In this document: in pieces, positions 1-64,000 of the stretch
How positions within the stretch are numbered: position 1 is the first letter of the stretch
Layout: every line of letters starts with the position of its first letter
Assembly (NCBI RefSeq): GCF_021155765.1
Contig: NC_060110.1
Span: 7,191,501 to 7,255,500 of the forward strand
Direction: 5' to 3'
Length of the DNA: 64,000 nucleotides
Source of the DNA: Diprion similis
Taxonomy: Eukaryota; Arthropoda; Insecta; Hymenoptera; Diprionidae
The notes under the pieces: generated by a model
The model's database searches: none
What the model saw: only the letters and a program-made list of their open reading frames with translations
What the model was told of the DNA's origin: nothing
Program-made: the position numbers and the translations under genes

Positions 1-1742
1 CCATAACTGGGACGGTAATCGAGCATTCATTTTTGGTAACTGTTGCACCAGGTTTGCACGTCCTGAAAGAGACTGTTCTGAACAATTTGAGATTGTCACC
101 TCACAAAGGGAGTTCGAAAAAGTACATAGTTTTGGGTGGAGAACAGATGCCGTTGGACATTGAGGGTAAAGGAATACAGCCAAATTTCATCGTTACACAA
201 ATTACAGCTAAGATCCCGTTCGAATTTGAAGTTGCATTTGAATCTGGTACCTTTATTGACCGCGGCGAGAGACTAGTTGGGAAGACTTATGATTTGGCAT
301 TAGCAAACTGGAGACAACAGTTCAGTGACAAGTTTGAAAAAGTATTCAATTTGAAATCGAAACAATTCAAAGAGGATGAGATCAATTTTGCCAAAATGGC
401 GTTCTCCAACATGATCGGCTCGATTGGATACTTTTACGGCAGTTCACAGGTCCAGAGCGAATACACCAAAGTTCCCGTCCCATACTGGAAGGGATCTTTG
501 TATACCGGAGTGCCTAGTCGAAGTTTTTTTCCCAGAGGATTTCTGTGGGACGAGGGATTCCATGGATTACTCATATCAGCATGGGATCTGGACATACAGC
601 TAGACATTATTTCCCACTGGTTTGACTTGATGAATGTAGAAGGATGGATACCAAGGGAGATGATTCTGGGTCAAGAGGCGCTTGCCAAAGTGCCAGAGGA
701 ATTTGTCACCCAAATAAACACAAATGCGAACCCGCCCACTTTCTTCCTTACGCTACAATCGATTCTGAGTCGTTACAGCGAGAATTTGAACGACAAACAT
801 CTTCGCCAATTGGAGAGGTTATATCCCAGGTTGCAGACCTGGTTCGAATGGTACAACATGACGCAGATAGGAGATCTGCCAGGAACATATCGATGGCGTG
901 GCAGGGATCCGACTGCAATTCGTGAAATCAATCCCAAAACTTTGACTTCAGGGCTCGATGACTTCCCAAGAGCGTCGCACCCTAACATTGACGAACGCCA
1001 TGTAGATCTTAGATGTTGGATCGCGTTTTCGGCCCACATAATGTCCCAGATATCTGAAGTCCTGAAAAGATCAGGATGCAAGTACGCTGATACCTTCAAC
1101 TACTTGTCGGATAACGAGCTACTAAATAAACTGCACTGGTCACCCAGTAGACAACGTTACTCTGACTATGGCTTACATACGGATAAAGTTGTCTTGCGGA
1201 GGCCAAAATCACCCCCAAGATCTCATGCACCCACGTCTGAAATGGTGAGGGTAGTTTTGGAAGATCCAACGTTGCGCTATGTCGATTCGACATTCGGATA
1301 CGTTTCTCTTTTCCCATTCATCCTGCATTTGATAGAACCAAATTCACCGCAGTTGAACAAAATTTTGAATGATTTAACGGACCCGGAATTGCTTTGGACC
1401 AATTACGGACTGAGATCGCTCGCTCGGAACGCTCCTCTGTATATGGCAAGGAATACCGAACACGATCCTCCATACTGGAGGGGTGCGATATGGATGAACA
1501 TTAATTACCTCGTTGTTAGAGCTTTACATCACTATTCTAAGTATGAAGGACCTTCGCAGTCTGAGGCGCGCAGGGTATACCATGAGTTGCGTAAAAATTT
1601 GATAAGAAACGTTATTTCACAGTATAAACGATCTGGTTACTTGTGGGAAAATTACGGGGATGTACACGGAGAAGGTAAAGGAAGTCATCCGTTTACAGGA
1701 TGGACTTCCCTAATTGTTTTACTTATGGGGGAATTGTACTAG
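1..1742 (+). CDS. MOGS: Mannosyl-oligosaccharide glucosidase (alpha-glucosidase I), 3' part, partial
   Basis: GH63 processing glucosidase of the endoplasmic reticulum; it removes the outermost alpha-1,2-linked glucose from Glc3Man9GlcNAc2 on new glycoproteins. The frame is open from base 3 to the TAG at 1740-1742, giving 579 residues in one exon piece. No acceptor or start Met is needed inside the window, so the gene continues upstream. The (alpha/alpha)6 catalytic domain is present. The family motif FFPRGFLWDEGFH is at about 525-565 and includes the Asp taken as catalytic acid in GH63. WIPREMILGQEA follows at about 643-680. Near the C-terminus WENYGDVHGEGKG (about 1647-1685) carries the Glu expected to act as base. 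Family members have roughly 800-840 residues, so the N-terminal cytosolic tail, membrane anchor and most of the beta-domain lie outside. No frameshift or internal stop is seen. Confidence 0.95.
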   Translation, partial: ITGTVIEHSFLVTVAPGLHVLKETVLNNLRLSPHKGSSKKYIVLGGEQMPLDIEGKGIQPNFIVTQITAKIPFEFEVAFESGTFIDRGERLVGKTYDLALANWRQQFSDKFEKVFNLKSKQFKEDEINFAKMAFSNMIGSIGYFYGSSQVQSEYTKVPVPYWKGSLYTGVPSRSFFPRGFLWDEGFHGLLISAWDLDIQLDIISHWFDLMNVEGWIPREMILGQEALAKVPEEFVTQINTNANPPTFFLTLQSILSRYSENLNDKHLRQLERLYPRLQTWFEWYNMTQIGDLPGTYRWRGRDPTAIREINPKTLTSGLDDFPRASHPNIDERHVDLRCWIAFSAHIMSQISEVLKRSGCKYADTFNYLSDNELLNKLHWSPSRQRYSDYGLHTDKVVLRRPKSPPRSHAPTSEMVRVVLEDPTLRYVDSTFGYVSLFPFILHLIEPNSPQLNKILNDLTDPELLWTNYGLRSLARNAPLYMARNTEHDPPYWRGAIWMNINYLVVRALHHYSKYEGPSQSEARRVYHELRKNLIRNVISQYKRSGYLWENYGDVHGEGKGSHPFTGWTSLIVLLMGELY

Positions 1743-3033
1743 AATGTTATTATTATTCGCTCCGTAACAGAGATAGAACCAAAAACACACAAAAGACTTG
1801 CAGTAAAGTAAAATGATTAATATAGTGACATATTATCAGTGTCAAAAAATAATCGATAGATCTTTGTAGAGAAGTTCGGCGAATGACTAGAGTTATTTAT
1901 ATGGCTGGGAAGATATTGCCTGGTTGTATGAGGTCGTAGTTGTTTTTTCAGTGTGGGGAATTCTTTTGGTTACAAAACAATACTAGCCAATAAACCAGTC
2001 GAGTAGAATGTTTTGAAATACCACAATTGGTTAATATTTAGAATAATTCAGCTAGAATTAGCCCACAATTCATTCTTTTCTATTACACTCTTTTTTTCTC
2101 TACTGATGACGAGTAGTCAGCCCACAATCATAGGATAACTCAACTTCATTTTAATCGAAGTTTAGATGTTTAAAATTACATATTGTCGACACCATGTCTT
2201 CGTAAATCTTATACATTATACATACTTTAATTTTGTACATAGATATATGTATAAAAAAAGGAGTACTTTAAAAAATTCTGGCTGTGAGTTGTTGAACCTT
2301 CTAGTAGCGCGAGCTATATTTATATCTACGCCAATTTCACTATTCTCATACTATACTCTTACATTATTATTCCGTTGTAATAAAATTCTTATTTTTCAAA
2401 TCCTGTCTATGCGTTGATTTCTTATTCCTTCCCCTTTGGGTGAGAAATAGAAATGAACAAGAGCAAACGCCAGCGGGATGACTAGAATCGGAGCTTCACC
2501 GTTTTTGATGAGAACAAAATCTACATATTTTTAACGACGAAAATTTTTTTTTCCGAAAATTTTAACCAGTGTGATTTATCAAACATCTCTTTCCAATTAC
2601 AGTGGGGTTTAATTAGTTAATTAATTATAATCCTCAATTGTGTAAAAATTGAAAAAGTCATACTCCATTAACTCCATTTTAGTACGACATTGGACGTTAC
2701 GTAAAAATGCTCGAATTTGAATCTCAATCTGTTTCTGTTATTACATGTTTATCGAGCGTTGATGAGAATCAGTATAAAATTCAAATTTTAACAATTGTTA
2801 ATTGCATTCATGAATTGGAAGAATATTATGTGCGATAGGAGTTGAATGTTTCGCGGGTAAAATATCGCCCGCCTATTCTCGAACTCTCGAATTGCATCCG
2901 CCGAGGGGATTAATCGCAAATATTTTCGATCAGCCGCTTCCCTCAGAGCTCACCTGAAGAAAGGTGTGCGACAGTTGAGGCTAAAGTGAATCTGACCATA
3001 ATTTAGGGTAGTTAAAAGAACAGAGCGGTTGAA
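1743..3033. other. MOGS-Arp1 intergenic region
   Basis: AT-rich tail-to-head spacer. It should hold the MOGS 3' UTR and the Arp1 promoter and 5' UTR. The part from about 2850 is richer in CG and is the likely Arp1 promoter. No TATA box is clear and no coding frame with family resemblance is seen. Confidence 0.6.
1989..1994 (+). terminator. Candidate poly(A) signal for MOGS
   Basis: AATAAA lies about 250 bases after the MOGS stop. A second AATAAA is at 2379-2384. I cannot tell from sequence which is used. Confidence 0.4.
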
Positions 3034-6000
3034 ATGGAACCGTATGATGTTATTGTTAATCAGCCGGTTGTTATAGACAATGTAAGTGCAATAGGATTAT
3101 CGTCGAATAACTCTGTTCGAGTGTTTTCAATTTTTTATGACATGTCAAAGTCAGTTCCGCCATATTGTCGGCTGTTTGTGCCATTGAAATGATTCACAAC
3201 TCCCCGTTAGATAAGATGATTGGAAATAAGAAACTGTCACAAATGTCATTTGCATTTTTTAGTGCCACGGATTTTTCAAACAGAGAATCGATTGCTAAGT
3301 AAATTACTTCGATAAAAATTTCCCCATAACTGATTACGAATTTAAGGCCATCCGTCGATCTAGCCTCACTCGTTTTTCTCGTAATGTGCATGCATTTTAA
3401 CAAATGATATTACGGATACAATCAATAAGAAATATCACATTCATTTATCCGCAAACTGTTGCTGCAGGGTTCCGGAGTGATTAAAGCTGGATTCGCCGGT
3501 GGCCAAGTTCCAAAATGCAGATTCCCAAATTAGTAAGTACTTCCACGATATTTCGAAACCCGGCGGTTTCCTCGCGAAAGGATTTATCACTGGGGCTTTA
3601 TGTTTACCTTTATCTCGAAACGAGAAGGATGGATATTGAAATAAGTAATCTAATCTTCTCTAAACCAAAGAGTTCTAAGCATCGTTATTAATTTTTCCGA
3701 TTTTCTTCTATGTCAGAAGAGTCAGTACGGATTGACATTGACACATGATGAGAACGCGGAAGTATTGCATTTCTAAAGCTTATTTTAGTATATTGATCTC
3801 CAGTATTTATTAATAGTTAAGCAAATTGTTATAACAATTTCTCAAGCAACTTCTAGTTTTTGCTAGATTTCAATTTAACAATCAGTTTTATTCCGATTGT
3901 TGGGAAATTTAACTCTTCAGAAGAAAATCTGCTTTTTTATGAATGCAGGAAATATATTCGAAAATTAAAATGACAAAGACATTTCAAAAGTAGTAAAAAG
4001 GATGTTGAAAATACTGATAAATTTGTATGAAAATAACATTTTTACTCGAAAAATGTGATGTAGTCAAACACTGTCGCGAATCTGTAAAATCGTGAAATTT
4101 TCTCATTATCTCGTTGCGTTAATGTTACCAACTTTAATCTTGTAAAAGTTGAGATCATAATAATTGAAATCAGGCGAATAATCAACTTGTTATCTCATTA
4201 TATTTGAATCAATAATTTTGGAACAATTACCGTTTTCTTTCTATATAAGCATCGTCAATTTCTGATGATCAATAAACTAAACCAAATCTTAAAAGATCAC
4301 GACTTATAGCTGTAGGTATTAAATTCTTCTATTCGAATGACCATAGAATTCAATTTTGTGGTAATTGATGATTCGATCAAATCTCTACTATTTGCATTTC
4401 TTAAAGTCAACGTATTATACTTAATTCGAATAAAAGTTGCCAACTTTCAGCAGCTAAGCTCACATCGTAAATATAACATCTTTCCATGATGTGGAATTGA
4501 TAGCCAATCCAATCCATCCTGAGATTTTTTTTAGAATCATTCTTGATTAGGTTGTTTGTAATCATATAATTTTTACCCAACCTTATTTGAATGAATACTT
4601 AAGACCGTATCGTATGAATGCTGAGTAGCATAGTAAAGATTGTCAATGGTGCGATGATGTGAGGCATAAAATAATTCAAATCCCTTGTTGAGTTTTTCTT
4701 ACTCAATGGCATCCTCTTTAGAGCGTGCCCCATGATTATGTGATGTGAATAGTAAAACCGTAATTAACATACAGCTACACTGGTCTGGTCATGACGTTAA
4801 CAACGCCCAAATAATATCAAACTACAATGATAATAATAATAATCAAATCATTCTTACAATAGCATTGGGAGGCCCAAGCATGTTCGAGTTATGGCAGGAG
4901 CCTTGGAAGGGGATCTTTTTGTTGGCCCCATTGCCGAAGAGCACAGAGGGTTGTTGTCGCTGAGCTATCCAATGGAACACGGCATAGTAACGGATTGGAA
5001 CGACATGGAGAGGATCTGGTCATACGTATATAGTAAAGACCAGCTGGCGACATTTAGCGAAGAGCATCCCGTTCTCCTAACAGAAGCACCATTGAACCCG
5101 CGAAAGAACAGAGAAAAGGCTGCCGAGATATTCTTCGAAACATTCAACGTCCCAGCTTTATTCGTCTCTATGCAAGCTGTACTTAGTTTGTGAGTAGCGT
5201 TGAAAGAAGTGAAAATCACTTTTTTGCCGTTACGAATGTAAAGTTCTTTTTTTACCCGTTTTTCAATTTTATATCACAGATACGCCACCGGAAGGACAAC
5301 CGGTGTCGTTTTAGACGCGGGTGATGGAGTTACTCATGCAGTTCCAATATATGAAGGATTCGCAATGCCGCACAGTATAATGAGGGTTGACATAGCTGGT
5401 AGAGACGTTAGCAGGTATCTTAGATTACTCCTGCGCAAAGAAGGCATTAATTTTAAGACTACAGCAGAGTTTGAGATTGTTAGAACTATCAAAGAAAGGG
5501 CTTGCTATCTTGCGAGTAATCCACAAAAAGAGGAGACCGTTGAGACCGAAAAATTCCAGTACACTTTACCAGATGGAAGTAATCTTGAGGTGAATATTGG
5601 TCTAAGAGACGATTTCCTTCCATAGAAAATCCAGTGAACAGTTTCAACACTTGTCTCTTTTTTGTGTCCTCTTTTTCAGATCGGACCAGCTAGGTTTAGA
5701 GCTCCTGAAGTTCTTTTTAGACCGGATCTTGTGGGCGAGGAATGTGAAGGGCTCCATGAAGTGCTAATGTATTCAATCCAAAAGTCAGATTTAGACTTGA
5801 GGAAGGTTCTTTATCAAAATATTGTACTGTCCGGAGGATCAACACTTTTCCGAGTGAGTTTGCAGCAGTTTGAAATGATAAGATATGAAAGTTGGTTAAC
5901 AATATGTTGTAGTATAATCGAATTATTTATTAACATTAAAATGTCGTTTTCAGGGATTTGGTGATAGGTTACTTTCGGAAATTCGTAAATTGTCAACAAA

Positions 6001-6234
6001 GGATATCAAGATCAGGGTATGTTATGGTTACATACAAGATTCAGCGATTGATGTTTTCATGGTACTTACAATACTGTTTTTTCACTTCAGATATCAGCGC
6101 CTCAGGAACGATTGTACAGCACCTGGATCGGAGGATCAATTTTAGCTTCTTTGGACACTTTTAAGAAGATGTGGGTGAGCAAGAGGGAATATGACGAAGA
6201 AGGGAGTAGAGCAATTCACCGTAAAACTTTTTGA
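3034..6234 (+). CDS. Arp1: Actin-related protein 1 (centractin), dynactin filament subunit
   Basis: Arp1 forms the short actin-like filament at the core of dynactin, the cofactor of cytoplasmic dynein. Seven exons join in frame: 3034-3081, 3468-3532, 4863-5189, 5280-5589, 5680-5853, 5954-6016 and 6091-6234, stop TGA at 6232-6234. The product has 376 residues, the length of human ACTR1A. The N-terminus [19 protein letters not shown] matches the centractin start and identifies Arp1 rather than conventional actin. Actin-fold nucleotide loops are visible: [13 protein letters not shown] (about 16-28), [11 protein letters not shown] in exon 4, and [15 protein letters not shown] across the exon 5/6 join. 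The C-terminus ends in IHRKTF as in centractins. The exon 4 donor (GTGAAT) is weak; retaining that intron adds 12 codons and a stop. All other donors are close to GTAAGT or GTGAGT. Confidence 0.96.
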
Positions 6235-8158
6235 GCCCTATTATGAATTAATAATTATGCATACGAAATATAGATATTGTATAAGCATACAACAATGCTC
6301 GGGCACATTCATTACGCACTGCAATAACCAACTAATAACAAATGCTACTTTAACTTTGATTTTAAGACTTCACTCCTTATCTAACCATTTGAAGAATGTG
6401 GCGCAATTAGGGAAATAATCACGTAGTGAGCAATCATGCGATTCATTTACACGTTTCCTATGTCATATATATATTTCGTGACGTCAGAAGCGTGGAAATT
6501 GGGTGAAAAAGCCTATACGAATCTTGCGATAACGAAAGTATGAATCTGCTCAATGATTTGCTCAGGCAAATCGCTGATAATGTTTATAATAAAGAATGAT
6601 GAAGTGAATAAAATCACGCGACAACAAACGTGGCCGATCGGAGCTACCGCATGTTTTTCACCTTCGCCAGGGAGATTCACGCGTACAAAAGCACACACGT
6701 TATCCCGGAAAACTTATACTATCAGTTATTTTTTTGTAAACATAGCTCGATTCGTATACGCGTTTTTCATGTGACAGCAGCCCGTTTATGATCCACAAGA
6801 AGTATGTTTCGATCTGTAACTGACATCATTGGTTGGATCTAACAGAACAAGCCAATGAAATCAGCGGCCTTAGTTTACCGTTCAACGTTCAGAGGCGCTG
6901 CACGTATTTATGACTTCACGATTTGATATTTTCAAGTCAGGTCAGCGGAACCTTAATCAACCTGTTTTGTTTAAAAAACTAGCGATTCTACGATTCTGTA
7001 CCGTAGGTTTAACTCAGTACTGTATTATTTTTGCAGTTTTTGTAATTTAGCGTTTAGATTTACGCTTAAAATGCAAAAACAAAACGGATTGTGCTATTAT
7101 GCAATTTTTTGATTCGTGAAAACTCAAAATAAACAAATATTTGCTACACCAAGTAATCCGGATCTAGAGCTACTCTATCGTTTTGTTGATTTTTCTTTGT
7201 TAAAAAAAAAAAGTGCATAAAAATAATATTTAGCTAATAAAATGCGATAGGAATTTTGCAAAGTATTTGTAAATATATGTACGCTTACGTAAAATAAATT
7301 TGAAAATGTTGTAAATTTAGAGCAACGAAAAAAGAAATGAATGATACTGGGCATATAGGTTATTGGGCTACATAGATCTTTTTTCCATACAGTAAGTCAA
7401 CCGTTCACATTTTTTGCACGATTTAAAATATGTTGCGAGATCTTTATTAACTGTGATATGCAGCAGAAAACCGAGCATTGAAGTGAAGTATATAATAAAA
7501 GGATCATTCAGGAATTTAGTATTCAAATGTTAATTTGAGAACACTTTAGAGATTACCGTACTTAATGCACGAAGTTGTAAATTGGAAAAGCAAATTGCCG
7601 AATAATGAAATATTCATATTACCTAATTGGTGTGCTATGCTTGGGGCCCAAGCAGGAAAGATAAACACAGGAAATACATACAATAAATAACACGAATCTA
7701 GATTAATGATAGGGTTCATGGCGGTGCAATTGTAATTATTGAAACCAAACCAGTAAGTGTTGAAAAAGCCAAGAAGTATGAAATAAGATGAGCACGTTTT
7801 TTTAGCAGCTTTTATAGTTTTCATAATTATTTAATTGATTATCATTAATATTTATACTGTCTACTATTCATTTAATATTACTATTTATATTGAAAATGAA
7901 GAGAAAAACAAAAAAATAAAATTCGTAACGCCGATCACGTCTTCTATTCACCTTCATGCATAAGTTTAAAAAAATTTCAGCTCATTTTTCTAATATTAGA
8001 TGATAATGACTCGAATTAAAATCAAACGTTCATCAATTATCCACCAATCACCTGTGTAATAATAATCCCGCATCAGTCAGTGATCGAATGTTTGTTTTTT
8101 GTTAATTATTTTAACAAACACACAAGAAAGAATCTTGAAATCTTGAGGTTTTACGTTT
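6235..8158. other. Arp1-RpL26 convergent spacer
   Basis: AT-rich DNA between two genes that converge. It must contain the Arp1 3' UTR; AATAAA-like hexamers occur near 7115 and 7290. No conserved coding frame, RNA gene or clear repeat is recognised. Confidence 0.55.
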
Positions 8159-8164
8159 TTTATT
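8159..8164 (-). terminator. Poly(A) signal of RpL26
   Basis: On the minus strand AATAAA occurs 31 bases after the RpL26 stop codon, the short 3' UTR expected of a ribosomal protein gene. Confidence 0.75.
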
Positions 8165-8195
8165 GTGGTACATAAGTTGGGAAATGTTTTACGGT

Positions 8196-10170
8196 TTACG
8201 AGGTTTCCATTGCGGCAGTGGTATCCTCGGTGTATTTGCCCTTATCTTTGCCTAGAGCAGCAAGACGTCCCTTGCTCCTCCTGTCGATGATCTTTTTGCG
8301 ATCTTTGTCCATTTTTAGTTTGACAATCACCGTCTAAAAGAAATACAATAAAAATCATTCAGGTTGAAAAATGATCTGTAAAATTGTGAGCTCCGTTTGC
8401 CTTCACTTGATCAAAAAAAGTCTTTTTCAAGTATTAATCAGTGCCAATCTCTCTGCAGCGATTGGACCGGGAAAAACCAGAACTTCAAAATCTAGGAGTA
8501 CCCTAGATATGTCGTCACCAGTAAAACCGTTTGTCCAATCCTATGTGAATGGTTTATATCATCATTTTTAAGTGTTGAATTCAACTGTCTTGTGCTTTAA
8601 GTATTGACAATGTTTGAATTCCCAAAATTTTCAAAATTATCGTAGATTTTTCAGAAAAACCTAGTTACACTGGAAAAATATCTTGCATCACATCCCAACT
8701 CACATTGAATGATGAATTGTATTTTGAGTGGATTATAAATTTGATAAGATAATCAATTTACCTTGGAAGGGTCAATGCCAACATAGACACTCGCTCCGTT
8801 AGCCTTTTCCCTCTGAATTCGTTCAACATAAACGACGAATTTTTTCCTGTACACTTGTACAACTTTCCCAACTTGCTGTCCCTTGTAGTGACCGCGGACA
8901 ACCTGCAGATTGTGAAACAAAAAGAAAAGTAGTAAAAAAAACAGTCGCAAGTGGTTGGCTATATGTAAAGTTGAACTAGTGATTGAGAAAAGTACGCTCA
9001 GAGCCAATTTCTCTGCAGGACATGAACCGGACAAGATTCAAGAGCCACTATTCGAGAAAACCTCGACAGCGGATCAAAAAAATCAAGTCGTCTGTTCACC
9101 TCATCAGTGAATGGTTTGGTTCATCATTGATTAGTCTGTCTTGTCCCGGTTTATGTGAAATACACTTCCGCAGTCCCAGTGAAGCAACCGAAAAAATAAC
9201 TCTTTTTCGCAGATGGTGAACTCGCATTAGACATGTGTTTAATAAGAATCTTGCATTATTTTTTGTTACTACTTCATTGAGGCATGTTCACTTTTGTCTC
9301 ATACATTTGCAATTTGCAAGAGTATAACTAATCAGATAAAATTGAATTGAATAATTTAAAAAAAAATTGGTAACCATAGTATTAAGGAAAGCGTATTAAG
9401 AAGCGCATGTTTCAGTCAGCAAGTACTAGAATAGTTTCTAGTTCTCCATGAAATCGTGTTGTTGTACAATCATATGCATTTTAATTACTGCTTTTTTAAA
9501 GGTCAGACAGACCTTCGAAATCGTTAATCAAATGTTTCAAGTTTCAGGATTATTGAAGTATGTAATTGGTTTTTCGCTTTCAATTGATAACAAAAGAAAT
9601 GTCAAACATACGATTATACTCAGGAAACAGTATTAACATCAGTAGTTTAATAAGTATTATAGTCAGAAAAAAAGATTTGAAAAAATTGTACCAGTGCTGA
9701 TTCATAGTACTTTGTGGAATGTCGAAAATTTTTAAAAATTGATGACCACGAGGAAGATGTGTAGTAGATTTGATGTTGGTCACTTGAAGTAATTACGGCA
9801 GACGAAAGATAAATGACCAAGTGTAGAAGAGTTTCAGATCGACTTCTCTTGAACTCCGTTATAATGTGGTTATAGAGTTATCCTGGTCATGTTGGGTAAC
9901 TTGTATAGCAAGAATCCAAAATACGGGATGCCTGCGAATTCTGTAAGGGATATAAATCGGCCGAGGGATGTTTGAGGTTAGAAGAAGTTAGGTTAGGTTT
10001 ACCTGCACTTCGTCGTCCTTGCGGATGGGCATGGATCGTACGTTGTACTTCTGGCGAAGTTCCTTTGACAGAGGAGCGCTCATTAGTCGCCTTCTGATAT
10101 GGGAAGGTGCGGTGAAATGGCGTTTGCGGTTTTTCCTCCGCGAGGATGAAACCAAGCTGTTAAACTTCAT
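8196..10170 (-). CDS. RpL26: 60S ribosomal protein L26 (uL24)
   Basis: Large-subunit ribosomal protein that binds near the polypeptide exit tunnel. Three coding exons on the minus strand: 10003-10170 (56 codons), 8762-8902 (47 codons) and 8196-8333 (45 codons plus TAA). Total 148 residues against 145 in human RPL26. The protein starts [19 protein letters not shown]. The KOW-type region around [20 protein letters not shown] is in exon 2, and the basic tail ends TTAAMETS. All exon boundaries are phase 0. Both introns (8334-8761 and 8903-10002) contain related box C/D snoRNA-like sequences on the same strand. A TCT-type initiator 39 bases upstream of the ATG fits the usual promoter of this gene class. 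The short UTRs also fit. Confidence 0.97.
8438..8565 (-). ncRNA. Candidate box C/D snoRNA in RpL26 intron 2 (copy A)
   Basis: Read on the host strand, a perfect C box ATGATGA is at 8559-8565 and a D box CTGA at 8438-8441, enclosing 128 nt. The D box is about 103 nt from the 3' splice site, a usual position for intron-processed C/D snoRNAs. An internal hairpin has a perfect 7-bp stem (8490-8496 with 8502-8508). Flanking bases can form TTAA/TTAA and TTCAA/TTGAA pairs as a broken terminal stem. The stretch before the D box, CTGCAGAGAGATTGGCA, is almost the same in copy B, as is AAACCATTCA after the C box. Target not identified. It is long for a C/D RNA, so expression needs proof. Confidence 0.55.
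8998..9127 (-). ncRNA. Candidate box C/D snoRNA in RpL26 intron 1 (copy B)
   Basis: Paralogue of copy A. The C box ATGATGA is at 9121-9127 and the D box CTGA at 8998-9001, enclosing 130 nt. The D box is about 95 nt from the intron's 3' splice site. The D-box guide region CTGCAGAGAAATTGGCT differs from copy A at two places. The middle has drifted but keeps a hairpin: stem 9052-9056/9062-9066, with an outer helix 9045-9049/9068-9072. One outer pair is U-G only if the RNA is minus-strand, which supports host-strand transcription. A CTGATGA stretch just after AAACCATTCA could supply D' and C' boxes. I see no good terminal stem. Confidence 0.55.
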
Positions 10171-10203
10171 GCTTGACTACGGCTTGCTGTCTCGTCTCCT
10201 GGA

Positions 10204-10210
10204 GAAAAGA
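10204..10210 (-). promoter_or_regulatory. TCT-type (polypyrimidine) initiator of RpL26
   Basis: The minus strand reads TTCTTTTCTCC just upstream of the start codon, like the YCTTTYTY initiator of animal ribosomal protein genes. Taking the C at 10209 as +1 gives a 39-nt 5' UTR without an intron. Inferred from the motif and distance only. Confidence 0.5.
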
Positions 10211-12348
10211 ACCGTTACGTCAAAATATGAAGTGCGTTTACTGCCGCCTGTTGTGTTTTCCTTTCCTGGTGCTATTTACGATTCGATAATGACTTAGAAT
10301 AGAAATATAAAGATGGCATTACAGAGAATCTCTAGTTTATTTATACCAACGCAAACATCTCACATGGATGTCTGTCATTGTCAATACTAAAGTAATGAAG
10401 ATAATAGCTCTCGAGGAGTAAAAATGCTACAATCATTCAACGAGAAAGGCTTCACTGTATCTAACACTCGAATATTTTTGTATAAAATCACTTTCCCGTA
10501 GCGGATGAGCCCAGATTATATTTGTTGGCACTCACCGACAACAGCAGAGTACCACGACATTAACCGGAAGAAGTTGCCGCGCCGGAAGAGGCCGGGGATT
10601 CGCCGGAATCGATATACGACTGCGTTCAAGGCGTTCAAAACGTTCGAGTATTCGATATATCGCAAGGTCGAATTCCGGATTACGGTTAGTTATTAATTTA
10701 TTCAAATATATGATTCAAATACAAAGGTGACTCCGACACTGATTGACTTTTTTTTTTTCCAACTCGGAGAGCGTTTCTCAATGCCTTGTTCAGCTGTAAA
10801 TATTCATGCGTGCGGCTATGTAATCGTCGTTTAATATACAAACTGTACGTAAATAGGTGGATGGTTTTCATCGCCATTTTAGATATTTACGGTCGTACGG
10901 GAGCTGCGGCAGCGCTACCAACAATAGAGACAAACTTTTTTTTCCGACCAAAGAAGATTATGAAAGAAATATATGAATTGATCGAAATAATCATATAAAT
11001 ATTAGTATCACAAACTCGTCATTTGCTCAATGCTGATGAATTCAAGCTTATTCGGTTGGACAATGAGTTCTACATAAGTTACCGAACAATAAGATCGAAT
11101 TTTCACAACTCTTACACACGTTTCGTGATATATTATAAGTTACATTCACTCTAACGACTACAATAATGATTTTTCAGCATATGCCTATTTTCATCTCGCG
11201 ATTAAACGAACGGCCTTACACAATGCCCATATAATTTGTTTCCAGTCAAATCGAGTTATTTTGACACAAACGAATAGCACACTGCTGTGATATCTTTATA
11301 TATCGAGAGAAATTTCGTTTGTTACGGTTACTACAGACTAGAAAATTTTAGTAAAATCCTACAAAAAAATATGGTATATTGTTTATTTGTTCAGTTTACT
11401 ACATTTTTCCAGTTCAACTAGACTTGGATCTCAGTTTATTTGTGCAACGCTATCAGATTATGAAAGCAGTTAAAGTAAATATAGTACGAGTGACAATAAT
11501 CAAAAAGCATATAGTAACATATACCAGATCTTTCGGTTACATCTGCAAAACTAAACTTGATTTTGTACCCAGAACAATTAACATTTTCGGTTGTAATATG
11601 GTAAAAATAAAAATAATTAATGACTGTACGGTAACCACAACTATAGAAATTTCCCCCAGCATAGCTTAGAATTAGACATAGTTTTCATGAACTTAAATTT
11701 CATGACCCTCAGTAGCGCCTTTTTCCACGATTCCAAAAAATTTTCTCTGCAACATTATAGAACGAGGTTTAGTAATAACAAACCTGAAACGAATTTCAAA
11801 ATTACCAAAATAATATTACTTGTACGAAAGCCTGCAGCGATGAAACGCTTGCGAGAGATTCGGCTTATCAGTATCAAGTGGTGCACAATAGGTAGTAATT
11901 GAATCGAACGTATGTATGTCGAGAGACGAGAGTCAGAGGAGAGCTATGTTACAAGTAAAATATAAAATTATTAAACGAAACAACAACACATTAAGGCGTG
12001 CGTCGCTCGAATTTAAATCTGATTCCCTAATTTACAACAACCATTAAATTCTCTGCACATCAACTCAGAGTTACGCAATCGCCCGTACGAGGGTGATAAG
12101 GCATTTCGTGATAAGCGCGATTTTCTGGACAGGCTAGTTATTCTGTTTATACTCCGCGAGAATGTGTCGACGACGATTTATCCTCATTATGTAACCTGTT
12201 CCCTACCTTCCTCGATTCGCGCTGTATCGGTCGGCTGGCAGATCTGAACCGGCCTCATCATATCTTGCAGTATTATTCGAGCAGTTGCGGAACGCAATTC
12301 GTGCCGATAATCACACCAAGAGTGAATTAGTAACAAGTTAATTTCAAA
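10211..12348. other. Divergent RpL26-ACADSB intergenic region
   Basis: Contains both promoters. The RpL26 side has no obvious TATA box. The last 200 bases before ACADSB are CG-richer and are its likely promoter. Short open frames here (for example 10505-10696) resemble no family I know. No RNA gene or mobile element is recognised. Confidence 0.5.
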
Positions 12349-15300
12349 ATGAATGCCGTTAGATCCTTAGTGCGTCAAGTAAGTGGGCAATTGACAATAA
12401 CACCTGTTTACCACGATATATCGCATCCCTACATTACAATTAAATACCGATCGTTCTGATCGGTGATTCCGGTCCGTCGTTTATTTTATAAAGATATTTT
12501 TTTTCATAGTTACCGAGAAAACTGATCGACGGTAGAAAATTCCACGCATGTGCTGCATTGTGTCAGAATAATCCTCGTCCCTTGACGGAATTCACCGACG
12601 ATGAACAGATGATGAAGGAAACCGGTCAGTAGTCCTCGTCGTGTTTCGTTATAAAGATTATATTTACACGTCGATTTTAGAATGCATCGCGGCATTTAAG
12701 CGTACAAGGAATGCATGTTGACGACGCGACGACGAGAGGTTTTCAAGGCCTTTCAAATATCTTTCGTAGTTACCTGTAATCGTATCCAGTTGAAACGACA
12801 CAGCTGGTTCGATCATGAAGACTGTTATAATTATACGTATGCCTACTTATTTTTGTTCATACAACGTGGACGAACAATTTATTGGAGAAAAAATCAATGA
12901 AAAGCTGAATAAAAGTTAGGTGGGTAAGAAATACCTTGAGAATAATGGAGTTGTTCAATAGAATCTCAATATTTGTGCACGTATTCGAAACAAGCAGAAA
13001 TTAAGATACTGTACTATAATAAACATAAATATTCAAGCAATTTATAGCAAATATATCGCGCGATCAGCTGATATATAGACTTTGTGTGCGAAAATCAGTT
13101 ATTGTAACTATGCTATCTGTTAGCAGAATGGCAAAGCATGTGCTTAAGCCCACGATAATGCTGTTGTCTAAACAGAAGTAAGGGAATCGCGAAAGCTTGT
13201 TGTCAGTTTCCGGTATTAAAGTAACCAGATTTCATTTCGAAACACTGGAAAGGGTAAAAAAAAAAATATTTACCTACAGGCATCGAATGTGGAAAAAAAA
13301 TATGGTTAGACGAATCTGGAACTGTTAACCCAATGACTCAATTTTCCTTATATACCTCATAGAGTTTCTTTAATTGTGTGCAGTGGCGAAACTTGCCAAA
13401 GATGAGATCTCGCCAATCGTAAGAAAAATGGAAAAAGAGGGTAAAATCGATGACGGGTTGTTGCAGTCTTTGTTCGCGAATGGGGTAAGAATGACGCACA
13501 TTTATACTACACGTACCAATTGCAAACCGATTGTGAAATAAGTCTGATAAACACGTTGCACAATTTACCATTATCTCAATGCTATAACGAAAAACCAGAG
13601 ATCAGTTTATTTATACAGTGAATTACAAAACTAATATACGTTCTGGTTGAGTAGAAAATAGTAGTAAAAAATTGAAAAATCATAGAAATCAATGGAAACC
13701 GATAAGAATTGTCTTTGATTAGACAATTGGCAGAATTTTTGGCCTTCAATTGAAAATAAATGAAAAATATAAGGGCCCTCAACTGAATTTTAATTTCATA
13801 ACGAAGTATATTCAGATTTTCTTGAGAAGTATTACCGATTGAATTTGAGCTTTTCAATCGATAATGTCAACCGGAATTCATCGGAAGTGTTGGAATTCGT
13901 TAAAAAATGATTGAAAATCTTCGATTGTGTAAACATTGATTCAAATTTTTTAACCATGTTACAAAAGACTTTTCAAACTTCTCCGAAAAAAATGGCATAT
14001 CGGAATATTAAAAAAAGATGTTCACCGTTGTGTATACAAGTGATTTTTGAAGAATTCTTGTTGAAAATGTTCCAAATTTTTTCACACAAAAATCTCCTTT
14101 CCTCCGAAATTTTATGATTTTAGTTTCACTTGGAAATCGAATAAATGATTTTACCTTGGTGACATTGATTACAACTGATTTGTATCGATTTCTAAATCCA
14201 TATGTGATTTTTGACTATTTCTAACATCAGTACTAACTGATTTCCATTGAGTCTCAATCGTTTTTCAGGGTTCTAGGCGATTCCCAGTGATTTTCAGAAG
14301 AGAGAATCACAAGAAATCATAATGAACACCAAAAATTAATAAAAATAACATGATACAGTAGAAATCGATATAAATAAATTGAAATTGTTACGCGTTTTCC
14401 CCAAGCCGTTCAGAAATTTTCCAACGCTATCTGGTGATTTCACTTGATTCGCAATAATTTTTAATAACCTCAGTTGTATCAATTCATCGCCCGTGATGTC
14501 AAAAACGTTCATTTCCGTTCATTTCCCTAATTTCGCAATTTTATTTCCAGTTTGGACCACTAGATTTGAGGTTTTTAAGTTTATAATTTTCTTAATCCGT
14601 TGGCGTTTTATCAATTTCTCTGCAATTTCTTAAACAATCTTCCTAAGTTCATTACAATTGTTACTTCCAAAATCTTGTGAAATCAATCGAATTGTAAATA
14701 TTAAAAATATTGAAAATAAGTTGAGATAATTGGTGACGAGAAAAAACACATGTTAATAATTAAATAAAGAAACAAAAATATACACACACACACACAATCT
14801 GTGCATACGGTTTCAGATAAATTCTTACAGATGATTTTTCGATAAACTATATCAACTCACGATTCCATATTCAGAATTCTTAAGAGAGTTAATATATTCG
14901 CTTTTGTAGATAATTCGTTTTGTTTTTTCTTTAAATTTTCCAATTCCGCCAGCTAATGGGCATGGAAATTCCCGAGAAGTACGGGGGCACAGGGAGCAAT
15001 TTCATGTCGACGATATTGATGGTGGAGGAATTGGCTAAGGTAGACGGAGCGGTTGCTGCTCTCGTCGATATTCACAACACTTTGGTAAATTCACTGATAA
15101 TTAAAGTCGGTACAGAGGAGCAGAAAGCAAAGTATTTGCCAAACCTTGCTCAAAAATACGTAAGTAATCCCTGATACATGCATGCGGTGTAATGTATCAC
15201 AAATGTTTATCAAATAATAAATATAATTCACGTAATTAAGAGGCTCGTCTACTTATAGCGATATGACATGATAATTTATACCTCTTCTTGATAAACTCGA

Positions 15301-17056
15301 TTTCAGGGTCGCGAAAATATGATTGCCGTAAAGATTTCTTTTTAATACTATTTTTGACGCATGTTTAAAAAGTTGATAAGCTTTCGAAATTCACTTTCAA
15401 AATAACAGTCAAGTGATTGGGTAGAGAGAAATCTCTCTACGATTTCCTTTGAAAATAATATTCTAAAAAACCTTGTGGATCTATGAGAACCTTAATCATT
15501 TCACAAGATAAATGACAAACTTTCATAAACATAATATATTAATTGTCAAATTTAAATTCTGATCAATTTTATAACCGAGTTTTTGCTGAAATACATTTTT
15601 TCTCCATTAAGAGGCCAGTGAATTTTTTTTATTTTTTTCTTTACTTTTTTCAGCCAGGTAGTTTCTGTTTAACTGAGCCCAGCGCGGGATCTGATGCATT
15701 TTCATTGAAAACAGTGGCGAAGAAAGACGGTTCCGACTATGTCATCAACGGAACTAAAATGTGGATATCAAACTCAGACATAGCTGGAGTATTTTTAGTT
15801 TTTGCAAACGCGGACCCATCAGCGGTGAGGAGTCTGTTCAACAATTTTGCATATGGTTTTAATTTGAAAACACAAATCATAGCGCTTATCTCTTATATTC
15901 CAGGGATACCGAGGCATCACCACATTTTTCGTTGATAGAGAAACACCGGGACTCACAGTAGCTAAACCAGAGGATAAATTAGGCATCAAGGCGTCGGGGA
16001 CTTGCATGTTGCATTTCGACAATGTTAGAGTGAGTTTGCCCAAACAATCCAATTCCCCAGGGTGAAGTAAATAGGGGAATAACGAGGGTTTACGAAAATG
16101 TACCGAAAAAATATTTAAAGAAACTTTTCCCTTCCAGATTCCAGAAAGCAACCTACTGGGAGAGTTTGGTCACGGTTACAAATATGCCGCCGGTTTTTTG
16201 AACGAGGGGAGAGTTGGCATTGGTGCTCAAATGATAGGCATGGCGCAGGGCTCGCTTGATGCAACAATACCTTACACTTTAGAGAGGAAGCAGTTTGGAA
16301 AAGACATATTTTCGTTTCAGGTGAGTTATTCGCGTTTTGGAGAGGTTGAAGTTACTAACGTTAACGTAACGAAAAATTTCGCAAACATGTTTATTTTCCA
16401 ACTTCAGCATAACGTTGGAAAAGTTAACATTGCAAAATGTGATTACGTTTTGCTGTATCATAGTGTATTGAATTCTAAACAATTTCAATGTTGCAAAATA
16501 ACGATTTTTTTGTAATAGACATCAATACAGTTATGTTATGAACTTCAACCTCATTCTATTTATTATTCCTTAAGTGAAAGATTAATGTTCTGCTCTGTAA
16601 CTGATGACGCTTTCTAACTAATCGTCTTTTAGCTTATTATGATAACAATTTTTCCACCAATTATAGTCCATGCAGCACCAGATTGCACAAGCAGTGACGG
16701 AGGTTGAGAGTGCAAGATTGCTCGTTTACAACGCAGCACGTCTGGTGGAGGCAAAGAAGCCATTTGCAAAGGAAGCCGCGATGGCGAAGCTAGTTGCATC
16801 TGGTGAGAAAATTCGTATCGGTTCTGTGGTCAGCGAGACTAAAGCTCGAGTTTTGGCTATAATGAATGTTTGTATTACAGAAACCGCAGTTAGGGTGACT
16901 GCTAAATGCATAGATTTCATGGGGGGCGTTGGATACACGACTGATTTCCCACAGGAGAAATTCTTCAGAGATTGTAAAATTGGCACAATATACGAGGGAA
17001 CAAGCAACATGCAGTTGTCGACAATAGCAAAAGCGATCCGCCAGCAATACTCTTGA
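12349..17056 (+). CDS. ACADSB: Short/branched-chain specific acyl-CoA dehydrogenase, mitochondrial
   Basis: FAD enzyme of the mitochondrial matrix that oxidises 2-methylbutyryl-CoA in isoleucine breakdown. Nine exons: 12349-12378, 12510-12624, 13384-13484, 14953-15159, 15654-15824, 15904-16029, 16138-16320, 16667-16802 and 16881-17056. The product has 414 residues (human 432). The N-terminus [20 protein letters not shown] is basic and acid-free at first, as in a matrix-targeting peptide. ACAD signature 1 is [10 protein letters not shown] in exon 5; KMWISN and the FAD-domain [10 protein letters not shown] follow. The active-site Glu lies in IYEGTSN at about residue 395. The last intron (16803-16880) is 78 nt and has no in-frame stop; splicing it out restores MAKLVASETAV, matching the family. 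Intron 3 (13485-14952) is AT-rich with degenerate GATTTC-like words. Exon 2 uses a GTCAGT donor. Confidence 0.94.
16803..16880 (+). other. In-frame, stop-free 78-nt intron of ACADSB
   Basis: GTGAGA donor, TATTACAG acceptor, 26 codons long with no stop, so the frame stays open if it is retained. The family has no residues here, so it is called an intron. Confidence 0.85.
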
Positions 17057-17179
17057 GTGAAAAGAGAAAAAAATATGTATAACAGGTGTCAAAGATTTTA
17101 ACAAATGAGCCGAATATTTTGCGATACATATCGACGTTGCTATTTCACCTTTTTTCTTTTTTCTTACACGTTGTTATGA

Positions 17180-17185
17180 AATAAA
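17180..17185 (+). terminator. Poly(A) signal of ACADSB
   Basis: AATAAA 124 bases after the ACADSB stop. It lies in the 181-bp gap before the convergent FMC1 stop, so the two 3' ends probably touch or overlap. Confidence 0.65.
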
Positions 17186-17237
17186 CATTTTTACATTTAC
17201 TACTACTTCATCGTTATTTACAAATCCAGCTTCTAAA

Positions 17238-17546
17238 TCATTTTGGATCGTGGGGAAGCTTGAATCCCACTAAGTCAGCAGTTTCCTTAACACTTCTGTC
17301 ACCTTTACCGGCATACTGAGTTCTGATTTCATTATACTTTCTCTGGGATTCTAAATAGCAAAGGTAGTTCTCTCCCATGCTTTTCAGCTCCTCCCTCGCC
17401 TTACACAGCACTTCCGAAGTCTCTCTGTGTTTTCTCGCTTCCTCCAATATATACTGAACCATAATATTGTCCTTCATTTTCTTCTCCTTCGCTATGTGAC
17501 GAATCTCATTAATCAGTGATCGTAGGATTTTCAGATTTCCGTTCAT
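17238..17546 (-). CDS. FMC1: FMC1 homologue, mitochondrial ATP synthase assembly factor
   Basis: Small mitochondrial protein of the FMC1 family (human C7orf55); in yeast Fmc1 supports assembly of the F1 part of ATP synthase. The protein has 102 residues and starts MNGNLKILRSLINEIRHIA. Family marks are the L-R-x-L-x-x-E-I-R start, the TSEVLCKAREELKSMGENYL centre, and the C-terminal GKGDRSVKETADLVGFKLP, which is close to the human end. Only 12 exonic bases precede the ATG back to an acceptor (intron 17559-17814). The partner donor is 24 bases after the stop of SRRD, upstream on the same strand. So FMC1 is probably the second cistron of an SRRD-FMC1 mRNA, though its own promoter inside SRRD is possible. 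No in-frame upstream ATG exists after the last upstream stop. Confidence 0.9.
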   Translation of the reverse strand: MNGNLKILRSLINEIRHIAKEKKMKDNIMVQYILEEARKHRETSEVLCKAREELKSMGENYLCYLESQRKYNEIRTQYAGKGDRSVKETADLVGFKLPHDPK

Positions 17547-17819
17547 CGTTTGATGTTTCTGCAACAGTGCAATTACAAAATATGAACTAAATTATTTATT
17601 CTTCTTTTCACTTGAAGCAATGAAAGTATCAAGATTTAATTTCACAATAAACTCAGCAATCAGAAATTCAGTGTGCAACCATTGTTTCTCAAATATTCTG
17701 TGTCATTAGTACAACTGGGTAAAAAAAATATCCAAAGATTTGATCACTGACTCAAATTTACTGTAAAACTAATCCCGGGATTTAAGAAAGGATTTAGTGA
17801 TGATCAAAACTTACGCCAT
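17543..17819 (-). promoter_or_regulatory. Spliced six-codon mini-ORF overlapping the FMC1 start
   Basis: Joining donor 17815/17814 to acceptor 17559/17558 creates ATG GCA AAC ATC AAA CGA TGA. Its TGA (17545-17543) overlaps the FMC1 ATG (17546-17544) as ATGA. The mini-ORF starts only 19 nt after the SRRD stop codon. Such overlaps are typical of termination-reinitiation. The role is inferred; the bases are seen directly. Confidence 0.5.
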
Positions 17820-17838
17820 GACCTAATCAATGGTATCC

Positions 17839-18764
17839 CTACGGCGTCAAGCTCGGCTTCAAGACATTTGCAATGAACTCAATATCGTTCCTTTCGTATA
17901 CAGGTTCTTCCCTATCCGCCCAGAACCCTATCGGAACCTTGTCCAAGTTATCTTTGGTGAAAATATGAAGCGCTGAGTCGTTAAATACGTTTTTATACAA
18001 GAAGGAATTTTCTAATTGAATTTCTTCAACAAAAGGATTTATCCTTGCTATATAACCTGCAGTATTAACTACAGCTTTTGTTGTGTGAGAATCAAGTATT
18101 TCAGTAAAACTATTTGTCAAAAGAATTGAATTCTTTATTCCCGGACCCCAATTGGCATACAGATAATTATTTGTTAGCTGCTTAGGGCAGTGCGGTAGAT
18201 ACACTAAAGTAGTTGATTCGACCTTTCGCTTGCCCTCTTCATTTTCTCGCAGCACTTGACAGTCTATTGACTCTAGGTACCGAACTTCGTTAGCAAGGAA
18301 TAGAGGGTCGTAAATCAAGGCTTGGGCGCTGAAAGAATCCCTGAGGATTAGGAGCAGAGCTAACTGATACCTAGACTGTTTCAGATTGGAGAAATTGCCT
18401 AGGCCATAGCAGACTATTTCGTTGATACGATCTACGTCGAGGAGCTGGGTGCATTGTTTCAGGCTTTGAAAAAGGCTAACTTTATACTTCGAATCGTTAA
18501 GCTCGTCTTTGGCCTCTTTTAGTTTGCTGAAAATAGCAACATGGTATACTTGGTTTGAGGTTATGTCTAGTCACGTTTCTTCTCCGCGAATTTACAATCG
18601 ACTACGCGGTTCACGTACCGCTTGAAAACTTACCGGCTCAGATTGTCAACGTCGAATTCGGACTCGGATGTATTTCTGGATCTGCTATTATCTCGCAACA
18701 CGTTCGACGCTCGCTTTCCTCGCCTGCGACGACCCACCAATTCGAATTTTTCGTTGTCGGCCAT
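17839..18764 (-). CDS. SRRD: SRR1-like protein
   Basis: Member of the SRR1 domain family (human SRRD; Arabidopsis SRR1 acts in light and clock signalling). The biochemical activity is unknown. Two exons: 18634-18764 (131 nt) and 17839-18526 (688 nt), giving 272 residues; the 107-nt intron has a GTAAGT donor. The start MADNEKFELVGRRRRGKR is followed by a basic, Ser-rich segment. The family block CYGLGNFSNLKQSRYQLALL is at about residues 83-102. The second block YLPHCPKQLTNNYLYANW (about 153-170) includes the conserved PHC. Human SRRD is longer (339 aa), mostly at the N-terminus. The TAG stop (17839-17841) lies 24 bases before a splice donor that leads to the FMC1 exon. Confidence 0.9.
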
Positions 18765-18886
18765 GTTGTATACTTTTCGGGATTATTAACCATATTATTA
18801 ACCGTCGAAAACGAAGAGTGAACGAAGAGTTGCCACCATAGGCTGGACATTCATGAACGGCAAGATGTAGAAGAACATCGATCCGA

Positions 18887-18940
18887 GCATTCTGATTGGT
18901 TGACTAACCTAATCTAATCTTGGTCAACCAATCAAAATGC
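18887..18940. promoter_or_regulatory. Inverted pair of CCAAT boxes upstream of SRRD
   Basis: Two 18-base arms (18887-18904 and 18923-18940) are inverted copies with 16 of 18 matches. Each contains ATTGG/CCAAT within GATTGGTTGAC. They lie 120-180 bases upstream of the SRRD ATG, a usual place for NF-Y sites. Confidence 0.4.
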
Positions 18941-19824
18941 TTGGATGGTAGGGAATGCTGCTGCTTAGATTTCTTTTACAGTTGGCACAGGTGGCATCAC
19001 TGGACCACTGATCTCTACTATACACTGGATAGGGTATGCACGGCTTCTCAGCTACAATTGGCTGTGAGGATTAGAAGCCATTTGTTTGAAGGCAGAGTGA
19101 CACTTTCTGGCGGTGAATTTAAACGGGTCTACTAAACGTTATACGAAACATCAGGTTAATACACGTATACCATAAAAATATTGTGTGATTATCTTGAACT
19201 ATCTTCAGTCGCATACGACGAATAATCAAGGAAATGAAACCTTACAGACACATAGTCAATATTAATAGCCAAAAAAGTAGCAAAAATGTACTGAATATAG
19301 TGATATAATTGGTAATCCCCGTGGCTAACTTTGATTTATGAATTTTCATTTCTTGGACATTAATATTGTTATAAAAAAATACAAAAACCGTCTACCAAAT
19401 ACATCAGTCAGGATGTTCTATTTTTGCCCTATAATGTATTTGTTTAAGTTTTGAGCAGAATTACCATCGAAATGATAAACATATTTCTCTTTAAATACGA
19501 CTAAAATTATCCGTTTTCAAATCAATTGAATAATTTACTTGCATGATTAAATATAGAATTCAACTTATTTTACATATATTTATTCACGTATATCTTGGTT
19601 ATAAAATTCATCATATGATTGTCAATTAGCACAATTTGTAGAAATTGTATAATAATATATTGATTGCATAATAGAAATGTGAGAGAATAATTCATTGTTT
19701 AATTTATAGATAATTATGTTGAGTGTACGATTTAAACGTGTGAGTGAATAATTGATTGTTCAATTCATATATTGATATTTCTACATTCATTTATTTGTTC
19801 ATTTAGTCATTTTTTCATCAATTT

Positions 19825-20110
19825 ATTTATTATATGACGTCAAATTTGATGTATGAATAAATTGTTGAAATTTGTAAAATTCTTGTAAAGCATAATGGAA
19901 TGATTATATGACAAATTGATTTGAAAATTTGATATATGAATAAATTGTTGAAATTTGTCAAATTCTTGTAAAGCATAATGGAATGATTATATGACGAATT
20001 GATTTGAAAACTTGATGTATGAATTAATTTTTTAAATTTGCAAATTCGTGTACAGCATAACGGAATGATTATATTACAAATTGATTTGAAAATTTGATGT
20101 ATGATTTGAA
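19825..20110. repeat. 83-bp tandem repeat, about 3.3 copies
   Basis: Copies start at GATGTATGAAT-like words at 19848, 19931, 20014 and 20096, a period of 82-83 bases. The block CATAATGGAATGATTATATGA recurs with few changes. It lies inside the THAP unit, just after the putative terminal exon. Confidence 0.8.
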
Positions 20111-20140
20111 TTAAAAAATTGATTGTATGATTGTATATTA

Positions 20141-21037
20141 TTAACTTTTGTTATATTCGGCTAATATCGATATCCCTGATTGATTCTGCTCGACATTGTC
20201 CTCGTTGTCTTCTAAAGATGTCAGATGGAACTGTAGCCCGAATTTTGTGATCTGTAAAAGAACAAGTTTGAATGCATAACAGAATTACTACATCCCGAGC
20301 TCGGTAGAGAGTAGAACATTATAAAATGTTATTGAAAATGAATAGTAAAACGTAATGCAATTTAACATTATATATACGGTTTATAATTAGGATTGACAAT
20401 ATAAACTACCGATATTAATGTCTAATTGCATTGCGTTTTACTATTCATGTTTAGTGACATTTTATAATGTTTTCCCCTCTACCGAGTCATTTTATAAATT
20501 CTGTTCGCAGTTTTTTATTACTATCACAGGTATAATTATCATTAGATTGATTAATATCAGACGGCTTCTTAAATCTACTTGTTACAAAGTATTTCTCGTC
20601 ATAGTACGTAATAGTTCTTCATTTTTAAAATTATAAGTTATTGCACAGTCATATATACACTACTAAATTGTTTACTGACTCTTCCAAACTATCTATAGTG
20701 AAAACTTTATTTAAGCAACTATCATAATTTTGTCACAAAAGAGGTGGCCTCTTAACCTCCACATTTAATGTTTGAATCATGTTATACCATAATATGAAAA
20801 GATTGAATGTATACATCATGCTACTAGTGAACGGATACATGAAAATAGTACTTTGAAACAAATCTCAAGCAGCATAATTTGAAGCAAGCCAATTTGACAT
20901 AACCTATTTTTCCCAGAAATGACAGAAGCAATATAATTACACAACAATATATTTGAGTTTAATACTTACACGTGAAATGTTCTGTTAGATGCATCTTTGT
21001 TTGCCTGTTTTCCACAGTAGCAACATTTGTTCACCAT
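20141..21037 (-). pseudogene. THAP zinc-finger gene fragment
   Basis: Exon 1 (20970-21037) encodes MVNKCCYCGKQANKDASNR then TFHV and ends at a GTAAGT donor. This matches the start of the C2CH THAP DNA-binding domain: MVxxC, a second Cys, then F-H before the usual FP. A possible last exon (20141-20251) follows a TTTTACAG acceptor. Its 36 open codons run from ITKFGLQFHLTSL to LAEYNKS and TAA. The phases of the two exons do not fit directly (2 against 0). The rest of the THAP domain and any transposase core are missing from the 0.7 kb between them. I therefore call it a broken fragment; a missed middle exon is the alternative. Confidence 0.4.
20300..20486. repeat. Foldback with 62-bp arms
   Basis: Left arm 20300-20361 and right arm 20425-20486 are inverted copies (about 85-90 percent matching by eye). 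Both carry CTCGGTAGAG, AACATTATAAAATGT and GAATAGTAAAACG. The loop is about 63 bases. It could be a small MITE inserted in the larger unit. Confidence 0.75.
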
Positions 21038-23307
21038 TTTATTGAAAGAATTATTAATTATTGCTGGGACGAAAATTAATCGGTCGCCAGATACGCCAAG
21101 GCAACGTCAATGGTGAACGCTTTCGATCTGTCTGTCCACGGACCCGTTTAAATTTTGCGCCAGAAGGTGTCACTCAGCCTTCAAACAAATGTCTTCTAAT
21201 GCTCACACGAAATTCGGCCTATACCCTATCCAGTCTATAGTAGAGATCAGTGCACTGGACGTGCCGAGTAGCGATCAGTAGAAGTAAACGCTATTGGTCA
21301 GACTTTTGAATCCTCAAAATTTTCAGGAACCGATCACTTTCAACATCATTTTTTTTTGCAATATTCAAACAATTTAGAAAAAATAAAACAATAAACTAAT
21401 CCCGTGACACACTTTGTGAAAAACATGTAGGCATCTGAAACTTTGCGTAGTTAATTTTTTCAAGGAATTCGTAAATGTTTCAATTTTGATTGCATGTTTA
21501 ATTACAATATTGGGCATTCAGGAGAAGTGTTGATGATAAATTAGAATCTGCGAAAGAAGGCTGAAAATTGAGGAAAATTATTAAATTTGCTTTAGTTAGG
21601 ACAACAGAAAAAACTTACTTTCGTACAAAGAAGAAGTGCGCAGAAATTAATGATTTTTAAATGACTTTTAATTCTAGGAGTATCGTATGACTTATGAGAC
21701 AAAATCTAGTTGGATTAAACTGACGACTCCACTACAGCCTTTATTCCCTCTTAAATTCCGACATGTCAGTGACAGTAAATCGAAATTTATTATTACGTGA
21801 TAAAGTAGCAACATAAAATTCAATACGTAAACACGAGACGAGTCAGTTAAAGTCAAACACCAAATAGTTACCAAAACATCAATAATTAGGCCTCGAGTCT
21901 CTGATTAGTCCGTTATAAGTCTTTGGAATTTCTTTTGCAATATGCAAAAAATGAAAAAACGGTGTAATGGTTATTTATGAATAAGAATCATACCGTTAAA
22001 TAGTATCCAACATTTTAGATATGCACGGGTATGGGCATATGAATATATCTGAATTGCAATTAGCGAGACAGCATTTTGACGTTACTATTTATTACATTTC
22101 TGGAATTTACTGTCAAAGTGGGTCAAGCATACATTTGGCGACTGATTTCTCGTGGAAGCTTTACCATATAATTTATTGCAGATATGTTTACACATCCACA
22201 TATGCATATTTCAATTACTTCATATGAACTAGGAATAACAGAATAGCGCAGTTGCAGTTGACTTACTAGGCAAATACACGGGTTTAACTGCCGAGATTAT
22301 AGCTTTAACATTATCTCTTGCAAAGTGGGACGCAAAGGTCTCCCACCTAGTGCTCTGTAGGTATACAAATCGTATGCAAAAGAAATATGCAATTACGCGA
22401 TCCCGCTGTATATTTTAATTGCGACATTATTTCAGCGGTGAATAAGTCGCACGTAATTAGAGCATTAATTAAGACGCTCTGCAATTATTACGTCTACAAA
22501 GCAGGTATAATGTCTACACTTGTTATAATAAATGTCAAATGCAGACATGAAAATATTTTAAATCCTTCTGTGATTCTTGATCGATATTCTTGGTTTTTGA
22601 GGATTTATTCGCCCTTGAAAATAATTACTTATTCTCTTGTGACTCACTAATTGAGACACAAGAATTATAATAGGTACACTCAAAGTAAAATTTCAATTAC
22701 TCTGATATAATAGTTTGACCGAAAACATTTTTTTACTCGAAATAAAAGTATGTTTAAACCAGGGAAAAAATTTGATTGATTTTAATATTCGCATTTTTCT
22801 CATGTGAATTGTTATTAGTTTGACACGTTGGGTTAGTTTAACGAAATATTCTCACGCATCTATCAAATTTTTTGTTTTTTTTCCTACTCATTCAAAAATA
22901 TATCGTCGTCATTGAAACTCATCATCAATGTAGTGAAAGGTTAAAAATACAATTGTAAATAAAATACCGTATTATTCCGTATTAACGTATTATAACGTAA
23001 AATATTCCACAAGTTGGTTTGGAATTATAATAAAAAAAAAAAAAATTATATCGAAGTATTGGCTGAGTCAGAACAAATTATTTCCTCAACTTCTGTAAGC
23101 TCTCTTTCACGAAACAAATAAAATTTCGTTCAATTGTATGGCGATGCAAAAATTTGATTGATTTGTTTGATCGAAAAAAATGTTCGAATCGATTAAATTT
23201 TTTTGTGATTGTGAATGTGATTTATGCTACGAAGAAATCCATACCGACTTATCAAGTTCAAAAAGTAACGGGGAAATCAGTGGAATTTATCTTCGAAAAC
23301 ATGTAGA

Positions 23308-23481
23308 CAGGGCCGGGCTTAAAGGTATGGTGGCCCTAGGACGACACAGAAATCTTAGAACTTTTTCTTTTGTTAGAAGATTGAATTTTTTTTCACATTT
23401 GTTTGCAAATTTTACCGAAAAATTTATATCGTAGAGGCCCCGGGGCTTCAGCACCTGTGCCTTCTCCTAAGTCCTGCCCTG
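23308..23481. mobile_element. Small hAT-like MITE candidate
   Basis: The 174-bp segment begins CAGGGCCGGGCTTA and ends with the inverted TAAGTCCTGCCCTG. Ends of the form CAGGG...CCCTG are typical of hAT elements. The flanking 8-mers CATGTAGA and CATAAGAG do not form a clean duplication, so this is tentative. Confidence 0.4.
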
Positions 23482-24955
23482 CATAAGAGAATTTATCAAA
23501 AACACTTAAAAAAAATGTATAGATGATTAGAATTTCTCTGAATATTTTTAGTTATGCACTCTCAGTTCCGAGAGTTTCTCATAGAAATACTGGTGCAGAA
23601 GCTATTGTTGCGGTCTTCAATAATGGTTAATTAATGGAGAGAAAGAATTCGCTTGTAAAAAAAATTGTATGCGGCGATTAACGTTGAGTCATAAATTACG
23701 CGTGCAAAAAACTACCGGTAGCAATTATTGCTCTAACATAAAGATAGATGCTATTGTGTGTTTGGAATGCCTTTGTCGTTGAATTAAGTACGAGGGTCCG
23801 GCAGGAACTGCATTGAGCGCAGAATACGAATGGCCCAACTGCGCAGATATATAATATATAAATAAAAGTCGGGGGCGCTGCCTCGTATAATCTGACTTTG
23901 GAAAACATCTCCGACGATTATATTGTTCGTCACTCTCGACGCGTCACGGTCAAAAGTGAATAAACGAGTAAATAAACGAATATGCAAGTGCTAAGAATGC
24001 AAATTAAATGCAGGAATCAACAAATTATAAGATAAGAAATTCTCGTAGATAGTTATTGAAATCATATTATTACATATCGTACGATAATTTGCATTCTTTT
24101 CTGTTGGTCTGGATAATCTTTCACTGAATCAAGAATCTCCATGGTTGTGTGAAAAATGTTGGACAAGGTTAAAAAAAAATTTCTTTTATTTCGTCTTAAA
24201 ATGATTTCGTCTGTGCTAATTATCGATCGTGGGAAATAATAAAATGAAAAATATACCAAGCTTGAGCCCCTCATGAGAGAAATATGATATTTTTCTGAAA
24301 AGCTGTGAATGACTTTACATATTTTATCCTAGATTCGGCGCTTGAAAAGGCAATTAAGGATTCGATGCAGTTTTTTCGAAGAAAAACAAAATTTGTATCT
24401 GACATTATTAAGGTCTGTATTAATTGTGTAAAGTTTTTTAGGAAATCCAACATTAAGACCTGATTTATATAATCTCCAGTTTATTATTGATAAATTCCAG
24501 ACAGCTATGAACAAAGGTATTGTGCGATTCGTGCAATGTTACTCGCAAGTCACACGTATATACTACATGCAGAATTTTTTTTTCTTAGAAAGAAACATCG
24601 TATTATCAAGTAGATAAATGAACATGCCCTATAACACGTGACATGTTAATCGTACGACGGCGTCTTAATCAGCACGACGATTTAGTATACACAAAGCTTA
24701 TTCGTATTATCATTTATAGACCGTGCGTTTCAGCTATTCCGAGATGTGATTATATATCTGATCAACGCATATATGCCTGTACATCGCAGAATGCGGATAG
24801 TTGCTAGTCGAGGAAATTATTATTATTATTATTGTTACAATAATTTTTATTCGTACGCTTCATTATCCTCGGGGAATTCTTTATTGTTAGCGAATTATTA
24901 TCATCAATTATAAAACTTATACGTAGTGGTACTGAGTTTTCCGTGACACTAGCCG

Positions 24956-25057
24956 CTCAACTCTGGCAGATAAGCAACTGAAACTATACATTTTGAATAT
25001 AAGTATGCTGCAAAAAATGTATGCTTGGTTGCCTATCTACAGACGTTAAGGGTTGAG
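24956..25057. repeat. 102-nt long hairpin
   Basis: Outer CTCAAC pairs with GTTGAG. Inward stems are TCTG/CAGA, AGATA/TATCT, GCAAC/GTTGC and TACATTTT/AAAATGTA, with an end loop of about 19 nt. The shape resembles a microRNA precursor or a MITE remnant. I recognise no known insect microRNA in it. Confidence 0.5.
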
Positions 25058-25173
25058 TTTTACAAAAAAAACTCTTATATAGTATTATAATAGCATCATG
25101 TTTTCAAAGCGACGTCGGATATATTTGCATAAAAAATATTCCTCGTGTGCATGTACTGTATAAACATGTACAA

Positions 25174-25545
25174 GAGAGGGTGGGGCACAACGACTCCCCT
25201 CGAAAATTTGGCCAAAACAATTTTTTTTTGTTTGTTTTCTACCAAATTATCGTAAATTTCATGTATTTACTTATTTTTAAGGACAATGTAAGATATCTGG
25301 GGCATTTATCATATCCTGGGGAAAATGGAAGTTGAAAAAAAAAAATTATTATCAACCATTCTTTATTTTTTACCATTTTTTAAAGGGGGGACCGTCGTAC
25401 CCCAGGTAAAATTTTTTTTTTTAGAATTTTGATAAAATTTCGTTGAATTCGTTCAAAGTAGAAGAAAAATAAATTAATTTGATGGTAAAAAGCCACAAGT
25501 AATAATCGGCTTGGGGTGGGAGGTGTCGTGCCCCACCCTCCCCTA
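25174..25545. repeat. GC-rich inverted repeat pair
   Basis: GAGGGTGGGGCACAACGACTCCCC at 25176-25199 is repeated inverted at about 25518-25544. A partial copy with GTCGTACCCCA is near 25391-25403. These are sharp GC-rich blocks in AT-rich DNA, probably remains of one element. Confidence 0.55.
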
Positions 25546-25950
25546 CGCGGTAAAATTTGACCAGCGTTTAATATAAGCATTGGTTGATTATGCGTGGTCA
25601 TAAAGTATGGTTGAATTGAATAACAAATATACCGTTAAGCCCGGTCGTCACATGGTTCCGTTACGCAGCTGCATTCAGCTGCATTCTAATCCAACTATCA
25701 GGCCAATTACGCCACCCAAATAATGTAGGATATTGTGTAAATTAGCAGAAATGATATAAGAGACATTGATCAGTTCTCAGATTGAAAAAGTTGTTGTGTA
25801 TGTAAGTGATTAGAAATTTATTATTACAATTATTATTATTCTTTTTTGCGGATTCGCTGAATTAAGCTGTTATTACCTATGCAGGTATAACATATGAATG
25901 AGAATATCCTGTGACGTAATAACTTATAATAATAATAATTAGCCATGTGC

Positions 25951-25970
25951 GTGTGTGTGTGTGTGTGTGT
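25951..25970. repeat. (GT)10 microsatellite
   Basis: Ten GT units. Other simple repeats in the window: (CA) near 14780, (GA) near 37960, (TA) near 37940 and 47430, (ATA) near 37222. Confidence 0.9.
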
Positions 25971-27893
25971 GCACGGGTAAAGAAATAATACGTAAGTTTA
26001 TCACGTATATTTACTGCGGCTGCAGGCGGTCCCATATTAGCGGAAAGGCCGCCGCAACGCATACAGATTTTATGAGAGAGTAAGAGAGAGAGAAAGAGAG
26101 AGAATGAGGGTTCGAATCGGCATTCTGAGCCTCCCCGTCCTTATTATACACTCCTTGTTTCTCTGCAGGAGTTCCTGGGCCACCGCAACGCGTCTCTTGT
26201 ATACGTGAATACTTTTAGCAAATGTGATACTTATGCCAATTTTATATACGTATATTGTACACATATATACATATTACAGTGTGCACTGTAGGTACATTAT
26301 ACAGAGAATATTGAGAAGGATTCGTTCATCCGGACGGATGGACGGATATGAGTAATAATATGTGTCTGCATGATCTGCAACTTGATATTTCATCAATTCT
26401 TATGCTACATTTGCGTGTTCTTTGAACACATTTTACGTGAAATTTAAATTTAATCCTTTTGTTATATTCTTGAATGAATCTCAATCCGAGGTATGAATTT
26501 ATCTGTTGGGTATAATCGAATGAAAATTCAAGACCAAAGTATCGGCCAATTTAGAAATCTTACAATTTATTCACGATTATATAATATTACCGTGGTATTT
26601 TGTCATTCTTATAATTTTTCACCTCATAAAATCAGGAATTTTCAATTCATACATTCTTCTTTTTCTTTAGAACGACCATTGAAATTTGGTCAGGATAAAA
26701 TTCTTAATGCAGATAAAATGGTTGAATTTTACCTACAAGTACAAAAAAATTCATTGTTTGCCAAATATTTCTTTTAATAACAGTTAAATCTGAAAGCGAC
26801 AAAATGAAAAAAAAAAACAGACCAAAAGTAAAGAAAATTGTTTTTTCTTACTTTTCTCTATTTCGAATTGGAAATTTATCTATTCTAAACGTTTCCAATG
26901 CGATTTTTTACATTCCACCCACGTATGACACATCGATCAGCCTCATCGAATCAGTAAAAACATTAATCTAATTGAAAATCGTATGTGATCACGTAACTAA
27001 TTCAGGCATATAAACGTTATATTATTAACGGTATTATCACATCAACCAGCTCTCGCGTAGATTGTACCACATAAAAGAAGGTCTAGTTGCTCAAGGCTCG
27101 ATCGATTGTCAGTCGCGCCTATAATATACATACAACGGAATAATAATTATAAGACGTCGGTACAACGTAATTTTTTGTTTACACCTGATATAACTTGTTT
27201 CTGTTTTCCCCGACAGCCACACGCCAGCAGCTATGTTTCACGTTACGAACACGTGAAGCTGTTTTATTCTTGGCTGACAAACTAGATCTGACCGGCGGTT
27301 CGTCACAAGTTGAAAATATTGTGTGAAAATAATGGAGCAACGAATTCATCGGTTGAAATCAAGCCGAAACGCGATCGAGTTTCCTCTTCTCACTCATTTT
27401 GATCCTTTTTGTTTCCTCATATGGCGGTTATTTGATCTACATTGGATTTTACAAGTAGAAGATTCGGCATGAGAAATTTTTGGACAAACGCCGGACGTCT
27501 GCAGTCTGACGTATTTTAACACATTTTACGGTATCTTTAAACTTGTCTTTGTTTATTAATGTCTACAGTATCATATTATCTCCGCATCGCAGGTGCATCT
27601 GTTATCGGGCATCGTGCGAAAAGATCATAGAGATGCGAAAAATTGCACTCCATAAATATGAATCAGCGGCGAATAGTCACTGATCAGGCTATAGATTATA
27701 ACACAGAGGAGTGCAGGAGCTGATAACATTAAACAGCACAGAGTTTGTATTGTGATTACAAGTAATTAGTCAGTGAGACTAATTTTAAATTTACTGGCTT
27801 CATAATTATAAGTGCAACGGACTGTCTAAAAGCTCAGCTACTGATCGAAACAGTGATTCCGAGGTTTAATTTTCAAGAAAATCAGTCAAATGA

Positions 27894-28124
27894 TTTTTTT
27901 ACGGCATGGGCATTGAAAAGTCCACTTTTTGTGGAAGTTTTCGTTCCGTAAAGTGACGCTTTATACGGCAGCGAACAAAGTTGCGGAATAAAGTCTTTAT
28001 TCCGCAGTTTTGATGCGCAGTTCGAAGTGCGCATCCCGAACTTCCAAATAAAGTAGCTTCGTCGAACAGATCGCGACATAACCTCACTCTTCGTTTTGCT
28101 TTTCAATGCCCATACCGTAAAAAA
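27894..28124. repeat. Foldback element 1 with an inner perfect palindrome
   Basis: Arms 27894-27920 and 28099-28124 are inverted copies built on TTACGG and ATGGGCATTGAAAAG, with a 1-base difference. Inside, 27982-28006 is a perfect 12+1+12 palindrome, TGCGGAATAAAG around a central T. An open frame crosses this element on the minus strand but is a by-product of the palindromes. Confidence 0.75.
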
Positions 28125-28130
28125 TATTGT

Positions 28131-28256
28131 ATGTGGCATGCCCGTAAACCGATTTTTGGCTCGGATAATTTCAGTACTCGCTTCCGGCTCGCCTTCAGCT
28201 CGTTCTGAAATCTTTATCCTTGCCAAAAAAAACAGGCGGTTTACGGGCATGCCACA
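28131..28256. repeat. Foldback element 2, nearly palindromic
   Basis: Starts six bases after element 1. Ends ATGTGGCATGCCCGTAAACC (28131-28150) and its inverse (28237-28256) match perfectly. Pairing continues inward through TTGGC/GCCAA, GGATAA/TTATCC and TTTCAG/CTGAAA almost to the centre. Confidence 0.8.
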
Positions 28257-28350
28257 TAAATAGCTATTATAGGTTGTTACAGCTCATCGTGGAAACGCAT
28301 CTCTGCATTTGCAGTGTCAAATTTCAGCGTCTTTGTTTTCGACCACAATG

Positions 28351-28614
28351 CAGGGCAGCCAACTTACTCGACACGAGGCATGAAATGTAAAGCTCCCTCG
28401 CGTTGGGTAGCAAATTGAAATTATACTGTCATTGGTGTCGGTCAGTGGAGAATAATATTTCGCCAAGCTTTCGCGACTTACAAAATTTGTAACTCATAAT
28501 CTGCTCCACCTGAAAAAAATCACCTCACCAACATAACCTCCATAAGCTGCGTTTGATAACTGAAACCTGAGGTGGCCAGCCTGCCTGAAAATCCGACGAA
28601 GCTCGCGCATACGT
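28351..28614. repeat. Dispersed repeat, copy 1 (partner at 44700-44972)
   Basis: Starts CAGGGCAGCCAACTTACTCG and ends GCTCGCGCATACGT. The copy at 44700-44972 starts and ends almost identically and is diverged between. The ends are weak inverted repeats of each other, so a hAT-like non-autonomous element is possible. Confidence 0.6.
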
Positions 28615-28760
28615 AAAGGACATAATTTTCTGCGGTCAATGGGTGACGTTTTGTAAAATAGTTATCACGGATTCCAGCTCATTCTGCAAGGATTGAAACT
28701 CGGTCTCCTTGATCGTAAATCGTTCGATAACCATACTGGAGTGCATTTATTCAAACATAA

Positions 28761-28872
28761 AGTGGTGAAGCGAATTAGTCAGATATCAGTATATACTCAA
28801 AAATAGGAGTGAACAATCAAGTTGACTACAAAACAAATATTTATTTCTAGGCTGCGAAATCTTACCATCTGT
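28761..28872. repeat. Direct repeat, copy 1 (partner at 29893-30014)
   Basis: Both copies contain TCAAAAATAGGAGTGAA and ATTTATTTCTNGGCT, with the same order of diverged words between. The spacing is 1140 bases. Confidence 0.65.
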
Positions 28873-29892
28873 ATACACGTGGAGCGATGATCATCGAGCG
28901 ATTTCATTGGATAAATAGAAAACAATGCTTACACGGTATGATTAATTATGGAATGATAATCATGAATGCGTCACGTGTCTTAATTCTATTATACATTCGT
29001 GCAGTAGGCGCGAATTGATAATTGTCACGGGTACATTGTAATTAATGATAATTCGTGGGTATGACTTGAATTGAGGAACCTGTACAGGTGAGGCCCCGAT
29101 GTCACTTGGCGCAATTTTCACACCTGCAGTAACAACGCCCGCACCTGGTTCTTATTACGGGGCTTCGGGTGAAATCCTTTGACTCGTTGCGAGGTTTGAA
29201 TACGAAACTAAGACACCGATTATTGCGCTACTCTTCTCTTTAGGACAGACAATTTTTCACTTCATCAGGAGTTACCAATCAGTTCGTGCTTTAGAGAATT
29301 TTCAACTTCGTATAGTTAAGTGGTTTCGAAGTTTGATGAACAAAAATTTGATGAAAAGACTGAGAACTCAAAATTAATTATTTATTGCAAAAGATTCCAT
29401 TGCAATTATTTTAAGATTTTTCAAATACTTCGTTCGGCGTTTCTTCAACGTGTTAAAAATTACACAAGACGAGTTTTCACGTAATGCGATGAGATGTAGA
29501 TAAAAAATTGTGAATATGAGACGTTTTACGCCGCGTCCCGTGGATTTGTTGATTTTTTTTCTCATCATAATACCAACATTCACGAATAGTTCATAGAAAC
29601 TTTTTTAAATTAAAAAAAATTTTCCCACCTGGGATGAAAAACTGAGAATTTTTCACGAGCAAATTTTCCTGAATCGACATACGCATAATTTAAAGCTTAT
29701 AATTCGTAAGAGAAAAAATCTTTCAAGTCCAATGATATTCTGGAACTTCGTGACTCATCTTTGCTCTTCGAATGTAAAATTATCACCAGCTCGTAATGCA
29801 AATTAAGAATAAATGAAAACTTCGAATACGACAGTATATCTAGTATTAGTTCGATAAAAGATGTTGGACCAATGAAGTTTCACAATTAAAGT

Positions 29893-30014
29893 AACGACGT
29901 GAAGGGGATGACTCAGATCTAACAATAAGCATATATTCAAAAATAGGAGTGAAAAATCATACTAACTTTAAGACAAGTATTTATTTCTTGGCTACGAATT
30001 CTAACCACTTCTGT
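29893..30014. repeat. Direct repeat, copy 2
   Basis: Partner of 28761-28872. It may mark an old segmental duplication or a dispersed element. Confidence 0.65.
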
Positions 30015-33000
30015 CCAACAATTTTTCTTTCTTTTTTTTTCGTTTGTTTTTATCACTTTTGACGAGAGGAGACGGATTTCGAATAGTAATTGAATCTGTC
30101 TCGTCGAGTCGTAGCTGCGCTAGTACACGAGGTCAATGAATGAATATATGAATCGCGGCGATTCTGTTACAATCGGCAAAACCTAGTCTCCACATGTAGT
30201 GGAATTAAGTTTCACTCGAATGAACATAACAGTGTACTACATGTTAATCCCGGTATAAAGTAACAGTCGCAGCTGCAGCAGAAGGATTAGCGATCTGTGC
30301 AGATGACGTACCTATTTCTTCAGTAGGTTATAGGCGTAATTATAAAGAAAGTATTAGGTTTCCATACGGTTGCGAAACTAGATCGTATAAGCTTATTGAA
30401 ATGATGTAGGTGCGCCTATCTCAAAGAATATGAGCCGACAGCACTATTTCCTCTTGAAATAATTTCCTGCATGTTATGTGGATACAGACGGGTAGGAATA
30501 TAATTAAACTCGAGTGTTGTCATCGACGATAACTATCGGGTATTTGAAAAATGGACTTATTTGGATTGGGGAAAATTTGTTGAATACGAAAACTTTCGAC
30601 GACTTCGTAAAGATTCAGAATTCCTCCAAGAACCTGTGTGTGTGTTTTTTAATTCTTGAATACAGATTTTCAAATTAATATTTCATGAATACTTAGAAAC
30701 TAGAGTGAATCTATCAGTTGTAGGCAGCATTTGTTGAATAAATATCTGGTATCATTAGCTGTATAGAAACAAAACATCGTGATATGATTTTGTGATACAT
30801 AAACTTCTTTAGAAAATATAAAAACGTTTTAACAAAAAAATTTCCGCTGTCTTTATTATTTCACAACGATCTTGGGTATAATTGTCGGCGAATTGCACTG
30901 TAATGTCAATTAATACCATAGGCGATGGATCATAAAGAAATTTTTCACTTTTTATTTACAAATTCCATTTTTTTAATAAAAATATATTCTTTACGCTTAA
31001 TGAAACGTATGTATGCAAATGGTTGCGTATATCGAAACGTGTCCTTTAACGCACGAACGCTGCTAGTCAACAGAGTGTTAGAACGTTTCTTTTCACTGTC
31101 AATCACGTTGTCGTGATCACGATCACGATCGCTGAACAAAGGATATTACTGTAGGCATAAACATCTCGTGGAGTAAGATGCGGAAATGAAAGAAAAAATC
31201 CAAGACACAAGAATTGTCACCGGTCTTACGAATAGGATAAAGTTTTCTTACCAGGGAATTATAAAATTCACAATTAAATCTGAAATATATATTTTTCAAT
31301 AATCAAATTGTTCAGAGAATACATTCAAATTTTTATTTCGAGAATTTTATCGCCGTAAGAAATTGCAAAATGTATGACATAATTGGGTTGATCGATATTT
31401 CAGAATTTGGAAATAATACCGAAATTGTATGTATTATATATAATTTGATCTTGCAGTTTTGTATCTCACACAACTCAATAGTTTATAAAAATTCATAATA
31501 TTCAATTAGCAATCAATAACGTAAATTAACTCGTTGTTGTAAAAAAAAAAAAAAATAGTTAGAGGATACTTTGAAATTTTGATAATTACCCGCAAATTTT
31601 TTTTTACCTCATCACATTCGCTATGGCGAGTTTTTTACGATAGCAAATTTTCGTTTTAGGAATATTAATATTATTGACAGTCATTTTCATATCTCACAAT
31701 CAGATAAAGAATCACCGCCTCGCCGATTTTCTGCAAACTCTTACAATTAAGTTATATTCTTCACCCTTTAATTAGTCAAACGATAGTAAACATTTCAACA
31801 AGTGTCACATCTGAGAGATGTACTTTTCGCTAAATTTGACTAACCAAAGTTAAAATTTGTCGCTATTGGAAATGAGCAGATTAATAAATAAAAAAAAGCA
31901 GTGATTGAATCTAGTCTTTGACATTTGTTTCTTTTCAATGTACGAGGCTGGACCTTCTTTACTTTTTTAATGTCGCTAAGAGACCAAGGGCTTCAGGTTT
32001 CGACGCCTGGGTCGCAAAAGCAGCGTGAAACTTGAAAGAAAGCAGATAACCATATCGTCTCAAGAGTTCTCAGTTTATGTTTATATTTCCTCTCCGGCAC
32101 TTTCCACGTCGATTCGTTTTTTAACCGAGGATCTTAAGGGAACACAATTCTAGATAATAGTGATTCGATAATCCAATAGTCGTAATTCCAGTTTATAAGC
32201 TCATCCTGCTTTTCTGTTGATTTAAGAGTCTGATTGCGTAGAAATTTCTGCATTATTACCATAAATATACGATTCGTTGTAAAAGGCGTCAATTTTAGAT
32301 TGACAAAATGAAAACTTGACACGTAGTAATTAAAGTTGTCAGCATTATACGAGGTCTTGTTTTAAAGTGTAGCATATTGAAATACGGTGAAGAAGTATCA
32401 TAATATAAATTGTACAAGTTACTCAACACGATACGATAATAACAATCATGCGTGGCATGTATTATTAAAATTAAGAGGGAGAGAAATTCAATACGTTCGA
32501 TAGGCTGGTGCGTAACATAAAACTTAAAACATACAATTGCCAGTGTAAGAAACCAGCTCGACAAAGAGCCTGAAATTCTGCAGTCGCCAATTAACAGACG
32601 CGTATATTATAAAGATCACGTGAGACACCGGACAGCACTGATCAAATAAATGAGTCACGTTCATGTTCAACGAGCTATGTTTTTTTTTCGTTCTATTTTC
32701 ATCAATCTGTTTAATTTTTTAATTTTTGTATTCCTCTTTTTTCGTCTATGCATGCCCGATTCAATACACATATTCAAGACTTCGTGGATCATCGCATTAC
32801 ATGTCTTATCGCCAAACCAAATTAAGACGTGACCTAAAGTTCACCAGGCTACAGAGGGCAACTCTCCCAGGGAATAAACAGCAATGTTTGTCATTTTCGA
32901 TTCACGAATTCACATACCATGTCGGAATACTGAGTGAGCACAATTGACTAAATAACATGCGCCAACTTTCTGGCATGATATAGGCAGAGCACTTCTGGTT

Positions 33001-35099
33001 GCTCGAATGTAAAAGTGAATTGTTCTTGAATTTTTAACTTAAAATTGGCATGATTTAAATAGTTTCAAATGAAAATGTGAAATTTTTCAAACAATGAATT
33101 TTTAAAGTCATAGGAAACATGCGAAATCATTTGAATCAAAGAAAGTTCGAAGTCATGAAATCTTAAAGTAACATATGAGAATGATTCGAAATTCCAATAG
33201 AGTGAATGAAAAGCCGAGATCTTGAAGACAGGAAATCGTAGAATCGGCGAAATCGCAATTAAAACAGATGAAATCAGTAGAATTTTGAAATATTAAACTC
33301 GTTAAGATTACTCGGCATCAGCAATCTTGTGAACTGCGAATAAATCGCGATAGTGATTAGCCCAAAAAATAAACGACCATTATTTCCCAACTTGTGAGCC
33401 AACGATGCACTATCACGCGTTGAAGAATCTTACACACGTGTCATGAGTAAGTGAAACTTCATTTGTGTCGCATCTATAGGGCGGATTGAGTCACGCAGTG
33501 AAGAATAGCGTGATTCGCACACCCCTAAGGAGTCATCGCTGTTATTACAATCAGCATTTTATTGTACACAAGGCGAGCAATTCGAGGGTGGCTGATTGTC
33601 GAGGGAGGTTTAAACGATTTCCACCCTCCGAAGACCGATTGGCTTGGAGGCACGACCAAGTTGTCAACATGGATATTCGATGTATTGAATTGATCGATTA
33701 CAGTACTTGGAATAGAAAAAGTGTCAATTTCTAGGTTTCTCTTGAAGCTGGAAAATACAACAATATTTTGTGCAAGGTAATACGATAATCCAAAATAAAT
33801 AATATTTCTCATCACCATCAGTGCAGCATGAAAAATTCATCTTAACTCGTTCTGGAATTCTTAAAAATTGTCTGTAAATTTATTGTCGTCGAAATTTTTC
33901 AACACTCTGAAACCCAAAATTCAGATTTGGACCTTAGATATTAACAGATATTTTCGTAGGTTTTGGAAAAAAAAATTGGCGTGAAGATTGTAAATTCATT
34001 TGATTGACGGCAAAACCAACACATTAGCTGAAAATGATAATTTTGCGGAAATTTATTTTTCATTGGATCCGAATGTTTCATGAACTTGGATCGTATATCA
34101 ACAATCAATAATTCTGATAAGAATCGCACAGATTTTCCCTTCTCTTTCCTCTACGAAAATCCAATTTCATGGAGTTTTCTTTTAATGAGCAATTTTAACC
34201 AATTTTATGTGAAAAAGTGTGATAAATTGTTTTCAAGAACAGGAATAATTTTAAACACCCAGACCGTTTTGCACGATATTCCCATACATTTCGAAATTGA
34301 TTTTCCAAACGTTTCAAAATTTTGTACAAAACTGTCTGTCTAAGGATCTTACTGAATTGTTATGAATTTGAAAGAACCTCACAAAGGAGCAGAAAAATTT
34401 TCGGATATTTATCAGTTAACCCTCATATGTACACCTCCTGTGTATGACACTGGTGCCATGGGGTTGCTGGAGACCCCACATTTATATTTCAAGGTTAATT
34501 AGTTATCTGTAGCAGAATAAAATTTCGAGTATGGAAAAAAAAATTCATAAAATATCAAAATACCGGAAAATGTATCATTCTACTCATAAAATCATAACCA
34601 ACTAAATTTTCAATATCTTGAGCTAAAAATTGACTGAATAACTTTCAAGACAGAGATATTTCAGAAATAAAAAAAAATACATATATTTAAGTTGAATTTT
34701 GGGAAAATGAATGTATTAACGATTTTCCCGCCATTCCATCGTTTATTTCGGATCAAATGAGATTATTGTGGATGTCTTTCATATGAAATTTACGATGAAG
34801 ATGTCGTCGGGTAATTTTAGCCATGGTGTGCAGCGTAAGGGTTGAATGTTCGATGAATAAGGGAGCGAAGAACGACCCTCGCTGGTCGCCGTTGTGACGT
34901 TCGATCTGCGTACAACCCGGCTAATTCGTTTGCAAATTGGAGTTGTAGGGTAAAAGGGCAAAAGCAACCCTCCTCAGACTGAATTTGACGCCTGTATGTC
35001 CTCGGGTTCGAATTCGAAACCCTTAACGAAACCCGAGGTCGCTTATTCGCGTGCCTAGAGTCGGAATCGGAGATTTCAGAGACGGCCGGGCACGTCAAA

Positions 35100-35764
35100 A
35101 TTTACTCCGGGTCTTCGGGTCTTGTCTTCGGGTCTTTGAGCACTCCGGAGGGAGTGAGTCACGAGCGTCGCGACGGCGGAAAACGGCGCAGCGATTCGCC
35201 TAGTCGAGACTCCGCCGGCTTTGCGCTGCCACTCAGTCTGACTCGAGACGTCTTTTGCTACTGACGGGAGCCCGAGCGAGACGCGCAGCTCGCGTGGCGC
35301 GGTTTTTTTGAATACAAAAGTCGAATTAGGAGCGGCGCCGAAGCTTTTTTTTTTTCCTGCTGCATTTGATTGTCTCGAAAGCGTCGAGAATAACTGTAAA
35401 TTGTAGAAGGTAAGAGTGGAAGGTCCCGCGAGACAGTGAATTCGAACAGCATACAAATGTCTGTATTTCTGATACGACGTGCGGATATTGTGTACAATGT
35501 CGCGTTTAATGCATGGATAACCGGAAGTCATTCGCAGATTAGACGCACGTGTGACTTTGTACGTATGATGGTATAATTTGCGGCATATAACGTTCGTCGA
35601 ATGACGATCGACGTGAATTACAAGCAGCGTGATGAGTGTGACGACGACGGATTGAAAAGGAGCTGAAAGAACGCTGTACGTTGTTACGGCTACGTATTTT
35701 ACGGTATTTTCAACGTTTGTTGTTTCTCCGCGCAGTTTACACCGCTAACGTAATACACAAAAAT
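35100..35764 (+). promoter_or_regulatory. CpG-rich block, candidate promoter and non-coding first exon
   Basis: A sharp rise in CG and CpG in AT-rich DNA. It contains an insect-type initiator TCAGTC at 35233-35238 and ends in a good donor, ATATCG|GTAAGT, at about 35769. If used, the next coding acceptor downstream is near 44.17 kb, so it could be a distant first exon of the membrane-protein gene at 44381. Short open frames here are low-complexity and not called. Confidence 0.35.
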
Positions 35765-36307
35765 ATCGGTAAGTTTGGTATTCAAGCATGCGGAGATTAT
35801 TTTTAGATTATACACAGCAGTGAAGAAAAATCATTATTTCATTATTTCATCATTGTACATACATACTCGTTGCCATGAATGCAGCGAAAGTTCTGATAAT
35901 GAGTTAATCTAGTTACGCAATATGATAATAATTAACGTTCAGTCTAATCGCGGTGAAAATAGTACATGTAAATTAATAGATAGATGATACTAACAATAAT
36001 AACAATAATAATGGTACACTTCCCGAGAAGCAAAAGTCGTCCCGAGGAATCGGTAATTTTGATTCACGTAAATCATCTATATCAGAAAAATGACCAAATA
36101 GATTTTTGATATAATTATACATGCAAGAACTTTTTTTATAGATCATCATCTGGGATGCGAGTTACGTTTATCTAAAAATCAATGAATCGATGAACCCGTC
36201 AATTTAAAAGATGTGAAAAAATTTATTAGCGGTTCTTTTCACACATATTATAATTAATTGGATTGCATAGAGATCCATACGGCACGAAATATGTGAGAAA
36301 TATTTCA

Positions 36308-36327
36308 GAAATGTCACGTGACATTTC
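36308..36327. promoter_or_regulatory. 20-bp perfect palindrome with an E-box
   Basis: GAAATGTCACGTGACATTTC is perfectly palindromic. Its core GTCACGTGAC is the consensus of Mitf/TFEB-type bHLH-zipper sites. Binding is inferred from the motif alone. Confidence 0.4.
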
Positions 36328-38454
36328 AGCTTCATTACACGATTTCATGAAAATTTCTGAAATATTTCAATTGCAATGTAACATTTTCGATATTACAAAT
36401 ATATTTCAGAACCATTTCAAGTGAAATACAACATCACCGGAATTATGGAAATGTTTCGGAAAAGTGTCATCTAAAATATAACATTCGAATATTTCGAAAA
36501 AAATTCAGGCATGTGTTATTTTAAACAAAAGAGTTTCGTGAATAAAAAAAATATTCAAAATTTTTAACGATCCATATATGCGGTGTTTAATATTTCTGAA
36601 ATATTTTATACGTATTTAATATGCCACCCGATATTTTTATTACTTCGGAAAACTTCACTTCAAAGTATATCCCAATAATATATTATATATATATTATCGA
36701 TTATTGATTATGATTGATGACATGATTATTTCTGCCAATACTATATACATATATACATAAATACACACTTTCGAATACCTATGTTACGCATACAGACCAT
36801 AACAATTATATTGTTTAATCATGCCTGAAAATTATTACTGCAAAGATACATGAAATTCGATTCGCTCTTGCAGTTATTTGTGCGATAGTAATAACGACTT
36901 CTGAAATCAGTTGAGAAAGAATGTATGACTGCATCGTTGCTGAGCCGTGTGATGCAAGGGATCATTCAAAAAGTAACAAAAGGATAAATAAAGACAAAAA
37001 ATGAAGAGGTAAGGAAGGAACGTAAAGATGTATACGACGTATGTTTGAATGTGCGGAACTGGAGCTGCGCCAATTTAAAGATAGTCATTGCACGGCTGCA
37101 GGCGTGACGTAGTCACTCAAATGAGGGCAAAGGGAGTGAAATAAACTAGCGAGAGAAAGAGAGGAGAAGTTCGAAATGACCCCGTATTTAATTGTAAGAT
37201 TTCACTGTGAGTAAATGTACAATAATAATAATAATAATAATAGTTGTACGAAATCTTCGTTTTATTTCTTTCTTAATTTTGTCTCTAAAGAGTGTTAAAA
37301 ATTTGAAATCAAAAAGAAAATTATCGAACTTTTATTGTTTGACCTCCACTTTCCAATACGGAGTTAGTTATGCTTTTCTCAAATTTTTCTCATTAATTTT
37401 ATATTTTCATATCAAAGTCATAGGAAATACGTTTCTAAACACAAATTTTTACAAAAGGGTTTTGCAAGTGTGTAAAATCGTTCAAAAAATCGCAATCAGG
37501 AGGTATAAAATTATTTAATCTGTAAAAAACATTTCACTATATTGCAATTCTCGCGATTTATAAGGTGCTGTATGATGAGAAAGATAAGTTGCATTCCCGC
37601 CTAAAATCCCGACGTGTTGAATCAAAGTTCTTCAGTCTTACTTCGGTTGACTGCATGATATATTTCAATTTCATACGTAAAAACATAAAACTTGCAACCT
37701 GATTTGACAGTTTGAGAGTATGCGTCAAAGATGTGACTCGAATTTAATGAGGCGTTTGACGTAATGAGCTGATATAGCGATATTGCTGTCACTCTTAGGT
37801 GTGAGAATCGGCCTTAATTGAAAATTACTTAACGATCATCAGACAAGGGCGTGAATATTTGTTTAGCCTTGTTATTCTCGTGTTTACTAACCCGATAGCT
37901 TTGTCGAATGTCCCGAATTGATGGATACGTAGACCTCAACTATATATATATATACAGAAAGAGAGAGAGAGAGAGAGAAATGTAGATATGAACAGCGTCT
38001 CGTATTTAATTGTTTACTCGCGTAATCGTTACAATCTGCGAATTAGGAACAGCGACGTGAAGATTATATCACTAGGATAAGCCTCTTTATCCCCATCTTA
38101 TTCAAATCCCATCCACTTCGGATAGTACGTGTATTACACGGCGGAAGAACGATCATTGTCATTATCTAGCCGACAATTTTAATCGCGAAATTAGTCATTG
38201 AAGCGATTAGCGCAAGTTTACAACTTCGACAAACTCTAGGTTCAGTCACATGTCAACCATTTTTTTCTTCTTCTTTTAATATAGATTTTTTGACGAGCTG
38301 AACAAAATACAGTTTCATTACGCCTCCACGATAAAACATCCTTTTTTTCGGATATATTTTGATTCTAACTAAATTATGCTCTCGATATTGTAAGTAAAAA
38401 AATTTAATAACGTAAGAATAAAGGCCAACGCCTACTGTTCTGGTACAGCATGGA

Positions 38455-38668
38455 ATCGGAACGACTCCGTTTGGCTGCGGTATACCGTCACACATCGTCA
38501 CAGAGCTTCGCCAGACGACGCACGGTGCGGCACTTATAGTGGTAAAAAATTAATTTTAAATTGTTTTTGACGTTTAAAAACTAATATTAAATACTAAAAG
38601 TGCATCGGCTGACGAAGATGTGTGACGGTGTGCGATGGTATGCCACAGCTAGGTGGAGTCGTTCCGAT
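38455..38668. repeat. Foldback element 3
   Basis: Inverted arms of at least 60-75 bases: ATCGGAACGACTCC at 38455 against its inverse ending at 38668. They share GTCACACATCGTC/GATGTGTGACGGT and CTTCGCCAG/CTGACGAAG blocks. The centre is AT-rich. Confidence 0.7.
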
Positions 38669-39955
38669 CCGATCCGATCTAATTGATAGTGGTGAAAAAT
38701 TTTACAACGATTTTGTACCTCTTCATTTTCCAAAAGATTTGAGAACAACCTACAGAAAGTGTAAATGCAACTAAGAATTATTTTCAATTCAGATTTCTTG
38801 GTTTGTAATGTTTTTAAAGAGTATAGAGGTTACTAAGAGAAATAGGTTCAATTTTACTGAGACTCTGTTTAATGATTTTATCAATGTCACAGCAGATCTT
38901 GCTTTCTTTAAAGGCATAGCTGCAAAGCAGAAATTGACGACGGGTAAAAAAAAAAAAAAAAAAAAATTATAATGTGAGAGTGTTTTCGTTTTACATAGAG
39001 ACTATGACAGGTAATAAAGCAAATTTTTCGATCAATTGGAAGGATTTTTATGAATCTTCTTCGATCTCGTTTTTTGTGCACAAGCTACGTGATACCCACT
39101 TTGGGCAAGTATAAGGATGATTTGCAAGCAATTCTGCGAAACATTGGAAGAGTGAAATTTGACAAAAATTGTTTTTACGTAAGCATAGTCGTCAACTCTT
39201 AGATCATATTTCACCTTTCTTCTGTTTCGCTTTGCTACAGATACACTGCAATGCGTATAAAAAATGGCGATTCGTATAATCTCATCCGACTCGTTTGATT
39301 AATCTAAAACCTGTTAGTACAAATAAGATAAAGGCTGTATTTCCAGATCGAAGCGATGTAAATGACGCTAATAATTTAGTTCTATCCATATTTGTTGTAG
39401 AGGATTTTATTGGCTGCGGCTTTTGATCGAGGCCGATTAATTGACACTCGAAACGTGGAAGATTAAACTTAGTTTTCTAGTCCAATTCGCCGACGAATGA
39501 GACTGACGCATTTGTGTGAATGTCGCAGTAATCTTTCTCATTATTACGATCGTGTTAAACAAAGAGAGAGGAGGAAAAAAATCTAATGATAATAAACACT
39601 GTGTTATTGTATGCTAACGTTATTGCGCCCGCAAGCACTTTATAAATATACACATGTATCCGGATACTAATTGCGTCCTGTGCTGTATAATGCACTCATC
39701 GATTAACATACAGGGCATTCGCCGAGGATTATGGTGGAGATTATTCTGTGCAAATTTCATACAAAAATTTTCCAATATTTGTACATTCATGCATTTCCTA
39801 TACGGTATCGAATTTCGACTGACAATTATATATTGTGTGAGTTGGCATATTGCAAATACACGAGGCGAGAATTCTTTATATAACAAGAGTATGTTGCGCG
39901 TTTTTTCACGAAGCATGAAATTGAGGTTAGGGTTGCGCAATGCCAGATTTGTTCG

Positions 39956-40045
39956 CGACTGCGCATGCGCGCAGTACTAGAAAGCCCAATTTCAACTCCT
40001 AGGACTTGAAAGTGGCCTTTTCTGTACTCTGCGCATACGCATTCG
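39956..40045. repeat. Foldback element 4 with an NRF-1-like palindrome
   Basis: Ends CGACTGCGCATGCGCGCAGT and inverted CTGCGCATACGCATTCG pair over about 35 bases through AGAAA/TTTCT. The left end contains GCGCATGCGC, the core of NRF-1/ewg-type sites. Confidence 0.6.
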
Positions 40046-41582
40046 TAGCCTCACTGGACCGTCATAGAAACGGGTCTTTGTATAGGGAAAACACGCATCG
40101 AAAACCGTGTAAAACATACTCGCGTTGTATAAAAATCGTTACGGAGAAAAAAAAAAAAATAATAATGAATTTTTGTTTTCGCGGTCGGTTATTCAGGTGA
40201 GATTAGTATTGAAAATGAGTTTCAGAACTTGGGTCGAATTGGTTTTTTTCTTTTTTTTCTGACATCACCGAAACCTCGAAAACAGTGTGTAATTGCTTTT
40301 CAAAAATGAAACTTTAATTATCTTCCAGTTGTGTAATCGATTTCAAGGAAATTTAAATATTAGATTCACCGGCCTTGAATGTTTCTTTTTTAATAGACGG
40401 ATAGGAAAGTGAGTTTAAATTGAATTCTCAATCGATAAAAGCGCATAGAAATGTAAGATAAAAAAGTATATATTTCGACGTCGAAAAAACGTATTTTTCT
40501 TAAAAATACTATTTATCGTGGTATTTAATCGACGATACCATGAATTCGATGGAACAAATGCATAAAAAATAATTAAAACATTATTGTCGAGTCTTATGTC
40601 TTTGAGTAAAAAAAAAAAAACGATAGAGAAAATTAAAAATAAAAAGAACCGGCGGCTAAAGAGTAAAAACATTAAAATGCATTTAAAAAAAGAAAGCTTT
40701 TTAAATGCGAGGCGATAAGAATCAGGCAGTAGAGTTAACGTGGAATGCCCTATGAGGTAAAAAAGCATAAATAGTCGTTAGAAGTTTCAGCGGCGCATAG
40801 CCTGAGGACGTTGTAATTAACGGAATTATTTTCACGAATAAGTTATTTGCCATGACGCGTGGCTTGGCGCATTGCTCTGTGATGCATCATATAATATAAA
40901 GACGTGCACCGAGAAATGGAAAAATACACTCGCGTTTAAGTGGTCGTTTGCGTTATTGCAGTTTGTAATGTATAACATTTACGCACGCGACGTTTTATTT
41001 TCTTTTAATTAGCGACATCAGCATTATCAGCATGAAGTTAATAACGTTACTGTAGCAATGCTTGATTAGAAAAAAAAACGTTACTTCGTACCGTTTGCAA
41101 TGTCCTAAATTTAGTAAAGCGTGATACGATGAACAAAGTATACTCTTACTTTGAAAAATCAATTTCTTCAAAGTCATTTCAAAATTGTGCAATAATTATT
41201 TTTTCCCTGATGTTTCGTTACGTTAATCTAACTAACTTTAGCCTCATTAAGAATTGCAGCTCATTAATTTTAACGTGGGGTTAATATTCTTTCGAAAAAT
41301 TCTGTATCGTAGAATTTGGCTCCCAAAAAGCTTTTCGGCGAATTTACCAACTCTAAATTTTTTATAAACAGAAAACAGAATATGCATGAAATTCAATTTG
41401 TTTATAACGGTATAATAACGCTTATTATAAAACTTCGATTAATGAAGAAATAAAAAATTTATCTAATTTGCATAAAAAGTAGAAAAATGTGCAGTTGTGA
41501 GTTTTATGGTTGCCATTGCAACTGTAAACTTTCCCGATTCAATTATATATCGATACATGGGTAGAAAATTTTCAGCAAGTGT

Positions 41583-41617
41583 GAACCGAACCGAACCGAA
41601 CCGAACCGAACCGAACC
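41583..41617. repeat. (GAACC)7 pentanucleotide array
   Basis: Seven perfect GAACC units. On the other strand this reads (GGTTC)n, which differs from the insect telomere unit TTAGG. Confidence 0.95.
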
Positions 41618-42999
41618 TGCATAATCGAAGTACAGGAAATACATGTTTATTTTTTGTAGATGAAGATAATAATATTTTCGTGTTTTACGTGCATGAATGA
41701 CAAAATAATGAGACAAAGTAGGTGCGATACATGCGTCAGGCAGTGCACCTTAAAGATAAGATGAAGGTGTAACAGTGCGCAGAGAAATATATCTACACGA
41801 CGAACGGGAAACCGGCTTAGACTGTAATTCATGGTGTTCAGAAATAGAGTTATCACCTGTAGTCGTTCCGAAAGCGATCGATATTACGGCATTCGAATTA
41901 ATTAATACGTAATCGCTATTGTGCCACGTTAAAAGCGCGAAGTGAGCGAGTTGACCGAGTTGAGTGTCACTTTAATAATCGTCGTTCTACTCGGTCGTGT
42001 TGAGTTTTTTAACATTCCACGTCCCTGCCACAAGTCTCTTAAATCTTCGAAAGTTTATCGTTTTTCTTCCGATCTAAATAATATCACCCCGTAAAAACAA
42101 GCGGCAGAAAAATAACATATTCAGATGTATGTCTCTTAAAGGAATCCATTAAAAAAAAATTTCAATTTCTCATAAAAATCACCACATTCATTTTTCACTA
42201 GATTTCTAGTATTACGATATTTTCAAGTCGTCGAGGAACTTTGTACTTTTTTTTTTTCTATCGATAGATCAGACTTCACAATTAGCGCTGTTGAATCGAG
42301 ATGATAATATGGGTTAAAAAACATTCGGTGAAAGAAAAAGAAATGACGTGTGTAAGTTGAGAAAAAGAGAGAAGAGAAAGAAAGAAAAAGAAGAAGGAAA
42401 AAAAAAAAAAAAAAGAAACCTGTAACATTATTGATATGAAATACCACGCTTGTACGTAAATTTGTTAACTATTTTTGCGATCGAACGAAATAACGATTTA
42501 GTAATAATGTGAATGAGAAAAAAAAAAAAAAAAAAAAGTAATTTAAAATAAACTTTGATAAAATACAATTTGATATAACATAAATTATTATCTTTTCCTT
42601 TCTTTCTGAATACCGCGTACAAGTTGACTCGCAAATATCTCGATAAGTCCTTCGATTTTGCAGGCTATTACATGAATGTTATACAGTGTTAACCGAACAC
42701 CTGTACCAGCGACAACCAAGCTGCACACGGTGCATAATAATGTATGTATAACTATATCGTAACTATCAGCGGTAAACAAATTATGCTTATATATGCAATA
42801 TGAATGCGCGGTTTTAACATGTGTGCAGAGCAGGTATAAAGCACTTTAGTATTCCTGTTTATATTTCCAATTCTTAATATAGTATACCTCAACAAACATT
42901 TGGGCGTGATGCAGTTCATGTACAATGTACACCCATACGAATACACGATATACATATACGGTATACCTACATTATACCCATATACATGCATTTAATACT

Positions 43000-43170
43000 C
43001 ATGTATCAGCGCAGCGCCGCGAGCGGCAGTTTTTAACACGTGTACGCGGCGTGGGTGACCGCTAACCGAGACGTGTAGATTACTGCAGAGACCATCCTAT
43101 AGACGAATCGAATCCTCGGTACATTTGGCGGAGAACAGTATTGTTCCCGAGAGCAGGCTCGGCTGTATAT
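43000..43170. promoter_or_regulatory. CpG-rich block upstream of the 44.4-kb gene
   Basis: A short CG-rich island about 1.2 kb before the coding start at 44381. It is an alternative promoter for that gene to the 35.1-kb block. No initiator or TATA box stands out. Confidence 0.3.
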
Positions 43171-44380
43171 GAATTTTAATTAACAACGTGCCGCGAGTTA
43201 CCAATTATTATTGTTGTTATTGTCATTATTATAGATATTTTTAGTTATATTCGTCGAGTGGATTTGCTTAGATGTAGATAAGAAACGTAGGTTGTAAGCT
43301 TTTAAAAATCTGAAAGATGGACTTTGTCCGATACTTTAAGCTGATTTGTCGGAATTTCAATGTTTTCGTTAATTCTCAGAAGATTTGTTTTCGGAGGATT
43401 TTGAAAGAATTTTAATCAATTATTGGAAAATAAAATTCTTATCTGTCATTGAATGAAATGAATTTAAAAAAGTGGAAACCGTTGAAGTCTATGTTGATAT
43501 TCTATTTAAGATGATAGAAATAGAGGTGAATTTTTTATTTTTTCCTAAAAACTTCGGCAAGTATAGTACATAGCATAGCATTTTACAAATATTTTCAAAC
43601 TATTTCAATACAATGGATTATTTTTTCACAGTTCTAAAATTAATTTTTACTTCTACATGTATTTTTATTGAATCTTGTGATAAATCCTTTGCAAGTTATA
43701 GAAGATGTGTAAAGAATTTAAAAAAGTATTGAATTTTCACAAAAAAGCAAGTCAAAAACGGTGGTCCACTTTTTTTTATACATTTTTACAATGAATTTTT
43801 TCACCAGAGATTGTATACAAAAAATGAACAATCAATTCCTAGTAATTGATGAAATCAATTAGTGAATCCGTCTAATCTTGCATACGTAGGGAAAAATAAA
43901 ATTTGTCACATGACATCATAACACGATATTTTTTTTGTCAAATCAACGTCTAATTGATAAAAATCGCAACTAATATATTCGTGATCGATCAGTTAAAATC
44001 TATACAGTAAATTGGGTGAAACGCGATAATCATTGTATTTCTTGATTAAAATATTTGTTGTAATATACTGTAGTCTTGAAAATTGATACGCGATTCTTTC
44101 GAATTTTTGCAAAATTATTACTTCTAATGTTATATACATAATACTGAAGATTCATTTGAATTTAATTTTTTTCAGTTTTAGGTATCAAAAATACAATACC
44201 ATTGGCTCTCGTTCGTCATTTTGGATAGATCAGGTAGTTCAAACACATATCGACGTGGTGTAGAAAAATGTCCGGCAGGATCTGCGACAAGGAAGTAATC
44301 GGGCTGCATTCGTCATCTTGGGAATCGATCGGCATGCTGAAACAGCAGGAAAATAATTACCACATCCATAAACAAAATTG

Positions 44381-46140
44381 ATGTATCAGCTGGGGTTCAA
44401 TCCAGCAACCACAGAGGTCCCGAGAATGTCTCTAACTGCAGGAGCCAACCGGTGGGCATCGAAGGTCGTAATAATCCTTCAACTAGCCGCTTGGAGTGCC
44501 GTTGGAATCGTTCTTCTACAGAAAGGCGTTTCTTCCATGCACAAAGCAGCCGACGTCAGAAACGCGACTCACAATCAGGTAATGTACCAAAAGGAAACTA
44601 TGAAACTTGGCAGGTCGAATGATCGACTGCGCATGCGTGAAATAGTTCAACTCTATTGGCCAGCGAGATGGTATCGTGGCCATATTTTCGGCTGCAAGGC
44701 AGGGCAGCCAACTTACTCGAAACAGAACATGAGACGTCAAACTCTCCCGTGGCAACTGGGGAACTGAAATTATTTTGTTACGATGGTTCGTGGCAATCGT
44801 GACTTATCGTTCGTTGACAGTAGTAGCTTGTCGAGTCTTTCCGAATCATTGCATCAACTATTTGAGATTGCGAAAAAATCGCGTGATGTAATAATCTCCC
44901 TGAGTCACGTTTCACTACTGGAGTTTGAGATGGCTGGCTTGCATTGAGATCAAGCAAAGCTCGCGCATGCGTGGTCGAACGTTGAATTCAAGTTTCACCC
45001 TTTCTTCTTGGTGTAGCAATGTTCAAGTCTTTCTCATGTCCTCTGGGGGTGAAAATTCTCAGCGAAAACCTAAAACTCGAAGAGATTTTTAATTTTTAAT
45101 CAAGATTTAGAGAATTTTAGATTGGTTTTTCTCACTTGTTTACGAGTTTTGTGCTTTCTCGCTCGTGTGGTCATTTAGAAAATTAAACTCGTAAGATTGG
45201 TGAAACCGTTTTGAATAGACTTGCAGCGGATTTTCACTATCTTTGAGGTTATGGAACACTAAAATCCAGCTGAATCGTATTTTTTTTGTATTCCTACATA
45301 ATCTCTCCGATTTTCGAAAGTTTCAAGCACGTATAATTTTAGCGCGCAGGAGAACAAAGTAGGGTAAAATTACACGAGATGCTGAATTTGTTGGGGTAAA
45401 ATTGGAAAGCCTGACATCACCGTGATAATATGAGAAAACAAAATAAACCGCATAAGAATCTCGAATCAGTTTCCATTGACCCATGAGAATCACACACTCG
45501 AAATATCCGGACTTAATAATTACTTCATTCCCTGGCTCTCTTTCAGCTAAACAACACAGTAACCGTGAGTAACCTGATGATGAAAAAAATCGCCAGCGAA
45601 GAAGATCGTAGCGAGAATGAGTCATCGTCAAGTAGTTTAGAGGGTGAGAGTGAGGAGAAGTGGAACCCGGGATCAGTTAAAAGTAAAACCTACGATCTCG
45701 GTAGCAAGATAAAAGTAATTGAAGAGGGATCAGCAGAAGACGCTTTGCCGCAGGATAAAAAGAAGCCGACGAACAACGACGCTTCCAAGGAGTTCACTCC
45801 GGGACATAAATCCGGAAATGCCTCGGAGACGAGGTGGAACTTGAGGACGTCCAACATCGCCGGAGGCGGAACGGCCGCTGCGGCCGTTGCGATGATCGCT
45901 GTGGGGGCGGTAATGCTGGTCCTGGGACCGGCCGTCATCCTTCTAAGGACTCTCGACGACCGCAGGCAGGAGCGAAGGTTCCTCAAGCTTTCGGCGCAGG
46001 ACGATTTGCCCCCGAGCTACGAGCAGGCCACCCTTATGGACGAAGCGCCAAGGTACTCGACCCTGAGCCTCAACACCATCAGTGGCTCTCCAAGCGCAGG
46101 AGGAACGTCTGCAGGCGCACCGGAAGTCTGCGAGGTGTGA
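44381..46140 (+). CDS. Two-span membrane protein with PPSY motif, unnamed
   Basis: I do not recognise the family. Two coding exons, 44381-44578 and 45547-46140, give 263 residues; the donor is GTAATG and the acceptor TTTCAG. The start is the first in-frame ATG (MYQLGFNPATTEV); Met16 is an alternative. Predicted spans are at about 29-46 (VVIILQLAAWSAVGIVLL) and 172-199 (AAAAVAMIAVGAVMLVLGP). The region between is polar and acidic with possible N-glycosylation sites (NAT, NNT, NES, NAS), fitting a luminal or extracellular loop. The 64-residue tail has a basic start, DDLPPSYEQA at 218-227 (a PPxY site for WW-domain HECT ligases) and YSTL, a tyrosine sorting signal. A trafficking role is inferred only. 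The intron holds a dispersed repeat copy. A 5' UTR exon probably lies upstream. Confidence 0.8.
44700..44972. repeat. Dispersed repeat, copy 2
   Basis: Partner of 28351-28614, inserted in the intron of the PPSY membrane-protein gene. It is flanked by GCGCATGCGTG-like words at 44630 and 44962. Confidence 0.6.
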
Positions 46141-49100
46141 GCAGGCAGGTTGATGGCCTTCTGAAAAACGGTGAGAAAAGTAAAACGAAGATGTCCCTGA
46201 GCATGGAAACGAAAATTCTTCCTTCTTGAACGTCGGTCGTTGTTTTCTGCTGTTGTTTGCTTCGGCGAGTTGAGGGTTCTCCGTGTACCTTGGAAAGCGG
46301 AAGTGCGTGTTTATTAGGACATGATTCGTCATGGCGAGTGACGCGCGTGCCGCCCTAACGGAAAATTCAAACGTACCTTCGGAAGTGTTCAACATCGGTG
46401 ATTCAAGACTTGAAATAATTATGTAGAGAATTGTTTGTTATGATCGTTCGAAAGCAGAAGAAGAGATCGTATTGTTTTTGCGCAATCAGTGAGAGATGAA
46501 CTTTCTAGGGAATTTAAGGTGATAAGGAAAGCGAATGGAGCAGATAACCAGCCTGAACATAATTCACTCGAGTTCCACGTGAATACTTGAGTCAGAATTA
46601 TTTGTGGATTTCAGTATGAAAAAATATAATCATTACACAGAACAATGCAACTTTTTTCTTAATACTGAATAATTATAGTACACCGTTCTTGTCTGGTTAT
46701 TGAATAATCTCAAGAGTACAGTTTACGATCTATAGGGTGATCCAGCAGTCACTCAACGTGGTGTTGGAATTAGTGCAATTTCATTACCGAATTGGTTTCA
46801 TTTTCGTGGCACCGTGTTCATTGATCCGTTTTGAAAAAAAAAAACTATTTTTGACATCACAATTACGGCTGTTCATATACAGACCGATAATTGGACGAGA
46901 AAAAAGGGGCGGGAAAATTGAAAAGGAGAGAAATAATTGGCGGTAGAATTGTTAGCCCTCGATTGCCGCGCTGCCTAACATCGTATCTTGTTGCTAAAAA
47001 GTTTAAAGCGCGTATTTACAGTGAACTGTCCGTAACTTTCCGTCACGATATTAACCGTCGTTAATTCGTCAATTCTTGTTCGCAAGGCGAGCGGCACCGT
47101 ATGAAGCGGAATGTTACGAAGCATCGTTAAATGTAAAGACGTATTTATTATCACTTTATGATAAAATACGATGCACCAAATCTGCTGGGACAGATTGTAA
47201 TACCTAACTGAAATGAAAACATGTGATATCTATAATTATGGCATTGCAATTATCGACAATTTTCGCATAAAAATTCTACCTTAAATTATAAAACTAGTAC
47301 TTTTAAAAAATAATTATTTCGTTCGTATAAGCTGTAAGCCCTCCGCAGCAAATATCGCTGTGTTAATTGGTTATGAACTATCAGCGTTTTGTATAAATTG
47401 CGTATTTGTTTTGTAAATATAATAAGATAAGTATATATATATATATATATAATACACGAAGCCGAGACATTGGTTGTATAGTATAAACGATATTACGCAA
47501 CTAAAGAAGAAGACAAGAAAGTAGAATAAAAGTGAATGTATAATTGTTTTAAAACAAATAATTTTAATAGTTTTAATGACGAATGATACCTAAGATATTA
47601 CGTAAAAGAAAAAAAAAAAAAAAGAAAGTATTTCACCGTATTGTTACCTACGAATCAGATTAGATTTTCGTGAGAGAAACTTACTGCAAAGAAAAATTTG
47701 ATAATGCGCAGCTGTCCATTCGTTCAGACTTTAGACACAGACCCTTCTACCGTGCGAGTTATCGATATCGGCTTGACTTTAACATAAATTATTCGAGTGA
47801 CTAGAAACAAACATGATATAACTTGGTTAATAACGAGCCAAAAAAAAAAGACTTACAGATTATACGAGATATCGGCAGCTATAAGGTTCGCTCTGCAGGC
47901 GGAGAAGGTCACAATGAGCCAATTGGCTTTAATTGATCCCGAGGCCTGAACTCAACCGTCCGCCGAATTAGAGTAGACTTATTCCGGAACTGAATAACGA
48001 TTCACAGGGGCCCGATGCGTGTGCAGTGCTAAAACTGGTTGATGATTTACGTAAATTTTCTGCCATTCGACACGATTCTTCGTCACGCTTCGCTTTTTAT
48101 ACCTTCTTAGTATTGTCATTCTTATTACTATTTTTACATGTACCTATACGCGACGCGTATAAACGTAGAGATTTATTTTAAACATTAAAAGATAATTACG
48201 TGGGTGTGTATATACAACGTTCGTACATACATACGTATATATATGTACACATATAAATAAATATATAAATAATATGTTATATTTAAAATACTTTGTATAC
48301 CGACTGTGAGATCATTATTATTATTAATATGTACATCGATCATTTAATACGAAATAAACATGATATTTCCCATAGATATTAACTGATCATGCACGCCGTG
48401 TAAATTATTGTAATGAGAATTATTACATCAATTATTGATATTTTTTGACATTCTTCGTTTGGGAGATCGTATTATTCGTAGTGAAGATAACTGTTAAATT
48501 TTCTTTTATTACATTAGATAACATATTTGTTTGCGCAACGAAAATTATTATCTTAAATTGGGAAAATAGAAGTACACTGATCGATTGTCTGTGGAATTCC
48601 CGGTTTCGGAGATATATTCGCAGCAGAAGAAATTCCCCTTGATTTCAAAATATCGACTGATTTCACGCTGAGTAATTTAATATACTGTGGTTATACGAAA
48701 TATCTATGAACGGCACGAAGTATCATTACGTAAACATAACCGGAGTGTGAATATTATCAATTTCAGGAATTTATTTTCTTCACTTCAAAGTATTTTTGGT
48801 AATGATGCTTTAGGGGAAAATTATGTGAAGTCGAAAAAAAAAAAATAGATACATACCTGAGAAATAATAATAATCAGTTCATCCGCTCATTATTTCTCAA
48901 TGCTTTTGAAAAATCTATTCGAGAAATTACAAGACAGAATGTAAATTTCTTTCACGAATTTTTTCAAATCCATATTAATTATTTCTCCAACACTTCCTCA
49001 CCCAACGATTCTAAAAATTATAAATTACAATTGAGACAAACAAAAGTTCCTTCAGTGCCTCGTATAATTACAAACAAAAAGTATTATCTTGCTATTACGA

Positions 49101-49300
49101 TTCTGAGTCAAATTAAATCAAGATTTTCAGATACCTATAGGCAACGGTTCAATCAATTAACTTCTTAAACGCACCAATTACACCGTTTTTCCTCGACAAT
49201 CATGGCAAGCAATGTCATTTGAATTCACCGAGTCTCGTACATTATACGAGGAGTACGATCTTACATCGATCGAAGGTGGAGTCTGATATGTGCACGAGAG
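46141..49300. other. Spacer between the two membrane-protein genes
   Basis: The first part is probably 3' UTR of the upstream gene; AATAAA occurs at 47525-47530. AT-rich with a (TA)n run near 47430 and poly(A) runs. No other gene is recognised. Confidence 0.5.
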
Positions 49301-49476
49301 CTATTGACTATCGCTCCGCACTGGCGTAGCCATTGACAGTGGTTCAACGTGTACGTAGAGGGTCCGACGGCAAAGCGGTCTGATTACGAGATAAGAGAGA
49401 AAAGGTGAGACAGCCGGCAACGGTCGTGCTTCAAATAGTCGTGAAAGTTTGAGCGTCCGAGCTAATTTTCCACTAA

Positions 49477-49516
<40 letters not shown>

Positions 49517-49841
49517 GTTGCAACATGTGCGTAATAAAATAACACAGTTTTGTCGAGAGTAATTACTCGTGTAAAAAGGCGACTAAGACCGAGATGCTGC
49601 AGCAGCGACGGTGAACGGGCTTGAAATCATCTCGATGACCAGACTTATATGGTAGAGACCTGCGGAGAAGACTTTCTAAAACACGATCGGATTACCGCTG
49701 TCGCTCGAGTAGCGGGGCGTCCGAGTGGATCACAGAAGGAGCTTCGTGTGATTTGGCGCCTTTTTGTTTCTACAAATTTTTTACAACGACAATAAGAAGG
49801 GGAGTCGCAATTTTTCAACCGAATGCCTGCGGCCCCGGAAT
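49300..49841 (+). promoter_or_regulatory. Promoter and 5' UTR region of the PPGY membrane-protein gene
   Basis: CG-richer than the surroundings and directly before the ATG at 49842. It includes a run of 33 A at 49482-49514. The transcription start cannot be fixed from sequence. Confidence 0.4.
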
Positions 49842-52800
49842 ATGGAAAACGACCAGTCCGCTGAACTTGGAGTCACGATGCCAGACAGAAGTGCAGAAGC
49901 CGCGCCTCTTACGACCGGTAAGTCATCATCGAGATACGAGAAGCGTTAATATTATACATTTAGAAGATGTTATTCACCCACTCGGCGACGCGGAGCCGTG
50001 ACGATTGCAAGAAAAAATGAAGAAAAAATAAAGTCTACAACATTTAGACAACACTTCTTATCTTATTGACAAAATAATTTGAGAAGTTGAAAAACCGGAG
50101 AATGTAAGAGAAGAAAAAAGGGGGCAGTGAGAGATGTTTTTAATAAATGTGCAAACTTACGCACGGCTGTTCCGTCGACAATAAATATACATTCCAACGT
50201 GTGTGCGAATGTAGTTTACATGTAAGCACAGCTGCACATTTTCCACGAGCCCATATTTCGTTCTTCGTCGATTTCGTGAAGCTATACGTAGCGTGCATAA
50301 TACTGTCTACTGTGTCAGATGAGGAATTATATATGTCATGTATGGTATATTGCACCGGTTGATTCAATGAGTGTGTTGAAAAATTCGACTTGTGCTTGAA
50401 GCATTCAAGGTTTACGGGATGGGCAGAAGATTAGTTTACCTACATTTAGTATTTCGACGAGTTTGGATTACGACGTTTTAATTCAGGCGATTTTTATACA
50501 ATTCCCGTTATCTTATCGATGGCGTCATAGACGAGCACGGACTTCGATCATTATAGACGTAATGCGTCGATTGTCGATTATATTTTGTGTTGGTACAAGA
50601 GTTTCGTTATTCCTGATTAAGGGTATCGGAGGAACTTCGAAATTGGCACTCTGCAAGCAGTCACCGATATTTGGTGAGAATTTTGCTGTATTAAACGTAT
50701 AAATCGAAACAAGCAATTTCGAGAGAGGATTTGAAATTGGAAGCAAAATCGATTGATTGAATAAATTTCATTTCATAGTGTAAGAACGCATTTAAAATAA
50801 CATACTCAAGTAAAGTAAGTTCAGTTGTTTACGACTTAAAAAATATCACGATATTGCGCAAGTTTTTTCAACGTATAAACAAAATGACCTAATAGTTGGT
50901 TGAAATTGGACGAACGGCACGTTCTTGGTATTCGAGAATATCGCAAGATAATATAATTGCCCCACTTTACAGTCAATGAACGACCTTTTTTAATTGAATA
51001 CCGTAGATAAAACTTTTGTTTCCACAAAGGGGAAAGTTATCGGTGTTGTTTGGAGTGGATTCAACTTGCTTGACTTCAATCGCAGCTTTCGAACTTTCTT
51101 GATAAATTTTCATTGATTGAAGAAACTGCGTAACGCGATCAGCGCGTACGAAAGTATAGGAAAAAGAAATTGCTCGTGTTGCGAGATGTTCATAATTGTT
51201 CTATCAAATTCGATCATCCATATTCACTAGTTTCTTCTCGAATATCGTACCTAATACACTCTCATTGCAATCAGAATATCATGAAATGCAATTCCTTGGA
51301 GTTGATTGTGAGATAAACTCATGCAAAGTACATTGAAAAAACCTAGATTTCCCTGAAGTTTTTCCCAGTTTTAGTAAGTTACCAAAACCTAAATCGTTCA
51401 GCTCACTAACTCTATATTCGGTTAAAATTCAATTCAAATTGAGAAAAAATATAACATAAAAAAAAAGTCAGTTTGAGCCAATTTGTTTTCTCAATAAAAA
51501 AAAAAAAATAAACTTATTACCTCAAAAAATCATTTCTAATTCCCATCATAGAAAAGTAACATTTCCAGTTTTTTCCGTGACCAAATTAAAAATCTCCTGA
51601 CAATTCCACGTTTCGCAAGACCCCTTTTGAATCCTCTGAGATATTTCCAGGTGTGTAACCACCCTGAAAAATTAGCGATCGTGAAATGGCAAGTTCCGAA
51701 CGGAGATGTAAACGAGGAAATTATTTTGTTGTACGACATGCATGGGTGAGTTGGCCCCTGGTCAATCCTAGGCTACATGTCAAGGTCCTGGTACAATTTT
51801 GGGCCTCTCATACGCCATTGTAATACGACGCCCGCTATATTTTTGCCATTCAATTCAACCTTGGTTCGTTCTTCTTCTTTAAAACTACGCGTGCACAAAA
51901 CTGACAATAAGCCTGACACTATACTCAATGTAAACCATACGCTCCTCTTGCTACTTGTTTTTGGCTGATCAGCTACGCCTTAGGCAGTAGCTACTACTTG
52001 TTAGCTAGATTTCAACCGAGATATACATATAATACCGAATCAAACAGCAACTGTTTACCACGGAATGGTATGCACGACAAAGAATATGAATGAGTAAAAA
52101 TTAATTGAAGAGGCAAAAACTCAGGCGAAAAAGAAGAAGAATAGGAAGGATTGATTGGTTCGCTTGGCGTCGATCGGACGTAAAATATTCGTGCGTGAAT
52201 AATCTTACAATCTGAATTTTGATCGCGGTTATATTCTGCGATGACCCTGGTGGATTCAGTCCCACCGTGTTACAGACTGTTTTTCAGTGGATCCTAAAGT
52301 CATTGATATTAAAGTGATATTCACCAAAATTTCACTCAATTCTTCGTTGTAGTTGTGACATTTTTCTACTGCGGTTTTATCAAAATTACACTCGTAAAAT
52401 CCATATCACCAAAATATCACTAATAAGTTGTTGTTTTTTTTTTTTTTTTTTTTTTTTGTTTTTAATAAAATATTTCCACATCATTTAATTTCAGTGGATT
52501 TCAAGAGTGATTTCGGTTATAAATATGAATTTAGAATTTGGTGTAATTTCAGTGGAGCTAGAAATCTTCTCGATTTTAGTGTTATTTTAGTGGTGGGATT
52601 GAAAATTTTTATTTTACTGATTTTTTTGTGGGACTTTGGTATGCGCTTGGTCGAGTCATAGTGAAAATACCGTGTAAAAAATTTCGAATGAGTGATTTAG
52701 CTGATATTTAAAGAGAATTGTTATATTACACGCGCTAATTTTTCAGGCTCTTTGTATGGACGGTTTCAAAATGGTGTTAATTCGAACTTTTTAGAACTAT

Positions 52801-53454
52801 ACATACATATTACTAGGTAATTTAAAGTAGTGGGCATCTGAATGTTTGCAAGTGCAACAGCAAGTTTCGTTTTTGGTTTCACGCGATTCTCTATCTTACA
52901 ATTAGTAAAGTAAAGTGTAATCGACGAATCGCACAGAAGAAAATTCCTATACACATACAATCGTCACTGAAATTAAAGTTTCTCCTTCCTTCTCCAGAAC
53001 GGCGTTATGGATTTTCTCGGATAGGCTGCGCAGCTGCATTTGTACTGATAATTCTTGCCGTCGGGACAGGAGTGGCTCTTGTTATCGGCGTTAGAGATGC
53101 TGGAATAATGCTGGCGATTTTATTGCCAATTCTGGTGCTATCTGCAGGATTAGCCAATGTGTTCCTATGGTGGCAGCACAAGAAAGCCGTTCGACGTCGA
53201 GAACTGGCGGCAAACGAGTGGGTGTCAACACCGCAAGCAGTGCAGCAGGTTCGATTATAGATTCTGTTCAGTATAACTACACTGGCATTTTCGCACACGC
53301 GAATTAAATCGTTCGAATTGTTCGACAGGTACAAGCATCAGCACCGTCCGAGACTCCAAGGAGCAGCGGTTCCTGGTTCGGTAGGATTTCTCTGAGAGCT
53401 TCGTCGCATTCAACTCCGCCTCCTGGATATCAAACCGTGGTGTCAGGGACTTGA
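49842..53454 (+). CDS. Small two-span membrane protein with PPPGY tail, unnamed
   Basis: Family not recognised. Three exons, 49842-49917, 52998-53248 and 53329-53454, give 150 residues. The first intron is 3080 nt with a GTAAGT donor; the second is 80 nt with a weak GTTCGA donor. N-terminal 35 residues are polar. Spans are predicted at about 36-57 and 61-83, separated only by a short VRDAG turn, so both ends should face the cytosol. A basic QHKKAVRRR follows span 2. The tail is Ser/Pro-rich and ends STPPPGYQTVVSGT, with a PPxY motif 8 residues from the end. If the last intron is not removed, translation stops after VQQVRL and the PPxY motif is lost. The layout recalls the neighbouring PPSY protein, but I see no clear sequence homology. 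Confidence 0.75.
52434..52457. repeat. T24 homopolymer in intron 1
   Basis: Twenty-four T in a row. Copies of GTGGATT and CACCAAAAT-type words around it (52240-52580) suggest a decayed foldback. Confidence 0.9.
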
Positions 53455-56400
53455 TGGACGAATGTACTAATATTATACAGAATAACGTTATTTATTTGAT
53501 AAGTAAACAATAACGTTTTGCTTGTCAACACTACGTCAGGTACGTTTTTGTATTTTCTCGAGGTCTGGACGATCGCTTGGCGGTGTCGTTTTATATTTTT
53601 CCTGAGACTTCGGAATGGAAGTGTTTCGTACGTGGGATTGATTTGAGCTACATTTTTGTTTTCAAAAATGCTCAGCGAAGTATTAATGGATTCATGAGGC
53701 GTAGCAATAAAAATATCATTAAGCGGGAAACAAAATATATCTTTGTATGACACTTCGTCATTGTACCATAAAAGTCATACCTACTTCTAGAATCTAAAAA
53801 GTCATGTTTGAATTTCCACCGGCTCATCCCCCAGATCAGTTCCGAATAATTCAAAAATAATTCTCTAATTTTTTCAGATTTTTATCTCAACTTTAACTCG
53901 TGATGGATTTCCCCATTTAGCCTTTTCAGGAACCCACTAAATTCGAAGGATTTCGATAAAATTTGGTACAGGGGAGTTTCTTGGATCGCAGATTACGAAT
54001 TCGATCTCAAAATTTCAAATTTCAAAAAGTTATTCGATTTCAGTAAAATTCGGTGCTTGAAGGTTTTTGAGGTCACTGATTACGAATTTGAACTTGAAAT
54101 GACAAAATTCTTAATGGTGGATCCAACATAGCGACATCAGGGTCAGCGACCCAAGAAACCCCCCTATACAAAACTTTATTTAATATGCTCCTGAAGGGGT
54201 TAACTGGGGAAATCTACCCTTTTACGGGCACACGGGGTAGAGTCAAGATAAAATTCTGAAAATATGAGGGAATTATTTTTGACTTATTTGGAGCGAATTT
54301 GGGGGGTGAGCCGATCGAATTTCAAAAATACCCTTTTCAAGGGCCACCATGATAGAGATGTATAGTGATAATCAAACCTGCCAAAACTTGACTTTACATG
54401 CGAAACATTTTCATTCTATCTGTGTAAATAGCTCGAGAGGAGTGGAATTCGACATGCTTAAGAGAATGCAAAAACGTACCTAATTGTAAGACGCAGACGA
54501 ATCGTAGTTACATATTTTTTTAAATTATTTTACGCTTGCGTGATAAATTAAGGTACAAGATAAATATACTTATATTTTCCTGAATAAGCTACATGTAAGT
54601 GCAGTATTGTATCATTGTTCAATGTTAATCAGTGCTTTATGAAATATATGTAATCAATCTGTAACTCTTAAATGTATGTAATGATCAATGTTCCTGGAAT
54701 TCAAATACACCTGCACTGAGGGTCGAAACTTAAACGATAAGTTGGGAGCCAAAAAAACATTATGTAGTATGATATTCTGAAATACATCGAATTTCATGGA
54801 AATTGATTTTCACGTTACAAGTTTTCATCTTCATTTGGGGGGAAGTGTTACAACATTTACGGTTCGTAAGTGAAAAATAAAAATTGAACCCTGGTCCAAC
54901 TAGCGCAGTTATGCAATAGATTGAGAAAAAGGAAGCGTTTCGTAATGCAAGACATTTGAAGTAAAAAAAATACTACATACATGTCTATTCGTAATTCCCG
55001 CGTCAATTAGCAAGTGGCGCCTCACTTCAGGCAAACTAATAAACACAGTATCCTAAAGGTGAATTTCCACGAGCGCAAAAGTCGCTCATGGAAATGGGTA
55101 ACAACTCAACTGGTTGGTTCAGTGGTCCTCAATTATACTTTTATTCAATAAATTCAAAAATTTAGAATTGTTAATTCCAAGTGTAAAAGAATGAATACAA
55201 TAAAAAAGTGAGAAAATAATCTCATTCAAACTCATTGTTGTAGAATTGTAATAAATGTAAATCAGACATTACCAAAAGCTTTCCGGTAATAACTTTTTGC
55301 AAGCTCAGTAAGAAGCGTTTAGGAAGCTCCCTGCAGTTTCCCACTGTAGAGCCTATGTCGCGAATTGCGAACTTCCTTGGAGCTCCCCGGAAGCTAAGAA
55401 TTTGAATGTGATCTTGGGAAATAAGATTTTGTTTTCGCATAGGTACTATTTTCAGACAATATTTTAGAAACAGACGCAGAAATTTGTAATTTTTAGAAAT
55501 CTTCCATTGAATCAAACAACTTTCAATTACAGGGAAAAAAAATTACCAAAATTTTCGCCTGAGTAATTGAGGGAAACAAATTTTTGTCGTCGGCAATCTG
55601 ATTCTAAAATTTTCATTCCGTAGAATAATAAACCTGAAAAACCTACTTATAGGTTACACTACACTAGGAAAATGAAAGACATCGGCGACTAACTTGGCGA
55701 GGATCGCGTGGGGTCAAACTTGTTTACAATCATTGAGACTACCTCTATCCTTTCCGGCAACAAAAAACCGATTCCAATCTACCGATTTTCTGCCATTGGA
55801 TCACGCTCATCATAATCACCGCAGAATTGGTGGATTCCGCGATTGAGAAAGCTACATCAATACGAAATTGTAAAACGTACCTTTGAACGTACCAAAGAGG
55901 CGTCACGGATGAGGTTATGTTTTCACGAAAAACCGAAAATTATACAAGTTTTTGTACATTTACCGATGAGATGAAACTTCTTACCTTTTGAGGATATTCA
56001 GCTAAAGTTTGGTTGTCAGGACACTTTCAATCACTTTTATCTCACGATTATGAACACACTTTGGCAAATAACTGTCGTGCTTGAAACTTGCTCGATATAA
56101 CAATTATAACATTTTTTCTACGACCCTTTTAAAAGCTCGTGATTTCATGCATTTAGAGCGGGCGGGAAGTAGCACGTTTCAGACTAATTCGCAGCAACGG
56201 GCAATCAGACCGCTGTCCGGAGCGATTACAGCGCCTCTTAGCGTTACAAGTACGTAGTATCAGTTGGTGACATGTCGGTAAGACAGTCTGCGACTTGGCA
56301 AATTTGAACACCGCCAGAGAGTAGAGACGTTAACAACAATAAAACATGAGAACTCTGGGAGCCTCGTCTGTCTAAGAATGCATTGAAAAGAATTAACTGT

Positions 56401-58332
56401 TGATATCTTCTATATTTGACACGCCGCAATATTTTCACTATGGACTATGTGCTAATAATCGTATGCGAAGGTATCTTAATTATAAGCACGAGTGCACAAG
56501 TCTGGAATAATGAGAATAAATTAAGTTATTTTCTTACCTAGAAAAACTACGACCGTTTTATATGATATCCTTCTCGCTTCTTCATTTCCTGTATTTTGTC
56601 ACATTTCCGATAAACGATCCTAAACTTTTCAACTCTTAGGATACACACGTAAACTGAGAACCACTGACTCACACACACTGAAATAGAGTTTAACACGTAG
56701 CCCTGACGCGCGGCATTTTACTGTTGCGTCGGTACCACTAATTTCTATACTAACTGGGTAGCTTATGACGAACTCGGCCTGTGCAGATTAGGAGCGACAT
56801 CAGCGCCGCAGAATAACCTACCTGGAACTAAAATTATCACATGACTACACGTGAGAAACTCCAACACTAAAAGACAAGGACAGAGCGTGTTTGGTTAGTT
56901 CCAAGTAGTTTGTATTGCGGCGCTGAAGTCGCTTCTAATTGGCACAAGCTGCTCTGGTTGGCAATATACGGTTAAACAAACACGTTTATAATACACAGAA
57001 TATGTTGTAATATTTTTTATGCCCTCCACCCTCCAGTTGATATTGAAAACTAATATATAAGCTAGAAGCCATCACGTCTTGGTTTCATGATCGCTACGTT
57101 TAGTGAACCTTATTTTGGACTGTTTGGAAATTTGACCGCGGCGCACCCCAAATTGGTTCGAAATGCATAAGTAGAAATCTCCTCGAAGCACAGCTATCTT
57201 AGCTCTATCTTAATCCCAAGCCCTCTCGCAAAGTCTGTGAAATTTCCCATTTGAAATATCAACATTTTTACTCGACTTTGAGTACATACATCACGTATTT
57301 AATTGTGGGATTAGCTATTTGCAAAAAATCCAAAGTATAAGAAATCAATCTGCATTTGTGCTACTATTCGCTAAAAATATTAGCATGTGCAATAGAGAAT
57401 TTTATGTCAATTGTCCACAAGTATCAAACTCACATGAAAGTCGATTTCAGCCGACATAAAATTTTGTATAGGAGATACTAATATTTTCATTGAACAATAG
57501 ACACGAAAACTGATTTCTTACAGTAACAGATTTTTTTGCCAACAATTGGTCCTGTGACGAAATGTATATTGAAACTGTTGTTAAATCGTGTCTATTTTAA
57601 ATGGCAAACTTCACAGCCCTTGTGCAATGTTCCAGGATTGAGGTAGAGATCTATGCTTTAAAGGAGATTTTTATTTCTTTACTTGTAATTAATCTGGAGG
57701 GCGGTTAAGTCAAAATTCTAAAAAGTTCAACGTAAAAATCACCCTAATGCACATATAATAATGTCATTTAAAACGTAGTACAAACTATTGCAACTTGTAA
57801 CGAACTTGCAATTTCAAAAGAGTAGGTATAGTGCAATACCAGCTTTCGTTTTACAGGAATCCAATAGGATGAGAATGACAGAATATATTAATAGTACCTA
57901 TCTAGTGCAAATTCTTCGAAAAAACACAAAGTTGTAACTATGCTCGATTATAAAATAAAAATAATAAAGAATTTATATCCTCATCACAAATTCACTATAT
58001 TACGTAGAATAATTCATGCGTTACCGATACTTATAATTTCTTTGTTCTCCTCTTGAGTATCGTTGGCGTGTATATATATACATATAATTAAATTTCTTTG
58101 TTCAAAAGAAAATCTAACATGTCACGAGGGCTGCGATGTTCGAGATATTGTTCAAAAATCGAGTACGTCTCGAGCATCTCGAGTCGACCATCGTCGCCAA
58201 TGCAGTGTCAAGGGTGTCAAGCTATCACCGTATATAGGTATATACCTATGTATACATTAGTGTGAGCAGTTCACGGAGAGAGATCGTCTGTATGACAGCG
58301 GGAACGTTGGAATTCGGACCAGTATATCCAAG
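53455..58332. other. Spacer between the PPGY gene and Rpn10
   Basis: No conserved coding sequence. At 53940-54130 there are two diverged tandem copies of a roughly 80-base unit with GATTACGAATTYGA. A foldback is at 56781. The last 150 bases should hold the Rpn10 promoter; no TATA box is clear. Confidence 0.5.
56781..56945. repeat. Foldback element 5
   Basis: Arms 56781-56831 and 56895-56945 are inverted copies sharing ATTAGGAGCGAC/GTCGCTTCTAAT, TCAGCGCCGCA and GGAACTAA. The loop is about 63 bases. Confidence 0.75.
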
Positions 58333-60925
<2,593 letters not shown>

Positions 60926-60943
60926 GGGATACTGCTTAGATGA

Positions 60944-60949
60944 AATAAA
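60944..60949 (+). terminator. Poly(A) signal of Rpn10
   Basis: AATAAA begins 19 bases after the stop codon. Confidence 0.7.
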
Positions 60950-63795
60950 TATAATAATATTTACCTAACTACTATAATGAACAGTTCATTTAAGATTATT
61001 TGATACTCGTTAAGCCACTCTGTAATGGTTTATTGTGGAAGCTTCGATATGATAATGAAATACACATCATCGATTTTGTGGAAATAACATTATCACCTTT
61101 TCGTTATTTTTTCGAATTGCTGGTAAATAAAATAAAAATTTAAGTAAACTAAACAATCATGATTATAACAGTAATGATAACAACAGTACCAGTCTTGAGT
61201 GAAATTTAACTTCATGCTTAGTTGTTTGATTTGAAAAATTGGGCATAAACAATGGGATTCATATAAATTGATCTAAATAGTACTTGATTTCACTAAACAA
61301 GTTCATAAATGTATATTCATATTTTGCACGTAGCCAATCACCAATTATAGGTCAACTAAATTTTAGACAAATATACGGAGTAAATTTAAGCGTAGTAAAA
61401 TTTCTAAGTCGTTTCGTTTTATTTGTATTCTTACGACCATAATCTTCGTAATTGAAAACTGCAATATTTGGTAAAGACCAAGTGAACTGTTGGTTTCAAG
61501 CACAATGGTACCTATTTTAAAAATTTGAATATCATTATTCTAGGTAATTAATTATATAATTATTGTTTTCGTTAAATCAATAGAAGTTTCATAGGAAAAT
61601 ATCGCCCCATCAAGGCTTTCACGGCTAAGGTAGGCATACGAGGGAAAAGTGAATCAAAGATCATTACATGTATTCTCGTTCAATAATGACCACAGTTCTG
61701 AAATAAAGCTATTCCCTTGAAGTTTATAAATTGAAAGTTTCTAGTAATATAGACGTAATACAATTTTACTTGCCGGGGCATCCTTAATGTAAATGAGATT
61801 TATCTTAAGGCACAGCTCTAAATCGATGGTGATTTAGGTAAGTGTATAAAAGTCTAAATGATTTATTGAAAAATTGCATATATGAATATATATTTTTGAC
61901 GAGACATTAAATTTCTTTCTTTCTTCTTTGTTATAGTAGGTATATGTATCTAAAGTTATTATGCACATAAGTCTCGTTCGCACGATATCTTAGGTTTACG
62001 GCTTAAACAAGTTTAAAAAATACTTTGACGCATATTATAACGTATACACAGATTATCGTCTAAAAATTGCGTGAATGAAGGAACTCGGTGACTCTTGAAT
62101 TCAGTTACATATAGTCGCATTTATCAGCTTACTTGCAACTAAATGCCTATAAATATCCACTTTCCGATGTCCATGTTGCAGGTATGTAGCACATATGTAT
62201 ATTATTTAAAAACTCGTGAGGGACAATTAAACAATCCTGCTTCAATTCCTCGGCAATCTCCGGGATTCGACGGTACACGGCCATTCAAGACGCATTGTTC
62301 GTCTCATCAGTCTGAAAACAAAAGTATTCGTTACGCATTAAAAGGCTTTGTTCCTGCATGATTCAGGGTAGCAATTCGTTTTAAGAGCGTAGCGTACTTG
62401 CAGTGGTTCACGCGATGCAAGTTTTCTCCATCATTTACAGAGATATTGAATTTGTATTAAAAGCATTTTGAAGGCGAAGGAGCAATCTGTGTCGTGTATT
62501 TTCCCGAATTTTAAAATTCTTTTTCAGAGTCGTAAAAAACGACACTGAAATTGAGCAAAGTTCCCGTCGTAATAAAACGAGGAAGAATTTTTTTTTCAAA
62601 ATTCTACGAAATACACGACACAGATCCATCCTTTACCTTTAATTCAGGACTAAGATCAATGAAATCGAACTCAAGAGTTGCGAGAAAACTTGCACGAGCT
62701 GAAACACGAAACAGCGAATTTTCGCCGCGAAAAGCGATCGCTTGCAGCGCCATCTTTGGCTCAGGCCGCCTGTCGTACGAACTAACGGCCGCAGGCAGCG
62801 TGAAGTCAGCATCAAACACGTCTCGAACCGTAATTTAAACCGCGAGCAGTGAGCGTTATTCAGTGTGTCTTCGCGAATAAATATTAGTAAAGTATCTGAA
62901 ATTCTGTGATAAGTGTTTGTAAGTCATTCACTGTGACTAAGATAAGGAAAGTGTTACGGAAAAGTGAGAAAAAGGGCCAGGGTTGGAGAAATTTGGCGGC
63001 TTATCAGCGAGAGAGGTTGAGGTAAATAGAATGGCATGAAGTTTGTTTACACAGACTTGATTGTTTTCATATTCAGACCGACTAGCTAACATGCACATGT
63101 TATTAATTCAGAACACCCTATTTTCCTAACAATCTCTTCGAATTGTTATTTACCGTCCGTTTTTCAATGTTTATTTTGTTAACCTTTTCTCCCGAAAATC
63201 ATTTTCCATCTTTCGTCCACTCGCAATTACAAACTTATTGATGACTTTTACCGTACACTGATCTACCTAACTGACTGTTTGAGGGTTATATTTGGCATCT
63301 ACCTGCCAAGGTCAATGCACAATACACTATTGAACTGAAATTTGTTAATTGGAAAAAAAAAAAAATTTAATGAGCTAGCACTGTCCTTTTCGAACAGGTG
63401 TGTTACTCTTTTATTCTCCAATAGCAATATATTTTCGCCTAAAATATCGTAAATTTGACTCGCTAGTAGCGGATGGAAAAAGATTAATTTTTCTTACATA
63501 CACTACAATTCCGTGAAAAAATGAAAGATTTTCTACTGAAAAATATTACTATCATATGCCCTGCGATTACCCAATAAATAGGTTTTCCGAAGCTAAAATA
63601 ACGAATCAAAATTCTACGACAAATTCCATTCTAAAACTACGATCGTGTCGGAAAATCATCGGAATTTTTTCCAGCAAAAAATCTCTCATTAAAAAAAAAA
63701 ACAAACTTTCAAGTCTTTTGCCCCTCCTCCCCCCTTTCGATACTAAAAAACACTGCGTCCAGAGATTACTTTCTATCAACAGCTGGACAAACTAC
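60950..63795. other. Spacer right of Rpn10
   Basis: AT-rich to about 62.6 kb without a recognised gene. A CpG-rich block at 62690-62830 is followed by an initiator-like TTCAGT near 62851. A possible donor, GTTGAG|GTAAAT, is near 63020, which looks like a promoter and non-coding first exon of a plus-strand gene leaving the window (confidence about 0.3). Confidence 0.4.
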
Positions 63796-64000
63796 CTGAG
63801 AGTCGTGCAGGGTACTGAGGTGGTTGCCCGGTGACGTTGTTGGTATTGTTAATATTGTTGCGATTGTTTTGGCTCTCAGTCTGCCCGTTTCCTAGGGAAA
63901 CATTCTGGTCCCCGTTGTTGATCCTCCTGCTCCTGCCGAAGGTCGAGTTGATGATGGACGCCAAATACTGGGTTCGCGTCTGGGCCACACTGCCCGTGTT
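63796..64000 (-). CDS. Partial exon of an Asn-rich protein with PPQY motif, unnamed
   Basis: Open from the right edge in the frame ...NTGSVAQTRTQYLASIINST to a CAG|GTAGTT donor at 63796/63795; without splicing it stops at 63776. Seen in order: a Gln/Thr segment, FGRSRRINNG, a run rich in Asn (NNRNNINNTNN), then GQPPQYPARLSGSL with a PPxY motif. The upstream part is outside the window. Composition is unlike random translation and suggests a cytosolic, disordered tail. I do not recognise the protein. The donor is moderate, so the 3' boundary is uncertain. Confidence 0.5.

What the first reader, a model, noticed from the sequence alone, without database searches (positions are those of the whole stretch)
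8438..9127. Paired box C/D snoRNA candidates in the two introns of RpL26
Seen: both introns hold an ATGATGA C box and CTGA D box on the host strand, 128 and 130 nt apart, with the D box about 95-103 nt from the 3' splice site. The guide region before the D box (CTGCAGAGARATTGGC) and AAACCATTCA after the C box are conserved; the middles have diverged yet each keeps a hairpin with different bases. This is the pattern of a duplicated structured RNA. Inference: the segment after the C box (TAAACCATTCA) could pair, with one U-G pair, with TGGATGGTTTA, which I recall near the 3' end of 18S rRNA. I found no target for the D guide. It may be an orphan or lineage-specific snoRNA.
Basis: partly seen in the sequence, partly recalled or inferred. 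Interest (0 to 1): 0.7.

Follow-up and report, generated by a model that had tools for sequence, protein, structure and literature searches.

The report
Twin orphan snoRNA candidates in RpL26
Both introns of a ribosomal protein gene in an animal genome, probably an insect, carry a diverged copy of the same structured RNA that looks like a box C/D small nucleolar RNA; the paired structure has been kept through many matching changes, but its target is not known.

Summary
Comparing the two RpL26 introns gives one significant match, 141 columns with 89 identical (E 2e-7). It starts 8 nt before an ATGATGA C box and ends exactly at a CTGA D box. The ends are conserved (19 of 22 columns each) and the middle has diverged (36 of 86). 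The middle still folds into one shared hairpin: 22 of 22 chosen pairs stand in both copies, 12 changed on both sides; 0 of 1000 column shuffles fold as well. So this is a duplicated, selected structural RNA, most likely a box C/D RNA. The suggested 18S target is not supported: this genome's 18S reads TGAATGATTTA, leaving a C-A mismatch, and 31 of 40 shuffles do as well. The D guide has no match above shuffles in the rRNA pieces read. An 11-nt pairing with U5 snRNA is weak (55 of 2000 shuffled guides do as well). No Rfam family passes, but this genome's U14 genes fail too. Copy A lacks an adjacent terminal stem, unlike U14. I file it as a probable orphan intronic box C/D RNA: modestly interesting, not a new kind.

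The parts
8998..9127 (-). RNA copy A, in the first intron (intron A) between the coding exons of RpL26
8438..8565 (-). RNA copy B, in the second intron (intron B) between the coding exons of RpL26
9121..9127 (-). C box ATGATGA, copy A
8998..9001 (-). D box CTGA, copy A
8559..8565 (-). C box ATGATGA, copy B
8438..8441 (-). D box CTGA, copy B
9107..9117 (-). conserved 5' element AAACCATTCAC, copy A (its last base starts a CTGA that exists only in this copy)
8545..8555 (-). conserved 5' element AAACCATTCAC, copy B
9003..9018 (-). conserved D guide CTGCAGAGAAATTGGC, copy A
8443..8458 (-). conserved D guide CTGCAGAGAGATTGGC, copy B
9018..9102 (-). internal imperfect hairpin, copy A (alignment columns 29-113)
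8458..8541 (-). internal imperfect hairpin, copy B (alignment columns 29-113)
8903..10002 (-). RpL26 intron A
   Evidence: borders read; protein
8334..8761 (-). RpL26 intron B
   Evidence: borders read; protein

Best explanation
The two elements are cis-duplicated, intron-encoded box C/D RNAs of one family. Shown: two introns, one conserved block each, bounded by C and D boxes, with one shared hairpin kept by compensatory change. Inferred: after splicing of RpL26 pre-mRNA the lariat is opened and trimmed back to a box C/D protein complex on the C and D boxes, which leaves two stable RNAs of roughly 135-140 nt. The hairpin holds the 5' element (AAACCATTCAC) and the D guide (CTGCAGAGARATTGGC) near each other. 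The D guide pairs with a target RNA that I could not identify and directs 2'-O-methylation there, or acts as a chaperone. Two copies in one highly expressed gene give dosage.
For: Significant similarity between the introns is confined to the C-to-D interval and 8 nt before it (run on 1087 of the 1100 nt of intron A). Ends conserved 19 of 22 columns each against 36 of 86 in the middle. 22 of 22 pairs standard in both copies, 12 with both sides changed; sliding the partners leaves 0-1 such pairs. 0 of 1000 column shuffles of the inner part fold as well, z -6.35. Ribosomal protein host, sense strand. D box 95 and 104 nt from the 3' splice site; for the one U14 copy of this genome whose 3' splice site I could make out, 76 nt (my count by eye output). 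Precedent in this genome: two U14 genes among the exons of one eEF1A gene.
Against: No adjacent terminal stem in copy A (at most 2 pairs) and only UUAA/UUAA in copy B, against 5 and at least 9 bp in the two U14 controls. No C'/D' pair shared by both copies. No target above chance. No Rfam family reaches its cut-off. Holding boxes and conserved elements unpaired costs 8.5 (A) and 4.6 (B) kcal/mol against each copy's own best fold. Each copy alone folds only moderately better than its shuffles (7 of 200 as good for A, 12 of 200 for B). No expression data. One genome only, so conservation rests on two paralogues.
Confidence: 0.72

Rival explanations
1. A structured intronic element that acts in cis: the hairpins set RpL26 splicing or lariat fate and no free snoRNA is made.
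For: Both copies sit at a similar distance from the 3' splice site of the same gene. No rRNA target found. No terminal stem in copy A. The D guide pairs 11 nt, with wobbles, with CCAATTTTTTT at 9370 in intron A: 3 of 60 shuffled guides as good for copy A's guide, 13 of 60 for copy B's. PMC10324135, on intronic snoRNAs that regulate host splicing by pairing with nearby intron, was seen in a search listing only.
Against: A cis element would not need conserved blocks that begin and end at C and D boxes. The pairing at 9370 rests largely on a T run, and 13 of 60 shuffles do as well as copy B's guide there.
Confidence: 0.13
2. A box C/D scaRNA that guides methylation at the 5' end of U5 snRNA.
For: 11 uninterrupted pairs (3 wobbles for copy A's guide, 4 for copy B's) between the D guide and CTGGTTTCTCT in 3 of the 4 U5 loci (L065-L067; in L068 another site scores best). 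The one variable guide base (A/G) pairs either way. A long apical hairpin recalls U90 and mgU2-47 (PMC4041459: abstract, section 13 and passages).
Against: 55 of 2000 shuffles of copy A's guide do as well against one U5 and one U2 copy, before counting the other targets tried. The D-5 position is a wobble with wobbles on both sides. The fly box C/D Cajal-body consensus cgaGUUAnUg is absent (best 7 of 10 in each copy, reached by 431 and 408 of 500 shuffles; no GUUA). The terminal helix is made of ordinary pairs, not alternating G-U/U-G (helix 5). Drosophila U5 methylations named in the PMC13228274 passages are at 24, 38, 42 and 46, not near position 8.
Confidence: 0.06
3. An rRNA methylation guide of a known kind whose target lies in 28S sequence that I could not read cleanly, or whose relatives in other insects are already annotated.
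For: The 28S 3' half was read only from isolated, diverged copies, and a short piece between my 28S pieces is missing. AAACCATTCA pairs 7 bp plus 2-3 past a mismatch with 28S TGAATGGATTA.
Against: For copy B's element that 28S pairing is matched in 31 of 40 shuffles; for copy A's the score of 7 is reached in 40 of 40. A D' box could exist only in copy A.
Confidence: 0.09

Closest known systems
Intron-encoded box C/D snoRNAs of ribosomal protein genes
   Same: C box, D box, conserved stretch before the D box, sense strand of a ribosomal protein intron. A PMC2246290 passage says introns of 27 fly ribosomal protein genes host snoRNAs.
   Different: About 130 nt from C to D box against a mean of 91 nt for fly box C/D (PMC13228274 passage). 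Target unknown. No adjacent terminal stem in copy A. RpL26 does not occur in the main text of that fly survey (0 occurrences; its supplements were not read).
U14 (SNORD14)
   Same: C/D RNA, a CATTC motif after the C box, and two copies in one host gene in this same genome.
   Different: The genome has its own U14 pair among eEF1A exons; the RpL26 elements do not match SNORD14 or 78 and lack the CATTCGCGGTTTCCACC seen in both U14 copies.
Intronic box C/D scaRNAs U90 and mgU2-47
   Same: Box C/D RNA with a long apical hairpin (PMC4041459).
   Different: No alternating G-U/U-G stem and no fly-type targeting motif.

Membership tests
box C/D snoRNA | C box RUGAUGA | tested here: met
   ATGATGA in both copies, 9127-9121 and 8565-8559
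box C/D snoRNA | D box CUGA | tested here: met
   9001-8998 and 8441-8438
box C/D snoRNA | guide stretch directly before the D box, conserved | tested here: met
   CTGCAGAGARATTGGC, 15 of 16 identical between the copies
box C/D snoRNA | terminal stem bringing the ends together (common, not universal: a PMC3542256 passage, says 60% of Entamoeba box C/D RNAs have it) | tested here: inconclusive
   copy A at most 2 pairs, copy B UUAA/UUAA; longer-range pairing of the flanks can be drawn but differs between the copies
box C/D snoRNA | complementarity of the guide to rRNA or snRNA | tested here: inconclusive
   none above shuffles in the rRNA pieces read; weak U5 pairing; U1, U4, U6 and tRNAs not tested
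box C/D snoRNA | internal C' and D' boxes (optional) | tested here: not met
   CTGATGA in copy A only; not in copy B
box C/D snoRNA | stable RNA bound by fibrillarin, NOP56, NOP58 and 15.5K | not testable with these tools
   no RNA data
known Rfam snoRNA family | match above the gathering score | tested here: not met
   0 matches in the window; at a relaxed threshold only weak hits, e.g. snoPyro_CD 18.3 bits (cut-off 45), SNORD50 16.9 (42) and snoZ30a 15.4 (80) on parts of the elements. Control: this genome's U14 loci also give 0 at the gathering score
U14 | SNORD14 model and domain A | tested here: not met
   SNORD14 does not appear; U14 is elsewhere in the genome
box C/D scaRNA | Cajal-body element (fly cgaGUUAnUg or vertebrate G-U/U-G stem) | tested here: not met
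   motifs taken from PMC4041459

The most novel reading that the evidence does not exclude
An insect-lineage box C/D RNA family with a large conserved hairpin whose D guide acts on a non-rRNA target (an snRNA such as U5, or the host's own or another pre-mRNA), kept in two copies inside RpL26 so that ribosomal protein output and the RNA are coupled.
Probability: 0.25. Interest if true: 0.55.

Novelty: new member of a known kind. Interest (0 to 1): 0.38.

Why it matters
If expressed, it adds a snoRNA family that Rfam-based annotation misses in this genome, and gives a clean pair for finding an orphan guide's target: two paralogues that keep two short elements and a hairpin shape while the rest has changed. 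It also shows that comparing introns within one gene can find structured RNAs without other genomes. It is not surprising in kind: ribosomal protein introns are common snoRNA hosts.

Tried and rejected
Rfam at gathering and at relaxed thresholds: no family above its cut-off. Third copy in the genome: of the 211 places with up to 3 mismatches to the D-side pattern, 20 were given as loci; I scored the 18 beyond the two copies with my model. The best, L018 at 23.9 bits (E 0.012), has its D-side match downstream of a splice-acceptor-like site in what looks by eye like an exon (not translated); I took it as chance. The other 191 places were not examined, and 211 exceeds the 118 of the backward control. 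The model's two strong hits (152.2 and 149.3 bits) are the sequences it was built from. The D-side pattern has 0 matches in viral contigs and 12 stretches in bacterial contigs (taken as chance, not examined); the C-side pattern has 1 in viral contigs (L037, 15.1 bits; taken as chance). U13 (recalled sequence) was weighed by eye only.

Targets tried: 18S (1910 nt), 5.8S, ITS1, ITS2, 28S pieces (2665, 457, 2100 and 2174 nt; the last two come from diverged copies and run past 28S), 3768 nt upstream of 18S, RpL26 pre-mRNA, U5 (4 loci), U2 (1 locus, L069; my finder missed L070, L071 not tried): nothing convincing. One search used 40 target shuffles per guide, 60 guide shuffles; the rRNA scores carry no shuffle control. 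A 10-nt perfect match of copy A to 5.8S was rejected because copy B lacks it, it is not next to the D box, and 16 of 40 shuffles do as well. Pairing of the 5' element with the D guide (RNAalifold) cannot be judged, because those columns hardly vary. Literature: searches listed 20 of 35, 15 of 1230, 15 of 1825, 0, 12 of 17, 8 of 113, 8 of 17 and 8 of 34 papers; by title and abstract start none of those listed describes a snoRNA in an insect RpL26. I opened 7 papers, passages or sections only: PMC12309372, PMC4041459, PMC10234308, PMC3542256, PMC13228274, PMC2246290, PMC3511168.

Full report
What is there. The window lies in a 269-Mb genome of 60 contigs. The minus strand carries RpL26: coding exons 10170-10003, 8902-8762 and 8333 downward give a 148-aa uL24 protein. 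Introns A (1100 nt) and B (428 nt) have GT...AG ends (read).

The block. A local comparison of the two introns (1087 of the 1100 nt of A; B with its ends shifted by one base) gives one significant match: 141 columns, 89 identical, E 2e-7, starting 8 nt before the C box and ending on the last base of the D box. The three other matches are short and AT-rich, with E 0.19 to 0.50. Within the block the C box plus the 5' element (19 of 22 columns) and the D guide plus D box (19 of 22) are conserved, while the middle is 36 of 86.

The structure. RNAalifold on the sequence-based MAFFT alignment gives a consensus with 28 pairs. I dropped the six pairs between the two conserved elements, because they hardly vary, and kept 22. 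All 22 are standard pairs in both copies, 12 with both sides changed; shuffling partners never reaches this (0 of 500), and sliding partners by 1-3 columns leaves 25-52% of cells paired with 0-1 double changes. The structure was derived from the same two sequences, which favours it over slid versions; the separate test on column-shuffled, refolded alignments is 0 of 1000 at z -6.35 for the inner part and 0 of 500 at z -4.25 for the whole. Each copy alone folds only moderately better than its shuffles (z -1.91 for B, -2.15 for A), and its own best fold differs from the shared one, so the evidence is the covariation, not the stability.

Is it a box C/D RNA? For: boxes at both ends of the conserved block, guide next to the D box, host, strand, distance to the 3' splice site. 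The boxes alone are weak evidence (81 and 19 of 2000 shuffles). Against: copy A has no adjacent terminal stem and copy B only UUAA/UUAA, whereas the two U14 genes of this genome have 5 and at least 9 bp. Papers read in passages say that expressed vertebrate box C/D RNAs mostly have a stable terminal stem (PMC10234308) and that pseudogenes have unstable ones (PMC12309372), and that 60% of Entamoeba box C/D RNAs have one while the rest lack it or use an external or internal stem (PMC3542256). So its lack lowers, but does not exclude, membership; copy A could be a poorly expressed copy.

Rfam. No match at the cut-offs; weak box C/D hits at a relaxed threshold. As a control I looked at U14: the SNORD14 model finds two copies at 38.3 and 36.2 bits, below the 64-bit cut-off, and a plain scan of these loci gives nothing. 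They have clear C and D boxes, U14's domain A (recalled) and terminal stems, and lie among eEF1A exons (my reading of the translations; no family search was run on them). So absence from Rfam says little in this genome.

Targets. The D guides give no match above shuffles in 18S, 5.8S, ITS1, ITS2 or the 28S pieces: the best are 10 for copy A (5.8S, 16 of 40 shuffles as good) and 9 for copy B (ITS1, 38 of 40). Limits: the 28S 3' half comes from isolated diverged copies, a short piece is missing, and U1, U4, U6 and tRNAs were not tested. U5 gives 11 pairs in 3 of 4 loci, but 55 of 2000 shuffled guides do as well on one U5 and one U2 copy, and the Cajal-body motifs taken from PMC4041459 are absent.

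Verdict. A real, duplicated, structurally conserved RNA pair in RpL26, most likely orphan box C/D snoRNAs with an unusually long internal hairpin. Shown: the block, its bounds, the shared hairpin, and only two exact D-side copies in the readable genome. Inferred: that it is processed, bound by box C/D proteins and guides anything. Ribosomal protein genes as snoRNA hosts are common (27 in fly, PMC2246290 passage), so I rate it a new member of a known kind.

Noticed in passing
L002 and L003 (genome C10:7335381-7340352): Two U14 (SNORD14) genes about 1.9 kb apart among eEF1A exons, with canonical C/D boxes and terminal stems; both fall below the Rfam cut-off.
   Followed up: partly
window 9987-9998: Intron A of RpL26 begins GTAAACCTAACCTAAC, a telomere-like (TTAGG) stretch; the 12-mer ACCTAACCTAAC occurs once in the window and in 1 of 100 shuffles.
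   Followed up: partly
8 and 19 nt upstream of the C boxes of copies A and B: A shared 9-mer ACAAGACAG lies upstream of both C boxes, outside the aligned block (flank strings); role unknown.
   Followed up: no
window 9013-9022, copy A: Ten bases (TGTCCTGCAG) are fully complementary to 5.8S CTGCAGGACA; copy B lacks this and 16 of 40 shuffles do as well.
   Followed up: yes
L033, L035, L036: 28S fragments joined to long sequence that looks like a retrotransposon inserted in 28S (seen; not analysed).
   Followed up: no
genome C8:11484425-11487324 and C5:2998498-3006592: Three of four U5 snRNA matches lie within 3 kb and four of six U2 matches within about 8 kb.
   Followed up: no
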